From: Balneolaceae bacterium
GTDB taxonomy: Bacteria; Bacteroidota; Rhodothermia; Balneolales; Balneolaceae
Reading direction: 5' to 3'
DNA length: 64,000 nucleotides
Assembly: GCA_034521495.1 (NCBI GenBank)
Contig: JAXHMK010000014.1
Span: 1 to 64,000, forward strand
Shown here: in pieces, positions 1-64,000 of the stretch
How positions within the stretch are numbered: the first letter of the stretch is position 1
Layout: each line of letters begins with the position of its first letter
Program-made: the position numbers and the translations under genes
The notes under the pieces: generated by a model
Seen by the model: the letters and a program-made list of their open reading frames with translations, nothing else
What the model was told of the DNA's origin: nothing
The model's database searches: none

Positions 1-3
1 CTT

Positions 4-17
4 CACATGAATATGTG
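4..17. promoter_or_regulatory. Palindromic operator candidate before the sensor kinase
   Basis: CACATGAATATGTG is a perfect 5-bp inverted repeat (CACAT/ATGTG) with a 4-bp spacer, about 40 bp before the start of the sensor kinase gene. The same arms and spacer length recur at 3598-3611, before the lipoprotein gene that follows the response regulator. The shared form and placement suggest a binding site for one dimeric regulator, possibly the NarL-type regulator encoded between them. That assignment is inference. Confidence 0.5.
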
Positions 18-56
18 ATTTGTGCAATCCAATTATCTTATTAGCTTGCGCAGATA

Positions 57-2936
57 ATGAAGACACAATCCCTCATACTTTCTTTGATAGCAAGCGTAGC
101 TCTTCTACAAGGGGCAGAGGCCCAATATTTGCCTTTTCGAACCTACTCTATTGAAGCTGGATTGAGTGAATCGGTAGCACAAGCCTTAATTCAAGACGAG
201 CGCGGATACATCTGGGTCGGTACCGGCTATGGCCTGAACCGGTTTGACGGTGTTTCTTTCAAACAGTTTTACGAAGAAGACGGATTGGCCTCAAACGATG
301 TCCACGCACTTTTCCAGGATAGCGAGGGCACTATTTGGATAGGTACAGAATACGGGATTTCCATACTGCAGGATGATACACTAATAACGCCTGAATCAGT
401 TTCCCAGTTAAATCAGGACCCTGTAATTTCGATAACCGAGGACTCTGAGGGAAATTACTGGTTTGGCACCGAAACTAATGGAGCATGGAAGTTAAATGAA
501 CAGGGTGACCTCAGCTCCGTCAATGAAACGATGGGCATCTCCATGCAGTGGGTTCAAACGATCTACGCAGATGATGATGGAATGATTTGGATTGGATCAA
601 GAGGGGGTCTGGCCCGAATTAATGGAGATCAAGTCAGGTATCATTCAACAGAAAATGGACTACCGAACAACCGAATTCGCCACATTACCGGTGATGAATT
701 TGGAAGAATCTGGATCGGTACTTTTTCAGGACTGGTAAAAGTTGAAAATGGTATTCTAACCACTTACAACCGTTCGGATGGATTGCTGGATGAAAAAATC
801 CAGACGATTACAGTAGAAGATCGAAATCGAATTTGGCTGGGGACAGAGAGTGGAATTTCTCTTTTTGATGGGAGGAATTTTCAAAATTATACGAGGAATG
901 AAGGGGTTCCCGGTACAATTGTTCAATCCTCATTGTTAGATCATGAAGGGAATATGTGGTTTGGAACACTTGGAGGTGGAATCTGTATCTATGTAGGCGA
1001 TTATTTTCAGAGTTATAATATTGAAAATGGACTCACCAATAACGTAGTTACCGGTTTTGCCGAGGGGCCTGATGGTGATGTCTGGATTGCCACCTACGGG
1101 GGAGGTTTATTGCGGTATGACGGCCAGGTATTTCAACCCTACGATGAATCGGATGGGTTGGTAGATAACATCGTTTTTTCATTTCTCCTGGACAGCGATA
1201 ATCGACTGTGGATCGGAACTCGCGGCGGAATAAGTATCTATGAGGATGGTCAATTTAATACTCTCAGTTCAGACCGGTTTCCATTTGGGATGGTTCGAGA
1301 GATATATGAAGATGTAGAAGAGGATGAATATTGGATTGCCACCTACGAAAGTGGGGTGATTCAAATGCAGGAAGAGGGATATATTCAGCATCATACAGGT
1401 AATGGCTTTTTGAATAATACTGTCATGGATATCAAGCGTGATGACCAAGGGAACTACTGGTTTGCAACCTATGGTGGCGTGGCTATTTACAACGGTGAAC
1501 AGTTTGAATATTTGACCATGGCTGACGGACTGCCGAGTAATGGCGTCATCCAAATTCATATAGATCACAATGGCGACAAGTGGTTTTCTACATTCAACGG
1601 TGTTGCAAAATATGATGGTGAAACCGTTCAAAGATTGACACAATCTGAGCAGATCGATCTTATCAGCTATTTTATCATACAAGATCAGCAGAATCAATAT
1701 TGGGTGGGGACAAACCGCGGTCTTTATCGTCTGCACCCCGAAGAGTTGTTGGAAGCAGATAATACACTACAACGATTGAAGTCGTTCCGTGTGTACAACA
1801 AAAACCAGGGACTCATCGCGAATGAGCTGAATGCAGGTGCATCGTATGTTGCATCTGATGGCACCATTTGGTTAGGCACAGTAGAAGGATTAAGCCATTT
1901 TTATCCAAATAAAATCCGGGATATAAGCGCTCCGCCGGGAATTGAGTTTGAGGAAGTGATGGTGAGCGGACGGATGATTGATCCAAAAGGGGAGCATCAG
2001 TTTAGTAATGATGAAAATTTTGTGCAGATATCCTACTCTGGTTTGAGCTATGAAGCACCAGATCAGATTTTTTATGAGTATAGAATGAGGGGGCTCGGCC
2101 AGGGATGGCAAATTACAACCGACCGAACGATTCGATATCCATCACTGTCTCCGGGAGAGTATGAGTTCCAGATTCGTGCCTATAATGCAGATGGTGTTGT
2201 AAGTGCAAAAAGAGCTCGTTTCTCTTTCGATATTGCATATCCATATTACTTGCGCTGGTGGTTTTTTCTATTGATTAGTTTAGTGATTGTTGGATTGATT
2301 TTGTTTTCAATTCGATATTTCAAGGTCAAAAAACAGGTAGATATTGAACGGATGCGCGTTCAAATTGCCAGCGACCTGCACGATGATGTTGGATCATCAC
2401 TGACGGAACTCGCCCTTCAAACCGATTTTCTGCAAGCTGTAACTACCGGTGATGAGGTGAAGAAAACTCTTCAACAGTTGGGCGAACACAGCCGAAAAAT
2501 TGTGAACAGCCTGGATGATATTGTTTGGTCTATAGATTCCCGAAATGATACAGCCGGGGATCTTACTGACAGGATGCAGGATTACGTAAACCAGGTTTTT
2601 GTGAATGGAGAGGTTAGCGTGTTTTATGATTTTGAAAATCTTCGGATGCATGAAAAGCTGCCGGTCGACGTTAAAGAAAACATATACCTTATTTTTAAGG
2701 AGGCAATTAATAATATTGTAAAACATTCAAATGCATCCCGGATTGATATCAATTTTTCATTTTCCGGGAAGTCCTACACATTAGAGATTCACGACAATGG
2801 CACCGAAATCAAAAATGACAGGAAATCGGGTCAGGGATTGCGAAACATTCAAATGCGGGCAGACCGCATAGGATCGGACGTAGAGATCGTTTCAAATGGC
2901 GGGTTTACAGTTCGTGCAACCGGGTCCATCAAATAG
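57..2936 (+). CDS. Two-component sensor histidine kinase with Reg_prop beta-propeller sensor
   Basis: A 959-residue membrane histidine kinase. Residues 1-22 look like a signal peptide. Residues about 30-650 hold many short repeats with the IWIGT/G-L pattern of Reg_prop propeller blades. A Y_Y_Y domain follows (about 665-735), then one membrane span (about 745-768). The cytoplasmic part has a HisKA_3-type H-box (HDDVGSSL, phosphoacceptor about H775), an N-box near residue 885 (NNIVKHSN) and a G-box near residue 928 (GQGL). The large sensor should lie in the periplasm. In Bacteroidota such kinases often sense polysaccharide fragments, but no polysaccharide locus adjoins this one. The response regulator gene starts 13 bases after the stop, so the two are co-transcribed. 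Ligand unknown. Confidence 0.93.
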   Translation: MKTQSLILSLIASVALLQGAEAQYLPFRTYSIEAGLSESVAQALIQDERGYIWVGTGYGLNRFDGVSFKQFYEEDGLASNDVHALFQDSEGTIWIGTEYGISILQDDTLITPESVSQLNQDPVISITEDSEGNYWFGTETNGAWKLNEQGDLSSVNETMGISMQWVQTIYADDDGMIWIGSRGGLARINGDQVRYHSTENGLPNNRIRHITGDEFGRIWIGTFSGLVKVENGILTTYNRSDGLLDEKIQTITVEDRNRIWLGTESGISLFDGRNFQNYTRNEGVPGTIVQSSLLDHEGNMWFGTLGGGICIYVGDYFQSYNIENGLTNNVVTGFAEGPDGDVWIATYGGGLLRYDGQVFQPYDESDGLVDNIVFSFLLDSDNRLWIGTRGGISIYEDGQFNTLSSDRFPFGMVREIYEDVEEDEYWIATYESGVIQMQEEGYIQHHTGNGFLNNTVMDIKRDDQGNYWFATYGGVAIYNGEQFEYLTMADGLPSNGVIQIHIDHNGDKWFSTFNGVAKYDGETVQRLTQSEQIDLISYFIIQDQQNQYWVGTNRGLYRLHPEELLEADNTLQRLKSFRVYNKNQGLIANELNAGASYVASDGTIWLGTVEGLSHFYPNKIRDISAPPGIEFEEVMVSGRMIDPKGEHQFSNDENFVQISYSGLSYEAPDQIFYEYRMRGLGQGWQITTDRTIRYPSLSPGEYEFQIRAYNADGVVSAKRARFSFDIAYPYYLRWWFFLLISLVIVGLILFSIRYFKVKKQVDIERMRVQIASDLHDDVGSSLTELALQTDFLQAVTTGDEVKKTLQQLGEHSRKIVNSLDDIVWSIDSRNDTAGDLTDRMQDYVNQVFVNGEVSVFYDFENLRMHEKLPVDVKENIYLIFKEAINNIVKHSNASRIDINFSFSGKSYTLEIHDNGTEIKNDRKSGQGLRNIQMRADRIGSDVEIVSNGGFTVRATGSIK

Positions 2937-2949
2937 ACAGAGGAGCAAT

Positions 2950-3582
2950 ATGATTAATATTGGAATTGTAGAAGATAATGTGAAGATCAGGAATTTAATT
3001 CAGAGATTCCTCGACATGCAGGAGTCAATGAGTTGCAAAACCGCTGTGGATTCAGTGGAAGAGATGCTCGATCATCTCAAAGAATACGATCCGCCTGATG
3101 TAATTTTAATGGATATCCAGTTGCCGGGAATGTCAGGGATTAAGGGAATAGAGATCATCAAAAAAAATTACCCGGATGTGGAGATTATTATGCTAACGGT
3201 GTACCACGATTCGCATAAAATTTTTGATTCGCTGGTTGCCGGCGCTTCCGGGTACCTGTTAAAACATACGTCTCTGCCCGAAATCAAAGAATCGATAGAA
3301 AACCTTGTGGCCGGAGGTGCTCCGATGTCTCCGCAGATTGCGCGAAAAGTAATTGAACATTTTAATAAGCCCAAGCCTGAAAAGAAACCAAAAAGTGATT
3401 TAACAGCCAGGGAACAGGATATTGTAAACGGACTTGTGGATGGGCTAAGCTATAAATTGATCGCCGACAGGTACGATATTTCTATTGATACCGTTCGTGC
3501 TCACATTCGAAACATTTACAAGAAACTACACGTTAATTCTAAAGCAGAGGTAATTGCAAAATCCCTGCGTGGTGAAATTTAG
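2950..3582 (+). CDS. NarL/FixJ-type DNA-binding response regulator
   Basis: About 210 residues. The ATG at 2950 follows an AGGAG at 2941 and gives the canonical receiver start MINIGIVEDN; an earlier in-frame start at 2896 would overlap the kinase gene and is less likely. The receiver domain has the acidic pair near its N-terminus and the phospho-acceptor at about D55 (LMDIQLPG), with the T and K switch residues later. A LuxR-type helix-turn-helix occupies about residues 143-205 (LTAREQDI through the recognition helix). It is the evident partner of the kinase upstream. Targets may include the CACAT-N4-ATGTG palindromes before the kinase gene and the next gene (inference). Confidence 0.93.
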   Translation: MINIGIVEDNVKIRNLIQRFLDMQESMSCKTAVDSVEEMLDHLKEYDPPDVILMDIQLPGMSGIKGIEIIKKNYPDVEIIMLTVYHDSHKIFDSLVAGASGYLLKHTSLPEIKESIENLVAGGAPMSPQIARKVIEHFNKPKPEKKPKSDLTAREQDIVNGLVDGLSYKLIADRYDISIDTVRAHIRNIYKKLHVNSKAEVIAKSLRGEI

Positions 3583-3597
3583 AATATGCAACTGCAT

Positions 3598-3611
3598 CAC
3601 ATGGTTATGTG
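3598..3611. promoter_or_regulatory. Second copy of the CACAT-N4-ATGTG palindrome
   Basis: CACATGGTTATGTG; the symmetry extends to 7-bp arms (ATCACAT/ATGTGAT). It sits between the response regulator gene and the Arg/Ser-rich lipoprotein gene, about 70 bp before that ATG. It matches the site at 4-17 at 12 of 14 positions, differing only in the spacer. Probable operator of the same regulator. Confidence 0.5.
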
Positions 3612-3681
3612 ATAGTTGGTTGTTCAATTATATTGTATTTTAAAAGTGGATAAGAAATAATCGGTAATTCCGGAGGCTATT

Positions 3682-5280
3682 ATGAGACATTTAACGAAGA
3701 AAATAACCACTTTTTTGATTGCAGTATTGGCATTAACTGCAACAAGCTGCTATACACAGCTTCAAACCACGTATAGTTCCTATCCCGGCAGTGGCTACTA
3801 TTCATCAGATAGTGATACCGAAAGAGTTGCTTCCGGAGAAAGATCTGTAGAAGAACGCGGCGATCAGGTTGTAAATGAAGAAGACTACACCCTGGGTTAT
3901 GACGATGGATGGTCGGATGCCGAAGCTTATTACTTTAAAGATTATGAAGCAAAACGGTGGTATGAAGAGTATGGAGCTACACTTGCCCACGATCCCTATG
4001 TACGGGATTATGTTACCAGCCATTACCGATATGGCCGGGGCTACTCACCTTATCACTCTTATTATTATCCTCATTACCCATATTACTCTCATGCATATTG
4101 GTCTTCCCGGTGGACATTTTCATTAGGATTTCATGTAGGCTGGAACCATTGGTATCCTCGTTATTCCTATCATCCATACTACGATTATTATGCCTACCCG
4201 GGTTACTATCCATATTATGGCGGTTATCGTGGATGGGGTTATAATCCTTACTATGGAAACACGATTGTAATTTATAATGGATCGCGAGGAACCAGTCGTA
4301 ATTATGGGCCACGAAATAATGGTTTGTCTTCACGCGGATCAGAAACTGTTCGAAGAACAAGATCCGACGCAAGAGTGAGAAATACGGCTAACAGGAGTGA
4401 TATTCGGTCGAATGCACGATCCAGAAATGTATCGACTACACGAAGCCGTGGTACCGTAAATCGATCCAGCGGAACAACCCGTTCAAGGTCTTCATCTACA
4501 GTGCGAAGCAGATCCGGAAACAGTTCAAACAGCCGGGGAACCGTTAACAGAAGTTCAAGTAACCGGTCCCGGAGTTCCGGTAATGTAAATCGCAGCCGCT
4601 CTTCATCCTCAAACCGAAGTAATGGAACTGTAAACAGAAGCCGGTCTTCTAACGGAGGAAATGAAAGTGCAAGCAGAAGCCGGTCTTCTAATCAGTCTCG
4701 GGCTAATGTTGGCAGCGAAGGTGTAATTATCAGTCGCGGTACATCAATTATCCGGAATCGTGAATCAGACCAGAGACGTTCCGCTGTAAATCGTACCCGG
4801 TCAACTACGGATCGAAATACAAGAATCAATCGATCTGCTGATGTAAACAATCGAATTCAGGCTGACAGGAACCGAAGCAGAGTAGAATCAAACAGTCCTC
4901 AAAATCGAAGAGAGCGATCTCTCAACACACTCCGAAACAAGCTTTTGGATCGGGAAAAAGTTGAAGCTCCGGCAAGAGATAACTATAACAGGTCTACAAC
5001 CAGAAGTAGTGGTACAAGTTTCTTCAATAACAGTGCCGTACGGCAGATCAAAAAACATGTGTTAGGCAACAGTCGATCAAGAAGTAGCAGCAGCAGTCGT
5101 TCATCATCTGTTGGGCGGTCTTCCTCTTCTTCGAACGGTCGATCCTCTTCTGTAAGCCGGACAAGGTCAAACAACTCTTCACGTTCAACTGTACGCTCCA
5201 GCCGGAGTTCCTCTTCATCGAAAAGCCGGGGATCATCCAGCAGAAGCCGATCCTCCTCGTCATCGAGGGACAGAAACTAA
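3682..5280 (+). CDS. Tyr-rich and Arg/Ser-rich low-complexity lipoprotein, function unknown
   Basis: A 532-residue protein not assignable to a family. Residues 1-23 form a lipoprotein signal ending at C23 (TATSC). Residues about 60-115 are acidic and contain a short globular-looking stretch. Residues about 110-195 are extremely rich in Tyr with Pro, His, Gly and Trp. From about residue 200 to the end the chain is almost entirely Arg, Ser and Asn in irregular RS-type repeats (for example SRSRSSS), giving a very basic, probably disordered tail. The start follows GGAGG. It lies downstream of the two-component pair with a palindrome in its leader, so it may be a target of that system. The tail could bind anionic polymers such as LPS, DNA or polyphosphate; this is speculation. 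Confidence 0.8.
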   Translation: MRHLTKKITTFLIAVLALTATSCYTQLQTTYSSYPGSGYYSSDSDTERVASGERSVEERGDQVVNEEDYTLGYDDGWSDAEAYYFKDYEAKRWYEEYGATLAHDPYVRDYVTSHYRYGRGYSPYHSYYYPHYPYYSHAYWSSRWTFSLGFHVGWNHWYPRYSYHPYYDYYAYPGYYPYYGGYRGWGYNPYYGNTIVIYNGSRGTSRNYGPRNNGLSSRGSETVRRTRSDARVRNTANRSDIRSNARSRNVSTTRSRGTVNRSSGTTRSRSSSTVRSRSGNSSNSRGTVNRSSSNRSRSSGNVNRSRSSSSNRSNGTVNRSRSSNGGNESASRSRSSNQSRANVGSEGVIISRGTSIIRNRESDQRRSAVNRTRSTTDRNTRINRSADVNNRIQADRNRSRVESNSPQNRRERSLNTLRNKLLDREKVEAPARDNYNRSTTRSSGTSFFNNSAVRQIKKHVLGNSRSRSSSSSRSSSVGRSSSSSNGRSSSVSRTRSNNSSRSTVRSSRSSSSSKSRGSSSRSRSSSSSRDRN

Positions 5281-5337
5281 ATTTGGTTTAAGATCGTATT
5301 AAAGAAGTCTGTAAAAATCATCTAAGGTAGGCGAGCT

Positions 5338-6879
5338 ATGCGAAAATTTTTAAAAATTACCATCCTGTTTGTACTGATATTTGGCGTGGAAAAGGCCATT
5401 TCTCAGCATCCCAATAATAATCTTCTTTATAGCAATCAAGCTACACTTTTCGGGGATCAGGGAGTTTCTTTTGATCCCGTTTCAATCGTCCTTCCCGGTA
5501 CAGCTACAAAATCTGGCATCGGCTCGTTTATGGACAATCCTGCCGGTATTGCCCTCTATGAAAAGAGTTATTTTGATTTTGGTTTATCGTACGGAAGCGT
5601 TCAGGAAGATGCTACCTATTTGGGAAATTCAAGAACTCAGGACAACAATCAGTTTAACATGTCGAATATTGGTTTTTTGTACAAATTTCCGACAGAACAG
5701 GGCAGTTTTGTAATTGGGGCTGCTTATACAAGGCATACATCTTTTAACAGGGGAGTGGGATTCAGAGCCCGGAACGAATCCAGTACTATAACCGATCAGT
5801 TTAAAACCGATGGGTCTCCCTACCAGGATATTGCATTTAATACGTATGCCACAGATTACGGCGATGAGTTCCAGGACTGGGATGAGTCTGTTTTTCGAAT
5901 TGGATTTGAGCAGTTTGGCGATTACCTGGGTGTTCGACAGCAGGGTGAAATACTACAGGATGGCGGTGGCGGAGAGTACTCTCTGTTTTTTGCTACAGAG
6001 TTCCAGAAAAACTTGATGGTGGGTGCAAGTATTGGATTACTATCCGGGAAATTTGAATACGACCGAATTTTCCAGGAGATCGACGAATTTAATGACTATA
6101 ACAGCCAGATTATTGACAGCGATGATGATGGTACGTTTGATACAGATATCGACAATTTATTACTGGATGACAATTTAAGCACCCGGTATAATGGATTCCG
6201 AGCCCGTGCGGGACTTCTTTACAAATTAACGGAGAATCTGAACGTGGGTGTCAGTTACACACTGCCAACAAAAATTACGATTGATGAAACGTTTGACGCT
6301 ACCCTTACAACGACATTTGATAATGGCACCGAGTTCAGTGACGGTACAGACAGCGAATTTTCTTACAACGTGAACTATCCGGGGATGTTGAAAATTGGCG
6401 CAGCTCTGCAAAATTTGTCGGGTCTTTCGGTATCACTTTCTGCTGAATATGTGGACTATTCTAATACTGAAATTGAGTTTGAAGAGAGTGAACTCTTTGA
6501 GGATGAAGTACTGGAAAATGATTTCATCCGGGAAGCCTATCAATCCGTTTGGAGTTATCGTGCCGGTTTTGCATATGATGTAAACCCGGGCCTAACCCTT
6601 CGCGGCGGGTATGGTTTTAAACCCAGTAGATTTGATGACGGAATCGATGATAAAACTGCGTATTCGTTTGGTGCAGGTTTTACGGTGGGAGAGGGGCTTC
6701 GGTTTGAGGCCGCTGCCCGCTATCTAACCTGGGATGAAGAATCCACTGTTTACGAGTACGGTGAGTATAATTACGAACCTCTGCCCGATAACCTGCCTGC
6801 CGTAAATTTCCGGTCTGAAACGGCAAACAGGGCAGTCAATCAATGGCAAATACTGGGGACTATCCGGGTTAGGATGTAA
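5338..6879 (+). CDS. FadL/OmpP1-family outer membrane transport protein
   Basis: A 513-residue predicted outer membrane beta-barrel. Residues 1-22 are a signal peptide ending at AISQ. The mature N-terminus has the family-like pattern NQATLFGDQG...SFMDNPAGIA, where the NPAG region resembles the N-terminal hatch of FadL-like hydrophobic-substrate channels. Alternating amphipathic strands run to the end (IRVRM). Family members move fatty acids or aromatic compounds across the outer membrane; the substrate here cannot be told. It follows the lipoprotein gene by 57 bases on the same strand and may share its transcript. The stop codon adjoins a hairpin that reads as a terminator for the opposing gene. 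Confidence 0.82.
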   Translation: MRKFLKITILFVLIFGVEKAISQHPNNNLLYSNQATLFGDQGVSFDPVSIVLPGTATKSGIGSFMDNPAGIALYEKSYFDFGLSYGSVQEDATYLGNSRTQDNNQFNMSNIGFLYKFPTEQGSFVIGAAYTRHTSFNRGVGFRARNESSTITDQFKTDGSPYQDIAFNTYATDYGDEFQDWDESVFRIGFEQFGDYLGVRQQGEILQDGGGGEYSLFFATEFQKNLMVGASIGLLSGKFEYDRIFQEIDEFNDYNSQIIDSDDDGTFDTDIDNLLLDDNLSTRYNGFRARAGLLYKLTENLNVGVSYTLPTKITIDETFDATLTTTFDNGTEFSDGTDSEFSYNVNYPGMLKIGAALQNLSGLSVSLSAEYVDYSNTEIEFEESELFEDEVLENDFIREAYQSVWSYRAGFAYDVNPGLTLRGGYGFKPSRFDDGIDDKTAYSFGAGFTVGEGLRFEAAARYLTWDEESTVYEYGEYNYEPLPDNLPAVNFRSETANRAVNQWQILGTIRVRM

Positions 6880-6915
6880 AAAAACGTCCGCAAACCGGGT
6901 AGAAATGCGGACGTT
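6878..6915 (-). terminator. Rho-independent terminator for the universal stress protein gene
   Basis: A perfect 10-bp stem, AACGTCCGCA (6883-6892) and TGCGGACGTT (6906-6915), with a 13-nt loop. On the minus strand it is followed by seven Ts (complement of 6878-6884). It suits transcription from the minus-strand stress gene; on the plus strand it lacks a T-tract but could still shield the 3' end of the porin mRNA. Confidence 0.75.
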
Positions 6916-6960
6916 AATGATAGCTCTAAATATTAAAAGCTGTTCTCTTCAGATCTTGAA

Positions 6961-7494
6961 CTAACCTTTTTTAGGGTTTACACTTAGCACGGCTGTTTTT
7001 ACATGCCGTATAACGTTAGCCGTTGTGCTTCCCATCATCAAATAGTTGATACCTGTTCTGCCTACGGTTGCCATTACAATCAGATCATAATCATTATTTT
7101 CTACATGGTTGAAAATAGCTTCGTGCACAGAATCTTTAGACACGATTACCTGGTTGCTCACATTACCATTAATTCTTCCGAAATGTTCTTTTTCGAGAAG
7201 TTTTAAACGCTCCTCACGAATTTTTCGAAGAGAAAGATCTTTTTCATCCTCATCAAACTGTTCAAAGCTGAGCACATGCAACAGTTCTACCGTTCCCCCC
7301 GATTTTTCAGCAATATCTATTGCATATGGATATGCTTCAGCCGCATTATCAGAGAAATCGGTTGTTACCAGTATTTTATCAAAATTATCTACATCCGATT
7401 CGTTTTCAACGACCATTACCGGTGTGTGGGCAAGCCGTACAACTTTTTCAGCTACTGAACCAAGCAGGAAACGTGAGAAAGCCTGTTCGTCCAT
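6961..7494 (-). CDS. Universal stress protein, C-terminal part of a frameshifted tandem-USP gene
   Basis: This reading frame holds the end of a first UspA fold (SRFLLGSVAEKVVRLAHTPV) and a complete second UspA domain with the nucleotide-binding pattern MATVGRTG...GSTTANVIRH. It joins, with one base too many, to the reading frame upstream on the minus strand. In the upstream frame the first domain breaks off right after SSHGRTGF; here the chain resumes with SRFLLGS, as expected in an intact UspA fold. The apparent ATG of this frame therefore lies inside the domain and is probably not used. USP proteins bind ATP or act in stress and starvation responses. Confidence 0.8.
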   Translation of the reverse strand: MDEQAFSRFLLGSVAEKVVRLAHTPVMVVENESDVDNFDKILVTTDFSDNAAEAYPYAIDIAEKSGGTVELLHVLSFEQFDEDEKDLSLRKIREERLKLLEKEHFGRINGNVSNQVIVSKDSVHEAIFNHVENNDYDLIVMATVGRTGINYLMMGSTTANVIRHVKTAVLSVNPKKG

Positions 7495-7828
7495 GGCTGC
7501 TCATGATAATGTAATCGTATTCTTCCGAGGCATCTATAATACCTTCCGCCGGATTTCCCAAAACCACAGCAGGGTCCTGCAATCTGCTCTTATCAACAAG
7601 GCTCTCTGCCACCTCTTTTGCGCGGCTAACCAACTTTTCCTCCAAATTTTCAAAATTCTGATACATTTTTGAGCTTAATCCTAACGCATAAGGTTCGTCC
7701 AGTTCAGATATTGGAAGATGTGAATAAAAGGGTGTAACTGTTCCATCAAAAAGTTTCGCAAATTTATTTGCTACTTTTAAAGCTTTTTGGCTGCGCTCGG
7801 AAAAATCAATTGGGACAAGAATTTTCAT
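7448..7828 (-). CDS. Universal stress protein, N-terminal part of the same frameshifted gene
   Basis: 126 residues beginning MKILVPIDFS, the standard UspA N-terminus, and reaching the G-R-T-G nucleotide loop (SSHGRTGF) before leaving frame and ending after about 10 unrelated residues. Skipping one base near 7477 restores a single tandem-USP protein of about 288 residues spanning 6961-7828. Either the gene is newly broken or the base is an assembly error. A terminator lies beyond its 3' end at 6878-6915. No partner gene is co-directional upstream. Confidence 0.8.
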   Translation of the reverse strand: MKILVPIDFSERSQKALKVANKFAKLFDGTVTPFYSHLPISELDEPYALGLSSKMYQNFENLEEKLVSRAKEVAESLVDKSRLQDPAVVLGNPAEGIIDASEEYDYIIMSSHGRTGFLTFPAWFSS

Positions 7829-7937
7829 TTGAGTATTTAATTAGTTGAATTTTATGCTGTTATAGCTTCATTGATTAATTATAATTTCACTAAAATCTGT
7901 TTAAACGTAAACAGACAATGAACTCTTAAATTCGGGA

Positions 7938-8114
7938 TTAATTAAATTGACTGGAGTCTCTGTTTCTCCGTTTAAGAATCCAGTGTATGATTGGTGGAGC
8001 AATTATGATAGCAATAAAAATCTGGCCGGTGTAGATGTAGAGAAGAAGAGCAATAAGAAGGCAAACAAGTAAAACGATTATTGAAATCAGCCAAACGGTT
8101 TGATGGGTCGTCAT
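7938..8114 (-). CDS. Small hydrophobic membrane protein (58 residues), hypothetical
   Basis: An open frame from ATG at 8114 to TAA at 7938-7940. It begins MTTHQTVWLISIIVLLVC and contains two closely spaced hydrophobic segments (about residues 7-28 and 32-47), then a basic tail KRRNRD. The frame stays open upstream of the ATG into the neighbouring repeat, so the start is uncertain. The two-span layout with a positive C-terminus is typical of small inner-membrane proteins, but I recognise no family. It may be co-transcribed with the stress protein gene downstream on the same strand. Confidence 0.45.
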   Translation of the reverse strand: MTTHQTVWLISIIVLLVCLLIALLLYIYTGQIFIAIIIAPPIIHWILKRRNRDSSQFN

Positions 8115-8160
8115 GCGTAGTCTAAGTTTCTCAATATTATTATTTAAGGAATCATTAAGT

Positions 8161-8289
8161 GAAGGCTTTGCAAAACTCTGACCGTCATCCTGAACTTGAT
8201 TCAGGATCTCCAGATACTGGCAATAAAGACGAATGGAGAATCTGAATCGAGTTCAGATTGACTAATAATCACGGTTTTGCAAAGCCCTC
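8161..8289. mobile_element. MITE-like element, family 1, copy A
   Basis: A 129-bp element with 20-bp imperfect terminal inverted repeats (GAAGGCTTTGCAAAACTCTG at the left, 17/20 to the right end). It is flanked by a perfect 5-bp direct repeat TAAGT (8156-8160 and 8290-8294). Two internal inverted repeats, TCCTGAA/TTCAGGA and TCTGAA/TTCAGA, are present. A second copy at 47228-47375 has its own target duplication. No transposase is encoded, so it is non-autonomous. Confidence 0.75.
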
Positions 8290-8744
8290 TAAGTAAGAAT
8301 AATAAAAAATTTAAGTGTGAATATAGTATGATTCTATTCTCCAGAATCTGTACATGTCGATTAATTTTATCTGTCGTTTGCGTTAATCTAAAGTGGTTTA
8401 ATTCCCCGATCCTCTGGGTCGGAAAAAAGATAAAAGTCCCCCTTCGAAGGGGGAAAGCGAACGGAGGTGAGCCTTAGGATGTGTTCTGACGTTTTGTATT
8501 GTCCAGACCTTAGTTCATGAGGCACAGGAATTCATTCCCCAATGCCCCTTTTGAAAGAGGGGACACTTCACAATAAGTGCATAGATTGTTAAAAAAAATT
8601 TGGACTATAAGTTGATATCTCGTGGGCTCTGCACCGAGGTAGTACATTTGACGAACTGGCGAATGCTGAGCGAAAGACAATTGATGGATGTTTCTGCTAT
8701 TATTTTACCATCAGCCTTCCTAAGATTTTTTTGAGAATTCCGGG

Positions 8745-11297
8745 CTAACCGGTTTCAAGTCTCAAAATTTCGAGTGGTGAATGATTGAAAATATGCCTGC
8801 TTCCGCTCCAGCCAATCAGAATTGCAGCCACAGTTATCAGGGCAGATAACAAAGAAACTGTAAACAGGTCGGGTACGAAAACAAGGTCAAAGTAGAAATA
8901 AGCTAATGTCCAGCTCGCAACAATGGCCAGCAGCAAACCGGCCAGTCCGGAAAGTAAACCCAAAAGTGCGTACTCTATGGTTTGAATTGTTCCGATTTGG
9001 GATTTATCTGCACCGAGTGTTCGAAGAAGAACAGATTCCCGGGTTCTCTGTTTTCGGCTGATGGCGATAGAGCTTGCCAGAACGATGAATCCTGTAAGAA
9101 TGCTAAAAAACGCCATGAACTGAATAGCAAGTGCCATCTTATCCAAAAATTCTCGCACACTTTGGAGGGCAACAGAAATATCAATAGAGGAGATATTTGG
9201 AAATTGTGCAGTTACTTGCTGCTGCAGATCTATTGTTTGTTCCCGTGAATTTGTTCTTACGGTAGAGGCAAAAAATTGCGGAGCCTCTTCAAGTACACCT
9301 TTGGGAAACAGCACGAAGAAATTGGGTTGAGGCCGGTCAAAATTCACCTCCCGAATACTTGCCACCACTGTTGTAACCGGAACTCCCTGAACGTTGAATC
9401 CAAGTGTATCACCCACTTCAACCTTCAAATCCTCGTCAATCTGGTCGGCAATAGAGATCGGTACAACAGAACCAATTCCATCAGCCTCTCCGATCCATTC
9501 TCCCTCCAGTATTGTTTCGGAATCGATAAGGGAGTCCCTGTAAGTAACCCTGTATTCTCTTGATAGCGCCCACCCGCTTATATCCAGAGTAGTATCCGCA
9601 CGAACCTCAGAAACGGGCACACCTTTACGGCTGGCGAGTCTCATTGATACAATGGGCACATTCTGTATTACTTCTGCATTATTATCTTCAATAATATCCA
9701 GGAAAGGTTGATTTTGATCGACCTGAATATCATAAAAAACTGCATCTGGCATCTGTTCGCCTGTTTGAAATTCTATGCGCTGAAGCAGCATATCCTGGCT
9801 CATATATAGTGTTCCAATCAGAAGCATTCCCATCCCAAGTGTAATCATAAGCATGGATGTTTGATTATTTGGCCTGAATAGATTTGCCATACCCTGCCGT
9901 ACAGTATAAGAGAAAGATTTCAACCGCAGTTTTTTAATGGTAAACATCAAGAGAGCCGCAACTCCCCATAGTAAGAATACACAGACAATCAGTCCGCCGG
10001 TAAATCCAAGGGCCACTAAATAACTTTCAGTCAGTAATCCAACGACTGCAACGAGAATCAGGATTGTCGATGAAAATGACACTATTTTTGCACGTTTCGA
10101 TAACGCTTTGATTGGAGAAAATTCTACCGTACGAAGGGTTAACAAGGGGGAGATTGTACTAATAGTTACTAATGGTAACAGGGAGAAAACCAAACTGATT
10201 AAAAGCCCAGTAAACAACCCGAGTGCAACAGCGGGAACAGAAACCGATTGTACGATTTCAAACGGAAGAAGTCCCTCAAAAAGGGAAGGAATATAAAGTT
10301 GAATAAAAATACCCAGGCCGGTTCCAACCATTGCTCCAAAGAGTCCCATTGCAGAGATCTGTATAGCAAATATTGCAAGTATTTTTTCCTTTGTGATGCC
10401 AAGACATCGCAGTGTTGCAACCATATTCGATTTTCGTTTGATATACACATACACTGCACTGGAAACACCTAATCCACCCAGCATAATGGCGATGAATGCG
10501 ATCAAACCTAAAAACCTTGAGAGGTTATTCACAACCTCTTCGAACTCCTCTCTCTCCTCGGCAACAGTTTCCGTGCGGATTCTGTACTCTTCGGCAATGG
10601 GCTCGAATGCCTCTTCGATCTCACCGGCTTTTTCCTCAGAATCAAATTTAAAATAGTGCATATATTCAACCCTGCTGCCGCGGTCAAGCAATCCGGAGTC
10701 TTCTACAATGGATTTTGGAATATATACCCGGGGACCGATGAGTGAAAAAGCTGCGGCTTCTCCCGGCACGCTGATTAAAGCTCCGCCAATTTGAAGAGTT
10801 ATATTTCCAACCTGGATACTGTCGCCAACTGCAGATCCATATTGGTTGAGAGCTGATTGCTCAACAATGGCAAATTTCTCCTCTTTATACCTGTCTGCTG
10901 CACTTGCTGGTTCAGTTTTTAGTGTGCCATAAAGGGGAAAAGGTCCCTCAATGGCTCGTATTTGTGATAAACGGGTGGAGCCGCTTTTTTTAAACAGCAC
11001 CATGGAGTTGAATTCAATGGAATTTGCATCGCTCCCTCCAATGGAATCGATAAAAGCGATCGCTTCTTCGGGGTAGGGTTGATTTGAATCCATCTCAAGG
11101 TCGGCTCCAAGTAACTCCTTTGCCTGGCTGTCAACGGTGAGAAGTACATCACTTCGGAAAGAGAGAATGGCTACAAGTGCGGCAATGCCAGCAATCATGG
11201 AGGATGTGTAGAGAAGCAGGCTTTTCCATTGTGGTTTAGTATCTCTCCAGGCCATCCTCCAGCTCGAAGGAGAAAACAGTTCGTTTATCAGCTTCAT
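8745..11297 (-). CDS. ybbP: ABC transporter permease, FtsX family (YbbP-like)
   Basis: An 850-residue FtsX/MacB-type permease. There is one membrane span near residues 27-45, a large periplasmic domain (about 50-245), a block of spans around 255-480 and a second FtsX block at the C-terminus (about 725-840), the duplicated layout of YbbP. The start overlaps the stop of the ATPase gene by 4 bases, so translation is coupled. Gene order permease-ATPase with a divergent tesA-type esterase matches the ybbP-ybbA/tesA arrangement of many Gram-negatives. The substrate is unknown; lipoprotein or hydrophobic-compound export is usually suggested. Confidence 0.9.
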   Translation of the reverse strand: MKLINELFSPSSWRMAWRDTKPQWKSLLLYTSSMIAGIAALVAILSFRSDVLLTVDSQAKELLGADLEMDSNQPYPEEAIAFIDSIGGSDANSIEFNSMVLFKKSGSTRLSQIRAIEGPFPLYGTLKTEPASAADRYKEEKFAIVEQSALNQYGSAVGDSIQVGNITLQIGGALISVPGEAAAFSLIGPRVYIPKSIVEDSGLLDRGSRVEYMHYFKFDSEEKAGEIEEAFEPIAEEYRIRTETVAEEREEFEEVVNNLSRFLGLIAFIAIMLGGLGVSSAVYVYIKRKSNMVATLRCLGITKEKILAIFAIQISAMGLFGAMVGTGLGIFIQLYIPSLFEGLLPFEIVQSVSVPAVALGLFTGLLISLVFSLLPLVTISTISPLLTLRTVEFSPIKALSKRAKIVSFSSTILILVAVVGLLTESYLVALGFTGGLIVCVFLLWGVAALLMFTIKKLRLKSFSYTVRQGMANLFRPNNQTSMLMITLGMGMLLIGTLYMSQDMLLQRIEFQTGEQMPDAVFYDIQVDQNQPFLDIIEDNNAEVIQNVPIVSMRLASRKGVPVSEVRADTTLDISGWALSREYRVTYRDSLIDSETILEGEWIGEADGIGSVVPISIADQIDEDLKVEVGDTLGFNVQGVPVTTVVASIREVNFDRPQPNFFVLFPKGVLEEAPQFFASTVRTNSREQTIDLQQQVTAQFPNISSIDISVALQSVREFLDKMALAIQFMAFFSILTGFIVLASSIAISRKQRTRESVLLRTLGADKSQIGTIQTIEYALLGLLSGLAGLLLAIVASWTLAYFYFDLVFVPDLFTVSLLSALITVAAILIGWSGSRHIFNHSPLEILRLETG

Positions 11298-12028
11298 TGT
11301 GTTATGTTGGCCCGGATTGTTTCGGTTTCTTCAACAGGAGATTTTGTATCAGAGATAATGGCTCCACTCCTCAATTCGATAATTCGATTACATTTCGATG
11401 CCAATTCCCTGTCGTGGGTTACTATGATGAGTGTGGTCCCTTCGTCCCGGTTTAATTCAAAAAGAAGATCTTCTATTTGAGCACCGGTATCTCCATCAAG
11501 GTTTCCTGTCGGTTCATCAGCAAAAAGAATATCGGGTTTGTGAATGAAGGCTCTTGCCAGGCCAACACGCTGCTGTTCCCCGCCTGAAAGTTGAGTAGGG
11601 TAGTGGGTGATGCGATCTTTTAAACCGACTTTATCGAGTAGTTCAATAGCTTGTTTCTCCACCTCTTTATAGGAAAGACCGCGGAGTTCAATGGGAACCA
11701 TTACATTCTCAAGGGCCGTAAGCGTTGAAATGAGTTGAAAAGATTGAAATACAAACCCTATTTGTTCGTTCCTGATGGATGATAGTTCCGATTCACTGAG
11801 AGCGGAAATTTTTTGATCGTTCAGAAAAACATCTCCCGATGTAGGTTTATCCAACCCGGCACAGAGTCCTAAAAGAGTAGTTTTACCACTTCCGGATGGA
11901 CCGACAATTGCACAGGAGAGTCCGCTTTCAACCGAAAAAGTTATATCCTTAAGTACAGTGAGCTCTTTGTTGCCGCTTGTAAATGTTTTTGAAAGAGTAT
12001 CGACAGATAAAATGGAACTATTCGTCAT
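11294..12028 (-). CDS. ybbA: ABC transporter ATP-binding protein (YbbA/LolD family)
   Basis: A 244-residue ATPase with a Walker A motif at about residues 43-51 (GPSGSGKTT), the ABC signature LSGGEQQR near residue 147, Walker B with FADEPTGNLD and the switch histidine in VTHDRE. This is the MacB/LolD-like class that powers FtsX-type permeases, and the permease gene overlaps its stop codon by 4 bases. It is divergent from the esterase gene across about 88 bases that must hold both promoters. Confidence 0.93.
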   Translation of the reverse strand: MTNSSILSVDTLSKTFTSGNKELTVLKDITFSVESGLSCAIVGPSGSGKTTLLGLCAGLDKPTSGDVFLNDQKISALSESELSSIRNEQIGFVFQSFQLISTLTALENVMVPIELRGLSYKEVEKQAIELLDKVGLKDRITHYPTQLSGGEQQRVGLARAFIHKPDILFADEPTGNLDGDTGAQIEDLLFELNRDEGTTLIIVTHDRELASKCNRIIELRSGAIISDTKSPVEETETIRANITQ

Positions 12029-12116
12029 TATTTATTTATTAAATTCAACAACCATCAAACAGAATGGAGAACATAAACCATTCCATAAAAGATATTAACT
12101 TATCAAAAAATAACGC

Positions 12117-12740
12117 ATGAAGTTTTTAAAGGTTGCAATATTAAGCCTGGCATTTCTCGGTTTTACAAATTGTTACGCCCAAGAAGATAAAACCATCCTC
12201 TTTTTTGGTGATAGTATTACTGCGGGGTATGGTCTTGAAACTGAACAGGCGTTTCCGGCGCTGATTCAACAAAAAATTGACTCACTTGATTTAAATTACT
12301 CAGTAGTAAATGCAGGATTGAGTGGTGAGACCACGGCCGGTGGTTTGCGGCGGGTTGACTGGATCCTGCAGCAGCCTGTAGATATTTTTGTACTGGAATT
12401 GGGAGGTAATGATGGTTTGAGAGGAATAGATCCCCAAAATTCCAAGCAAAATTTGCAGGGAATAATCAACAAGGTACAGCAAAAATATCCGGATGCAGAC
12501 ATTGTGTTGACAGGCATGCAGGCACCGCCCAATCTCGGGGATATCTATACGAGTGAGTTTCGCAGCATTTTTTACGAACTGGCTGAACAAAACGATGTTA
12601 CCTATATGCCCTTTATTTTAAAGGAGGTGGCCGGGAATCCCGATTTAAATCAGCCGGATGGAATTCATCCCACAGCCAGAGGACATCGGGTTGTAGCAGA
12701 AAATCTTTGGGAGGTTCTGCGGCCTTTGCTCACATCTTAG
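12117..12740 (+). CDS. tesA: Periplasmic GDSL arylesterase/lysophospholipase (TesA-like)
   Basis: A 207-residue SGNH hydrolase with an N-terminal signal peptide (cleavage near YAQ-E, residue 22). Block I is FFGDSITAGYG with nucleophile S33; block III is the GGND near residue 100; block V is DGIHPTARGH with the catalytic Asp and His near residues 182-185. TesA-type enzymes hydrolyse thioesters, aryl esters and lysophospholipids in the periplasm. It is divergent from the ybbA-ybbP pair, as in other Gram-negatives. It ends tail-to-tail with the SIMPL gene with a 4-base overlap. Confidence 0.92.
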   Translation: MKFLKVAILSLAFLGFTNCYAQEDKTILFFGDSITAGYGLETEQAFPALIQQKIDSLDLNYSVVNAGLSGETTAGGLRRVDWILQQPVDIFVLELGGNDGLRGIDPQNSKQNLQGIINKVQQKYPDADIVLTGMQAPPNLGDIYTSEFRSIFYELAEQNDVTYMPFILKEVAGNPDLNQPDGIHPTARGHRVVAENLWEVLRPLLTS

Positions 12741-13438
12741 TTGATTCGAAATTGCATTGTAACATTTTCTCTTACAGGTATAGCTCTCTCAAATTGCAAT
12801 AATGAACCTCCTCCGGCATCGTACGCAACCATCTCCATGTTCCCGCTTCTGGAGGCATAGGGTCGGCTGGAATGGTAATTTATAGTGATTACATCGGTAA
12901 TCTTTTTTCCGGCCGCTTCAGCGAGTAATTCCGCTTTTCTTCGAGCTTCTTGTACAGCTTTTTGTAGAGCTTCGTCACTTGCCTGACTTAATTTTTTAGA
13001 AGAGAACGAGCCCGAAAAGTTGGTGAATCCGTTTTCAATCAGATTAATTTGCATCGATTCAAACTGAGTAACGTCATCCAAAACAATCATGACCTGTTGT
13101 TGTGTTTCATACCCACTCTGCCCGGTGTTGTTGTATCTTCTTATATGAGAAATACTGATAGGATTTGCTGTGATATTACTATCCGCCACACCCTCATTGA
13201 GAAGCAGTTCAGTTAAATACTTTTCCTGTTCTTTATGCAGTTCGAATGCTTCCCTGGCATCCTGTTTGAATTGTGTGATATTCACCTGAAAATGAATTCT
13301 ATCAGCAGGGATAAGAACTTCCCCGGTGGCATCAACCGAGATTTGTGAGTTGTTTTCCATGGATTGAGCAGATAAATCCATATACGATGTGAGAAATAAA
13401 AGAATGAAGGCTAAAGAACAGATCGATACTTTTTTCAT
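12737..13438 (-). CDS. SIMPL (DUF541) domain periplasmic protein
   Basis: 233 residues with a signal peptide (about 1-24). The mature part begins ISVDATGEVLIPADRIHFQV, the characteristic first strand of SIMPL/DUF541, and carries the long helix EARRKAELLAEAAGKK seen in the family. SIMPL proteins form periplasmic or outer-membrane oligomers, and one member is linked to oxidative-stress tolerance; the precise role is unknown. The gene overlaps the tesA-like gene tail to tail. Confidence 0.88.
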   Translation of the reverse strand: MKKVSICSLAFILLFLTSYMDLSAQSMENNSQISVDATGEVLIPADRIHFQVNITQFKQDAREAFELHKEQEKYLTELLLNEGVADSNITANPISISHIRRYNNTGQSGYETQQQVMIVLDDVTQFESMQINLIENGFTNFSGSFSSKKLSQASDEALQKAVQEARRKAELLAEAAGKKITDVITINYHSSRPYASRSGNMEMVAYDAGGGSLLQFERAIPVRENVTMQFRIN

Positions 13439-13572
13439 AGGGATTAGGCCGGTTCGTTATTTTGATTATTTAACTTATCACTTGCAACGAATTTTAAAAT
13501 CATATTGGTATATAATCAGCAGATATTATAACTGATGGTTGTTATTTATAATAGAAAATGTAGAACATTGGT

Positions 13573-13719
13573 TGTGTTTAGCAACCTGGCAGTGCGATAG
13601 CTCCTGCCAGGGTCGCATGGGACGGTTTTCGAAGGGAATTAACCTTTTCCCACAACTCTGACAGGAACCGAAAAAGCACGGCGCTCTGTCAGGTTGTTTG
13701 ACTCAAACTGCTAAACACA
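13573..13719. repeat. Inverted-repeat element, family 4, copy A
   Basis: About 147 bp bounded by perfect 11-bp inverted ends TGTGTTTAGCA and TGCTAAACACA. The interior has CCTGGCAG and CTGTCAGG motifs that can pair. A second copy at 59029-59168 has about the same length and a largely matching interior. No clear target duplication was found at this copy. Confidence 0.7.
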
Positions 13720-13899
13720 TACAGAGTATTTTCTCATACTATATCTCTACATCCAGTTTAATTATTGAATCAATCACTTTAACTATCTTAGAAACGAAAA
13801 ATATTTTTAACAGAATTACCAAATTGCTAACCGTTTATTTTTTATACAGAAATGATGATTAATAACAGGCAATTTTAAAACAAGAATTCAAAATTTTCA

Positions 13900-13913
13900 T
13901 GGAAGCGCTTGCA
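13900..13913. promoter_or_regulatory. LacI/GalR-type operator candidate
   Basis: TGGAAGCGCTTGCA fits the LacI-family operator pattern TGnAAnCGnTTnCA and is a near-perfect palindrome centred on CG. It lies about 100 bp before the TonB receptor start. This suggests carbohydrate-responsive control of the receptor. No LacI-family regulator is encoded in the window. Confidence 0.5.
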
Positions 13914-14013
13914 TCTACCAATTATTGGCAGTTATTTTGAGAAAAGTTTTGGGGTTTTAAACTACAAAAATCTCGTGAAACATAGCCGGTAACAAGAATT
14001 AAATAACTTTCTT

Positions 14014-16227
14014 ATGAATCGAAAGATAGCCGCTACCAAAATTCTATTTCTCTTTTCCATTGCTCTTCTCACCTCTCTGCTTATATCTAACTCGCTTTTT
14101 GCCACTCCTTATATTCAGCAAAATAGTAACCAAATATCCATATCGGGAACAGTGGTCGATGCCAACTCTGGTGACCCTCTGGCCGGCGTAAACGTAGTTG
14201 TACAGGGAACCATGGTGGGGGAAGCCACAAATTCACAGGGCGAATTTTCACTCAACGTCAGCAGCGAACCGCCTGTTACGCTCATCGCCTCAATTATAGG
14301 ATATTCCACACAAGAAATTGTTATTACTGAACAAAATGTTACAGGATTGGAAATTGAACTGTCGGAAGAGACTATTCTCGGTAACGATGTTGTGGTTTCT
14401 GCGTCGCGGGTAGAAGAGAGCATCCTGGATGCTCCGGTTTCCATCGAAAAGATGGACATTATCTCTATTAATCAAACAGCTTCCCCGAGTTATTACCAGG
14501 CATTGAAAAATTTGAAAGGCGTGGATATGACCACAAGCAGTATCAATTTTCAGATTATCAACGCCCGCGGATTTAACTCCACCGGAAACACCCGAATGGT
14601 ACAATTAACCGATGGAATGGATACACAGGCTCCGGCTTTGAACTTTCCTATCGGGAATCTGAATGGTCCTTCCGTACTTGATGTGGAGAGTGTAGAGTTT
14701 CTTCCGGGCGCTTCCTCTGCTCTTTATGGTCCCAATGCGTTCAATGGAATTCTTCTCGTAAACAGTAAAAACCCCTATCGATACCCGGGGCTGAGTGTTA
14801 ATGTTAAGACCTCGGTGAATCATCTGGACAGTCGTCCTTCTTTGGGTGAACCGGATGGTGCCCAACCGATGTACGATTTTGCTGCCCGTTATGCGAAAGT
14901 AATTGATGATCGCTTCGCGTTTAAAGTTAATTTCAGCTATTCCCAGGCTCAGGATTGGGTGGGTATCAACTATTCTGATAAGAATTCAAACTTGGCTCCA
15001 TCAGGAGTTTCGAATAACCCGGCTTATGACGGAGTACATCTTTATGGAGATGACGGTTCATTTAATATTGGTCTTTTAGGACTTCCGAGTGAAAATCGAA
15101 CTGCGATTGCACAACAAATATCAGGACAGACGGGTGTACCTGCATCAATTACAGAGCAATACGTTGGTGCGTTACCTGCTCAACCCGTCACAAGAACCGG
15201 CTACCGTGAGGAGTTTTTAGTAGATCATGATGCAAATAATCTGAAATTTGGGGGTTCTGTTCACTATCGGTTTACTGATAATTTAGAAGGGAGCTATACG
15301 GCGAATTATGGAGCCGGTACATCGGTTTACAGTGGAGCTCAGCGGTATAGCTTAAAGGATTTCTACATTCATCAGCATAAAATTCAATTTGAAGGGGATA
15401 ACTTCATGGTTCGCGGATATGGAACGTTTGAGAACTCAGGTGATTCCTACATTGCTGACTTTGTAGGGTTTTCAATCAACGATCAATATCGAAACACAAA
15501 TCAATGGTTTGGAACCTACGCCGGAGCATTTGCCGGTGGGTTGATGCAACTTGCATCCGAAGCTCAAGGCGGAAATCCAACGTTTAATCCGGCAACTGTT
15601 AATGCGATTTTAAATAATCCGGAAGCATTGAGTGGCTTGCATGGAAATGCCAGGAATATTGCTGATATGGGTCGTATTCAACCCGGAACTGAGGAATTTT
15701 CGAACGCTTATGAAGCTGCATTATCCGATGTTGTACCGCAAGGAGCTCGTTTTGACGATCAGTCACGATTCTTACATGCTGAGGGCCTCTATAATTTCAA
15801 AAACGAAATCTCCTTCATGGATCTGCAAGTTGGTTTAAGCTTCCGTCAGTATCAGCTGCGCTCTAACGGAACTATTTTTGATGATGAAGACGGCGGTGTT
15901 GATATCAACGAATACGGTGGATTTATGCAGGCGTCGAAATCACTGTTGGATGATCGGCTTCGTTTGACTGGTTCAATTCGGTACGATAAAAATGAAAATT
16001 TCGATGGCCAGTTCAATCCGCGGCTCTCTTCCGTTATCCGGATTGCAGATCAACAAAACATTCGGGCATCCTATCAAACCGGTTTCAGAAATCCAACTAC
16101 ACAAGGTCAGTATATAGATCTGAATGTTTTAACGGCACGCCTGTTGGGCGGATTACCATTTTTGGCTGAAAAATATCGCGTGACTGAAAGCTCATATACA
16201 CTTGAATCGGTTAAACAGATTTACTAA
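14014..16227 (+). CDS. TonB-dependent receptor, N-terminal part (frameshifted)
   Basis: 737 residues: signal peptide (about 1-30), a carboxypeptidase-regulatory-like beta-sandwich (about 43-130, from ISGTVVDANSGDPLAGV), a plug domain (about 137-260, including GASSALYGPNAFNG) and most of a beta-barrel. The barrel breaks off after SYTLESV and ends a few residues later. The missing barrel end lies in the next reading frame. Two one-base insertions explain this: one in the A-run at 16213-16215 and one at 16237-16238; between them the chain RFTNAAS is readable in the third frame. A LacI-type operator lies upstream. No SusD-like partner gene follows. The substrate is unknown. Confidence 0.88.
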   Translation: MNRKIAATKILFLFSIALLTSLLISNSLFATPYIQQNSNQISISGTVVDANSGDPLAGVNVVVQGTMVGEATNSQGEFSLNVSSEPPVTLIASIIGYSTQEIVITEQNVTGLEIELSEETILGNDVVVSASRVEESILDAPVSIEKMDIISINQTASPSYYQALKNLKGVDMTTSSINFQIINARGFNSTGNTRMVQLTDGMDTQAPALNFPIGNLNGPSVLDVESVEFLPGASSALYGPNAFNGILLVNSKNPYRYPGLSVNVKTSVNHLDSRPSLGEPDGAQPMYDFAARYAKVIDDRFAFKVNFSYSQAQDWVGINYSDKNSNLAPSGVSNNPAYDGVHLYGDDGSFNIGLLGLPSENRTAIAQQISGQTGVPASITEQYVGALPAQPVTRTGYREEFLVDHDANNLKFGGSVHYRFTDNLEGSYTANYGAGTSVYSGAQRYSLKDFYIHQHKIQFEGDNFMVRGYGTFENSGDSYIADFVGFSINDQYRNTNQWFGTYAGAFAGGLMQLASEAQGGNPTFNPATVNAILNNPEALSGLHGNARNIADMGRIQPGTEEFSNAYEAALSDVVPQGARFDDQSRFLHAEGLYNFKNEISFMDLQVGLSFRQYQLRSNGTIFDDEDGGVDINEYGGFMQASKSLLDDRLRLTGSIRYDKNENFDGQFNPRLSSVIRIADQQNIRASYQTGFRNPTTQGQYIDLNVLTARLLGGLPFLAEKYRVTESSYTLESVKQIY

Positions 16228-16994
16228 TGCAGCTTCTTGAGCAACGCAGCAAGAGCAGCTTACAGGCTGCGGCAGAATTACGTTTATATCAAGAATTCGA
16301 ACCAGTAAAACCTGAACAGATACAATCATTTGAGATTGGATATAAAGGTTTGCTTGGTAATAAACTTCTCATCGATGCGGCTTATTATTATAACATTTAT
16401 GATGATTTTATTGCACAGTTCAGAGTTCGGCAAATAAATTCAGATTTCAATCAGGATGGCATGATTGCACCAGAGGAAATTCTTGATGCAGGGCCAGAAA
16501 CACTGCCCCTCCTGCTGAATGGGAACGCTCAGAATACATTCCAGCTTTACACAAACGTAACGGAAACTGTAAAATCACAGGGAGCCGTTTTTGGATTTGA
16601 ATACAGCCTTCCAAGGCGCTTTCAACTGTCGGCCAACTATAATTGGAATAAGCTGATTACCGAACGGGATGAGGGATTTATTTTCGATTTTAACACACCT
16701 GAACATAAAATAAATGTTTCATTAGGAAACCGCCGTCTGACGGATCGATTAGGTTTTAATGTGACCTATCGATGGCAAGAGGAGTTTGATTGGACATCTT
16801 CTTTTGCAAGCGGAACCGTACCATCTGTTTCAACTTTAGATGCACAGGTTACCTACCGGGTACCTGACCTTAAATCCATGGTGAAAGTGGGAGGTTCAAA
16901 CATCACCAACAACCGGCATTTTCTGAATTACGGTGGGCCAAATCTTGGTGCCATTTACTACGTGTCGCTGACGTTTGACCAGTTTTTGAATTAA
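16227..16994 (+). CDS. TonB-dependent receptor, C-terminal barrel part (frameshifted)
   Basis: 255 residues with the strand pattern of a TonB receptor barrel end: QEFEPVKPEQIQSFEIGYKG, then alternating strands and a terminal strand VSLTFDQFLN ending in an aromatic-rich segment. It completes the receptor begun at 14014; the real gene spans 14014-16994 with two frameshifts 23 bases apart. The apparent start codon here overlaps the premature stop and is probably not used. If both lesions are real, the receptor is inactive. Confidence 0.85.
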   Translation: MQLLEQRSKSSLQAAAELRLYQEFEPVKPEQIQSFEIGYKGLLGNKLLIDAAYYYNIYDDFIAQFRVRQINSDFNQDGMIAPEEILDAGPETLPLLLNGNAQNTFQLYTNVTETVKSQGAVFGFEYSLPRRFQLSANYNWNKLITERDEGFIFDFNTPEHKINVSLGNRRLTDRLGFNVTYRWQEEFDWTSSFASGTVPSVSTLDAQVTYRVPDLKSMVKVGGSNITNNRHFLNYGGPNLGAIYYVSLTFDQFLN

Positions 16995-17034
16995 GAGCTA
17001 AGTTTTAAGATACAAGATGCAGGAAGTTCGCGAT

Positions 17035-17067
17035 ACCCGTCAGACCGCTTGGAGCGGTCTGACGGGT
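17035..17067. repeat. Strong intergenic hairpin
   Basis: ACCCGTCAGACCGC and its perfect reverse complement separated by 5 bases: a 14-bp GC-rich stem between the TonB receptor gene and the convergent Smr gene. It lacks a T-tract on either strand. It may work as a bidirectional mRNA 3' stabiliser, or be a palindromic repeat. Confidence 0.6.
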
Positions 17068-17115
17068 GCACCATTGACGACTTGAATACTTACATCGTGC
17101 ATCCTGTACCTTGTG

Positions 17116-17388
17116 TCAAGGCTCCAGATTGGCAATTGTTGCTCCCCAGCCGCCACCGGATTCATTTGCAAGTTGATAATCCGTTACATGGGGATTTCTT
17201 TCAAGAAGAGAATGAACGCTGCGTCTGATATTTCCAACTCCTTTTCCATGAATAAACCGAACTTCATAGATCTCTTTTTCCAGGCAGGCCCGTATATATT
17301 CGTCAACGAGGGTTGATAGATCACTGGGTTGGAATGAATGTAAATCTAACACTCCATTGATCTCAATATGATGTTCTTCTGAGCTCAT
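17116..17388 (-). CDS. Stand-alone Smr domain protein
   Basis: A 90-residue protein consisting almost only of an Smr domain: LDLHSF near residue 15 (the LDxH motif) and HGKGVGNIR near residue 50. Smr domains, as at the C-terminus of MutS2, bind or cleave nucleic acid. The start overlaps the end of the CHAD gene by 4 bases, so the two are translationally coupled. A full MutS2 with its own Smr domain is encoded at 43034-45433. Confidence 0.88.
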   Translation of the reverse strand: MSSEEHHIEINGVLDLHSFQPSDLSTLVDEYIRACLEKEIYEVRFIHGKGVGNIRRSVHSLLERNPHVTDYQLANESGGGWGATIANLEP

Positions 17389-18272
17389 TCTTTAATCTCT
17401 TGCATCAACTTTTGTGTAAACTCATCCGGTGTGAATATAAAAATTGAATCTCCCATTGTATCAGCTTGATCTTCCAGTTCTTTCAGTTCAAGATTCAAAA
17501 TGTTTTTTAACTCAGTGAGTGGGTCTGTTTTCTCAATTGTATCTTCGGCTGAATCCAGCCATTCCAAAAACATGAAGAGGTCGTTTATACGGCCTAATAT
17601 TTCGCACAAAGTTACAATCTTTTTATAGAAGGTTTGTAAAGGATCAGTCAGGGAATCCAAAAGAGCCTCAAGCTGGTACTGCAGATCCTTCGTTCTCTTT
17701 CGCCACTCATGCAGCAGGTCCGCGTCGTGAGACTCCAATTCTGAATGGAAAGCATGGTAACTTTTCTCATATCCCAGGCCAAGCCCCTCTGCCAAACACC
17801 CGGGATTGGGATTCAGCGATTTAAAATATCCGGAAATTTCGTTGTTGGAGATGTCAGAAATCAATTTATCAAATGCAGAAGAATCTGAAAGCAAACTCTC
17901 TTCGATCTTTTGAGCACCTTGTTTATTTAACCGGGCCAATTCATCAACAAAATGTCTTGTAGATTTTATCTGATTAAATTCTTCGAGAAGTAGTTGCCTT
18001 ACATGTGCATCCCTGCAATCAGAAAACAGTCGTCCGGAATCACGCAGCATATAATTGACGGGCTTATAGCTCTCTTCGTCAGCACAGAACCGTGTCAATT
18101 TTACAAATGCCCTTAAAAATTTTAATCGCTTTCTGATTAAATGGACCGATTCCACCATATTGCCCGGAGCTGCCATCGCTAAATCTTTGATCTCTCCGCT
18201 TGAGATTTCGAATATGGCCAGGATTCGTTTATTTAAGTCGTTTGTACTCTTATCGTCAAGATTGGAGATCAT
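17385..18272 (-). CDS. CHAD domain-containing protein
   Basis: 295 residues, all-helical, with conserved basic and histidine positions of CHAD: VHLIRKRLKFLRAFVKL in the N-terminal part and HEWRKRTKDLQYQLE in the C-terminal half, each helix carrying H and R/K residues. CHAD domains bind inorganic polyphosphate and are often found near polyphosphate enzymes, though none lies here. It is the first gene of a two-gene unit with the Smr gene. Confidence 0.9.
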   Translation of the reverse strand: MISNLDDKSTNDLNKRILAIFEISSGEIKDLAMAAPGNMVESVHLIRKRLKFLRAFVKLTRFCADEESYKPVNYMLRDSGRLFSDCRDAHVRQLLLEEFNQIKSTRHFVDELARLNKQGAQKIEESLLSDSSAFDKLISDISNNEISGYFKSLNPNPGCLAEGLGLGYEKSYHAFHSELESHDADLLHEWRKRTKDLQYQLEALLDSLTDPLQTFYKKIVTLCEILGRINDLFMFLEWLDSAEDTIEKTDPLTELKNILNLELKELEDQADTMGDSIFIFTPDEFTQKLMQEIKE

Positions 18273-18426
18273 AAACGGGTTTTAAGCAGGTATAAAATGT
18301 CTTTCAAATATCCGGCAGAGTACCAGATTTTTCAGATCAAAAATACGAAATAAGAAAAGTGTTTTCTCAATCTAAAAAGAAGATTGTCAGTTCATTTTAT
18401 AAACCTCTTGAAACGCTTCAATATGC

Positions 18427-18738
18427 TTATAAATCCACTTTATAATCCACGAAATAACGTTCTTCAGCCACTTGCTCAATAAAGTCGATCGCTTTTTTAT
18501 GATGAGGATTTCGAGTGTACATCTGGAAATCAAGTTCCGTTTCAAAATCGCAGGTTAGAACTACATCTAACGCGTCATCTTCATCACCTTTGATCTGGAT
18601 TCCAACTTCCACAGCTTTAATTTCTTCAATATTTGCTCTGAGGCCTTCGAGTATTAGCTTTAATTTTTCTGCATTTTTTTGCTTGGTGGCACCTGCAGCG
18701 TTCTCTTGTAGTTTCCACATTACTATATGACGAATCAT
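18427..18738 (-). CDS. Dabb-family (stress-responsive alpha-beta barrel) protein
   Basis: 103 residues starting MIRHIVMWKL, the hallmark of the Dabb dimeric alpha-beta barrel family, with the conserved YTRNPHHKKAIDFI segment near residue 80. Members are ferredoxin-like dimers. Some plant homologues are stress-induced and some act as cyclases, but bacterial roles are mostly unknown. It lies between the HU-LysM fusion and the CHAD gene on the same strand. Confidence 0.85.
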   Translation of the reverse strand: MIRHIVMWKLQENAAGATKQKNAEKLKLILEGLRANIEEIKAVEVGIQIKGDEDDALDVVLTCDFETELDFQMYTRNPHHKKAIDFIEQVAEERYFVDYKVDL

Positions 18739-18774
18739 AGATAAACTCCATTAAAAATTTCGAACTGTTTTGTA

Positions 18775-20175
18775 TTATCGGTTTCTCGCAAAAGCCAAAT
18801 CTTCTGGATCAACGTCAGATGGGGGTTGATCCAAAAGATCTTGCGAGAAGACTCCAACGGCCCATAAAAAGTATTGTGCTTCATCGGGGTTATTTTCCCG
18901 GTTCCATTGATACAAGGAAAAATACCCAAGCGCAACCTGTTCTCTTTCGAATTCATTTAAATTATCCGGATCAGAAAAGGTGGGAATTTCTATATCGGAA
19001 TTAGCAAGTAACTGATTTGGGTTACTCAGTTCATCCTGGTTGAGATGATAGATAACGGGCCACAAATATGGATTTCCTAACTGAGTTTCAGCGATATCCC
19101 ATAAAGATTGCCCGCTTTCAACAGTAAATGATTGTGTTTCAAGTTCGCCCGAAGATTGTGTCTGAGTGGCAGAAGGAGGTGTCTCTTCATCGGCGGCAGA
19201 TTCGCCGGCAGCCGCCGCACCCTCGGTATTTTCAGTTTCACTTTCAGATGTGGATGGCTCCACTATCTGCTCGGTTTGATTTTGAGTGTCGTTCCCGGTC
19301 GTGGCTGTTTGCTCAATAGAATCACCGCTACGCTGCATCATCCAAAAGAGCAAAATCAATGCTAACATTACGATAATTACAGCTGCCGCATACGACCATT
19401 TAAAACTGCCTGATTCCTGAACCTTACGCGCCATCTTAGATTCATCCGGGATAGAGGGAGAAACTCTTGGTTTTTCCTGTTTTTCATGTTCGTCCTTTTC
19501 CCGTTCAAGGACTAAGATATCACCGTCATCATCTTCCTCTTCAGCCGGAGATTTAGCTTCAGACTGGCCAAAGTGAGGATTTTCTTTTTCATAAATCAGG
19601 TCATCGATAAATTTGTTGTAATCTTGAGATAAGTTTGCACCCTTTGCTTTTTCATCAATCCCGAATGGATCGTCGGAATCGAAAGGGACGCCAGAATCAG
19701 AATCGAACGGATCAGATGAATCAGCTGAATCGTCTTGATCGGATTCAGAATCTTTAGGTTCTTCAGAATCAAAAATATCATTAAGTCCAAATGGATCTTC
19801 AGATTCATCTGAGCTTTTATCTTCATCTTTTGAATCTTCTTCGCTTTCGTCTTTTTTGGGAAGAATTTCCGATTCGAGATTTGCAAACGGCTTATTAACG
19901 GTTTTCCGAAGTGCTTTGTAGGGCTTAAATACAACTTTATTTTGTCCCGGAATTGTAATTTCGTCTCCCGTTTGAGGATTTACACCCGAGCGCTCCTTCA
20001 TCCAGCGGAGTTCAAACTTACCAAAACCTGAAATACTGACTGATCCGCTGTTTTTTAAGCCACTTTCAATAATTTGCACCAATTCGTGAATAAAGCTATT
20101 GGCAGACGATTCACTCTGTTTGGACTGCTTGGCGATAAGCTCAACAAGCTGCTTGAATGTAATTTTATCACTCAT
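18775..20175 (-). CDS. HU-like DNA-binding domain fused to transmembrane and LysM domains
   Basis: 466 residues with an unusual layout. Residues 1-95 form an HU/IHF-like domain (SISGFGKFELRWMKERSGVN, with GxNPxTG near 65). Residues 105-235 are a long acidic Asp/Ser-rich linker. Residues 258-280 form one membrane span (YAAAVIIVMLALILLFW). Residues 285-345 are a Thr/Glu/Ser-rich spacer, and about 348-400 a LysM-type module (TVESGQSLWDIAETQLG). The layout implies a cytoplasmic DNA-binding end and a periplasmic peptidoglycan-binding end, so a tether between nucleoid and cell wall is plausible (inference). It lies 3 bases after the stop of a small HU gene and is certainly co-transcribed with it. 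Confidence 0.85.
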   Translation of the reverse strand: MSDKITFKQLVELIAKQSKQSESSANSFIHELVQIIESGLKNSGSVSISGFGKFELRWMKERSGVNPQTGDEITIPGQNKVVFKPYKALRKTVNKPFANLESEILPKKDESEEDSKDEDKSSDESEDPFGLNDIFDSEEPKDSESDQDDSADSSDPFDSDSGVPFDSDDPFGIDEKAKGANLSQDYNKFIDDLIYEKENPHFGQSEAKSPAEEEDDDGDILVLEREKDEHEKQEKPRVSPSIPDESKMARKVQESGSFKWSYAAAVIIVMLALILLFWMMQRSGDSIEQTATTGNDTQNQTEQIVEPSTSESETENTEGAAAAGESAADEETPPSATQTQSSGELETQSFTVESGQSLWDIAETQLGNPYLWPVIYHLNQDELSNPNQLLANSDIEIPTFSDPDNLNEFEREQVALGYFSLYQWNRENNPDEAQYFLWAVGVFSQDLLDQPPSDVDPEDLAFARNR

Positions 20176-20178
20176 TTT

Positions 20179-20472
20179 TTATTCCTCGTCTGTGCTCAAA
20201 AACTTCACTTCTTCTTTTAATCCTGAAGCGGGTGAGAAATTGACGACCCGTTTAGGAGGAACAATCATGTAGGCTTCATAATGAGGGTTATATATCTTTT
20301 TTTCCTCATTTACTTTGGTTTGAAATGTTCCCAAATCGGGGACAGATACTCCGGATCCGTTACTCAACTGGTCGGATAAAACCGAAATTGCGTCGTTTAA
20401 AAACTCCTTTGTTTCTTTCTTAGAGTTTCCGGTTTTTTCTGATAGTTGTTCTATTAATTCACTGTAATTCAT
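20179..20472 (-). CDS. HU-family DNA-binding protein
   Basis: 97 residues with the HU/IHF fold: helix NYSELIEQLSEKTG, GVSVPDLGTFQTKVN in the beta-arm region and PPKRVVNFSP towards the C-terminus. The arm tip (NPHYEAY) departs from the usual GxNPxTG. It is the first gene of a two-gene unit with the HU-LysM membrane protein and may heterodimerise with that protein's HU domain (inference). Confidence 0.85.
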   Translation of the reverse strand: MNYSELIEQLSEKTGNSKKETKEFLNDAISVLSDQLSNGSGVSVPDLGTFQTKVNEEKKIYNPHYEAYMIVPPKRVVNFSPASGLKEEVKFLSTDEE

Positions 20473-20995
20473 GAGTATACATCATTCTGTTCATTTAAAT
20501 AAAAGGAAAAAAAGGGTAAAAAACCTAATAAACGATTCCTTATTAAAGGTATAAAACTTATATAAAAATGCGTTATTAATTATTTAAAGTGTGTTCCTAA
20601 ATACCGGATCATATCAATATGGCGTGTAGTTCGGAACAAACTGTAGCGTTGAGTCTGCGTAGCTACTGTTAAGTCAAATATGAAATGTCGGAAGCAACCT
20701 GTCAGCACCCACTGGATCTGACAGCGTTGATTTTTGACGCTGACAGAAACCCGGAAAAGCACCGGGAATGCTGTCAGGTCTATATCCGACAAATGATAAT
20801 TGACATGACACTACAATGTAAGCTGAATAGAAAGTTGCTTGAACATGTCCCGGGGTATGCCTTTCGAAACAATGTGAGATGATGTCCTCTGCTATTTCTG
20901 GAAAGCAGGGTCATGGTTCTGCAGTGCCCATTCTGAACGAAAACAAGTTCAATACCTTTTTAATTGTTGAACAAACAAATTCAAAACGGATCTGT
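20473..20995. other. Intergenic region between the HU operon and aconitase
   Basis: About 520 bases. The AT-rich part next to the HU gene (20473-20600) probably holds its promoter. A family-3 repeat fills 20667-20810. The rest, up to the preferred aconitase start, shows no clear gene. An in-frame ATG at 20879 would add 39 residues unlike aconitase. Confidence 0.55.
20667..20810. repeat. Inverted-repeat element, family 3, copy A
   Basis: A 144-bp element starting TGTTAAGTCAA and ending TTGACATGACA, with repeated CTGTCAG/CTGACAG motifs inside that can fold into stems. CTAC occurs directly on both sides (20663-20666 and 20811-20814), a possible 4-bp target duplication. A second copy of identical length lies at 40439-40582. 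Confidence 0.7.
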
Positions 20996-22948
20996 ATGTC
21001 AGAAGCTTTAAATGTCACTCAAAAATTGATTGAATCTCATCTTGTTGACGGTAAAATGGAAGCAGGGGAAGAAATTGGAATTAAAATTGATCAAACTCTA
21101 ACACAGGATGCCACCGGAACCCTTGTTATGCTTGAACTGGAGGCTATGAATCTTGATGAGGCAAAAACAGATCTTTCCTGCCAGTATGTAGATCACAATT
21201 TATTACAGACAGACAATAAAAATCCGGATGATCATCTTTTTTTGAAGTCTGCTGCTGAAAAATTTGGACTCTGGTACAGCCGGCCCGGAAATGGTGTAAG
21301 CCACCCTGTGCACACAGAACATTTTGCAAGGCCGGGCAAAACACTGGCGGGCTCCGATAGTCATACTCCTGCATCCGGCTGTTTGGGTATGTTTGCATTA
21401 GGTGCCGGTGGACTTGATGTGGCTTTTGCTATTGCGGGTGAACCGATGTACCTGAAAATGCCAAAAGTTCTTGGTGTGAAGTTGACGGGAGGACTTCCCG
21501 ATTGGGTAAGTGCGAAAGATGTGGTGCTTGAAATGCTTCGCCGGTATGATGTAAAAGGAGCGCGCGGTTTTGTAATTGAATACTTTGGTCCCGGTTTAGA
21601 TCAACTTTCAACGATGGACCGGCATGTAATTGCCAACATGGGAACGGAAATGGGAGCTACAACAACTGTTTTCCCTTCTGATGATGAAGCCCGGCGGTTT
21701 ATGGCTCAAAATAATCGGGAAGATGAATGGACGGAGATTGTAGCAGATGAAGGTGCTGAATATGATAAATATGAAGAGCTTGATCTGGGAGAAGTTGAGC
21801 CAATGATTGCCCTGCCGAGTAGTCCGGGAAATGTTGTACCTGTACGCGAAGTAGAGGGTAAGGAGATCTACCAGTCATATATTGGTTCTTCTGCAAACCC
21901 CGGATATCGTGATTTTTGGATTACCTCTGAAATTGTGAAGGGTAAACGGGTTCATGATGAAGTGAGCTTTGATGTAAATCCAACTTCTCGCCAAATTATC
22001 CAGAATATGGTACAAAATGGTGTCATGCTGAACCTCATTCAATCAGGTGCGCGAATGCACCAGGCGGGATGTAATGGCTGTATTGGAATGGGGCAGGCAC
22101 CCGCAAGTGGAAGAAATAGCCTGCGAACGGTTCCAAGAAACTTTCCTGACCGGTCGGGTACCAAAGAGGATGCTGTATTCCTGTGCAGTCCCGAAACAGC
22201 AACAGCTTCTGCATTAACGGGGAAGATTACCGATCCGCGAGATCTTGAAGAACTGTATGAGATGAGCTATCCGAAGTTTGAGGAGCCGGAAGATTATATT
22301 ATCAATAAAGAGATGCTAACGGCACCGCCTGAGAACGGAGAGGATACAGAGCTGATAAAAGGGCCAAATATCTCAACTATGCCCGAATTCGATGAACCGA
22401 GTGATTTTGAAGTGCCGGTTCTGTTGAAGATGGGAGATAACATCTCAACTGATGAAATTCTTCGTGCCGGAGCAGACGTGTTGCCATTTCGAAGTAATAT
22501 CCCGGAAATCAGTAAATTTTCGTTTACAGTAGTCGATGAAAATTTCTATGAACGATCTCAGGAAGCAAAAGAAAATTATGGTGGACATATAGTTGTTGCC
22601 GGAGAAAATTATGCACAGGGTTCGAGCCGGGAGCACGCGGCAATTTCACCACGCTATTTAGGGCAGAAAGCTGTTATAGCCAAGAGTTATGCACGGATTG
22701 GATGGCAAAATCTGGCTAATTTCGGCATCATTCCGCTTGAGTTTTCCAATCCTGAGGACCTTGATGGAATCGATCAAGGGGATCACATTAAAATTGAGAA
22801 TGTAAAGGAACAGCTTAAAAACGGGAATAATATCACTGTTCAGAATTCAACCAAGGGAACAACCTTTGAAACTTATCACACCCTGAGCGGACGGCAGTTG
22901 CAATCTCTGCTTGATGGTAGCGTCATAAATACATATAAGAAGAAATAA
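20996..22948 (+). CDS. acn: Aconitate hydratase (putative/Aquifex-type)
   Basis: About 650 residues from the ATG at 20996 (MSEALNVTQKLIESH), the natural start for the family; an earlier in-frame ATG at 20879 adds an unrelated tail. It catalyses citrate-isocitrate interconversion in the TCA cycle. The N-terminal domain carries the DSHTPASGCLG segment. The cluster region has C359 and C362 (GCNGCIGMG) and a further C397 (FLCSPETA). The place where classical aconitases have GSCTN reads GSSAN here, so the third cluster ligand is probably C397 (inference). The swivel domain near the end has the GSSREHAA motif. Confidence 0.93.
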   Translation: MSEALNVTQKLIESHLVDGKMEAGEEIGIKIDQTLTQDATGTLVMLELEAMNLDEAKTDLSCQYVDHNLLQTDNKNPDDHLFLKSAAEKFGLWYSRPGNGVSHPVHTEHFARPGKTLAGSDSHTPASGCLGMFALGAGGLDVAFAIAGEPMYLKMPKVLGVKLTGGLPDWVSAKDVVLEMLRRYDVKGARGFVIEYFGPGLDQLSTMDRHVIANMGTEMGATTTVFPSDDEARRFMAQNNREDEWTEIVADEGAEYDKYEELDLGEVEPMIALPSSPGNVVPVREVEGKEIYQSYIGSSANPGYRDFWITSEIVKGKRVHDEVSFDVNPTSRQIIQNMVQNGVMLNLIQSGARMHQAGCNGCIGMGQAPASGRNSLRTVPRNFPDRSGTKEDAVFLCSPETATASALTGKITDPRDLEELYEMSYPKFEEPEDYIINKEMLTAPPENGEDTELIKGPNISTMPEFDEPSDFEVPVLLKMGDNISTDEILRAGADVLPFRSNIPEISKFSFTVVDENFYERSQEAKENYGGHIVVAGENYAQGSSREHAAISPRYLGQKAVIAKSYARIGWQNLANFGIIPLEFSNPEDLDGIDQGDHIKIENVKEQLKNGNNITVQNSTKGTTFETYHTLSGRQLQSLLDGSVINTYKKK

Positions 22949-23093
22949 TTGAGTGCCGGATCCGTAAACCAAACAGGTCAGAAAAACAGAAAAAGAAGTT
23001 GTGCTGAAGCACTCTGCTGCAATTATGATATTGCTATGGGAACCCGTAACTTTATAGTCTTTGAAATTTGACAATGTTTACCCCTAAAATTCG

Positions 23094-23801
23094 ATGAGTA
23101 AAGAAAAAGACGCCTATAATAATTCGCTTACAGTTGATCATGATGAAGTTGAGGAGATGGGGGATGCTCATATCTCCTCATCTGCCAAAACCCCTTTGCG
23201 GGAAGACGCTTTCGAACTGAGTGATGATGAAAAAATTGAGATCATTCAAGATCATTTCAGGCAAATCATGGATACACTTGGATTAGATATTACTGATGAG
23301 AGCCTGAGCGGCACTCCATACCGGGTGGCGAAAATGTATGTAAATGAGATTTTTCACGGTTTAAAACCCTCCGAAAAACCCTCTGTTCGTAAATTTGCCA
23401 ACAAGTATAACTATGAACAGATGGTAGTTGAGAAGAATATTAATGTAACATCATTTTGTGAACACCATTTCTTGCCGTTTTTGGGAAAAGCACACGTTGC
23501 GTACATCAGTTCGGGTCAGGTTATCGGTTTGTCGAAAATAAATCGAATTGTGGATTATTATTCCCGGCGCCCGCAAGTTCAGGAACGGCTTACACTGCAA
23601 ATAGCTGATGAACTACAGGAAGCTCTCGAAACCGATGATGTTGCAGTTTTTATTGACAGCAAGCATTTATGCGTATCAACCCGGGGAATTGAGGACCGGG
23701 AAAGCAGCACTGTGACTACTGAATTCAGGGGAGCTTTTAAAGAGAGTCAAACCCAGCAGCGGTTTATAGACTACATACAATCAGAAACTGAAATGAAATA
23801 G
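23094..23801 (+). CDS. folE: GTP cyclohydrolase I
   Basis: 235 residues. It makes 7,8-dihydroneopterin triphosphate from GTP, the first step of folate, biopterin and (via QueD) queuosine synthesis. Zinc ligands are visible at C122 and H125 (FCEHHFLPF) and C193 (KHLCVSTRG). The family core KINRIVDYYSRRPQVQERLT is intact. The first 50 or so residues are an acidic extension, as in many long forms. It is followed after 18 bases by cysS. Confidence 0.96.
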   Translation: MSKEKDAYNNSLTVDHDEVEEMGDAHISSSAKTPLREDAFELSDDEKIEIIQDHFRQIMDTLGLDITDESLSGTPYRVAKMYVNEIFHGLKPSEKPSVRKFANKYNYEQMVVEKNINVTSFCEHHFLPFLGKAHVAYISSGQVIGLSKINRIVDYYSRRPQVQERLTLQIADELQEALETDDVAVFIDSKHLCVSTRGIEDRESSTVTTEFRGAFKESQTQQRFIDYIQSETEMK

Positions 23802-23819
23802 CTACATCAAAAGCTTTTT

Positions 23820-25334
23820 ATGCCGAAAAGTGAATCATCTTCCCTTCATCTTTATAACAGCTTATCCAGAAAAAAAGAGCTCTTTGAGCCAATCAATCCG
23901 CCGTTTGTAGGCTTGTATGTTTGTGGCCCCACTGTTTACGGAGATCCACACTTAGGCCATGCACGATCTGCAATTACGTTTGACGTTATTTACAGGTATC
24001 TGAAATATCTTGGCTACAAGGTTCGGTTTGTCCGTAACATTACAGACGTGGGACATCTTGAACATGAAGAGGAGGAAAGTGGCGAAGATAAAATTTTGAA
24101 AAAGGCCCGGATTGAACAGGTAGAGCCTATGGAGATTGTCCAGAGATATACCATCAGTTATCACAAGGGGATGGATGCTCTGAACTGTTTACGCCCAAGT
24201 ATTGAACCGACTGCTACGGGACATATAATTGAACAAATTGATCTTGTGAAGAAAATTCTTGAAAATGGCTTTGCTTACGAAGTAAATGGAAACGTTTATT
24301 TCGACCTGGAAAAATATCGGCAGAGTAACTCATATGGAGAACTCTCCGGAAAAGTTTTGGAAGATCTGCAGGCCGGAAGTCGTGATACAGAGGGGTTAGA
24401 GGAGAAGAAGAGCCCTTATGATTTTGCACTTTGGAAAAAAGCTTCATCAAATCACATAATGCGGTGGGATTCGCCCTGGGGTGAAGGATTTCCCGGATGG
24501 CACATGGAGTGTACAACCATGAGTACAAAATATCTTGGTAACGAGTTTGATATTCACGGTGGGGGACTGGACTTGCAGTTTCCCCATCATGAAGCAGAGA
24601 TTGCACAGAGTAAAAGTGCCCATGGTAACGATCCGGTGAAATATTGGGTCCACAATAATATGATTACTATTGATGGTGCCAAGATGAGTAAATCGGCTGG
24701 CAATTTTATTAATCTTGAGCAGTTGTTTACGGGCGATCATGAGAAATTGGAAAAGGCGTTTAATCCCATGGCGGTTCGCTTCCTGATGCTTCAGTCTCAC
24801 TACAGAAGCAAAATTGATTTTTCAAATGAAGCACTTATAGCGGCAGAAAAAGGGCTTAACAAGCTGATAACCGCCGTTGATCTTCTTGATGAAATTAATC
24901 TTCCCGATGAGAGCCCGGAGAAAGATGCCCCGGAGGATTGGGAGATATTAGATGCCTGTGATCGATGCCATGATACCATGAACGACGATTTTAATACGGC
25001 ACAGGTATTAGCTGCACTTTTCGACCTTTCATCAAAAATAAATGCCCTACATAATAAGCAGTTGGATGCGAAGAAGGTGTCGAAGGAGGCATTTGAGAGG
25101 ATGAAAGAAACGATGCATGATTTTGTATTCGAAATTCTTGGACTTCAATCCGTTTCGGAATCGGAAAATAGTAAAACTGAAGAGTTGGTTGAACTGCTGA
25201 TTGAGATTCGGGCTGATGCTCGTGAGAAAAAAGATTTTGCCACATCTGATAAAATCAGAGATGATCTGCAAGAGATTGGCATACGTCTGAAAGACGAGAA
25301 AGATGGAAAAACCACTTTTGAAATCGACGGCTGA
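23820..25334 (+). CDS. cysS: Cysteinyl-tRNA synthetase
   Basis: 504 residues, a class I synthetase that charges tRNA-Cys. Visible are the zinc ligand C35 (VCGPTVYGDPHLGH), the HIGH-type signature HLGH at 44-47, the second zinc region with WHMECT and HHEAE, and the KMSKS loop at 288-292 (AKMSKSAGN). The DALR anticodon region and C-terminal domain follow. The end overlaps the yidD start by 32 bases in another frame. Confidence 0.97.
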   Translation: MPKSESSSLHLYNSLSRKKELFEPINPPFVGLYVCGPTVYGDPHLGHARSAITFDVIYRYLKYLGYKVRFVRNITDVGHLEHEEEESGEDKILKKARIEQVEPMEIVQRYTISYHKGMDALNCLRPSIEPTATGHIIEQIDLVKKILENGFAYEVNGNVYFDLEKYRQSNSYGELSGKVLEDLQAGSRDTEGLEEKKSPYDFALWKKASSNHIMRWDSPWGEGFPGWHMECTTMSTKYLGNEFDIHGGGLDLQFPHHEAEIAQSKSAHGNDPVKYWVHNNMITIDGAKMSKSAGNFINLEQLFTGDHEKLEKAFNPMAVRFLMLQSHYRSKIDFSNEALIAAEKGLNKLITAVDLLDEINLPDESPEKDAPEDWEILDACDRCHDTMNDDFNTAQVLAALFDLSSKINALHNKQLDAKKVSKEAFERMKETMHDFVFEILGLQSVSESENSKTEELVELLIEIRADAREKKDFATSDKIRDDLQEIGIRLKDEKDGKTTFEIDG

Positions 25335-25578
25335 ATGGACCGGTAGAATTACTGCAAAGGTTCTTATTCTGCTGGTTAAATTTTATCAGCTTGCCATCTC
25401 TCCATATCTTGGTTCAAATTGCCGCCATGCGCCAACATGTTCAAACTATATGGTTGAAGCGATCCGTGAGTGGGGGGCAGTGAAAGGATTATGGCTGGGT
25501 ATTAAACGAATTTTAAAATGTCATCCATGGGGAACTTCGGGCGTTGATCCGGTTCCAAAACGTGATAAGAAAAAATGA
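25303..25578 (+). CDS. yidD: Membrane protein insertion efficiency factor YidD
   Basis: 91 residues with the family core LVKFYQLAISPYLGSNCRHA, then PTCSNYMVEAI and KCHPWGTSGVDPVP. YidD assists YidC/Sec insertion of inner-membrane proteins. It is encoded inside and past the 3' end of cysS, which is unusual context: yidD usually sits with rnpA and yidC near the origin. Confidence 0.95.
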   Translation: MEKPLLKSTAEWTGRITAKVLILLVKFYQLAISPYLGSNCRHAPTCSNYMVEAIREWGAVKGLWLGIKRILKCHPWGTSGVDPVPKRDKKK

Positions 25579-25640
25579 TATCTCCAATAATTTTTGTAGT
25601 GGATGCGACACAATTTTTACAATTTTATATAAACTAACTT

Positions 25641-26513
25641 ATGGCTAATCGTAGAAACGATAATCGAAAAAAGAGAAGAAAACAGCGGCCCGGTAGTAAA
25701 TCCGGACGAGTGAAGAGATCTTCATCATCCCCAAAAGAATCGAATACTGCTTCTCAGAAAAAATATTTAAGGGATAAGATACGCCTCAACAAATATATTG
25801 CTCATGCCGGATTTTGTTCACGGCGGGAAGCTGATGACTATATATCTGCCGGAAAGGTGAAAGTAAACGGAAAAATAACAACCGAATTGGGAACCAAGGT
25901 CAAAAAGAATGATATGGTTCAGGTTGAAAATCAAACTCTATCACTGGAACCGTTTACCTATATCCTGTTGAACAAAGGAAAGGATACGATAAGTACTACA
26001 GACGATGAGAAAGACCGTAACACGGTTTTGGATGCTGTTGAAAACGCCACAGGGCACAGAGTCTATCCTGTGGGGCGTTTGGATCGAAACACGATGGGCT
26101 TATTGATTTTGACCAACGACGGGGATCTTGCCCACAGACTGATGCACCCAAGTTATCGGGTTAAAAAAACGTATGAAGTAACAACCGACCGGCAACTTGC
26201 TGATGCCGAGCTGAGAGAGTTACTGAACGGTATAGAACTTGAAGATGGTCCTGCACAACCCGCACAAGTTCAGCAGGTTGTGAATGTGCCCAATACTATT
26301 CGAATAGCCGTTTTTGAAGGCCGAAATCATCTGATTCGGCGTATGATATCCTATTTTGGGGCGGAGGTTACAAAGCTCAAACGGATTCGGTATGCGGGTT
26401 TAACAGATAAAAATATTCGTGTAGGGCGCTGGCGATTCTTGAAGCAAAAAGAGATTAACGATCTCCGCAGACTTGTAAAACTGGATACTCTTGAATTCAA
26501 TAAAAATGAATAA
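25641..26513 (+). CDS. rluB: RsuA/RluB-family pseudouridine synthase
   Basis: 290 residues. The first 45 or so are a highly basic Arg/Lys/Ser tail. An S4 RNA-binding domain spans about 49-95 (RLNKYIAHAGFCSRREADDY), followed by the catalytic domain with nucleophile D148 in GRLDRNTMGLL. The family isomerises uridines in 23S or 16S rRNA; which site is modified cannot be told, so RluB is a best guess over RluF/RsuA. The stop overlaps the next start (TAATG), implying coupling. Confidence 0.9.
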   Translation: MANRRNDNRKKRRKQRPGSKSGRVKRSSSSPKESNTASQKKYLRDKIRLNKYIAHAGFCSRREADDYISAGKVKVNGKITTELGTKVKKNDMVQVENQTLSLEPFTYILLNKGKDTISTTDDEKDRNTVLDAVENATGHRVYPVGRLDRNTMGLLILTNDGDLAHRLMHPSYRVKKTYEVTTDRQLADAELRELLNGIELEDGPAQPAQVQQVVNVPNTIRIAVFEGRNHLIRRMISYFGAEVTKLKRIRYAGLTDKNIRVGRWRFLKQKEINDLRRLVKLDTLEFNKNE

Positions 26514-27388
26514 TGAAGTACACTACGATATCAAAAAAAGAGGGAATTGTTTTATCCACAGAAGGACTGCCCATACATTACGATCTGTTGATTCCCGGTG
26601 TTGATTCCGGTTCAGCCCTTCCGGTTATCTTATTTGTTCATGGTTTTAAGGGATTTAAGGATTGGGGCGCATTTCCCGATCTCTATGAAGAACTTGCCCG
26701 GGCTGGATTTGCGGTCGTAGCATTCAATTTATCTCTGAATGGAGTTGGTACAAGTATGAGCGATTTTGACGAACCGGAGCTCTTTCGGCGTGAAACGTTC
26801 AGCCAGGATTTAGCCGATATCGGTACTGTGATTGAAGCGATCAAGAACAGAGAGATTAAAAGTGAAAAAGCGATGTTAGACACCGACCGAATTGGAATTC
26901 TGGGGCATTCCAGGGGTGGCCATACAGCCGTAGTAGCTGCTGCAGAATATTCCGAAATACAATGTCTTGTAACCTGGTCGGCCGTTGCGGATTATAACAG
27001 GCGATGGTCGGATAAGATGATTAATGACTGGAAGACCCAAGGTTACACCGAGATTACGAATTCACGAACAGGACAAACGCTGCCTCTTGATAAAATTGTG
27101 TATGATGATGCGTTGGAAAATGCGGATCGAGTGATTGCCATCAATCGTGTAAAGGAGTTGCACATTCCCTCGATGTTTATTGCGGGCAAGGCCGATGAGA
27201 CGGTACCGGTTAGTGAATCAGAGAAATTATTCAGAGCCTGCTCTGCTTCAGAGAAAGAAATTCGGCTGATCGAGAACGCCGGACATACCTTTGAGATTTC
27301 TCATCCGTTTACAAAAGAAGATTATCCGCCGGAATTCAGTGAAGCTTTGGATTTAACGGAGGGCTGGTTTCTTGATTACTTAAGATAA
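26513..27388 (+). CDS. Alpha/beta hydrolase (dienelactone hydrolase/esterase type)
   Basis: 291 residues with no signal peptide. The nucleophile elbow is GHSRGG (S133), the oxyanion-loop HGF is near 43-45, the acid is in GKADETVPV (about D222) and the base in ENAGHTFE. It fits the cytoplasmic esterase/peptidase-like fold; the substrate is unknown. It is co-transcribed with the pseudouridine synthase upstream, and the start is 1 base inside the upstream stop. Confidence 0.87.
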   Translation: MKYTTISKKEGIVLSTEGLPIHYDLLIPGVDSGSALPVILFVHGFKGFKDWGAFPDLYEELARAGFAVVAFNLSLNGVGTSMSDFDEPELFRRETFSQDLADIGTVIEAIKNREIKSEKAMLDTDRIGILGHSRGGHTAVVAAAEYSEIQCLVTWSAVADYNRRWSDKMINDWKTQGYTEITNSRTGQTLPLDKIVYDDALENADRVIAINRVKELHIPSMFIAGKADETVPVSESEKLFRACSASEKEIRLIENAGHTFEISHPFTKEDYPPEFSEALDLTEGWFLDYLR

Positions 27389-27394
27389 AGGTTT

Positions 27395-28714
27395 ATGATC
27401 TATCCAAAGGCCGTTCAGCAGAACGCAAATCAAATAAATTTCAAGAGAGTTAGATGGCGTGAAGGTTCCAGATGGCGCGAGCGTCTCGCTCGTGCCTTGT
27501 ATTATTTAGAGGAAGCACAAGCGAGACGATTGCGTCATCTGATTTACAAATTTTTCAAGAGAACACTTTCCTTTTTATTGTTGACGGGATTTTTAGTGGT
27601 TTCCGTCAAACCGTCATTTGCACAGACACCTGTTCTGATTAAAGATGCTTTTTTTGAGATTGATGCAAAAAAAGCGATTGATTCGCTCTATAATCGAAAT
27701 ACAGAGGCAGCGGACGAGATTCTGGATCCCTGGAGAGAGAAGCATCCCAATCATCCGATCTGGCTTTTATGGGATGGCATGGAGGTTTGGTGGAACGTTC
27801 TGGAAGATCTGAATGATCAATCACTGGATCGGGAGTTTATTGCCAGGATGCAGCAGGCCGATTATGAAGCAGGAAAGATTTTACGATCACAGCCGGGGCA
27901 TCCCGATGCACTGATTATTCGGGCTGTTGCGAACGGTTATATTGCACGATTGCACGCAAATCGAGAGGACTGGCTGACAAGCGTACAAGTTGGCCGGAAC
28001 GCGTACCAGGCTCATCAACAACTGTTACAGGTAGCACCGGAACTGCCCGACAATTTTTTTGCCGAGGGTATGAAACTCTATTATGCTGCATATATTCCGG
28101 AACAGTACCCGGTGGTAAGGGCGGTATCGTGGTTCTTTCCTGAAGGTAACCGGGAAGAAGGAATTGAAAAACTTCGTTATGCGGCAAAGAATGCGGTATT
28201 TGCCCGCCCTGAATCGAAATATTTTTTAGCGAATATTTTGCATCACTATGAGAATAAATACGAAGAGGCCAGGGAGATATTTGCTGAACTGATCAGCGCC
28301 TATCCTGATAATGGATACTACCGGCGCGAGTATTTGCAAACACTTTCACAGCTCGACCAATATGAAGAAATTCTGGCTTTTACGGGAGAAACACTGGATT
28401 ACTGGCAATCTAAAAAAGAGAAGATTGACCCCGTGTTGGAAGCCGACGTCAGATTTTGGATGGGCCGAGCGTATTACTACAAAGGAGATTTTTCAGCGGC
28501 AATACCACATCTAACCAAATCTGTACAGATTGGAAAAAACCTTGTGAATAACAAAGAGAGAGAGATTTATGTATTGGCGGCCTATTTTTCGGGAAGAGCA
28601 AACGATCTTCTTGGTGAAAAGAGGGAAGCAAAAAAATACTACGAAATAGCGGCTGATCAGAGAACGTTGCCCGAAGCGAGAAGCCGATCACGCGAGCAGT
28701 TAAAGAATCTGTAA
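27395..28714 (+). CDS. Secreted TPR protein with a repeat element inside its 5' end
   Basis: 439 residues if read from the ATG at 27395. Residues 26-48 are encoded by an inverted-repeat element (27470-27540). Directly after it comes a normal signal peptide (about residues 49-77: basic KFFKRT, a hydrophobic run and FAQ), so the real start is probably within or after the repeat, e.g. TTG at 27530. The mature part is helical with TPR-like units, including LAEAREIF-type helices near 290-330 and MGRAYYYKGDFSAAI near 370. It is probably a periplasmic scaffold. It closely follows the hydrolase gene. Confidence 0.75.
   Translation: MIYPKAVQQNANQINFKRVRWREGSRWRERLARALYYLEEAQARRLRHLIYKFFKRTLSFLLLTGFLVVSVKPSFAQTPVLIKDAFFEIDAKKAIDSLYNRNTEAADEILDPWREKHPNHPIWLLWDGMEVWWNVLEDLNDQSLDREFIARMQQADYEAGKILRSQPGHPDALIIRAVANGYIARLHANREDWLTSVQVGRNAYQAHQQLLQVAPELPDNFFAEGMKLYYAAYIPEQYPVVRAVSWFFPEGNREEGIEKLRYAAKNAVFARPESKYFLANILHHYENKYEEAREIFAELISAYPDNGYYRREYLQTLSQLDQYEEILAFTGETLDYWQSKKEKIDPVLEADVRFWMGRAYYYKGDFSAAIPHLTKSVQIGKNLVNNKEREIYVLAAYFSGRANDLLGEKREAKKYYEIAADQRTLPEARSRSREQLKNL
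27470..27540. repeat. Palindromic repeat, family 5, inside a coding region
   Basis: Imperfect 26-bp inverted arms (27470-27495 and 27515-27540, about 22/26) around a short loop. The left arm contains GATGGCGCGAGCGTCTCGC. It stays open in the reading frame of the TPR gene. Related sequence occurs twice near 34857-35062. Confidence 0.7.
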
Positions 28715-28718
28715 TTGT

Positions 28719-29483
28719 TTAAAGTTCAAAAGATTTTCTAACGATTTTATTTGTCTTTTTTGAACCCGGAATGTAGGTTTTTTCAGCAAATTGGACACGA
28801 TTATTCTTATCCACTATGACTATTGTTGATGATCGAGTACCATATTTATCTGTTTCAATAAATACAGATGAAACGGCTTTTTCTTTATCCTTTGGGAGGC
28901 CGGTATCCGGTAATGTTTCAATCGGGTATCGCTGATCATTCATCAATAGCTTAAAAAGCTTATCTTCATCCGGCTCACCTTCTCGTAAAATTTTTTCAAG
29001 AGCCCGGGAAGATTCCTCGGTTTTTGGCCAGGACGTATTCAAAAAGGCATTACTGAGGGCATGATTCCCCGGTTGAACCTTGAAGATTCCCTCTTTCCTG
29101 TTAGACATATAAAAAAGATTATCGAATGTGCCTGCAATCAGGTTAAAACCATTAAATTTATCACCAACCCGTTGCAATTCCGCAAGATATTCCCGAGGCT
29201 TGCCTTTATACAGAAGAAAATCTTTAACTATGATACCTCTGCTTGTTGTATCTTCTTTGATGTCATCCATTTGCCTGTAATTTGTCAGAGCAGCAAAGCG
29301 ACCATTTTCGGAAATTCCAAGCCACGTGCCGCCTGCTTTTTGGTCTTTCCCGGCAAGAATTTTTGGGGTGGTCTGCCAAACATGGGCAGCTTTTGTAGGA
29401 CGACTGTATGATTCATCCCGGTTGGCAGCGAAAACAAATGGATAATCGGTATACTGTTTATATGAAAATACGAGGAGGCACAT
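28719..29483 (-). CDS. NRDE-family (TANGO2-like) protein
   Basis: About 254 residues from the ATG at 29483, chosen because the family starts MCLLV with an essential Cys2; an upstream start would add 7 residues. NRDE is at residues 21-24 (FAANRDESYSRP), with GGTWLGIS further on and ALTNYR. TANGO2 homologues are linked to haem trafficking and lipid metabolism, but the chemistry is unsettled. It is convergent with the TPR gene, leaving only 4 bases between stops. Confidence 0.9.
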   Translation of the reverse strand: MCLLVFSYKQYTDYPFVFAANRDESYSRPTKAAHVWQTTPKILAGKDQKAGGTWLGISENGRFAALTNYRQMDDIKEDTTSRGIIVKDFLLYKGKPREYLAELQRVGDKFNGFNLIAGTFDNLFYMSNRKEGIFKVQPGNHALSNAFLNTSWPKTEESSRALEKILREGEPDEDKLFKLLMNDQRYPIETLPDTGLPKDKEKAVSSVFIETDKYGTRSSTIVIVDKNNRVQFAEKTYIPGSKKTNKIVRKSFEL

Positions 29484-29591
29484 ATTTTTAGCTTCGTTTA
29501 GCAAACAAAAATTTGAAACAATATAATTTTATTTTCGCTGTAAAATTAAATATCTAATACCTGGTAATCTAAAACTGTTAAACCCTCAATT

Positions 29592-32174
29592 TTGAAACCC
29601 GGAAGCGATACTGCAAAGCAAGATTTACTGTTGATGGTAGCCGGATTGGTAGCTCTGCTACTCTTCTTTTGGCTTTATTCAGATTTTCATCCGTTACCGG
29701 TCGCTGATATCAGTTTAGGTGAATCTACAGCTAATAAGCAGGCTTCTGAATTTGCAAGAGAGTTTGGATTTAATTTTGAGACAGAACCGGTTACATACTT
29801 TCAAACAGATACACAGCTTCTCGACTCTTTACAAAAACAGACGAAGTTTAAGGAATTTTATTCAAACTCTTCCAATAGCAGGCTTTTCCCGGCATTTTAC
29901 TGGCAAACAAATATTAAAATGGGCAGTGGGGATGAAGCAGACGAAGCGTTTTTTGATCAGGAGATGGCAGAGACCATAGAGATCAGGCTTTCAGAAGGGG
30001 GGAGGTTGATAGGGGTATTTAATGAAGACAACCTCCTGCCACAATCAATCTTCAGACCAGATGTGCTTCATTATGGAATGCAGACTGATTCGCTTCAGCT
30101 CTCCTCAATTTCGAATGACAGTTTGATAGCTGAATCGCTGGAGTTTAGATTTAATAATAACACAAATCAAGCTGCCGGTACGGGTCGTATTGATCAAAAC
30201 GAGGTTAACTATTTAGGGACCCCAATAGCACAAAGAATGGCCGAATACTACCTGGCAAAATCGGGATGGCCGGAACAGGATTTTACTATTACATCTGTCG
30301 AACGGGTATCCATTGGAGATTCTGAAGGAGCTCTTGTAAGATTTGAAAACTCCATTTCTGACATTCGCACAGATGTTCAGGTGGAGGTACGAATTTTACC
30401 TGCCGGCAGCCTTGTTTCGATGGATTATACACATCCAAGCGCCGATGAGGGAGACGATCTTTTTACCACCATTAAAACAGGAATTCGTACTATTGTACTT
30501 TTGGTAGGTGCGTTTTGGATTATTGTTCTGCTTTTTATCCGCTTTAGACTGCGTCTGGTTGATATTAAAGCCGCAACACTTGTGGCAGTTTTAGCCGGCA
30601 TGATATTTCCTCTCGTCCTGACTCTTGAAAGCGTTTACTCGCACTTAAATTCGTTCGGGGTGATTGATACACAGTTTGTATTTATGCAGCTTATTGTGAT
30701 TGGCTTTTCTGCTGCTTTTGCAACCCTTGGGTTCTTTGTAGTAACCGCTATTTCCGATTCCATAACACGGCAATCCTGGTCTGAAAAGCTCCGTACGGTC
30801 GATGTTCTTCGTGTAGGGTATTTCAACAACATTCCGGTGGGGCTGGCGATCATCCGGGGAATCTCATTTGGGTTTTTCCTTGCTCTTGGCTGGTGTTTAA
30901 TATTGATGCTGATACCCAATTCATTCATCACCCTTGAGGCTGGTTTCGAAGCAGATAACACTTTTTTTCCTTACCTGACCGAAATTTTGGGCAATTTTGT
31001 ATTCTATCTTCTCATTGCTCAGGTAGTTTTCCTGATATTTACCGGATTACTGAGATCCCGCTATAAATCTTCAGTGGCAGCAGTTCTCGTCCCTGCTTTT
31101 CTATTTATAGTTGTCTATCCCTTTCCATTTGAGGTGGGATCGTTCACAACCGAGTTGACTGTTGCTGGTATTATTGGACTTAGCCTGGGTATTATCTATA
31201 TCAGGGAAGATTTTCTTACTACGTTTATCGCTATGTTTGTATTTGTATCAATGCTTTCAACTGCAAATGGATGGCTGATAGAAAACTCGCCGGATGCCAG
31301 TATTTTCTACTCATTTCTCTCTTTGTTGGTTGTAGGATTTATCGCCGGCGGGTATAATATCTACCGGGGGAGTTCGGTCAGGGAGCTTCCCAAATTTGTA
31401 CCTGAATATATTGAAGAACTTGCCCAGGAAGACAGGATACGGCAGGAACTTAAAATTGCCAGAAACGTTCAGCAGTCTTTCTTGCCCATTGAAACACCAG
31501 CTGTGGAGGGCTACGATATTACCGCACTCTGTAAACCGGCATACGAAACGGGTGGAGACTACTACGATTTTATACCGCTTAAAAACGACAAATTAGCAAT
31601 AACGATTGGTGATGTGAGCGGAAAAGGTATCCAGGCTGCGTTTTTCATGACATTTACAAAAGGCGTACTCCACGCCCTTTGCAGCGATTACCGGTCCACA
31701 ATCGATATCCTTACAAAAACAAATAACATGTTTCGGAACAATGCCAATCGCGGAACATTCATATCTATGATATTTGGGATTTTGGATATTCAAAAGAATC
31801 AGTTTCAGTTTTCCAGGGCAGGTCACAATCCGCTGCTGTTTTATAAAAAAAGTGAAAATAAATTGTATGAATTTCAGCCGGAGGGTCTTGCCATTGGCAT
31901 GACCGGTGAAGAGATATTCAGGAAAAATATCTCCGAAGAGATTATCAACCTGGAAAAAGGTGATATTTTGATTTTGTTTACGGACGGAATCGTTGAGTCG
32001 ATTAGTAAAACCAATAAATTGTATGGAGATCAACGGCTGCAGAACCTGGTAAAACGAAACTACCGGTTGTCTTCAAAACAGCTACTCAAAAAACTGGAAG
32101 AAGATCTTGAAAAATTTGGCGAGAAATCTGCACAACACGACGATTTAACGATGATCGTTATCAAAAAGAAATAA
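29592..32174 (+). CDS. Multi-span membrane protein with C-terminal SpoIIE/PP2C phosphatase
   Basis: 860 residues, apparently starting at TTG; an in-frame ATG 14 codons later is an alternative. TM1 is about residues 13-32, followed by a long extracytoplasmic part (about 35-297), then around 7-8 spans (about 298-590). A coiled linker (EELAQEDRIRQELKIARNVQ) leads to a SpoIIE-type serine phosphatase (about 640-860) with the metal aspartates in GGDYYDF and GDVSGKG, and HDDLTM near the end. Such proteins dephosphorylate anti-anti-sigma factors in partner-switching stress pathways; no partner genes adjoin. Sensor input is probably periplasmic or in the membrane. Confidence 0.88.
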   Translation: MKPGSDTAKQDLLLMVAGLVALLLFFWLYSDFHPLPVADISLGESTANKQASEFAREFGFNFETEPVTYFQTDTQLLDSLQKQTKFKEFYSNSSNSRLFPAFYWQTNIKMGSGDEADEAFFDQEMAETIEIRLSEGGRLIGVFNEDNLLPQSIFRPDVLHYGMQTDSLQLSSISNDSLIAESLEFRFNNNTNQAAGTGRIDQNEVNYLGTPIAQRMAEYYLAKSGWPEQDFTITSVERVSIGDSEGALVRFENSISDIRTDVQVEVRILPAGSLVSMDYTHPSADEGDDLFTTIKTGIRTIVLLVGAFWIIVLLFIRFRLRLVDIKAATLVAVLAGMIFPLVLTLESVYSHLNSFGVIDTQFVFMQLIVIGFSAAFATLGFFVVTAISDSITRQSWSEKLRTVDVLRVGYFNNIPVGLAIIRGISFGFFLALGWCLILMLIPNSFITLEAGFEADNTFFPYLTEILGNFVFYLLIAQVVFLIFTGLLRSRYKSSVAAVLVPAFLFIVVYPFPFEVGSFTTELTVAGIIGLSLGIIYIREDFLTTFIAMFVFVSMLSTANGWLIENSPDASIFYSFLSLLVVGFIAGGYNIYRGSSVRELPKFVPEYIEELAQEDRIRQELKIARNVQQSFLPIETPAVEGYDITALCKPAYETGGDYYDFIPLKNDKLAITIGDVSGKGIQAAFFMTFTKGVLHALCSDYRSTIDILTKTNNMFRNNANRGTFISMIFGILDIQKNQFQFSRAGHNPLLFYKKSENKLYEFQPEGLAIGMTGEEIFRKNISEEIINLEKGDILILFTDGIVESISKTNKLYGDQRLQNLVKRNYRLSSKQLLKKLEEDLEKFGEKSAQHDDLTMIVIKKK

Positions 32175-32205
32175 GAAAGTCGTAAATCTTCATTATTTTT
32201 GAGAT

Positions 32206-32691
32206 ATGAAACAGCTTACAACATACATCTCTTTCATCTTGTTATTGTTGCTGCCCGTAGTTACTTCAGCACAATCTGAAACGATAGAGCCTATCTCATT
32301 GCAGCAGGCGCTGGATCAAGCCCCAAAGGAAGGGAAAAAGATTCTTGTTGATGTATTTGCTACCTGGTGTCCCTATTGTCAGCGAATGCACTCAGAGGTC
32401 TATCCGTCTGAAGGTGTTCAAAATGCAATTTCCGATTACTACCTTTGGGTACAGATTGATATAGAATCGGATGCAAAGGTAAATTATCACGGCGAAGAGA
32501 TGACCCAGGCAGAATTTGCAAGCGCTCTGGAAAATCAAAATGTTCCCACTGCATACTTTCTGAACTCCGAAGGGGCTATTCTTGGTAAACAACCCGGTTT
32601 CCTGGAACAAGAAATGTTTGTAAATCTTCTGAATTTTGTGGGAAGTGATGCTTACCTGGAACAATCGTTCCAAGATTTTATGGGTGAATAA
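32206..32691 (+). CDS. Secreted thioredoxin-family protein
   Basis: 161 residues. Signal peptide 1-23 (ends TSAQ). Redox motif CPYC at residues 55-58 (FATWCPYCQRM), and a cis-proline region NVPTAYFLN. It resembles DsbD-gamma/DUF255-type periplasmic thioredoxins that reduce or isomerise disulfides. It lies 31 bases after the phosphatase gene on the same strand and 58 bases before the metalloregulator. Confidence 0.9.
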   Translation: MKQLTTYISFILLLLLPVVTSAQSETIEPISLQQALDQAPKEGKKILVDVFATWCPYCQRMHSEVYPSEGVQNAISDYYLWVQIDIESDAKVNYHGEEMTQAEFASALENQNVPTAYFLNSEGAILGKQPGFLEQEMFVNLLNFVGSDAYLEQSFQDFMGE

Positions 32692-32749
32692 CAGGGGAAG
32701 AATTCAGAATAGAAAAAATACAGGCAGACACTAATCTAATTTTTTTGAT

Positions 32750-33424
32750 ATGTCCCGGAGCCAATCCGTTGAAGATTACCTGAAAACCATTTACAAACTT
32801 GAGAGTGAAACACCTCCCGATAAAGGTGTATCCACATCTCGTCTTGCAGAAAAAATGGGCGTAGCGAATGCTTCTGTAACAAATATGTTGAAACGCCTCT
32901 CTGAGATGAAGATGGTTAAATATGAATCGTATTATGGTTCACGGCTAACCGAAACCGGATTGAAGATTGCATTAGAAATTATTCGACACCACCGGTTGCT
33001 GGAGCTTTACCTGAAGGAGATTCTGGGCTATTCCTGGGATGAAGTTCACGATGAGGCCGAACAGCTTGAACATCATATATCGGAACAGTTTGAAGATAAG
33101 ATTGCTGAGTTGTTAAACCATCCCACGGAAGACCCGCATGGCGACCCGATCCCCACGAAAGATGGTAAGATGCCAAAAATTACACTAAAGGCACTTCACT
33201 CTGTACCACTTGAAACACCCTATATAGTTCGGAGGGTAAAAAACCAAAACCCGGATCTGCTTCGATACCTTGAAAAACAGGGACTTATTCCCGGTGTAAA
33301 AGTTGAGGTATTGTCCAAAGAACCATTTGACGGGCCTGTTAAGGTTAAAGTCGAAAATCAAACGATTACAATCGCTAATAATATTGCCGAAGATATTTTT
33401 GTCGTAAAGCAAGACGTAATCTAA
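32750..33424 (+). CDS. DtxR/MntR-family metal-dependent repressor
   Basis: 224 residues: a winged helix-turn-helix (about 1-65, EDYLKTIYKLE and VSTSRLAEKMGVANASVTNM), a dimerisation/metal-binding domain (HHRLLELYL, then EHHISEQFED and HPTEDPHGDPIP), and a FeoA/SH3-like C-terminal domain (about 150-224). Such regulators repress metal uptake in response to Fe(II) or Mn(II). No transporter gene is adjacent; which metal it senses is unclear. Confidence 0.92.
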   Translation: MSRSQSVEDYLKTIYKLESETPPDKGVSTSRLAEKMGVANASVTNMLKRLSEMKMVKYESYYGSRLTETGLKIALEIIRHHRLLELYLKEILGYSWDEVHDEAEQLEHHISEQFEDKIAELLNHPTEDPHGDPIPTKDGKMPKITLKALHSVPLETPYIVRRVKNQNPDLLRYLEKQGLIPGVKVEVLSKEPFDGPVKVKVENQTITIANNIAEDIFVVKQDVI

Positions 33425-33892
33425 TAGTACAGTCTTTAAAGTAAGTATAGTCAATCAGGTAGCCACAAAAATACGAAGTCAAAAATTTTGTGTTTTTATG
33501 GCCTCTTTTCAAGTTGACTATTAAAGTGATTTATTACCCCTGACATTATATAAACGCCTTTACAGGTTGAACTCTGAAAGCTATATCCGTTTATATTTGC
33601 TGAGGTGCCTTTGAGGCTGTCCAAAAAGGATGTGAGAGAGATCAATATTCTTATTTTTGTCATACCGGACCCCGATCCGGTATCTCCAAACACAGATAAA
33701 GAGTGGAGATTCTGTCCCAAGGACTCCTTTGGAGGATCGAGCCTGCCCCGGGAATGCGGGGTTCAGAATGACATCCTTTTTGGACAGGCTCGACATGATA
33801 GAAGAAAAAAAGCTCATCAAAGTTTTGTCTTATGCTTTAATGGTTACAATCTTAACCGGTAAACTCGTTATAGTAATTTACCGGTTACTATA
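33425..33892. other. Intergenic region holding an inverted-repeat element
   Basis: 468 bases. The part 33613-33791 is an element with near-perfect 21-bp inverted ends; the flanks carry no recognisable gene. Short open frames in the element are not convincing. Confidence 0.6.
33613..33791. mobile_element. MITE-like element, family 2 (179 bp)
   Basis: Ends are 21-bp inverted repeats with one mismatch: the left end is GAGGCTGTCCAAAAAGGATG plus T, and the right end is its near complement. The interior resembles family 1 (a TACCGGA/TCCGGTA palindrome followed by ATCTCC, and GAGTGGAGATTCTG against GAATGGAGAATCTG). No clear target duplication was seen. No transposase. Confidence 0.65.
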
Positions 33893-34711
33893 CTAATGAG
33901 CGTGATCCATTGGGTTTGGATAGTTAAACTCATAATACAGTTCCCTCTTTAGCTTTTCGTTTGATACAATTCTATATCCTGTATTATTGTCCTTTTTAAA
34001 GGTGGGAGGCGGCAGGTCAAAATGTTTTGCCGCGCATTGGTAGAACTCCTTCCGGGGCGGATGCCCGTCGGATACTACATTGTAAATTTCGTTTCTTTTC
34101 TTCTGGTTGATCACCTCTGTTATGATATTCACACAATCCAGTTGATGGACAAGATTTACGGGCCTTGCTCCCTCATCAAGATCTTTTTTTCCGCTTAAAT
34201 ATTTTACCGGATGCCGCTCATATCCGTAAAGCCCGCCAAACCGGAGGATTGTATAATCGATATCTGAATTTTTAATGAGTTCCTCACCCTTTAAAATAGC
34301 CTCACCGCTTGCCCGTGCTGCCTTTCCTTTTTCAGCTTCTTCCTCCCGGGTTAGTCCGCCATATTTAGGGTACACAGAAGTTGAGCTTGCAAAAATGATC
34401 CAGGAGATGTGATGCTCCTTGGCTTTGGCAAGCACTTTTTTAACATTTGCCGGAAACTCATCTTTAACGTTGGGATTTCTGCGGCCGGGCGGAATATTCA
34501 AAAACAGAATATCGCAATCCCAAAAATCTTTGATTTTTTCATCCGAAACTGAATCCGGAAGTTCCAGCAGATATGCATCGATTCCACTCTGTTGTAAAAC
34601 GTTTAGTTTTTTCTCTGTGGTTGTTGAACCTTTAATGATATGGCCAGAAGAGAGCAACCGTTCAGCAAGGGGGAAACCCAGCCAGCCACATCCTAAAACC
34701 GAAATGATCAT
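33893..34711 (-). CDS. NAD(P)-binding epimerase/dehydratase (YeeZ-like, SDR extended type)
   Basis: About 272 residues from ATG at 34711 (MIISVLGCGWLGFPLAERLL), which places the Rossmann GxGxxG at the N-terminus; an earlier start adds 15 unrelated residues. The fold follows the extended SDR type with SSTSVY in the active-site strand and GGLYG later. The usual YxxxK is not evident, as in YeeZ-type proteins. Role unknown. Confidence 0.85.
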   Translation of the reverse strand: MIISVLGCGWLGFPLAERLLSSGHIIKGSTTTEKKLNVLQQSGIDAYLLELPDSVSDEKIKDFWDCDILFLNIPPGRRNPNVKDEFPANVKKVLAKAKEHHISWIIFASSTSVYPKYGGLTREEEAEKGKAARASGEAILKGEELIKNSDIDYTILRFGGLYGYERHPVKYLSGKKDLDEGARPVNLVHQLDCVNIITEVINQKKRNEIYNVVSDGHPPRKEFYQCAAKHFDLPPPTFKKDNNTGYRIVSNEKLKRELYYEFNYPNPMDHAH

Positions 34712-35123
34712 AAATAATTTCTTTTTTAATCCGGAATGAAAGTAAGAACAACTCACACCAAAATAAAAGCGGTTTTCAGAATCTTTCGTATAAATTTTCT
34801 TCGTGTTACTACATAGATTTTCAGTAGTTTTAAACTGACCCTATGGAGTTACTTGGGATGGCGCGAGCGTCTCACTCGTGACTCTTTCCGACATTTGTAA
34901 TCAATATGTAAAGCACAAGCGGGAGGCTTGTGCTATCTGGATAGTGCGTGAATTGACTGAATGGCAATAATGTTAACTGGATATTGCGAGTATCCCACTC
35001 TTGACCCTATTTGACATTTGTAATCAATGTATGGAGCACAAGCGGGACGCTTGCGCTATTTAGAGATAATCCAATCCCGGGGCAAAAGCTTTGCGGAGGG
35101 TGAATCAAATAAATAATTTTAAC
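34712..35123. other. Intergenic region with tandem family-5 repeats
   Basis: 412 bases. Two related palindromic units lie at about 34857-34937 and 34978-35062, sharing a segment containing GACATTTGTAATCAAT and AGCACAAGCGGGA. They may have arisen by a local duplication. No gene seen. Confidence 0.55.
34857..35062. repeat. Two tandem palindromic units, family 5
   Basis: The first unit starts ATGGCGCGAGCGTCTCACTC and ends in CTTGTGCTATC; the second has ATTGCGAGTATCCCACTC and ends CGCTTGCGCTATT. Each has inverted ends; the centres match in direct orientation with about 123-bp spacing. Same family as 27470-27540. Confidence 0.6.
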
Positions 35124-36467
35124 ATGGCAGAGAATAAAATAGCAATTGTTGGTACCGGGATAACCGGTTTAACTGCAGCCTGGGCACTTAAGAGGAAGGG
35201 GCAGCAAGTTGACTTGTTTGAACAACATGGATATGCCGGGGGTTCTATAAAAACGATTCGTGAAGATAACTGGCTTCTTGAGTACGGGCCAAATACGTTA
35301 CTTCTAAAAGATCAAAAAGTAGCGGATTTTTTAAAAGATCTTGGATTGTGGGAGGAGAGAGTCATCGCTAATCCGGAAAGTTCGAAACGGTTTATTGTTA
35401 AGAACGGGCAACTTGTAAAGTTACCTTCCTCCTTGGTTGAGGCTGTTTCGACTCCTCTTTTTTCGCCGGGGGGAAAGTTAGCTGTCCTGAAAGATCTCTT
35501 TATCTCAAAAACTGATAATCGGGATGAAACAGTAGCTCAATTTGTTGAGCGAAGAATTGGGAAAGAGATGCTGGATTATGCTTTAAATCCATTTATTGCA
35601 GGGATTTATGCAAACAAACCCGAAAAACTTTCTCTGCGTCATACGTTTCCTAAAATGCACGATCTGGAACAGGAGTATGGCTCATTAATATGGGGAACTA
35701 TTGCCGGGCGTAAGAAGAGAAAATCTGACGGCCGTATTGATCGGGAACTGATTTCATTTGAGAATGGTCTCCACCAGATTATCGAACGAATGACGGAGCA
35801 ACTTGATGAGATCTACTTCAATCATCAGATTAAAAAGGTTCAGAAACTGGAGGATGGATGGTACTTAAAAAGTAAATTTGGTGATAAGGGTCCGTATAAA
35901 AAGGTAGTGGTAAATGTACCGCTGTATAAATGGAATAAAGATCTTTTACCGATTCAGCCCGAAGAATTGGAGGAAATTCAAACGGTACAATACCCACCCT
36001 TGTCCGTTTTTCACCTGGGGTTTAAAAAAGACGAAGTTCGGCATCCTCTGGATGGATTTGGGTTCCTGGTTCCGGAAAAAGAGGACAGGAATATTCTCGG
36101 TGCGTTATTCTCATCAACATTATTTTCGGGAAGAGCACCAGCTGATTCGCACTTATTAACTGTGTTTGTTGGAGGCGGACGAGATCCTGAATTAGCAAAA
36201 AAAGAGAGTCAATCTCTCCTGCATATTGTTCTGGATGAGCTTCGGGATCTGATAGGAGTCCGAAACGAACCTGTATTTAAAGAGCATGTATTTTGGCCAA
36301 ACTCAATTCCCGGATATCATGTGGGATATGACCAGGTCTTGAATGTCTTTGAGACGATTGAAAAAAGAAATTCGCACTTACACCTGGCAGGGAATTTCAG
36401 GAATGGTGTTTCGGTGCCGGATTGCATTAAACAGGGCCTGAGTCTTGCTGAGGAGATTGGTGGTTAA
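35124..36467 (+). CDS. hemG: Protoporphyrinogen/coproporphyrinogen oxidase (HemG/HemY type)
   Basis: About 447 residues from ATG at 35124; an upstream TTG start would add 11 residues. FAD-binding GTGITGLTAAWAL near the N-terminus, then the FAD region LEYGPNTLL, and near the C-terminus HLAGNFRNGVSVPDCIKQG. Oxidises protoporphyrinogen IX (or coproporphyrinogen III) late in haem synthesis. It is the HemY-like FAD enzyme, so the symbol could equally be hemY. hemD lies 3 kb downstream. Confidence 0.92.
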   Translation: MAENKIAIVGTGITGLTAAWALKRKGQQVDLFEQHGYAGGSIKTIREDNWLLEYGPNTLLLKDQKVADFLKDLGLWEERVIANPESSKRFIVKNGQLVKLPSSLVEAVSTPLFSPGGKLAVLKDLFISKTDNRDETVAQFVERRIGKEMLDYALNPFIAGIYANKPEKLSLRHTFPKMHDLEQEYGSLIWGTIAGRKKRKSDGRIDRELISFENGLHQIIERMTEQLDEIYFNHQIKKVQKLEDGWYLKSKFGDKGPYKKVVVNVPLYKWNKDLLPIQPEELEEIQTVQYPPLSVFHLGFKKDEVRHPLDGFGFLVPEKEDRNILGALFSSTLFSGRAPADSHLLTVFVGGGRDPELAKKESQSLLHIVLDELRDLIGVRNEPVFKEHVFWPNSIPGYHVGYDQVLNVFETIEKRNSHLHLAGNFRNGVSVPDCIKQGLSLAEEIGG

Positions 36468-37969
36468 TCCAATTCCGGTTTTGAAGAGAAAGCCTCCAGA
36501 ACAAGTTGCAATAAGTTTTTACCAAGAAAGGTAAGGCGTTCCTGCCGGCTTAAAGAGAGAAATTTCAGCAACAACCGAAGATCTTTCATTAACGGAGGCG
36601 GATCGGTGACAAGTGTTTCATTTTCAATCACAAAATCCCAGTCGATTGGGTTTATAAACTCTACCCCGCGCTTTTCCATCGACATTTTATAGATATTGGC
36701 AATCAGCCCGTACCCGATTGTAGAAGGATGGAGTCCATCGAGACTAAAAATTCCACCCCGGTCTATCTTGCCTGTTTCTTCATCCAGCCGAAGGTAATCT
36801 GTTGAGATACGTATATTTTCGTAATCCTCTACGAGGTAACTTGTTTTCTCATTTTTTTGAAGAGCCCTCACAAATTCCGGTGGAAAGGGACTTACATTAT
36901 CTTTTCCGAGACGCCTGCGAGCGGCAGCACGAACATATTTGTGAACCGGGACAACGCAAAATTCATACTCATCAGCCAATTTGTGAATAATGGCGTTATA
37001 CTGGTCCACAACTATATCCAGTTCAATGGCGTCATCCTTGGTTAGATGCGGATGTTTGTCAGGGTCGAAATCTTCATCCCAGATCCAAAATCGCGAGTAA
37101 TAATCAAAATATCCGGTTCTTGGTTTCTCTTTATCTTCGTTCACTCCCCGAATAGCCGGAGGGATGGTTACATAGGGTATGGTGGGAACAAATACATTTT
37201 TAACATTCAGTCTTGCAACATTTTCATAAAGCGACTTTAGTTCTGTTTTAAAATGTTCCGGCCGGAAAACGGTACAGTTTCGGTCGGCATAACGGGCATT
37301 TAGGTCAGACTCTTCAGAATATTTGATATCCAGGTTGGTTACCGCTCCCACTACATTATTATGCCCAATGCAAACAATTAGGTTTTCAATGCCGCCATCC
37401 TCGCTCAAGAGTGAAACGTTATCCAGCATGGTGTTGCTTTCAAACTTTTGGTTGAAGGAGGGATTTAAGACCATCCGTGCTGTGATATACATGGCATGAT
37501 CCGGCAGCACATTAAAAACAGAGTATTCAGGTTTATTATCGGTGATGTAATTGCGGCAGTACTCTTCATCCATCAGCATACAATCACTGATGGTAAATCC
37601 CCAAATGGCCTGGTTATGATAAGGTGTGTCCTGTTCAACTTTCAAAGATTTCAGATGTCCTTCCCAGTAAGTTTTTATCCGGCGCAGTGTTCGGTAAATT
37701 TCAGATCCGGCCCCGAATGAGTTTCCCAGCGTAATGCCGTCTTCATATTTTTCGGCGAGTCCGCGAATCAATATCTCAATATTGATGGGGATGCCGGCCT
37801 GTGCCGAGAAAGACGGGAGATCAAATTCTGTTGATGGTTGTAGAGATCGCGCAAGAATAGCCGGAAAACTCAAATCCGTTCTATAGATTCCGCCGTTTTT
37901 AAATCCTTGTGCCATACTATCGCCCATGGCAACAAGTTTATGTTTGTATGATGTTCTGCTCCGAAACAA
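36464..37969 (-). CDS. Large SGNH/GDSL-family hydrolase
   Basis: 501 residues with no signal peptide. Block I has AMGDSMAQGF (nucleophile S18); block III has IGHNNVVG; block V is DGLHPSTIGYG with catalytic D and H. It is much longer than typical 200-residue SGNH enzymes, with extra material before block III and in the region KHPHLTKDDAIEL. Substrate unknown. It ends 4 bases inside the tail of the haem oxidase gene, in opposite orientation. Confidence 0.82.
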   Translation of the reverse strand: MFRSRTSYKHKLVAMGDSMAQGFKNGGIYRTDLSFPAILARSLQPSTEFDLPSFSAQAGIPINIEILIRGLAEKYEDGITLGNSFGAGSEIYRTLRRIKTYWEGHLKSLKVEQDTPYHNQAIWGFTISDCMLMDEEYCRNYITDNKPEYSVFNVLPDHAMYITARMVLNPSFNQKFESNTMLDNVSLLSEDGGIENLIVCIGHNNVVGAVTNLDIKYSEESDLNARYADRNCTVFRPEHFKTELKSLYENVARLNVKNVFVPTIPYVTIPPAIRGVNEDKEKPRTGYFDYYSRFWIWDEDFDPDKHPHLTKDDAIELDIVVDQYNAIIHKLADEYEFCVVPVHKYVRAAARRRLGKDNVSPFPPEFVRALQKNEKTSYLVEDYENIRISTDYLRLDEETGKIDRGGIFSLDGLHPSTIGYGLIANIYKMSMEKRGVEFINPIDWDFVIENETLVTDPPPLMKDLRLLLKFLSLSRQERLTFLGKNLLQLVLEAFSSKPELD

Positions 37970-38106
37970 GTGATGAAATTCTTATTTTAAGTTTTAACGC
38001 AAATGGATCATCAGATGAGTATAACTGGCTAAAAAATTAATGACAACCTTAATCACTTTCCCGGTGACTAACACTTTTTAAGCTTAATATTTTCTGATAA
38101 GCATAA

Positions 38107-38481
38107 ATGAATAAGAATATGGCTTCAAATACAAACTCTTTGCACGAATTTAGAAAAAACAGAGAGGTGATGAATGAAAAAATTCTGGATCTGGATCATT
38201 TAGGGATCAAGAGATTTTTTAATATCGATCATAACACATACCAGGATGGAGCTCTTCCGGCTCAGACCAAAGAATTGCTTGGTTTGGTGGCCTCAACTGT
38301 TTTGAGATGTAACGATTGTATCGACTATCACCTGGAGCAATGCGCCCAAACCGGTTCAACCAAAGAGCAGATTATTGATGCGCTGAATGTTGCCTTAGTA
38401 GTGGGAGGGAGTATTGTCATTCCGCACCTTCGCCACTCCGTATCAACAATAGAAGCTCTTGAGGAGGAGGGAGTTCTTTGA
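38107..38481 (+). CDS. AhpD-like carboxymuconolactone decarboxylase-family protein
   Basis: 124 residues with the AhpD-type CxxC at C68 and C71 (CNDC) and H75 (CIDYH). AhpD-like proteins act as thiol-dependent peroxidase partners. It overlaps the next gene by 4 bases (TTGA), so translation is coupled. Confidence 0.88.
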   Translation: MNKNMASNTNSLHEFRKNREVMNEKILDLDHLGIKRFFNIDHNTYQDGALPAQTKELLGLVASTVLRCNDCIDYHLEQCAQTGSTKEQIIDALNVALVVGGSIVIPHLRHSVSTIEALEEEGVL

Positions 38482-39644
38482 GGTTGTTTAAGGTCCTCCT
38501 TTTTTGTTTGATAATGCCGCTGATGGCTGGAAAAATTTCGGCCCAGGTCATTCCACCGGATACAAGTGAGAGTGAAGAGCCGGATATACGGATTGGAAGC
38601 GAATATTCACTTCTGCCCGTTGCAGGATACACTTCCGATTTGGGTTTGTTTGGAGGAGGGCTGGTTCAGCGAATTGGGTATGGAAACAACGTGCGTCCAT
38701 TCTTAAGTAATTTACAAGCAAATTTTACAGCATCAACAAAAGGCAGCCTTGTTTTAGAGATGGAATATGAACGGACCCGAACGTTCGGTACAGATTTAAG
38801 AAGTTTAATAGATTTTACAGGGCAAAGAATCCGTGAGGCATACTATTTTGGAATTGGGAATAAGACTGAATTCTCCGATCAACTGTTTGATGATAATTAT
38901 TACTTTTTTGAGAACCGGGAACTGGCAATCTATTACCAGTTGCGAAAAAGGATGGCATCATTCGGAGAATATGGTTTTTTAGATCTAACCGGCTCTGTGG
39001 ATGTTTCCTATTTGAATGGACGAGTAAGAGATGAATCTTCCAAGTTCGGGGAGGATATGCCCCGCGGAATTGGGAAAAGCTGGGCAAATAAAGCAGGCTT
39101 TGGATTTATAGCAGACAGCAGAGATAGTGAATTTTCGCCTGCGCAGGGAATTCGGTATGAAGCATCGTTCGAGGTTAGTTCTTCTGTTTTTGGAAGTGAT
39201 TATAGCTATTCTGATCTGCAGTTTGATATTCGCCATTACCTGGAACTGTTTGATGGCGTTGTTTTAGCCAATAAACTTAACTTTGAATCAATACAGGGCA
39301 GTGCTCCATTTTGGGACCTATCCATCATAGGGGGGAGTTATGGCCCCCGTGGATATCATTTAAACCGGTTTCGCGGAAATCAATCCATACTGCATCTTTT
39401 AGAACTCAGAACATGGCTATTTTCTTTTTGGAACGATAGAATTCAGGTAGGTAGTCAACTTTTTTGGGACAGCGGACGGGTATTTTCTGACAATGATTCG
39501 AACGAACTGTTCAATAACTGGAAACATTCTTTTGGCGGTGGGATGATATGCAAATTTTTTAGCCGGGATATTATGCTACGGGCAGATGCAGGAATTTCTG
39601 AGGAATCACTGAGATTCTATTTTGGAGCAGGGTATGTATTTTAA
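38478..39644 (+). CDS. Omp85/BamA-TamA-like outer membrane barrel protein
   Basis: 388 residues beginning at a TTG that overlaps the upstream stop. Signal peptide about 1-23 (ends ISAQ). The remainder is a beta-barrel with the surface-antigen/D15 pattern, including GFIADSRDSEFSPAQGIRYE, IGGSYGPRGYHLNRFRGNQS (the RGF-like loop reads as RGY/RFRG here) and a terminal strand ending in F. There are no POTRA domains, so it is the short barrel-only type. It lies between the AhpD-like gene and hemD. Confidence 0.85.
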   Translation: MRLFKVLLFCLIMPLMAGKISAQVIPPDTSESEEPDIRIGSEYSLLPVAGYTSDLGLFGGGLVQRIGYGNNVRPFLSNLQANFTASTKGSLVLEMEYERTRTFGTDLRSLIDFTGQRIREAYYFGIGNKTEFSDQLFDDNYYFFENRELAIYYQLRKRMASFGEYGFLDLTGSVDVSYLNGRVRDESSKFGEDMPRGIGKSWANKAGFGFIADSRDSEFSPAQGIRYEASFEVSSSVFGSDYSYSDLQFDIRHYLELFDGVVLANKLNFESIQGSAPFWDLSIIGGSYGPRGYHLNRFRGNQSILHLLELRTWLFSFWNDRIQVGSQLFWDSGRVFSDNDSNELFNNWKHSFGGGMICKFFSRDIMLRADAGISEESLRFYFGAGYVF

Positions 39645-39662
39645 AGAGATCAAAAATATTCA

Positions 39663-40397
39663 ATGAAAAAAACACTTTTTACAGCGAATGCTGATGTAGC
39701 AACTTCTTTCTTAACACAGATTAAAGAGAATAATGAGTGGCGATTAATCCATATGCCGTTGGAAAAATACTCATACTCTGTGAACAGAGAGGAGGAAGAT
39801 CTTGTCTTAAAAAAGCTGGAATCATTTTCATTTATCATACACGGAAATCTCAGGAATGCCCGTTATTTTATTCAGTGGATTCGGGAGGCAGGGGCACTCA
39901 AAGAAGTTCAAAATATCGTTCATCTGGTTTCGAACCAGGCAACTGCTGATATGTTAGATGAGTTTGATATTCCTGCAGTTATGCCGAGGGAAGATGCCCG
40001 TCCTATCGATATTATAGAGTTTATGCTTCGGATATCCCGGGAGGGAACTGTTCTCTATCCCACAACCGATCAAAGAGATGAAGAGGTTCCGGGATTACTG
40101 CAGGAACTGGAGATACCGGTTGTTGAATTTGAGGTTTGCAAGGAGGAAACATTGGCAACCGAAACTCTTGAAAGCTACAGAAGACAACTAACAGATATAT
40201 CATTGGATTCTGTCATTTTCCACAGCCGTTCGGCCGTTATCAGGATTCAAACAGCATTTCCAGACCTGAATTTATCAGCAGTTGAATGCATTTCATCCGG
40301 ACAGGCAGTTACTCAAAAATTACAAGAAGCCGAAATCGAGCCTGCCATAGAAGCAAGAGGGTCCTGGCGGTCGCTGCTGGTTACGCTCACTGAGTAA
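39663..40397 (+). CDS. hemD: Uroporphyrinogen-III synthase
   Basis: 244 residues of two similar Rossmann-like halves. The second half has DSVIFHSRSAV and CISSGQAVTQKL, family hallmarks (SxxxV and the conserved ISSGQAV with variant residues). It cyclises hydroxymethylbilane in haem synthesis. HemD is always poorly conserved, so the call rests on fold and length. Spaced 18 bases from the barrel gene. Confidence 0.85.
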   Translation: MKKTLFTANADVATSFLTQIKENNEWRLIHMPLEKYSYSVNREEEDLVLKKLESFSFIIHGNLRNARYFIQWIREAGALKEVQNIVHLVSNQATADMLDEFDIPAVMPREDARPIDIIEFMLRISREGTVLYPTTDQRDEEVPGLLQELEIPVVEFEVCKEETLATETLESYRRQLTDISLDSVIFHSRSAVIRIQTAFPDLNLSAVECISSGQAVTQKLQEAEIEPAIEARGSWRSLLVTLTE

Positions 40398-40438
40398 ATT
40401 TGTAAATTAACAGAATATTTACACAGCTATTTAGCGAG

Positions 40439-40582
40439 TGTTAAGTCAAATATGAAATGTCGGAAGCAACCTGTCAGCACCCACTGGATCTGACAGCGTT
40501 GATTTTTGACGCTGACAGAAATCCGGAAAAGCATCGGAAATGCTGTCAGGTCTTTATCCGACAAATGAGAATTGACATAACA
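40439..40582. repeat. Inverted-repeat element, family 3, copy B
   Basis: Identical in length (144 bp) to copy A at 20667-20810 and nearly identical in sequence, from TGTTAAGTCAA to TTGACATAACA. It lies after hemD. No perfect target duplication was found here. Confidence 0.7.
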
Positions 40583-40662
40583 CTAGTTTTTCAGTTTTAT
40601 ATACTGGTCGGCAGTAGAACTCTATGACGCTTATTTTCGGAAATTATGGCAAATTACATAAA

Positions 40663-41163
40663 TCACACCTGAGTCAATTTTTTGATGATCTCTTCATGAT
40701 CAGGAAATTGGGCTAAAAGATCATCCCGATCCGCCAGCTCAAAATCATCAAAATCAAAACCGGGAGAGACGGTACATCCGCAGAGGGCAAAACGGTCCGG
40801 ATCGTCAACGGTAACGCCAAACCAATACCCGGCGGGCACAATGTGTTGTGGTTTTTGGCCGGCTTCAAGATCTTTACCAACGTTTAATTTTCGATAGGTA
40901 CCGCTTTGGGAAATCAGATGGATGGTAATCGGTGATCCCTCATAGTGATGCCAGACTTCATCTGACTTTATTCGATGGAATTGTGATTGATCGTCACTTC
41001 CAAGCAGGTAATAGATCGATGTGCTGTAATGGCGGCCGTCAGGAAAATCATCCTTATCTGTTTCTATAATTCCGTCGCTCCGGTACACTTCTGTATAATA
41101 TCCGCCTTCAGGATGGGATTTAAGGTTTAATCTATCAATAAGTTCCGATATTCTTAGTTTCAT
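40663..41163 (-). CDS. Cupin-fold protein of the DUF985 (cupin_5) family
   Basis: About 166 residues from the ATG at 41163, or 168 from an ATG 2 codons earlier. SHPEGGYYTEVYRS near the N-terminus and WHHYEGSPITIHL in the middle are hallmarks of DUF985, a small cupin family of unknown or epimerase-like function. It has no signal peptide. Confidence 0.88.
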   Translation of the reverse strand: MKLRISELIDRLNLKSHPEGGYYTEVYRSDGIIETDKDDFPDGRHYSTSIYYLLGSDDQSQFHRIKSDEVWHHYEGSPITIHLISQSGTYRKLNVGKDLEAGQKPQHIVPAGYWFGVTVDDPDRFALCGCTVSPGFDFDDFELADRDDLLAQFPDHEEIIKKLTQV

Positions 41164-41235
41164 AAACAATTTTTTTGAGATGGAAAAGAAAGCTAAAATA
41201 AACTGAGTTCGGGATAAGAATGTTGAAAATGAAAT

Positions 41236-41347
41236 CCCCTCCTATGATTAGGAGGGGTTCGGGGAGGTAGAAAGGAGATTAAATCTTGAAATTGAAACTA
41301 AATTCTGTTTCAACCACCCCTAAATCCCCTCCTTGGAAAAGGAGGGG
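41236..41347. repeat. Pair of G/C-rich hairpins
   Basis: Two similar hairpins: CCCCTCCTA/TAGGAGGGG (41236-41257) and CCCCTCCTT/AAGGAGGGG (41326-41347). A related palindrome is at 8437-8454. They lie between the cupin and glycerophosphodiesterase genes. Function unknown; terminator activity is unlikely without T-runs. Confidence 0.5.
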
Positions 41348-41404
41348 ACTTTACCATGCCAATTCTTAATATTCTTATCCTGAGTTCACGTTAAAATATA
41401 AAGA

Positions 41405-42301
41405 TCACTGCAAAACCATCGCACTATCCGGGTAATCTGTAATAATTCCATCCACTCCCATTTCAATCAGGTCGTTCATCTCTTCTGTTGTGTTCACCGT
41501 CCAGGGGATCACTTTCATGTCAAGACTGTGGGCTTCGGCTATCATCCGTGAACTAACCAACTGGTAGTTCGGACTCCAGATTTCCGGTACAAATCCTAAC
41601 TCATTTACGTAGTGCTGTATTGTTTGCCGGTTGGAAACCAGCATGGCTATAGATACATCGGGATTGAGCTTCCGAAATTCAACCAACGTAGCGGGATCAA
41701 AAGACTGGATGATCACCCGGTCCAGCATGTCGAATTCCTCATCGAGATCCATCAAAAGATCATTCAGGAGCTGTGCAAATTTTTCCGGCTGAGGATAATA
41801 CGTGCCATAGCGCATCGGTTCACTTTTGGTCTCGATATTGTACTTTACATCCTGTAATCCCTGTTCGTCGGTATAATTTTCAACAGTCTCAATTACATCA
41901 CGCAGCAGAGGTTTTTTGGCCTCCATTCTCTCTTGGTTGGGAAAGGAGGGATGGCCTTTTTTCCCAACGTCAAACTGTTGTGTTTCTTCGTATGTCATCT
42001 CGTAGATGTTGTACTCCATCTCTTCCTCTTCGGTGACCGGCGAGCCATCCGGTTTGGTACTGATATTATGGCTGAACCAGGGCTCATGCGAGACGAGGAT
42101 TCTTTCATCTCCGGTTACGACAACATCCAACTCAATCGTATCAACCCCTAAGTCAACAGCCTTTAGAAATGCGGGAATTGTATTTTCAGGCATCAGTCCG
42201 CGTGCCCCGCGATGGCCTTGCAGATCAAATGTTTGTGTGGGTTGGTTGTTGGTACATGTCATAAGAAAAATTGAGAAGAATACGGCGATTAAAAACCTCA
42301 T
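41405..42301 (-). CDS. Glycerophosphodiester phosphodiesterase (lipoprotein)
   Basis: 298 residues. Lipoprotein signal ending at LMTC (C16). GDPD motif: GHRGARGLMPENTI with the catalytic His, then ELDVVVTGDERILVSHEPWF and the metal-binding Glu/Asp. It splits glycerophosphodiesters into glycerol-3-phosphate and an alcohol. As a lipoprotein it works at the cell envelope in phospholipid recycling. Its 5' end faces the SixA-like gene. Confidence 0.93.
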   Translation of the reverse strand: MRFLIAVFFSIFLMTCTNNQPTQTFDLQGHRGARGLMPENTIPAFLKAVDLGVDTIELDVVVTGDERILVSHEPWFSHNISTKPDGSPVTEEEEMEYNIYEMTYEETQQFDVGKKGHPSFPNQERMEAKKPLLRDVIETVENYTDEQGLQDVKYNIETKSEPMRYGTYYPQPEKFAQLLNDLLMDLDEEFDMLDRVIIQSFDPATLVEFRKLNPDVSIAMLVSNRQTIQHYVNELGFVPEIWSPNYQLVSSRMIAEAHSLDMKVIPWTVNTTEEMNDLIEMGVDGIITDYPDSAMVLQ

Positions 42302-42364
42302 GGTTCTATATATTTCAAATGGTTTAAATGTTAAAATCTGGACTATAATATATTGGGAATCATT

Positions 42365-42898
42365 ATGAAAAAAAGATTAATAAGCTGTCATCAAATTGTA
42401 AAACTTGCTTTCTTGATCAGTCTTCTTAGCCCGGTCACTCTGACTGCTCATTCTTTAGATGGTGATTTAATAACAATCATCTTGGTTCGCCATGCTGAAA
42501 AAGCAGATAACAGCCACGATCCCGATTTGAGTGAAGCCGGTTACGAACGAGCAGAAAAATTGGCTGAGATGTTTAAACGGGTATCCTTTGATGCCGTTTA
42601 TTCAACGAATTTCAAAAGAACTCAGAAAACGGCCAAATCCACTGCCGACTTGAATGATCTGGACCTTCAAATCTATGATCATCAAAATCCAACATCGCAG
42701 GTTGAGAAGTGGCTGGAGATGCATCAAGGTGAAACGATATTGGTTTGCGGTCATTCCAATTCAACGCCGACCTTTGCAAATACGATTTTAGAAGGAGAAC
42801 ATTTTGATGAAAGTTTCGATGAATCTGATTACGGCAATATTCTGATTATTACCATTGCCGGGGATGGAGAAAGAAAACTTTTGCATTTGAGATATTGA
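42365..42898 (+). CDS. Histidine phosphatase (phosphoglycerate-mutase/SixA-like), secreted
   Basis: About 177 residues from the ATG at 42365 (MKKRLISCHQIVKL); an upstream TTG adds 4 residues. Signal peptide 1-30, then the catalytic VRHAEKADNS with phosphohistidine H, STNFKRTQKTA, and a second catalytic His in CGHSNSTP. The periplasmic location suggests a phosphatase rather than a phosphocarrier regulator. Divergent from the glycerophosphodiesterase gene. Confidence 0.88.
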   Translation: MKKRLISCHQIVKLAFLISLLSPVTLTAHSLDGDLITIILVRHAEKADNSHDPDLSEAGYERAEKLAEMFKRVSFDAVYSTNFKRTQKTAKSTADLNDLDLQIYDHQNPTSQVEKWLEMHQGETILVCGHSNSTPTFANTILEGEHFDESFDESDYGNILIITIAGDGERKLLHLRY

Positions 42899-43033
42899 GC
42901 CTTCTAAAATTGACAGTATGAAGCATGGCATGTCTGAAAGTAAGATTTGACGAGAATTTTAAAGAGGATGAATTTTACAGCTTGCAAATCGAATTATTTC
43001 AAAGACGTACCATGTTTAAAGGAACGCAGCCTT

Positions 43034-45433
43034 TCAATCCAAATGAACAACCGTACAACCCGACCCACCACTATCCCATGGAGCAATTTCAAACGATTTC
43101 ACCTCAGAGCGTTCCTCCAGGTGTTCATGAACCAGCTTGTGTAGAATACCTTCGCCCTTGCCGTGAATAATTTCTACCTGGCTCATTCCGCGGGTGAGAG
43201 CATTATCCAGGTATTTTGTGAGTTCTTTTATCGCCTCATCACCGCGTTTTCCGCGCAGGTCCAGGGAGGGACTCACGGAAAGATCGGTATCCTTGGAAAT
43301 GGAATAAGATCGTGTTTTCATCGATTTCTCTTTTTTCGGAGGGCGTGTTTTCACCAGCTTGTTCAGGTTCGATTTGATCTTCATACCGTTCACCAAAACC
43401 GTAGCTTTCTTTCCGGAGAGTTCAACCAGTTCGCCGGATGTATTGCTCTCTTCAATGAGTACATGATCGCCCACCTTCGGCTTCTCCTTGCTTCGATAAG
43501 GTTTTTCCTCCTGCTCAACCTCTTCCTTGTCTGAGGCGATCTCTTTCTTGGCATCAAGAATATCGCGGCGGGCTTCGGTAATTTTTTCTTTGTTTTCGCG
43601 CCCCTCGCTCACCACTTTTTCAACAGCCTTCTCAATTCGTTGATTAGCCCCCTTCATGATCTCTTCAGCATCTTTATACGCTTTTTCGATAATTTTCTTC
43701 CGCTTATTTTTGATGTTCTTCTGATCCTTCTCGTAGTCTTTCTCTCTTTTTTCAACTGACCTGAGCCGCTTTTCATACTCATGTTTCAACTGCTCAAACT
43801 CCTGCATATTCTCCTCTAAACTGATCAGTAGATCGCCCATTGAATCTCGTTTTTCACCCAAAAGTTCACGGGCTTTGTTCATCACTTCTTTAGGCAGATT
43901 CAGGCGGTCGGCAATCTCAAACGCATAACTGCTCCCGGGATATCCTTTTTTGAATCGATAGGTGGGAGTGAGGTTCTCCTGGTTAAACTCCATCGCTCCG
44001 TTCACCACTTTTTCGTGCTCATGTGCAAACACTTTGAGTGATCCGTGATGCGTGGTAACAATCACGCGAGCTCCCATTTCAATCACTTTTTCAACAAACG
44101 CCTGGAAAAGCGCACCCCCTTCCTCTGGATCGGTCCCGGAGCCAGCCTCATCAATCAAAACAAGTGAGTTCTTTTTGAGTTTTTGCAGCGTGTTTCTCAT
44201 CCACTGTAAGCGTGAAGAAAACGTACTCAGATCATTTTCGATCGATTGGTCATCCCCGATATCAATATAAATACCATTCAAGACCGGGATTTCAGAATCC
44301 GGCTGAACCGGGATCGGGAAACCACTTTGTAGCATTAAATTCAGCATTCCAACCGTACGCATCGCCACAGATTTTCCACCGGCATTGGGTCCGGTAATTA
44401 CCAGGGCCAGCTCATCCGGGTTCAGTTCAAGATTGAGAGGAACGACAGGTTCGGGCTCCTTCAGCGACAGATTTTTAAGCACCAGGTTGGGATTCAACGC
44501 ATCTATTAAATCCAGGTGTCCGTCTGAGCTTAACTCAGGGATACTTCCGTCAAGATTCAGCCCCAGTTTTACACGTGCATGAATAGCATCGAACTGCGCA
44601 ATAATGGGGATATTTCTCTCAAGTGTATCTGAATATTTTCCAACTTCAGCTGTTAATTCCCGAAGAATTCGTTCAATTTCCCGCTGCTCTTCCGCTTCAA
44701 GTTGCCGGATCTCGTTGTTGATCTGAAGTGCTTCAACCGGTTCGAGATAGATGGTTTGGCCGGTGGAGGAGACGTCATGGATAAAGCCATCAACCTTACG
44801 CTTAAATTCCGCCTGGATAGGGATTACCATGCGGCCGCTGCGAATAGTTGGGCCTTCATCGGATGTCATTCCTTTTTTTGAGACTCGCCGCATCACCGAA
44901 TGAATGGTATCTCTGAGCCGGTTTCGTTCCCGGTTCAGGCGACCGCGAATCTGTTTCAGCTTACTGCTGGCATCATCCCGCAGATCTCCCTTATCGGTCA
45001 CCACTTTCCGGATCGCCTTTTCCACCGGTTGGTGATTGACAAGCCGATCAGAAATACTTTTCAGATTTTCAAGATCCAACTCGTGGTCTTTAAAGAAATT
45101 CTTGATCGTTCTGCCGAGCCGGGCATTTTCGAGCACTACCAGGAAATCCTCAAGTGGCAGCGTATTTTCTTTGATCCGGCTGGCTTTCAAAATTTCAGTC
45201 GTATCCTCAATCACAGAAAGCGGATGATTTGAACTGCTTTGAAGAATTTTCATCCATTCAGAAGCATATCCAAGAATTTCAGAAACCCTTTCCGGATCTG
45301 TGGCCGGACTTAAATTTTTTAGAAACTCTTTTCCATAAGGGGTATAAGTATGCTGTAAAGCGGACTCCAAAACCGCTTCAAATCCAAGTTTTTGGTAAGC
45401 TTTTTTCGTATCAATACTTGTTTCTGAATCCAT
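43034..45433 (-). CDS. mutS2: MutS2-type ATPase/endonuclease
   Basis: 799 residues: the MutS2 core (no mismatch-binding domain), Walker A GPNAGGKS and Walker B LVLIDEAGSGTDPEEG around residues 345-440, a coiled segment (about 530-640), and an Smr nuclease domain at the C-terminus with LDLRGKRGDEA and IHGKGEGIL. MutS2 rescues collided ribosomes or suppresses recombination, depending on the lineage. The final about 75 residues are the Smr module; a separate Smr protein is encoded at 17116-17388. Confidence 0.96.
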   Translation of the reverse strand: MDSETSIDTKKAYQKLGFEAVLESALQHTYTPYGKEFLKNLSPATDPERVSEILGYASEWMKILQSSSNHPLSVIEDTTEILKASRIKENTLPLEDFLVVLENARLGRTIKNFFKDHELDLENLKSISDRLVNHQPVEKAIRKVVTDKGDLRDDASSKLKQIRGRLNRERNRLRDTIHSVMRRVSKKGMTSDEGPTIRSGRMVIPIQAEFKRKVDGFIHDVSSTGQTIYLEPVEALQINNEIRQLEAEEQREIERILRELTAEVGKYSDTLERNIPIIAQFDAIHARVKLGLNLDGSIPELSSDGHLDLIDALNPNLVLKNLSLKEPEPVVPLNLELNPDELALVITGPNAGGKSVAMRTVGMLNLMLQSGFPIPVQPDSEIPVLNGIYIDIGDDQSIENDLSTFSSRLQWMRNTLQKLKKNSLVLIDEAGSGTDPEEGGALFQAFVEKVIEMGARVIVTTHHGSLKVFAHEHEKVVNGAMEFNQENLTPTYRFKKGYPGSSYAFEIADRLNLPKEVMNKARELLGEKRDSMGDLLISLEENMQEFEQLKHEYEKRLRSVEKREKDYEKDQKNIKNKRKKIIEKAYKDAEEIMKGANQRIEKAVEKVVSEGRENKEKITEARRDILDAKKEIASDKEEVEQEEKPYRSKEKPKVGDHVLIEESNTSGELVELSGKKATVLVNGMKIKSNLNKLVKTRPPKKEKSMKTRSYSISKDTDLSVSPSLDLRGKRGDEAIKELTKYLDNALTRGMSQVEIIHGKGEGILHKLVHEHLEERSEVKSFEIAPWDSGGSGCTVVHLD

Positions 45434-45575
45434 GTACGAAAGGTCGTGAACTTTTTACGAAATATAAATATGAGGTTGAGGAGGACTTACCCCATTTTAA
45501 GATTGATTCATATTCTTGCAATGGCTATCTATTAGCTTTAAATCTGAATATTATTAACTGAAGAACCGAGACGTT

Positions 45576-46283
45576 ATGAAATTATACCAGGTAGATGCAT
45601 TTACAGATGAGGTGTTTTCCGGGAATCCTGCGGCCGTTGTTCCATTAGAAAGTTGGTTGAGTGATGATGATATGCAAAATATTTCCGCCGAAAACAATCT
45701 TTCTGAAACCGCCTTTTTTGTTGAAGAACCGGACGGAAATTATACCATACGATGGTTTACACCTCAGACGGAAGTAGATATTTGTGGACATGCCACGCTT
45801 GCTTCGGCTCATGTTTTATTTGACCATCTGAATTTTGAGAATAAGAGAGTAGTCTTTCAGTCGAAAAGCGGAGAGCTGACGGTAGAGAAGAGAGAGAACA
45901 TCTACTGGATGAACTTTCCATCCAATCCCCCCGAACCCATTCCGGTCCCAAAGTTACTGCCCGAAGCTATAGGTACAATTCCACTTTATACCGGCGTAAA
46001 CAGGGATATGCTTGTTTTGCTACAGGATGAGGATACGGTTCAATCCGTAAAACCAGATTTTAGTTTGCTTGAAAGAATGGAGGTTCGGGGAATCATCATT
46101 ACCGCAAAGGGAGAGGATTGTGATTTTGTGAGCCGATATTTTGCTCCGTCGATGGGAATTTACGAAGATCCGGTAACGGGATCGGCTCATACATTGTTGA
46201 CTCCATTTTGGGAAAAACGCCTTGGGAAATCAGCTCTTAACAGCTCGCCAGGTATCCAAAAGAGGTGGCAATATTATGTGTAA
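45576..46283 (+). CDS. PhzF-family epimerase/isomerase, frameshifted near its end
   Basis: The open frame gives 235 residues of PhzF (trans-2,3-dihydro-3-hydroxyanthranilate isomerase-like): MKLYQVDAFTDEVFSGNPAAV at the start with NNLSETAFF and DICGHATLA. It breaks off after SPGI. One extra base near 46254-46257 shifts the frame; read across it, the chain continues KRGGNIM to GEINI and stops at 46351-46353, where TAATG joins the next gene. The full length would be about 258 residues, normal for the family. Function in this family is mostly unknown. Confidence 0.88.
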   Translation: MKLYQVDAFTDEVFSGNPAAVVPLESWLSDDDMQNISAENNLSETAFFVEEPDGNYTIRWFTPQTEVDICGHATLASAHVLFDHLNFENKRVVFQSKSGELTVEKRENIYWMNFPSNPPEPIPVPKLLPEAIGTIPLYTGVNRDMLVLLQDEDTVQSVKPDFSLLERMEVRGIIITAKGEDCDFVSRYFAPSMGIYEDPVTGSAHTLLTPFWEKRLGKSALNSSPGIQKRWQYYV

Positions 46284-46352
46284 TCAAAAACAGAACAGGG
46301 TTGAAATTGGCGGAGCGGCTGTAACATATATGGTCGGAGAGATTAATATCTA

Positions 46353-47159
46353 ATGTTCTTTTTGATATTAGTACTGGCTGGAATCACTGCCGGCATCTTA
46401 GCCGGTCTTTTCGGGATTGGTGGCGGCATTCTTTTCACTCCCATCCTTTTTTTGGTATTCACTTCAGCGGGGCTTGAAAATCCTACACCATGGACCATTG
46501 CTACGGCTCTATTTTGCACCTTTATTGCATCTATTAGCAGTTCTATTCAACAAAGGAGTGAGAGAAATTTTTATTGGAGGGAGGGAATTCTGCTGGGCCT
46601 TTTGGGAAGTTTAGGTGTGTACCTTGGTAAGATTACCGTCACCTCTGCGTATTACACTGAAGATGTTTTTGTGTCGCTATTTTCAATACTGCTGGTAATC
46701 GTAGCTGTCCTCTTTTACAAAAGGAGCCGAACAGACAGAAAGCTGCAAATTACGAAAGACTCATTTAGTGTACCGAAGGCAGGTGTGGCTGGAGTATTCG
46801 GGGGAGTGATAGCGGCTTTGGCAGGAGTTGGCGGAGGAATTGTACTCGTGCCAATTATGAACCTTGTTTATAAACTAAAGCTGTCGAAAGCTGTGAGTAT
46901 TTCATCCCTGGCGATTGTATTCATCTCTCTCTCAGGATGGCTCCAGTATGCTTTTTTTGCCGGTGTTCACAACGGATTAACGCCTTACACAATTGGTTAT
47001 GTTGATTTTGGATCGGGATTGCCATTGATTATCGGGGCTTTTGGAGGAGGCTTTTTAGGAGTGAGAATTGGCCATACTCTGGATCAAAAACTATTACAAA
47101 TTTGCTTTTCTCTTTTGATTCTGATCATCGCCGTCATGATGATTGGCAGCATCGTCTGA
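46353..47159 (+). CDS. TauE/SafE-family (TSUP) sulfite/organosulfur exporter-like permease
   Basis: 268 residues with about eight spans in two similar halves: GLFGIGGGILFTPILFLVF and GGVIAALAGVGGGIVLVPIM are the paired GxGGG motifs of TSUP. The family moves sulfite, sulfoacetate or other anions. The start overlaps by one base the restored stop of phzF, which supports the frameshift reading and points to co-translation. Confidence 0.9.
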   Translation: MFFLILVLAGITAGILAGLFGIGGGILFTPILFLVFTSAGLENPTPWTIATALFCTFIASISSSIQQRSERNFYWREGILLGLLGSLGVYLGKITVTSAYYTEDVFVSLFSILLVIVAVLFYKRSRTDRKLQITKDSFSVPKAGVAGVFGGVIAALAGVGGGIVLVPIMNLVYKLKLSKAVSISSLAIVFISLSGWLQYAFFAGVHNGLTPYTIGYVDFGSGLPLIIGAFGGGFLGVRIGHTLDQKLLQICFSLLILIIAVMMIGSIV

Positions 47160-47227
47160 TTTTTTCGTTTCTTTGTAGAGTCTCCGACCACTGGCGGATC
47201 AAGAAAAAAAAGAACCTAAAACATGAA

Positions 47228-47375
47228 GAAGGCTTTGCAAAACTCTGACCGTCATCCTGAACTTTCCCAGGATCCCTCCGGGGGATTCAGGATCTCCAGA
47301 TACTGGCTATAAAGACGAATGGAGAATCTGAATCGAGTTCAGATTGACCAATAACCACGGCTTTGTAAAGCCCTC
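47228..47375. mobile_element. MITE-like element, family 1, copy B
   Basis: A 148-bp element with the same ends as copy A (GAAGGCTTTGCAAAACTCTG at the left), about 19 bp longer inside. It is flanked by a perfect 5-bp repeat ATGAA (47223-47227 and 47376-47380). It lies between two divergently related permease genes that converge here. Confidence 0.75.
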
Positions 47376-47418
47376 ATGAAATAAGTTTAGATCTTAAAAA
47401 TAAGGGTAGCTCCTCTGA

Positions 47419-48417
47419 TCAACTGACTGTTGAATCTCTTTTTCTGTTCGGAAGTTTAAAATTTGTGAGAAGGAAAAACACCACAAGGCCCAACAGGAAA
47501 ATTCCCAGGGAAAAAGCAATATTCAAAAAGCTTGGCTGAATGATAAAAAGAGCTGTTATAAACTGAATGACAATAATAGTAATCAAAATTATTGCAATCG
47601 ATTTTCTGCCAATTTGGTTGATGACAAATGCCCCTAAAGGAGCTCCAAAAATTACAACGGGAATGCATACTAACAGGTAGTTTATAGCCTCGGCCTGCAT
47701 GGTTTCTAAAACAAATGCATTTAACAAAGTGCCAATAATTGCATTGGAAGCCATTAAAATAACGGAGGTGGGGGTTGCTATCTTTTCAGAGAGGCCATAT
47801 TTCAGCACAACAAAAGCAAAGGTACAGATATCAATTCCATTGCCAAATACGGAACTGAAGATCCCTCCAAGAACTCCTATCAGCAATAACTCAATTTTTT
47901 GGTAAGTAGTTAAAACAGGCAGATGATCTTTACTATCACGAGACCGAACGAAATTTACAACCCAAAGAGCCATCCCAAAACTAAGCCAGAATGAAACGAA
48001 CATCATCTTAGCATAACTTGGTGTAATTAAAGGAACGATATAATAGGAGCCGAACAGGATTCCAGCGGCCCCGCCAATCCCTGCGATAAGCAGGTAATTT
48101 TTTTCAATCTTTATTTTTGACAGAAATATCCAGATCGCTGCGAAAGTCATCCCAAAACTTTGAATCGCAAAACTGAAATTACGCGCTACATCGGGACCAA
48201 TGTTGAACAAAAGTGTCATTGCCGGGTATGCAATGGCACCCCCGCCTTCAGAACTTGCACCGGCAACGAATGATCCTAAGATCATGGTTACAGTCATAAA
48301 CCAGTTATCTCTAAAAAGGTACCAGTTTTGAGTGGTAGTCATGAAAATGATCCACCCGAGAACCAGTAAAATTGCCAGAGATAGGAAGATTCGCAGTTGA
48401 AATTTAAATGAGGTCAT
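47419..48417 (-). CDS. TauE/SafE-family (TSUP) permease
   Basis: 332 residues with around eight spans: SFVAGASSEGGGAIAYPAMT and IGVLGGIFSSVFGNGIDICT as the paired TSUP motifs, in which the GxGGG varies. It is a different subtype from the 268-residue protein upstream, not a copy. Substrate unknown. Confidence 0.85.
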   Translation of the reverse strand: MTSFKFQLRIFLSLAILLVLGWIIFMTTTQNWYLFRDNWFMTVTMILGSFVAGASSEGGGAIAYPAMTLLFNIGPDVARNFSFAIQSFGMTFAAIWIFLSKIKIEKNYLLIAGIGGAAGILFGSYYIVPLITPSYAKMMFVSFWLSFGMALWVVNFVRSRDSKDHLPVLTTYQKIELLLIGVLGGIFSSVFGNGIDICTFAFVVLKYGLSEKIATPTSVILMASNAIIGTLLNAFVLETMQAEAINYLLVCIPVVIFGAPLGAFVINQIGRKSIAIILITIIVIQFITALFIIQPSFLNIAFSLGIFLLGLVVFFLLTNFKLPNRKRDSTVS

Positions 48418-48768
48418 ATGTACTGTAAGAGATTGCTTGCGAAATGAGTTGACGAAGATATTTTAGGCAATGGGTTGGATGACAGGTGAGTAACAAATCG
48501 GAGCAGTGATTAGTGCGCCTGATATTTAAATGATTATAAGTCTTTATGATGGGCGTAAGTCTAATAAATCTATTTCGTAAAGCCAACTGGTTTAACCCGA
48601 ATTATTCACGAAAAAGTATAAAATAGAAGTTAAGTTACAGATATTATTAGATGTATCGGAAAATGATGGTAGCTCAATTTTGAGTGTTGTGGCAAATGGC
48701 TACGAAATTTGTCCGTGCACTGCGTTGAAGTTGAAATGCTTTACTCAGGGTACTCAGGTACCCTTCCG
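48418..48768. other. 350-base intergenic region
   Basis: No gene recognised. It has a 7-bp hairpin AGGGTAC/GTACCCT at 48747-48764 just past the stop of the CoA-binding gene. Otherwise AT-rich without visible structure. Confidence 0.5.
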
Positions 48769-49281
48769 TCACCATTTCCTCTTCGCCTTGTGCACAACCA
48801 AATTTCTTGGTGCATAATCCGGGTTAGCTTCTTTTCCACTGATTTTAAAAAACCATTTCATGCACTTGTGGACAGGATCAACTGGTTTTAAAAACATCAT
48901 TGGGCAGCTTCCGGGAATTAAAGAGATACCGGCATCTTCTGCTTTTTTAATTGCATCGGGGTTATAGCTTCCATTCCCCAGTGATTTGTGAATCCAGACC
49001 TTTTTGATTTTTTGTTCAATACATTCATCAATAATGAGTGGAGTGACATCAGGATGAGTGGCAATTACAACCCAATCGGGTGTTTCCGGAACCGATGCAA
49101 TAGATGGGTAACAGGTATCTCCTTCTACAATCCGGGAATTAGGATTAACCGCATATACTGTGTATCCATGTTTCTTGAGATTTCTATATATAATGTTTGC
49201 GGCCACATCCCCACTGGATGAAACTCCTGCTATTGCGACTCTCTTTAACTTTAAAAAAGCTTCTGCGGCATTTTTTAACAT
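48769..49281 (-). CDS. CoA-binding domain protein (YccU-like)
   Basis: 170 residues: a Rossmann CoA-binding fold starting AIAGVSSSGDVAANIIYRNL, then YAVNPNSRIVEGDTCYPSI and KVWIHKSLGNGSY, family hallmarks. Such proteins bind CoA or an acyl-CoA; role unknown. Divergent from the receiver gene at 49503. Confidence 0.88.
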   Translation of the reverse strand: MLKNAAEAFLKLKRVAIAGVSSSGDVAANIIYRNLKKHGYTVYAVNPNSRIVEGDTCYPSIASVPETPDWVVIATHPDVTPLIIDECIEQKIKKVWIHKSLGNGSYNPDAIKKAEDAGISLIPGSCPMMFLKPVDPVHKCMKWFFKISGKEANPDYAPRNLVVHKAKRKW

Positions 49282-49502
49282 CTGTTTCTCTCCATTTATA
49301 GGTTTCCTTTCTATAAAAAGTACTCATAATAATTTCAGTTTTAATGAAGATTCATAATCGACAGAGGTTATTTTTTTGTTCCGGCGTAATTCTATAAAAA
49401 AAACTGTAACAAATCGGTTGTTCGGGCATCATATATACAGAAGCGACAATCAATGTAGCTTTTGAGTTTTAAATAAAGATCAGCAACTGAAGTTTTATTG
49501 AT

Positions 49503-50084
49503 ATGAAAACTTGCGTATTGTTTCCTAATGCATTCTCATACAACTATATAGATGGATCTGTAGCTCATTCCATGGATGTTCCCACATCTCAGGAGCTTCA
49601 TTTGAATCCACATGATTTAAATGAAACGTTCCCTTCGCGAAGGAATACGAGGAGAAATTTGTCTCTCTTTTCTCCCAATGCCAGAAACAGATCAAAAGAA
49701 AAACCACGCCTTCTGCACGTGGAAGACAGTGCTCAAATTCGTCTTCTCGTTTCTATATTTCTAAAAAATGAATTTGAAATAGTGAGTGCTGAAAACGGTA
49801 AAAAAGCTATCAAAGAAGCTGAAAAGAGCGAGTATGACCTGATTTTGATGGATATTAATTTAGGAAGCGGAATTGATGGATTTGAAACAGCAAAAAAGAT
49901 CAGAAAACTCAAGAAATATAATGATACACCCATTATCGCTCTAACCACGAACGATTACGATCATGTTCGTGATAGATGTATATCCTCAAGAATGAACGCC
50001 TATATTCAAAAGCCGTTTGATAAGGCATACCTGTTAGGAATCATTCAGGAGATAAATAAGCACCAGGCCCAAAAAACAAGTTAA
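49503..50084 (+). CDS. Single-domain response regulator with N-terminal extension
   Basis: 193 residues. The first about 65 are poorly ordered and basic; the receiver spans about 68-190 with LLHVEDS, phospho-acceptor in LILMDINLG, T in IIALTTN and K in YIQKPFD. There is no output domain, so it is a CheY-like shuttle or allosteric partner. The next gene begins 13 bases after its stop, so it is co-transcribed with the membrane TPR gene. Confidence 0.9.
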   Translation: MKTCVLFPNAFSYNYIDGSVAHSMDVPTSQELHLNPHDLNETFPSRRNTRRNLSLFSPNARNRSKEKPRLLHVEDSAQIRLLVSIFLKNEFEIVSAENGKKAIKEAEKSEYDLILMDINLGSGIDGFETAKKIRKLKKYNDTPIIALTTNDYDHVRDRCISSRMNAYIQKPFDKAYLLGIIQEINKHQAQKTS

Positions 50085-50096
50085 AATTTTACTGAA

Positions 50097-50879
50097 ATGA
50101 CCAGCCATCTAACACCTATAAGAGAAAAAATCCACGATTTTGTGGATGGAAATCTCTCTGCCGAAGAAGTCGATCAACTATGGGCGCAGCTAATTGCTCG
50201 TCCGGATGATCTCGATTATTTACAAACACTCGTTACACTGAAAAAAATGGGAGCAGAAGGCAAGTTCGATCATCTTTATGATTCAGAACCTAACGTTATT
50301 CCGATGCCGAAAGCCGAAGAGAGTTCTGCTCCAACATTATATGAAAGATTCAAACCGTATCTTGTTGCTGCCACGGTTATTATTATCGGTTTTGCTGTAC
50401 TTTTTAATCTTATGACCGGTGTAGAGCAGCCACAAAACGCCGAACCAATTTCTATGATAGAATATGAAATTGAACGGTCAGCAGATAATCAAACCATGTT
50501 GGAAAATTATCTGCAGGAAGCGGTAAGCCTGGCTACAAGCGGTAATCTTGAGGCCGCATATGCACAAATCGATGAAGCCTCATCCCTTGAATTAACAACT
50601 GAGCAGAGTATTGACCTTAAAATGGTTAAAGGAGCTATTCAATATAATTCCAAAAATTATTCAGAAGCTTTGCAAACCTTTCAGTCAATTAACAGCACTG
50701 ATGGAATAGGATTGATGAATCTTGAGAAGGGAACCTGGTACTTAGCTAATACTCAATTGCAACTTGGTATGAGGGAAAAAGCAATTGAGAGTATGGAGAG
50801 AGTTATAGAACTCGACGGATCATTCAGCCGAGTAGCTAAAAACAAATTGGAATCACTAAGACAACCTCCCGCCAGTTAA
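50097..50879 (+). CDS. Membrane protein with anti-sigma-like N-terminus and periplasmic TPR domain
   Basis: 260 residues. Residues about 8-45 resemble an anti-sigma factor N-terminus (FVDGNLSAEEVDQLWAQL) without a zinc-binding Cys/His set. One membrane span at 88-107 (YLVAATVIIIGFAVLFNLM). Residues 125-255 form TPR-like helices (LATSGNLEAAYAQIDEA; NSKNYSEALQTF). Topology suggests cytoplasm-to-periplasm signalling. It is coupled to the receiver gene upstream and converges on the CHAT gene with a 4-base overlap; the ECF-like sigma factor at 55487 is a candidate partner (inference). Confidence 0.75.
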   Translation: MTSHLTPIREKIHDFVDGNLSAEEVDQLWAQLIARPDDLDYLQTLVTLKKMGAEGKFDHLYDSEPNVIPMPKAEESSAPTLYERFKPYLVAATVIIIGFAVLFNLMTGVEQPQNAEPISMIEYEIERSADNQTMLENYLQEAVSLATSGNLEAAYAQIDEASSLELTTEQSIDLKMVKGAIQYNSKNYSEALQTFQSINSTDGIGLMNLEKGTWYLANTQLQLGMREKAIESMERVIELDGSFSRVAKNKLESLRQPPAS

Positions 50880-53029
50880 AAAAAGATCCAGGATCTAATC
50901 AGGGTTTTTCTTTGATATGCAGCAATTGCAATGAAGCCAAGCCCTGATATCAATAAGCCCGACAAAAGTAACTGGATCAAATATTTATAGTTATCTACCG
51001 CAGGGCTAATGTTGCCGTACATGATAAAAGCTCCCCACAGGTAGGGATCGCTATTAGAGTTATTGAGATAATGTATACGTGCCTCCCTGAGTGCCTCAGC
51101 TTTGTTATTTCCCTGATTAAGTGAAGCATAAAATTCGGATGAAATTTCAGAAGCGGTTTGATCCCGTATCGGCCAAAGGTTTATAGATAAACTTTGAGCT
51201 CCTGCATACGCAAACGCTCTGGAAAAACCCAGGATCCCGGATCCTTTCAAATATCCTCCGGAACCGGATTCGCAGGAACTCAAAAAGATCAAATCAGCAT
51301 TGAGGTTTAAGTCGAACAACTCATAGGCATGAACAATGCCGTCATTTTTATTGTCAACGCTGTCTTCTCCATTTACACTGTTGCCAGAATACATATAAAG
51401 AGAAGAAAAAAGCGGATTTTCATCATCCACTTTACTGTGTGTTGCCAGGTGGATGATTTTTGCTTTGCCGGCAACATTTCTAAAATTGCTTTCCGTACTG
51501 CTGTCGTTTATAAAAAATTGTTTATTTCTAAACTTGTCTAATTGAGCTGAACTGCTTGTAACTTCCTGTGGACTGAAGGGGAGGTCCGGTAAATTGGGGT
51601 GGCCGGCCTCCGAAAAATTACTCACACCAAAGCCTGCCAAATCAAAGCTGAAATCAGTACGTGCTGACGTATTTAAAAGATCAGATAATGTGTTGAGATA
51701 ACTAACACTGTAGTTTTCTATTAAATATGTGGATGAACCATAACTATTCTTTGAATTTGCGGGGTTTACAGGCAGAATTTCTATAGGAATTCTGTAAAAT
51801 ATTCCATCCGGGATCATATAGATATGTTCAATTCCAGAGGGGATATTATCAGCAAAATAGTTTCTGTAAACATCATGTAACAGGTTCAGATCTGTTGAAG
51901 CATGCCCAAAACTTTGAACCGCACGTTCAAGCAGCTCCATCTGCTCATCTGCGGGATAGACTTTCATCTCTATACGTTGAGTAGTGATGAAGTATTGAAA
52001 TATTTGATCTTCAAATACAGAAAAATAGATGATCATCTGATCTGAATTCAGTTCATTCCTTGCTTGAGGCAGCATCTCTTCAAAATCACTGGTCGAGTAG
52101 TTTGGAAATGCTTGGTTCAGCAAATTGTTCCGCTCCGCCTTCGCACTTGCTAACTGATTTCCGAGATATATTTTTTGCTCTTCCGTTGCATTTGCGTATC
52201 TGCTTCTCAGATCTTCAATTCTGTTGCTCAGGTTATGATCTCTGATCAATTCTTCCTCGCTTAATATCTGTGATTTTAAAAGCGGATTGTTATAAAATCC
52301 AGTTCTTGAAAGGTTTCTGAGCCGTCCGTTTACAGCAATTGCATCTTCGAAATTCCCAAGTTGGCGTAGCAGTTCTGTGTGTAGCTGAAACGCTTCCGAA
52401 AACTCCTCATCCATTCTCATATGCCCGGTCTGCATGTCTGCGCTCTCTTGCAGCCAATCAAATATTTCTTCAATTGTAGTTGAAGAAAATGCAAGAGCTT
52501 CTTCCAATTCTCCTCGATTACTAAGGAGTTTGATCTTTACATTTTTTCCAAGCACTTCCAGATTGAAGGGGATTTCTTCCAGGTCGCTGTCGGATATAGA
52601 TTGCATCAGAGTATCGGCTTCACTTAATCGTTGATTATCCGTAAGCATATTACTGTAGCGAACAATTGCCATAGAATAGTTTCGGTTATCCTCACGGGAT
52701 TCACTGATGGCAATTGCCTCTTTAAAATATTTCTCGGAGTCTCTTGGATTATTCAACTCATGATATGTCTCACCCAGCTCGATGTAGCTGTTGAAATGTC
52801 GTTGATAGTTATTTGAGTTTTCAGAAAGTTCAAGAGCATCATAAAAGTGATCTAACGCCAAATTGGGTAAATTTTCAGTTTCCCGTTTATGAACGCCTAA
52901 TGAGAGTAAAACTCCGGCCGTTTCCTCAGGTAAGTTATATTTTTGTGAGATTTCAAGTGCCTGATTAAGATAATTTAACGCCAGACTTGTTTCGTTTTGT
53001 CTTCGGTAGAAAACATATAGATTGCGCAA
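50876..53029 (-). CDS. TPR-CHAT protease (C-terminal part of a 5'-decayed gene)
   Basis: 717 residues from an apparent TTG. TPR-like repeats fill about 1-250, a coiled stretch comes near 230-300 (RDHNLSNRIEDLRSRYAN) and a CHAT caspase-like domain spans about 300-665: catalytic His H531 in HLATHSK and Cys C586 in LSSCESG. One span near 685-708 precedes a basic tail. No signal peptide remains, because the preceding sequence (53030-54063) is disrupted by an in-frame TAA and frameshifts. Relatives carry a signal peptide, which would put CHAT in the periplasm. It is downstream of four small lipoprotein genes on the same strand. Confidence 0.8.
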   Translation of the reverse strand: MRNLYVFYRRQNETSLALNYLNQALEISQKYNLPEETAGVLLSLGVHKRETENLPNLALDHFYDALELSENSNNYQRHFNSYIELGETYHELNNPRDSEKYFKEAIAISESREDNRNYSMAIVRYSNMLTDNQRLSEADTLMQSISDSDLEEIPFNLEVLGKNVKIKLLSNRGELEEALAFSSTTIEEIFDWLQESADMQTGHMRMDEEFSEAFQLHTELLRQLGNFEDAIAVNGRLRNLSRTGFYNNPLLKSQILSEEELIRDHNLSNRIEDLRSRYANATEEQKIYLGNQLASAKAERNNLLNQAFPNYSTSDFEEMLPQARNELNSDQMIIYFSVFEDQIFQYFITTQRIEMKVYPADEQMELLERAVQSFGHASTDLNLLHDVYRNYFADNIPSGIEHIYMIPDGIFYRIPIEILPVNPANSKNSYGSSTYLIENYSVSYLNTLSDLLNTSARTDFSFDLAGFGVSNFSEAGHPNLPDLPFSPQEVTSSSAQLDKFRNKQFFINDSSTESNFRNVAGKAKIIHLATHSKVDDENPLFSSLYMYSGNSVNGEDSVDNKNDGIVHAYELFDLNLNADLIFLSSCESGSGGYLKGSGILGFSRAFAYAGAQSLSINLWPIRDQTASEISSEFYASLNQGNNKAEALREARIHYLNNSNSDPYLWGAFIMYGNISPAVDNYKYLIQLLLSGLLISGLGFIAIAAYQRKTLIRSWIFF

Positions 53030-54063
53030 GATATTTAACTGTTGATCAAAATTTTCTTCTTCCTGAGCAATTTCAAACGCTTCAAGTTGAAACTGTACAT
53101 ACTGATCAAATTGTCCTGAATTTAGATAACTTACTGCAAGATTATTGAAGAGTACGGATCTATACCTGGGATCTAAATTTTCAATATCTTGTTAGTAAAC
53201 ATTTTCAAATTGATTTAGTGCTAGCATTGACATTACCGATCCGGAATAGGGTTAGAGCATAACTCATTTTTACTGTTAGTAATCTTTCTTCAAAACCAAG
53301 TCTTTGAGCAAGTGGTAATAATATTTCGTCATAAATTTTTAAAGCGTCAGAGTAATATCCTGTTGCTCTTGCTGAAAAAGCAATTCTATTAAATAAGTTG
53401 AATGTAAAAGTAGAATCTAGGAAATGGATTTGACTCAATTAAATATTTCCCAACTTCAAATACTTTATCAAAATCATCAAGTTTATTATAACCTAAAACA
53501 AGAGCTTGTGCTTTTAAACTGGCTTTTAGAGGTGTATTCTTCATAATCTTACTAGTGCTTAATGTTTCAAACCAATGATCTAAGCAAGTTTTCGTGCTTG
53601 ATTTTCAGATTCTCATGGAATGTGAAGCACCATGAAAAGGTATAAATCATCTGATGCGGAAAAGTCTCGGATTGAATAAATCATCTGATCACTATATTTC
53701 CATTGAGATATTAATTGTTCTATTAACATCTGATCATATTCATTCTCTTGATTTGAAAGTCTGTAAATGATTTCAATTCTCTTTTCACTTACTGCTTCAT
53801 GAAGAGCAAAGTTTAAATAAGCTATTTTATTAGTAGTCTTATAAAAGTTCATAATAATTCTCACTGAGCCTATTATATAAAGTAGAATTAGTATCTGTTG
53901 TATCAAATTGTGTTTGTTCTTGAACATTTAGCCAATTATTGTATATCGTTCTCGTCTCTTCATGCTTGTAGTTTGTAGCTGAATAAATATTTTGAATGGA
54001 TAAAGCGATATTGATATAAATATGAAGTAAGTACAAATAAATATTCGTCGGTACATAATTCAT
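53030..54063 (-). pseudogene. Decayed 5' part of the TPR-CHAT gene
   Basis: Fragments in different frames read as one TPR-rich chain: MNYVPTNIYLYLL with KHEETRTIYNNWLN; NKIAYLNFALHEA; an IESNP-to-FLDSTF junction; and DALKIYDEILLPLAQRLGF, then LDPRYRSVLFNNLAVSYLNS, joining the CHAT frame. Seen lesions: an extra T near 53422 (in IESNP/FLDS), an extra A near 53222, and an in-frame TAA at 53192-53194. At least two further breaks lie around 53600-53850. A long intact protein is no longer encoded. Confidence 0.7.
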
Positions 54064-54134
54064 AAAGAAATGTTTGTATTCTAAACTTTAAAATGTACTA
54101 AATCTTCTTGAATTTATTCTGGATTCAGGATGAT

Positions 54135-54362
54135 TCAGTTTTCATATGTCATTAGAAGGTTCACGTCAATCATCTCTTCCTGGTCTCCGCCGTGGAAATA
54201 ACCGGGAGCTTCAGCAGATTGCACGGGTGATTCGGCCGATACAGCAGATGCATCCGGGGCGTTGGTCTCAGAGAGGTTGGCCTCGGTAATACCGGCGCAT
54301 CCGGCAAACAGGGCGATGATGACAGTGGCAGTAAGAAGTCGGAGGTTGTGTAAAGTTTTCAT
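54135..54362 (-). CDS. Small lipoprotein, tandem copy 4 (frameshifted C-terminus)
   Basis: 75 residues. Lipoprotein signal with C22 (LFAGC), then a short acidic mature part containing GYFHGGDQEEMID. Compared with copies 1-3 the end differs: a one-base deletion after GAC-GT replaces the usual EPS-x-D continuation with NLLMTYEN. It is the copy nearest the TPR-CHAT gene and may be decaying. No family recognised. Confidence 0.75.
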   Translation of the reverse strand: MKTLHNLRLLTATVIIALFAGCAGITEANLSETNAPDASAVSAESPVQSAEAPGYFHGGDQEEMIDVNLLMTYEN

Positions 54363-54375
54363 AATGAGATGTATG

Positions 54376-54642
54376 TTAGTTTAGAAATTGTTTGAATGGT
54401 TGAGCGGTTAATTTCGGTTTCATGTGGTCATCGGAAGGTTCAAGGTCGATCATCTCTTCCTGGTCTCCGCCGTGGAAATAACCGGGAGCTTCAGCAGATT
54501 GCACAGGTGATTCGGCCGATACAGCAGATGCATCCGGGGCGTTGGTCTCAGAGAGGTTGGCCTCGGTAATACCGGCGCATCCGGCAAACAGGGCGATGAT
54601 GACAGTGGCAGTAAGAAGTCGGAGGTTGTGTAAAGTTTTCAT
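54376..54642 (-). CDS. Small lipoprotein, tandem copy 3 (full length)
   Basis: 88 residues: MKTLHNLRLLTATVIIALFA then G-C22, a Ser/Ala/Pro linker with NLSET, and GYFHGGDQEEMIDLEPSDDH, then the tail LTAQPFKQFLN. Signal, linker and the HGGDQEE segment are nearly identical in all four units, which repeat at 280, 280 and 277 bases. Mature chain of about 65 acidic residues. No family recognised. Confidence 0.8.
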   Translation of the reverse strand: MKTLHNLRLLTATVIIALFAGCAGITEANLSETNAPDASAVSAESPVQSAEAPGYFHGGDQEEMIDLEPSDDHMKPKLTAQPFKQFLN

Positions 54643-54688
54643 AATGAGATGTATGTTAGTTTAGAAATTGTTTGAATGGTTGAGCGGG

Positions 54689-54922
54689 TTATTCCCGGTT
54701 TCTGTGGTCGTCGGAAGGTTCAAGGTCGATCATCTCTTCCTGGTCTCCGCCGTGGAAATAACCGGGAGCTTCAGCAGATTGCACAGGTGATTCGGCCGAT
54801 ACAGCAGATGCATCCGGGGCGTTGGTCTCAGAGAGGTTGGCCTCGGTAATACCGGCGCATCCGGCAAACAGGGCGATGATGACAGTGGCAGTAAGAAGTC
54901 GGAGGTTGTGTAAAGTTTTCAT
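54689..54922 (-). CDS. Small lipoprotein, tandem copy 2 (early stop)
   Basis: 77 residues; identical to copy 3 up to EPSDDH, then RNRE and a stop (GAA-TAA in place of GAA-TTA), removing the tail LTAQPFKQFLN. So at least two of the four copies have altered C-termini, although the core is kept. Confidence 0.78.
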   Translation of the reverse strand: MKTLHNLRLLTATVIIALFAGCAGITEANLSETNAPDASAVSAESPVQSAEAPGYFHGGDQEEMIDLEPSDDHRNRE

Positions 54923-54935
54923 AATGAGATGTATG

Positions 54936-55199
54936 TTAGTTTAGAAATTGTTTGAATGGTTGAGCGGTTAATTCTCGGTTTCTGTAGTCGTTGGAAGGTC
55001 CAACGTCAATCATTTCTTCCTGGTCGCCGCCGTGGAAATAGCCGGGAGCTTCCTCAGCTTGAACAGTTGATTCGACTGATACGGCAGGTGCATCCGGTGC
55101 GGTCTCAGAGAGGTTGGCCTCGGTAATACCGGCGCATCCGGCAAACAGGGCGATGATGACAGTGGCAGTAAGAAGTCGGAGGTTGTGTAAAGTTTTCAT
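54936..55199 (-). CDS. Small lipoprotein, tandem copy 1 (first in the array, most diverged)
   Basis: 87 residues, first unit after the divergent promoter region. Same signal (C22) and GYFHGGDQEEMID, but a diverged linker (SETAPDAPAVSVEST) and one residue shorter; tail NRELTAQPFKQFLN intact. The divergence suggests this is the ancestral unit and the other three are recent duplicates. Confidence 0.8.
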   Translation of the reverse strand: MKTLHNLRLLTATVIIALFAGCAGITEANLSETAPDAPAVSVESTVQAEEAPGYFHGGDQEEMIDVGPSNDYRNRELTAQPFKQFLN

Positions 55200-55486
55200 A
55201 ATGTTGTGTGTTTTGTTTAGTGGTAATAAAAATTATTTTGGTTTTTTGCCATTCTAAGGCTAAAATTTTGTTGTACTATACATTAGTAGGATGCACAAAC
55301 AAGCAGTTTGTTACAGAATAAATATAGAAATTAGATTATATTTTGAATTAGTTTTTATATGATAATTATATACAATAAATATTAATTATTTTTAAATATA
55401 TTCATATACATTGACTTTCTGCAATTCAATTTTTATAAACAAATTTTTTTCTGTAAGGCAATAAATATCAGATAGTTATCGCTTTT
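55200..55486. other. Divergent promoter region of the sigma factor and lipoprotein array
   Basis: 287 AT-rich bases between two divergent units; must hold both promoters. No obvious operator palindrome. Confidence 0.5.
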
Positions 55487-56062
55487 TTGGAACAAGATAA
55501 AATTTCGAGTAAAGAATTTTACGAGCTCATTACTTCGGCTGAAACGTCTGAAGTAAATCGTATTTCATATATATTTATAAAGAGAATGGCTTTATATCTC
55601 AGTACCGTAATGAAAGCAGATGAAGAAACTGCAAAAGATTGTGCACAGCAGGCATTCGAAAAAGTTTATAAAAAAATTGTAAATGAGACGATTTCTGAAA
55701 TAAATGATGTTTTTGGATACCTGATTCGATCAGCCCGAAATGAGTACCTGATGATTTTGAGGAAAGATAAGGTAGAAGTACCCAGCGAATACTCATACTT
55801 TTCGGGAGTTATCGGTTCGTCGGGTAATGAAATTGAGGGATCGATCTATTCAGAGGAAAAAGAAAAACTCCTTGAGTACTGTATCAAAAAATTAAAGAAA
55901 GGAAAGCGAACTTTTTTTCTGCAGGTTTTAAAATTCATTAACGAGGATGACAAAGAAGTGGCCAAGAAGCTCAATATGAGTCATGGCAATTTTCGAACAA
56001 AAAAATCAAGAGTGGTAGACAAGTTACGGGAGTGTGTAAAAAATACTACTAAAGATGAGTGA
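55487..56062 (+). CDS. ECF-like sigma-70 factor
   Basis: 191 residues from an apparent TTG (MEQDKISSKEF). Region 2 lies around 22-85 (ADEETAKDCAQQAFEKVYKK, then NDVFGYLIRSARNEYLM) and region 4 at 135-185 (NEDDKEVAKKLNMSHGNFR, ending VVDKLRECV). It lacks regions 1 and 3. It is divergent from the lipoprotein-CHAT unit, which it may control; the membrane TPR protein at 50097 is a candidate anti-sigma factor (inference). Confidence 0.85.
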   Translation: MEQDKISSKEFYELITSAETSEVNRISYIFIKRMALYLSTVMKADEETAKDCAQQAFEKVYKKIVNETISEINDVFGYLIRSARNEYLMILRKDKVEVPSEYSYFSGVIGSSGNEIEGSIYSEEKEKLLEYCIKKLKKGKRTFFLQVLKFINEDDKEVAKKLNMSHGNFRTKKSRVVDKLRECVKNTTKDE

Positions 56063-56083
56063 ACTTACCTAAAGACAGATCTT

Positions 56084-56806
56084 TTATTTGGCATTGATTA
56101 AAAAAAGTACGGGCTTCTTTTCAAGATTTGGTTTTCTTGAACTTTTCCACTTATTGACATTCTTGGTTGAAATATATTCTTCCTTCGAGGTGATATTTGC
56201 TGCTATGCATAATTTAGTGGAAGGGCGGAGTTTTCCGATTAACAGATCGAACAGATTGCTGTTGCGATGAGGAGTTTCCATAAATATATGAGTATAACCC
56301 GATTTTAAAGAGTCTTTTTCGAGCTCTTCAATTTTTTTAATCCGTTTGGATTTATCTATCGGCAAGTAACCATGGAATGTAAACTGCTGGCCATTCAGTC
56401 CGGAAGCCATGAGTGCTAATAAGATTGAGGATGGCCCAACCATCGGCACAACCTGAATTCCCTTTTCATGAGCAAGTTTGATGAGTAGAGAACCGGGATC
56501 GGCCACTCCGGGAGCACCGGCTTCTGACATCAGCCCAACTGATTGATGATCCAGTAACTTTAAAAAACTGACAACTTCCTGGTCTGGTGTTTTTTTGTTT
56601 AAAACCCGGAAAGTAATTTCATGAAGAGGTGTCGGGTGATTTGCCCATTGAAGAAAGCTTTGAGCGGTTTGAGCCTTCTCGACTATAAAACAGTCTAACT
56701 TGTGTAAGACTTGAATGGTATGCTCAGGTAGAACCCGGTTCTCTTTTCTTTTGGCAATAGGAGTTGGCAGTAAATATAGTTTTTTTGATCTATCAACAGA
56801 ACTCAT
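56084..56806 (-). CDS. RsmI-family SAM-dependent methyltransferase
   Basis: 240 residues of the tetrapyrrole-methylase fold: YLLPTPIA, then SEAGAPGVADPGSLL and VPMVGPSSILLALMASGLNG, the RsmI/YabC hallmarks. RsmI methylates C1402 of 16S rRNA, but this is a shorter, diverged form common in Bacteroidota; the target is unproven. Convergent with the sigma factor gene, with 21 bases between. Confidence 0.85.
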   Translation of the reverse strand: MSSVDRSKKLYLLPTPIAKRKENRVLPEHTIQVLHKLDCFIVEKAQTAQSFLQWANHPTPLHEITFRVLNKKTPDQEVVSFLKLLDHQSVGLMSEAGAPGVADPGSLLIKLAHEKGIQVVPMVGPSSILLALMASGLNGQQFTFHGYLPIDKSKRIKKIEELEKDSLKSGYTHIFMETPHRNSNLFDLLIGKLRPSTKLCIAANITSKEEYISTKNVNKWKSSRKPNLEKKPVLFLINAK

Positions 56807-56922
56807 AGGGAATGGATATATTAAACTAATAATTTGTACAAATGTGAATTTATACCAAGGAATTCACAAATGGAAAACTCGTTTTTTCAGTAAGCTAAAA
56901 TAAGAAACTGATCTCCAAAATT

Positions 56923-57960
56923 ATGACCATTCAGGAAAGAAAGAAGGATCATGTTGAATTGAGTATTAATCATGATGTGAATTACAAAAAAAGTACTGGT
57001 TTTGAAGAGTACGATTTTGTCCACAATGCGTTACCCGAAATCAATAGTGATGAGATTCAACTTTCGTCGATGTTACTCGGGGTGGAATTCTCATTCCCAT
57101 TGTTTATCTCTTCAATGACGGGGGGCTATTCGGAAGCTGGTGCGGTAAATACAGTTATAGCCGAATTTTGTGAAAACGAGAATCTGCCATTTGGTGTTGG
57201 CAGCCAACGTGTCATGCTCGAGGACCCCGGGCAGGAAGAGTCATTTACAATCGTGCGTTCTCACGCTCCCACCGCTTTTATATCAGCGAATATTGGCGGG
57301 GCACAGTTAATCGGCGGACTGCCGGACAAAAACATTCGGCGAATGATCGACAGCATTGAAGCAGATGCCGTAATTGTACATCTGAATCCACTCCAGGAGT
57401 TAATGCAGCAAGAAGGGGATCGTAATTTTAAGGGAATTGAAAAGGGAATTGAGGAGTTGGTTCATGCCATTGAGTGTCCGGTGATTGTGAAGGAAACGGG
57501 TGCCGGTATTTCAAAAGCAGTTGCAAGAAGACTTTTGGATGCCGGCGTTTCTGTGATTGATGTAGCAGGGGCCGGAGGAACAAGCTGGTCAAGAGTAGAA
57601 AATCTTCGTTCCAATCAAGGTGATCCTCTTCACCAATTTGATGACTGGGGTATTCCCACGGTTGATTGTATTCGTCAAATCGAACCATTGAAACGTGAAC
57701 ACTCTTTTGGGTTAATTGCATCTGGCGGGATCAGAAGTTCGTTTGATATTGTGAAAGCGATGGCACTTGGAGCTGATTTTACCGCTTCAGCTCAACCCAT
57801 TATTAAAGCGATTATGGATGGAGGATACGAATCCCTGGAAAGCCTTTACATGAGTTGGCAAAAACAGGCCCGGTATATACTCACACTTCTCGGATGTAGC
57901 TCCTTTAAAGATCTAAACACCAATCATCTGTACAGGAAAAAACAGGGGATAGGTCAGTAA
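56923..57960 (+). CDS. fni: Type 2 isopentenyl-diphosphate delta-isomerase
   Basis: 345 residues, FMN-dependent (idi2/fni). It interconverts IPP and DMAPP for isoprenoids. Hallmarks: ERKKDHVELS at the N-terminus, FISSMTGGY, then GVGSQRVML, VHLNPLQELMQQEGDRNFKG, VKETGAGIS and the C-terminal TIM-barrel GGIRSSFDIVKAMALGAD. No type 1 isomerase is needed with it. Confidence 0.95.
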   Translation: MTIQERKKDHVELSINHDVNYKKSTGFEEYDFVHNALPEINSDEIQLSSMLLGVEFSFPLFISSMTGGYSEAGAVNTVIAEFCENENLPFGVGSQRVMLEDPGQEESFTIVRSHAPTAFISANIGGAQLIGGLPDKNIRRMIDSIEADAVIVHLNPLQELMQQEGDRNFKGIEKGIEELVHAIECPVIVKETGAGISKAVARRLLDAGVSVIDVAGAGGTSWSRVENLRSNQGDPLHQFDDWGIPTVDCIRQIEPLKREHSFGLIASGGIRSSFDIVKAMALGADFTASAQPIIKAIMDGGYESLESLYMSWQKQARYILTLLGCSSFKDLNTNHLYRKKQGIGQ

Positions 57961-57962
57961 TT

Positions 57963-58802
57963 TCAATCAGATGCACGGTACACTTGCTCTGCCTCATCGG
58001 CCAATGTTAAAACGGCATCTCTGTATAGGCTGCTTGGGTTGTACCGGTACACGGCCCCCTCAATAGATCCGGTTACTTCATGAAAATGAGCCAGGTAATT
58101 TCCAATGGAATGGATGTTGTTCTCCATATCAAAAATATCATCTCCCACAAACCAACGGTTGATTGAGTAGGGAATAAACTGGCCATAAGACATAGCACCT
58201 GCATAACTGGATTTCAGTTCAAATACATCAATATTATTACGCTCTGTAAAAAGCAACAACTCTTCTAACTGTGCTTTGGCAAAATCGGCACGATAATCTT
58301 CGGTGTACATGGAAACATACACATTAAGAGGATTGTAGCTTCCAATATTTTGCCCAAAATCTGACTCTATGCCGATAATTGCTGCGATGACGAACTTGGG
58401 GATGTTATAGGTCTGTTCGGCTTGTTGAAGGGCGTTGTAGTGAGTTTTAATGAAATCCCCGATTCTTCCTTTTTTGTCTTCATATCCAAGTACGCGAAGA
58501 TAATCTTCGAGACTTCCAATTTTTCGTTCAGCCGATTTCCGAAAGCGGTCGCCAATTCCGTCATAAATCTCAAATTTCGGATGATCCAGATGCGATTGTA
58601 AATCAAGGTCTTTGGATTTAAAATATTCAATCAGAGATGTGAGTCGTTCAGGATATGTTTGATGGTATTGCTGGTTAGTGCTGATCTCTGTCGTTTCTAA
58701 TAATGGCTGTTCATTCAAACTGTCTGTTTCAAAAGAGGTCGAAATCATTAAAAAAGGAGCAAAAAGAGCAACTGCAAAAATTTTATAGGAATAATTGTTC
58801 AT
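57963..58802 (-). CDS. Lytic murein transglycosylase, MltB-like
   Basis: 279 residues. Signal peptide about 1-22. MltB/SLT_2-type core: the catalytic Glu lies in IGIESDFGQNIGSYN, followed by YAGAMSYGQFIPYSI. Length is below that of E. coli MltB, and there is no lipobox. It cleaves peptidoglycan glycans to 1,6-anhydro ends in the periplasm. Tail-to-tail with fni (2 bases between). Confidence 0.9.
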   Translation of the reverse strand: MNNYSYKIFAVALFAPFLMISTSFETDSLNEQPLLETTEISTNQQYHQTYPERLTSLIEYFKSKDLDLQSHLDHPKFEIYDGIGDRFRKSAERKIGSLEDYLRVLGYEDKKGRIGDFIKTHYNALQQAEQTYNIPKFVIAAIIGIESDFGQNIGSYNPLNVYVSMYTEDYRADFAKAQLEELLLFTERNNIDVFELKSSYAGAMSYGQFIPYSINRWFVGDDIFDMENNIHSIGNYLAHFHEVTGSIEGAVYRYNPSSLYRDAVLTLADEAEQVYRASD

Positions 58803-59002
58803 AATAGCATCTCTGTGTTTAGATATTCTTTACTCTATTGATACTAAAAAACCCGTCTCAAATCAATAAAAACTGTGTAAGATTTTATAAAAATTGTTAC
58901 ACCTGTCCAATACGTTTCTCCCTGATCAGCTAATGCGGAGTACTTATTTAGCGCGAAAAGACGCTCGGTTCAAGATCATTCATCGTTTCGCCCTCACCCC
59001 TT

Positions 59003-59188
59003 CGCCCCTCTCCCGCTGGAGAGCATCTGTTTAGCGTCCTGGCAGAGTGCGATAGCTCCTGCCAGAGTCGCGTGGGTCGGTTTTCGAGGGGAATGCCTTA
59101 TCCCACAACTCTGACAGGAACCGAAAAACACGGTGCTCTGTCAGGTTGTTTGACTCAAACCGCTAAACATGTACGCGGGAGAGGGGCG
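59003..59188. repeat. Palindrome split by a nested repeat
   Basis: CGCCCCTCTCCCGC (59003-59016) and its perfect reverse complement (59175-59188) surround the family-4 element. The arms look like the two halves of a common palindromic repeat that has been opened by the element. Confidence 0.6.
59029..59168. repeat. Inverted-repeat element, family 4, copy B
   Basis: 140 bp with ends GTTTAGCG and CGCTAAAC; the interior matches copy A (13573-13719), including TGCGATAGCTCCTGCCAG and CTGACAGGAACCGAAAA. It lies inside a GC-rich palindrome. Confidence 0.7.
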
Positions 59189-59464
59189 AGGGGACACACC
59201 GGTTTTGCCAGTGATTCGATTTTTATCTATTGATCGCTAAACAGATACAATGCTGATCAATATGATTAGGTGTTAGAAAACCCCAATTCAGGGGTTTGGT
59301 TTTGCCATCTTATAAATACCTTCTTTCAGAGATAAAAAAGATAGATTTCTTCTCTTTCTTTAAATGTCTTGGACAGCTATGAAAAATTGTTACATATAGT
59401 GGTTTAGTATCAGATGGAAAACGTATTCCTAATATATTTTTTGAATTTTTAAAATTGATCTACA

Positions 59465-59479
59465 TATTCCTCAGGAATA
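59465..59479. promoter_or_regulatory. Palindrome before the small barrel gene
   Basis: TATTCCTCAGGAATA, a 7-bp perfect inverted repeat around one C, 29 bp before the ATG. A half-site TATTCCTAA lies at about 59429. It could be an operator; its regulator is unknown. Confidence 0.35.
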
Positions 59480-59507
59480 ATTAAAACTAACCCAAAGAAG
59501 TGTTGTT

Positions 59508-60008
59508 ATGAATAAATTAAAATTTACGATTATTCTGTCATTAGGATTGTTCTTGTTAAGTGCTGTTTCAGTAAAAGCTCAAACCATTACAGCGGGAGGC
59601 GGTGTTGGATACGGTAGTAAATCGGAAGATTTTAATTTCCAGGTAAATGCATACTACAGTATTCCGAATTTACCTTTACGTATTGGCGGAGATGTTGGCT
59701 TTTCTAAACCGGAAGACAACCTCACTCAGATTGACGGAAATGCGAACGTCCACTTAATGATATTGGATAACGAAACTGCAAGTTTGTATGCGCTGACCGG
59801 CTTAAACGTTCTCTACTCCAAATTTTCAGTTGGTGATGTATCCGAATCTGAGACATTTACAGGATTAAACGCCGGTGGGGGTATTGAATTAGGTTTAGGT
59901 TTTGGCAGAGCATTTGGAGAAGTCAAGTATATCATCGGACGCGATATACCAAACGATGATGAGCAGTTAGTTATTGGAGCGGGTATACGTGTAAATATTT
60001 CAAATTGA
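59508..60008 (+). CDS. Small outer membrane beta-barrel protein
   Basis: 166 residues. Signal peptide about 1-24 (ends VKAQ). Mature part is a regular 8-strand-like barrel (ITAGGGVGYGS to VIGAGIRVNIS), as in the OmpA/OmpX-type porin-like group. Possible role in envelope stability. Followed by a strong terminator. Confidence 0.82.
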   Translation: MNKLKFTIILSLGLFLLSAVSVKAQTITAGGGVGYGSKSEDFNFQVNAYYSIPNLPLRIGGDVGFSKPEDNLTQIDGNANVHLMILDNETASLYALTGLNVLYSKFSVGDVSESETFTGLNAGGGIELGLGFGRAFGEVKYIIGRDIPNDDEQLVIGAGIRVNISN

Positions 60009-60031
60009 GGAAGAAAGTTTTCGATGAAGTG

Positions 60032-60063
60032 AAAGCCTGGTTGTAGAATCAGGCTTTTTTTTT
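60032..60063 (+). terminator. Rho-independent terminator of the small barrel gene
   Basis: 8-bp stem AAAGCCTG/CAGGCTTT with a 10-nt loop and then a run of nine T. Only 23 bases past the stop. Confidence 0.9.
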
Positions 60064-60118
60064 ATAAACTGATTAAAGTTGATCAACTGATCTATTATTT
60101 CACTCACTTTTTATCATT

Positions 60119-62308
60119 ATGAGATCATCCAATTCTTTCCTGATATTATTTTTGATCCTGATTATTCTGTTTTTTCCAGCTGTTTTATCTGCTCAACATA
60201 CAGCGGAAGATGGCTACAGGGCGTGGCTCAGATATGAAAAAGTAGAGAATGAAAGCCTGTTGAAAGAATATCAGGAAGCTCTGAAGGCTGTTGTATTAAG
60301 GGGACACTCAGAAACAACCGGGGCAATTCAGGATGAACTTCAAAGAGCACTTCCCGGCCTGTTAGATATTAACGTTCCGTTTCACAATGATATTCAGGTT
60401 CATGGAACAGTTTTTATTGGTACTCCTGAAAGTTCGCAGGAAATTGCCAATCTGAACTTGAAGGAGGATTTGGACTCTGTTGGAGAGGAGGGTTATCTCA
60501 TTAAAAAGACCGATGTGAATGGGTATAGTGCAACGGTCATTGCAGCAAATAGGGATATTGGCCTGCTTTATGGAGTGTTTGATCTTTTGCGGCACCTTCA
60601 AACTCATAAGGATATTTCAGAAATTTCCATACAAAATGCACCGAAGGTTGAATACAGGACAGTGAACCATTGGGATAACCTGAGCCGTTTGGTTGAACGC
60701 GGGTACGCAGGTCTCTCTATCTGGGATTGGGGGACACTGCCCGAATACAAAGATCCGCGATATACCGATTATGCCAGGCTGAATGCATCTATCGGAATTA
60801 ATGCCACAGCGGTCAATAATGTGAATGCCGATCCGCGAATGTTAACCGGTCAGTTTTTAGAAAAACTGGTGGTTCTGGCGGATATATTTCGACCGTATGG
60901 AATTAAGGTTTTTATATCAATCAATTACCAGGCTCCGATCTCTGTTGGTGGGTTGGACACTGCCGATCCGCTTGATCCTGACGTCCGTCAATGGTGGGCA
61001 GACAAGGCTGATCAGATTTATGAGATGATCCCCGATTTTGGCGGATTTCTTGTGAAAGCCGATTCCGAAGGTCAGCCGGGTCCATTTGCTTACGGCCGAA
61101 ATCACGCCGAGGGAGCCAACGTGTTGGCTGATGCAGTAGAACCCCATGGGGGTGTAGTGATTTGGCGGGCGTTTGTATACAGTCCCGAGCAGAATGATCG
61201 GTTCAGAGAAGCGTATGATGAATTCGTTCCGCTCGATGGCGATTTCAGAGATAATGTGATTCTCCAGGTAAAAAACGGCCCGATCGATTTTCAGCCCCGC
61301 GAACCGTTTTCGCCGCTGTTTGGTGCGATGGAGGAAACCAATACCATGCTGGAACTCCAGATCACACAAGAATATTTTGGATTTTCGTATCACCTGGCGT
61401 ATCAAGGGACTTTATTTGAAGAAGCACTCGACTCAGATACCTATGCAAAAGGAGAAGGCTCAACCGTTGGGAAGGTTGTAGCCGGTGAGATTTTTGATTA
61501 TGAACACACGGGCATGGCAGGCGTCCTTAATATTGGCAATTACCGAAACTGGACAGGCCATCCGTTTGTGCAATCAAGCTGGTATGCTTACGGACGTTTA
61601 GCGTGGGACTATACACTTTCTGCGGAAGAGATTGCGGATGAGTGGATGCGAATGACATTCACAAATAATGAATCATTTTTAAATCCGATTGGCGAAGTAA
61701 TGATGGAATCGCGCGAAGCAGGAGTGAATTATCGATCCCCATTGGGATTGACGCATCTTTACGCGCAGGGCCATCACTACGGCCCCGCTCCCTGGACTTC
61801 CGATCTGCCGCGCCCCGATTGGACAGCTGTTTACTATCACAAAGCGGATGAAGAGGGAATTGGATTTGACCGCACCGAAACCGGCTCAAACGCGGTTGAG
61901 CAATATCATGAGCCCCTGGAAACTCGCTTTAGCAATATTGAAACAACCCCCGAAGATTACCTGCTGTGGTTTCATCATGCAGATTGGGAGTACGAGATGG
62001 ACTCAGGGCGGACACTTTGGGAGGAACTGGTTCACAAATATTATAAAGGTGTGGAACAGGTTCGGTGGATGCAGGAGCAGTGGAATTTAATGGAAGGATT
62101 GATTGATCAGCAGCGGTTTGAGCATGTAAAGGCGTTGCTCGAAATACAAGAAAAAGATGCTGTGAGATGGAGAGATTCCTGTGTGCTCTATTTTCAAACC
62201 TTTTCTGATATGCCCATTCCCGATCAGTACGAAAAACCGGATCACAATCTGGAGTATTATAGATCACTTGAGGACTCTCTTTACATTCCGTCTCCAAGGT
62301 ATGATTAA
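60119..62308 (+). CDS. aguA: GH67 alpha-glucuronidase, secreted
   Basis: 729 residues with a signal peptide (about 1-26, ends LSAQ). GH67 domains in order: N-terminal sandwich, TIM barrel with [11 protein letters not shown] and GYLIKK-type features, C-terminal helical part. Removes 4-O-methylglucuronic acid from xylo-oligosaccharides. Being secreted to the periplasm is usual in Bacteroidota. A PD40-type protein follows 70 bases later, but no xylanase gene lies in the window. Confidence 0.93.
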
Positions 62309-62378
62309 TTTTAATGTTCAAAAATTGTATACTGCTTTTATAAGAATGTTTGTCTAAAATTTCTAAATAAAAAAAACT

Positions 62379-63914
62379 ATGTCTTCACCCATTTTTCGCT
62401 ACTCTTTGCCCGTTTTAATCAGCCTGGTTATTGGATTCTCCGCCTCGCTTAACGAACACGAAACAAATAACCTCGGAATCTTTGAAAACACACTGGATAT
62501 CGGGGATGTAAAACATGAAGGTAAAGTTTCATATGATGAACGCACGGGAGAATATACTCTGACCGGTTCCGGTGAGAATATGTGGTTTGACAACGATGAA
62601 TTCAGGTATCTTTGGACACCTGTTCAAGGCGATTTTATTCTGCGGGCTGAAGTTGAATTTCTTGGTGAAGGAGTTGATCCTCATCGAAAAATTGGATGGA
62701 CCGTACGGAATACACTGAGCTCGAATTCAGCAATGGTAAATGCAGCCATTCACGGAGACGGGCTTACATCACTTCAATATCGAAAAACAGAAGGCTCGGA
62801 AACATTGGAAAGTGTGTCATCTGACAGCCTCCCAAATGTAGTTGAACTTTCCCGGATTGACGGAACCTATATCATGAAAACAGCCAAAAAGGGAGAGCCG
62901 TTTACAGCGGTTGAGGTTACGGATGTAGAGTTGAATAACGAACTCTTTGCCGGAATTTATATCAGTGCTCATAATGAGGATGTTGTGGAAACGGCCGTGT
63001 TTAAAAATGTAAGAATTACAAAACCCGCTCCGTCTGACCTTGTTCAGTATCAACAATACCTTGGAAGCCGTTTAGAGGTGCTGGAGATCGAATCGGGAAC
63101 TCAGAAAGTGCTTCATACAACGGAGCACTCTATACAAGCTCCAAACTGGACCGTAGACGGCGAGCGCCTCATCTTTAACTCCAATGGCTATCTCTATAAC
63201 TACTGGCTTGATGAGGGCAAAATTACGCATCTGAACACCGGCTTTGCGACCAGCAACAACAACGATCATGTTCTCTCATTTGATGGTACTATGCTGGCGA
63301 TTAGTCATCATAATCCTGAAGATGATGGAAACTCAACGATTTATACACTTCCGGTTGAAGGAAGTGACAATCCAAAACAGGTGACGCAATCCGGTTTGGG
63401 GGCGTCTTATCTTCATGGAATTTCACCCGACAATCAAACTGTACTTTTTACGGGAAACAGAAACGGTCAGTATGACATTTACGCCGCCGATGTGAATACA
63501 ATGGAAGAGACGCAGCTAACGGACACCCCAACATTGGATGATGGCTCGGAATATTCACCGGATGGAAAGTACATCTACTTTAATTCCGAACGAACCGGTA
63601 CCATGCAGATCTGGCGAATGGATGCGGATGGAAGCAATAAAACTCAATTGACCTTTGATGAGAACTTTAACGACTGGTTTCCACATATCTCTCCCGATGG
63701 TGAGAAGATGGTGTTCATCAGCTACGGAACAGATGTGGCCTCAGGAGATCACCCGTTCTACAAAAATGTGACTCTTCGCATGATGCCGGTTGATGGAGGT
63801 GAACCAGAAATTATTGCTTACTTGTACGGCGGACAGGGAACTATCAACGTACCAAGCTGGTCACCCGATAGTAAAAAAATTGCGTTTGTAAGCAACACAG
63901 GCAGGTTTTATTGA
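62379..63914 (+). CDS. PD40/TolB-like beta-propeller protein with N-terminal beta-sandwich
   Basis: 511 residues. Signal peptide about 1-22; residues about 30-210 form a sandwich of concanavalin-like or DUF1349-type shape (ENMWFDNDEFRYLWTPVQGD). A propeller from about 220 has PD40 blades: SPDGKYIYFNSERTG, SPDGEKMVFIS and SPDSKKIAFVSN. The last blade ends NTGRFY. Its position next to aguA suggests involvement in glycan breakdown or sensing. No catalytic residues seen. Confidence 0.82.
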   Translation: MSSPIFRYSLPVLISLVIGFSASLNEHETNNLGIFENTLDIGDVKHEGKVSYDERTGEYTLTGSGENMWFDNDEFRYLWTPVQGDFILRAEVEFLGEGVDPHRKIGWTVRNTLSSNSAMVNAAIHGDGLTSLQYRKTEGSETLESVSSDSLPNVVELSRIDGTYIMKTAKKGEPFTAVEVTDVELNNELFAGIYISAHNEDVVETAVFKNVRITKPAPSDLVQYQQYLGSRLEVLEIESGTQKVLHTTEHSIQAPNWTVDGERLIFNSNGYLYNYWLDEGKITHLNTGFATSNNNDHVLSFDGTMLAISHHNPEDDGNSTIYTLPVEGSDNPKQVTQSGLGASYLHGISPDNQTVLFTGNRNGQYDIYAADVNTMEETQLTDTPTLDDGSEYSPDGKYIYFNSERTGTMQIWRMDADGSNKTQLTFDENFNDWFPHISPDGEKMVFISYGTDVASGDHPFYKNVTLRMMPVDGGEPEIIAYLYGGQGTINVPSWSPDSKKIAFVSNTGRFY

Positions 63915-63922
63915 TTTGTACT

Positions 63923-63938
63923 CCCGAAAGCTTTCGGG
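63923..63938. repeat. 16-bp perfect palindrome past the propeller gene
   Basis: CCCGAAAGCTTTCGGG, perfect and GC-clamped, 9 bases past the stop. Without a T-tract it is a weak terminator candidate. Confidence 0.5.
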
Positions 63939-64000
63939 GTTGTCCGGCACTGCAATTTGTTGGTAGGGCGAAGACCGGGAGGTTTTGTTTTTTGAACGAT

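Follow-up and report, generated by a model that had tools for sequence, protein, structure and literature searches.

Among the described systems, those closest to the locus analysed here are the DdvS/DdvA pair of Myxococcus xanthus, the Craspase (CASP) of type III-E CRISPR and the RseA/DegS/sigma-E pathway of E. coli. DdvA (PDB codes 8rot and 8rw5, where the molecule is labelled CHAT domain-containing protein) is an ECF anti-sigma factor, transmembrane according to the title of its entry, and DdvS is active once DdvA is inactivated, as stated in the available part of PMC4374960. In Craspase, the TPR-CHAT protease Csx29 is accompanied by an ECF sigma factor (CASP-sigma) and its inhibitor Csx30, which is cut by the protease, and in E. 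coli the membrane anti-sigma factor RseA is cut by an envelope-stress protease, both according to the available part of PMC10028731. No paper describing the gene set presented below was found in a search of the literature.

The window, i.e., the whole stretch of 64,000 nucleotides from a Balneolaceae bacterium that was analysed, contains a module of neighbouring genes (Table 1) which occurs in a constant order in most of the sampled Balneolales: an ECF sigma factor, a divergent array of lipoprotein genes, a TPR-CHAT gene, and a convergent gene for a membrane protein with an anti-sigma-like N-terminus and TPRs. A CHAT of this family, strong or partial, occurs in 93 of the 128 genomes of the order, two genomes (G052, G057) having been dropped because only generic CHATs passed the 1e-60 threshold. 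Among the matches listed, the CHAT and anti-sigma-like genes are convergent in all 81 genomes which carry both on one contig, and 12 of the 93 CHAT genomes show no anti-sigma on the CHAT contig. The CHAT and sigma genes are divergent in 50/50 genomes with both on one contig, a number that counts linked cases, since only sigmas on CHAT contigs were taken into the list. A REC gene belongs to 13 of the examined loci, the window counted. Such an arrangement is far beyond chance and recurs throughout the order, in agreement with the co-occurrence anticipated by the initial annotation, whose receiver and TPR membrane protein on the plus strand, four tandem lipoprotein genes and divergent ECF-like sigma were likewise confirmed.

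Table 1. Features of the module in the window (positions in nucleotides).
Feature	Position	Strand	Evidence or remark
Promoter-like motif TGTAACA-N15-CATCAT, before REC/anti-sigma operon	49405..49432	+	CATC to REC start 72 nt
Receiver (REC) protein, first gene of REC/anti-sigma operon	49503..50084	+	PF00072 E 5.9e-22
Putative membrane anti-sigma	50097..50879	+	TPR_2 E 3.4e-7; one TM (89-107); paralogues directly behind sigma genes
TPR-CHAT gene, intact 3' part, 717 codons	50876..53029	-	His + Cys kept, C-terminal TM
CHAT gene 5' remnant, dispersed over other frames (broken gene)	53030..54063	-	whole in relatives
Lipoprotein copy 4, tail altered	54135..54362	-	ORF, repeat comparison
Lipoprotein copy 3	54376..54642	-	ORF, repeat comparison
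Lipoprotein copy 2	54689..54922	-	ORF, repeat comparison
Lipoprotein copy 1, adjoins sigma, most diverged	54936..55199	-	ORF, repeat comparison
Promoter-like motif TGTAACA-N15-CATCCT, before lipoprotein array	55288..55315	-	motif search
ECF-type sigma factor, divergent from array	55487..56062	+	family profile matches SigE 2q1z

The product of the sigma gene is weakly recognized by Pfam (Sigma70_r2 E 0.0022, r4 E 0.13, both below the cut-off), and its family profile matches the ECF factors SigE (2q1z, E 2e-7) and SigW (E 0.001). Consisting of regions 2 and 4 only and related to known ECF sigmas, it is assigned on its sequence to the ECF group. The product of the gene starting at 50097 comprises a helical N-terminus (residues 1-61), a single transmembrane segment (about 81-107) and a TPR domain (about 130-260), and in the structural model the helices occupy residues 8-16, 22-34 and 36-53, followed by the TM helix 81-107 and the TPR helices 134-255. 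As modelled, this organization corresponds to a class I-like anti-sigma plan, with a sensor domain that would lie on the extracytoplasmic side. A zf-HC2 match occurs in 8 of the 53 family members and is weak (E up to 0.5, best 7.3e-4), and the fold search with the protein gave no anti-sigma domain, all the matches listed being TPR or other helical proteins. Paralogues of the protein are found directly behind an ECF sigma, the window's own genome included. These paralogues, together with the promoter-like motif held in common, make the TM/TPR protein very likely the anti-sigma factor of the ECF sigma, as the initial annotation had supposed.

The motif reads TGTAACA-N15-(ACTCTTG or CATCCTA) and precedes the first lipoprotein gene in 41 of 44 loci, two of the 46 array upstreams (L072, short; L086, masked) having been left out. 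It is missing within 350 nt of the array in L064, L070 and L093, and L070 has it further up. Upstream of the anti-sigma gene, it occurs within 350 nt in 22/43 loci; a further 12, each with a REC gene, have it within 1100 nt, so that the anti-sigma-like gene or the REC operon is preceded by the motif in 34/44 loci in total; the other 10 of the 44, of which two are sigma-less and one lies at a contig end, show none within 1100 nt. The sigma's own upstream never contains it (0/50), the CHAT upstream does once (1/42), and shuffled sequences lead to an expectation of at most 0.15 occurrences in each upstream set.

At the scale of whole genomes, the ACTCTTR form of the motif yields 103 sites in 15/15 sigma-bearing genomes (3 with the reversed-pattern control) and, in a second set, 45 sites in 11/11 sigma-bearing genomes (control 1). 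It yields 0 sites in each of the 11 tested genomes that lack a close sigma copy (control 3), a chosen set in which the best sigma match has an E of 9.9e-16 or weaker and never stands beside a family CHAT, nine of the 11 also being devoid of a family CHAT and several being small. For G092, G095, G082 and G085 this absence says little, since they are kin of the CATC or AATCC type; the strongest controls are two Fodinibius genomes (G011, G017), congeneric with ACTC-type genomes. The CATC form (TGTAACA-N14-16-CATCMT) gives 56 sites in 11/11 genomes with the other type of sigma (control 3) and, in its loose form, 13 sites in the 11 sigma-less genomes (control 6), and separates the two groups less cleanly than the ACTC form; restricted to N15 and a final G, it gives 41 sites versus 0, a pattern narrowed post hoc, after the list had been viewed. 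In the window's own genome, the shortest CATC pattern is weak, with 13 sites versus 3 for the reversed pattern, some of them inside ORFs. A sample of motif sites comprised 60 of the sites in 12 genomes, and one site (L190) belongs to the anti-sigma itself.

The putative -10 half of the motif tracks sigma descent in one part of the sigma tree, in which long branches were flagged by the tree program: one clade, with two families represented, is associated with the CATC type in 11/11 cases, and the other, as labelled by a regular expression, comprises 33 CTC, 4 CATC and 2 unlabelled rows. A simpler rule, by which a sigma at least 40% identical to that of the window would go with a CATC-type -10, was broken by L324 and L326 and dropped in favour of the tree. 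Synteny, the position of the motif and the distribution of its ACTC form thus make the proposed sigma/anti-sigma reading of the module well supported.

The array consists of 1-6 near-identical small lipoproteins in tandem across the Balneolales. In the window, four tandem ORFs (54135-55199, minus strand) follow one another with a spacing of 280, 280 and 277 nt, their aligned stretches are 86-100% identical and all contain HGGDQEE. A lipobox Cys with G, A or S before it, downstream of a hydrophobic stretch, occurs in 53/53 lipoproteins, partly by construction because a pattern of this kind had served to select the rows. With this residue and a signal peptide, the products are predicted bacterial lipoproteins, in which an acidic linker leads to a conserved F-x2-G...I-x2-(K/R)-P tail whose Pro is conserved in 52/53. 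Further residues come after the tail in the window's genus, and therefore the tail is no free C-terminal ligand. The lipoproteins look like an output driven by the sigma at least.

The gene on the minus strand was correctly identified in the initial annotation as coding for a TPR-CHAT protein (PF12770, E 3.7e-53) but is not intact in the window, a break in the N-terminal third having been overlooked there. The gene is whole in the relatives G066 (1056 codons) and G068 (1050 codons). Residues 270-1050 of an intact relative correspond to one frame of the window with 78% identity and a single TAA near the start, residues about 31-267 are split between two further frames, and for the first 30 residues the window offers no credible match. 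The sigma, the anti-sigma, the motifs and the array all remain in this genome despite the broken gene. The His and the Cys are invariant in the 41/41 family rows, from which the generic CHATs L103 and L116 were excluded, and this pair, together with a domain score over the cut-off, assigns the product on its sequence to the CHAT peptidases. From its hydropathy the protein is likely to be exported, with a C-terminal TM segment as its anchor. Its hydrophobic N-terminus exceeds the TM threshold in some of the family rows and not in others. A tblastn comparison of the CHAT part with plasmids yielded 31 records, each of them a distant CHAT gene with less than 60% identity.

The best match of the CHAT model is Csx29 (Z 26.1, rmsd 8.3 over 557 residues), and to this extent the relation to Craspase drawn in the initial annotation holds. 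Kinship with CRISPR is not supported: a search for PF03787 (RAMP) in the window's own genome, 97.4% complete, gave 0 matches, and with no RAMP-family gene there, membership in Craspase was rejected; the module is not a CRISPR system. It further differs from Craspase by having its putative inhibitor in the membrane and an additional lipoprotein array and, unlike Csx29, the CHAT would reside outside the cytoplasm by hydropathy. DdvA resembles the CHAT model over residues 205-1006, TPR and CHAT included (Z 21.2, rmsd 10.2 over 606 residues). The two sequences align only weakly (E 0.08), with ATH and CE at the catalytic positions. DdvA is the closer functional parallel. It is one fused protein; in the Balneolales, among the matches listed, the anti-sigma (TM plus TPR) and the TPR-CHAT are two genes in 81/81 same-contig genomes, in place of a single chain of the DdvA type (anti-sigma, TM, TPR, CHAT). 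The DdvS/DdvA system is not known to include a lipoprotein array. RseA/DegS/sigma-E shares the idea, DegS being a PDZ serine protease and the candidate protease of the module a caspase-like CHAT with TPRs.

On balance, and with little more than even confidence, the module is taken as an envelope-signalling sigma circuit of the Balneolales in which the CHAT would be a periplasmic switch. The cytoplasmic N-terminus of the anti-sigma would hold the ECF sigma at the inner membrane and, once released, the sigma would transcribe from the TGTAACA-N15-(ACTC/CATC) promoters, two steps that the genomic data support. Its targets would be the lipoprotein array, reading towards the CHAT gene, the anti-sigma gene or REC/anti-sigma operon, and further genes, the sigma-driven expression of the anti-sigma forming a negative loop. 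From hydropathy, the TPR and CHAT domains of the protease would face the TPR domain of the anti-sigma in the periplasm, where the CHAT, which may cleave the anti-sigma or the lipoproteins, would either first cut the anti-sigma or stay idle through contact with it. The lipoproteins may signal the state of the envelope, their tail docking in a TPR groove. Only tentatively can this be carried further, to a lipoprotein-trafficking sensor in which the CHAT reads the state of a multi-copy envelope lipoprotein and acts on the anti-sigma, the ligand array evolving concertedly under the same sigma.

Since the CHAT gene lies behind a sigma-driven array, the CHAT may be output only. It would then, with the lipoproteins, merely be produced by the response, trimming or recycling an abundant lipoprotein, and the anti-sigma would answer another protease or ligand; the array lipoprotein is comparable in size to Lpp. 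The common direction of array and CHAT behind a sigma-type promoter speaks for this rather unlikely possibility, as does the window itself, with its broken CHAT and the rest retained. So do two Fodinibius genomes in which lipoproteins, CHAT and anti-sigma persist with neither the sigma nor a motif at the array, part of the gene set hence being useful without the sigma. It fits poorly with DdvA, itself an anti-sigma carrying TPR and CHAT, and with the CHAT loci outside the Balneolales, 12 of 19 of which, in other phyla, have sigma or anti-sigma-like genes nearby (profile matches, E <=0.1; some may be generic, as the anti-sigma profile includes TPRs).

The near-identical small secreted copies with their conserved tail also call to mind peptide signalling, in which a lipoprotein tail cut by the CHAT would bind the periplasmic TPR of the anti-sigma in the manner of the NprR or PlcR peptides. 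The anti-sigma TPR model does lie near peptide-binding TPRs, namely NprR/NprX (Z 15.2), PlcR/PapR (Z 14.9) and HOP/MEEVD (Z 14.9), but the resemblance is generic, these matches being tied with many other TPRs in the fold search. No cleavage site is evident in the lipoproteins, and pheromone peptides are typically strain-specific, whereas the tail, compared by eye, varies little within genera; this scheme is improbable. Least credible is an anti-phage or cell-suicide system akin to Craspase, with the CHAT as a death or alarm protease released upon infection. The fold likeness to Csx29 speaks for it; a locus order fixed throughout the taxon, the lack of a RAMP gene noted above and a PADLOC analysis of the module proteins that gives only a generic TPR model speak against it.

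In Bacteroidetes, a class I anti-sigma is encoded near only 6% of ECFs according to the available part of PMC7406223, a figure that may in part result from anti-sigma genes located beyond intervening genes, as in this module. Should the proposed circuit exist, TPR-CHAT, ECF sigma and anti-sigma may be partners of long standing, with Craspase and DdvA as two offshoots of their association. The promoter motif, the candidate regulon and the small lipoprotein arrays, whose identical copies are candidate signals, are offered as resources with which the roles of CHAT proteases outside CRISPR become testable. If the envelope-signalling circuit proposed here is true, a relative of caspases would initiate, in these bacteria, an ordinary chromosomal envelope response rather than defence.

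The locus recurs in the order Balneolales, where stretches of at most 20 kb around a sigma or CHAT homologue, sampled from about 50 genomes, display an ECF sigma gene on one strand, small lipoprotein genes followed by a TPR-CHAT gene on the other, and a gene for a TM/TPR protein facing the CHAT gene. Strong or partial matches to the CHAT family occur in 93 of the 128 genomes of the order, and the record titles of the nearest CHAT relatives, among which the named organisms include Rhodohalobacter, Fodinibius, Aliifodinibius and Balneola, place the window in the Balneolales. Among the matches listed, the CHAT and TM/TPR genes located on a common contig are convergent in all 81 genomes, and CHAT and sigma genes sharing a contig are divergent in 50/50 genomes, a count which covers linked cases only, the sigma list being restricted to sigmas on CHAT contigs. 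Twenty of the CHAT places devoid of a listed sigma start less than 840 nt from the contig start, some of them within CHAT itself, which is what assembly breaks in the repeats would be expected to produce. In Fodinibius roseus (stretches L275/L322) and F. sediminis (L280/L323), no sigma gene adjoins the lipoprotein, CHAT and TM/TPR genes, and the contigs are long. The arrays of these two species (L322, L323) lack the promoter-like TGTAACA motif, and a 719-codon gene occurs upstream of their anti-sigma gene, on the same strand. Two other loci, L074 and L246, contain a tandem pair of CHAT genes. Balneolales-type CHAT genes also occur in L252, L285 and L295, whose records bear the names PVC group, Chitinophagaceae and Mollicutes in their titles, and these bins may be mislabelled.

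The genome containing the window consists of 4.57 Mb in 22 contigs. The genes listed in the initial annotation are present as described, with the exception of the TPR-CHAT gene, which is not whole in the window: its reading frame is open only over the final 717 codons, the coding of residues about 31 to 267 is spread across two further frames, and alignment with an intact relative gives no credible match for the first 30 residues. Since this 5' part is scattered between frames and the gene is whole in two relatives, G066 (1056 codons) and G068 (1050 codons), the CHAT protease of this genome is probably broken, or produced as a shortened form devoid of its N-terminus, and the window itself is therefore a poor place for testing the protease step. 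Only one more CHAT gene was detected in this genome; it is located on a different contig (locus L103) and remains open across 1016 codons, with a hydrophobic N-terminus. Elsewhere in the window, a 799-aa protein gives a weak PADLOC match to AbiLi (E 1.4e-5) that covers only about 50 residues.

Location of the features discussed in the window and on two other contigs of the same genome
Feature	Position	Strand	Context
REC gene	49503-50084	+	window
Putative anti-sigma (TM/TPR) gene	50097-50879	+	window
TPR-CHAT gene, without 5' remnant	50876-53029	-	window
Four lipoprotein genes	54135-55199	-	window
ECF sigma gene	55487-56062	+	window
Motif copy	55288-55315	-	lipoprotein array, window
Motif copy	49405-49432	+	REC/anti-sigma operon, window
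799-aa protein	43037-45433		window
Second CHAT gene	L103:9348-12398		G000:C4
Second ECF sigma, then TM/TPR homologue	L117:7489-8958		G000:C6

Depending on the genome, the array comprises one to six lipoprotein copies. In most arrays the copies of a genome are wholly or nearly identical, yet the sequences differ between genomes, and the arrays thus bear the mark of concerted evolution. With one sequence taken per locus, the lipobox Cys occurs in 53/53 rows, partly by construction as the rows were picked by a lipobox-like pattern, and is followed by Ala in 52/53; the tail, which played no part in this choice, reads roughly F-x2-G-x4-(P/I)-I-x2-(K/R)-P, with its Pro in 52/53. The mature lipoproteins, of 38-66 residues (median 46), are net negative in all 53 cases, and signal or substrate is a candidate role for them.

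Ahead of the first lipoprotein gene occurs a promoter-like motif, frequently in two copies, made of TGTAACA, about 15 bases, and ACTCTTG or CATCCTA. Searched as one fixed pattern, it was found upstream of the array in 41 of 44 loci and at most 350 nt from the TM/TPR gene in 22/43; 12 more cases lie within 1100 nt, all belonging to the 13 REC-bearing loci, and in the window, the one place checked by position, the motif is located before REC. The upstreams of sigma (0/50), of CHAT (1/42) and of other genes of the same loci, REC genes included (11/323), were searched as well, and the number of occurrences expected from first-order shuffles was 0.05 to 0.28. Genome-wide, the ACTCTTR form amounts to 103 sites in 15/15 sigma-carrying genomes (3 for the reversed pattern) and to 45 sites in a second set of 11/11 (reversed, 1), and gives 0 sites in 11/11 genomes of the order without a close sigma copy (reversed, 3), a chosen set among which are both Fodinibius genomes. 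The CATC form, with 56 sites in 11/11 genomes that bear the other type of sigma (3 for the reversed pattern), provides a weaker test, since 13 sites (reversed, 6) also occur in the same sigma-less genomes. In the sigma tree, a clade of 11 (support 100/99) from genus g1 and family f2 is of the CATC type in 11/11, and the other clade comprises 33 CTC, 4 CATC and 2 unlabelled rows; the -10 half tracks the sigma lineage on one side. The sigmas of two further g1 genomes, G042 and G044, fall in this other clade, the former with an ACTC-type motif and the latter (locus L093) with a motif that reads TTCTCTTG and was left unlabelled by the pattern. Taken together, the motif at the locus, the genome-wide counts and the lineage data offer good genomic evidence for a sigma factor that likely reads this motif and drives the array together with its own anti-sigma.

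A candidate regulon was sampled from 60 further ACTCTTR sites in 12 genomes, a part of each genome's sites. An ORF of at least 55 codons starts within 400 nt downstream of 50 of them and none at the other 10, and no site (0/60) lies inside a same-strand ORF of at least 110 codons. Recurrent first genes, with domains assigned from one representative per gene type, are REC-type (8 sites), short HTH (7), pilin-like (4, named by eye, the one scanned having no Pfam match), HU-like (4), HPt (3) and a secreted protein that carries an inhibitor-I9 domain (3). The short pilin-like protein, starting with MGQQQLLLVILVTIIVGIATVVAINTF, has the motif upstream in four genomes (L161, L178, L195, L343).

The TM/TPR protein is modelled (pLDDT 84.7) with a helical N-terminus, a single TM helix and a TPR domain. 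Homologues sharing 22-25% identity are encoded directly behind an ECF sigma in L117, from the window's own genome, and in L096 and L116. In both of the latter, the gene that comes next is ruvB-like (by eye); in L117, a sister pair without a lipoprotein array, it occurs one position further, past an opposite-strand gene. The Pfam profile zf-HC2, which describes zinc fingers of the anti-sigma type, weakly matches 8 of 53 family members, and the family alignment contains no cysteine-based zinc motif. The TM/TPR protein is likely an anti-sigma.

As to the protease, the intact CHAT protein of Rhodohalobacter sulfatireducens was modelled with a pLDDT of 84.7. Hydropathy predicts a C-terminal TM helix in every row of the family except L101 and L102; the N-termini look hydrophobic by eye, and in some of the rows they exceed the threshold for a TM segment. 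The structures closest to the model are chains of Csx29 (Z 26.1, rmsd 8.3 over 557 residues), followed by separase (Z 23.3, rmsd 5.1 over 497 residues) and then by DdvA (Z 21.2, rmsd 10.2 over 606 residues). DdvA aligns over both TPR and CHAT parts and is named a transmembrane anti-sigma factor in the title of its structure entry. According to a passage of PMC4374960, DdvS is active after inactivation of DdvA. Because DdvA unites anti-sigma, TPR and CHAT in a single natural protein, whereas two genes are involved here, the comparison gives a strong hint that the CHAT and TM/TPR genes may act together. Outside the Balneolales, sigma and/or anti-sigma profiles match near CHAT in 12 of 19 loci in the same scan (E up to 0.1), some of which may be generic, as the anti-sigma profile includes TPRs. 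A sigma-like gene (by eye only), an anti-sigma-like gene and CHAT succeed each other on one strand in L309 (Ignavibacteria), and CHAT is faced by a sigma/anti-sigma pair on the maps of L308 and L315, the anti-sigma-like partner of L308 matching zf-HC2 above cut-off. In L305, L307, L308, L309, L314 and L315, from records of Bacteroidetes, Ignavibacteria and KSB1, a TPR-CHAT gene lies close to genes resembling an ECF sigma and/or an anti-sigma, in varied arrangements. The analogous cases of DdvA, Craspase and DegS make it plausible that the CHAT protease would serve as a switch in the periplasm.
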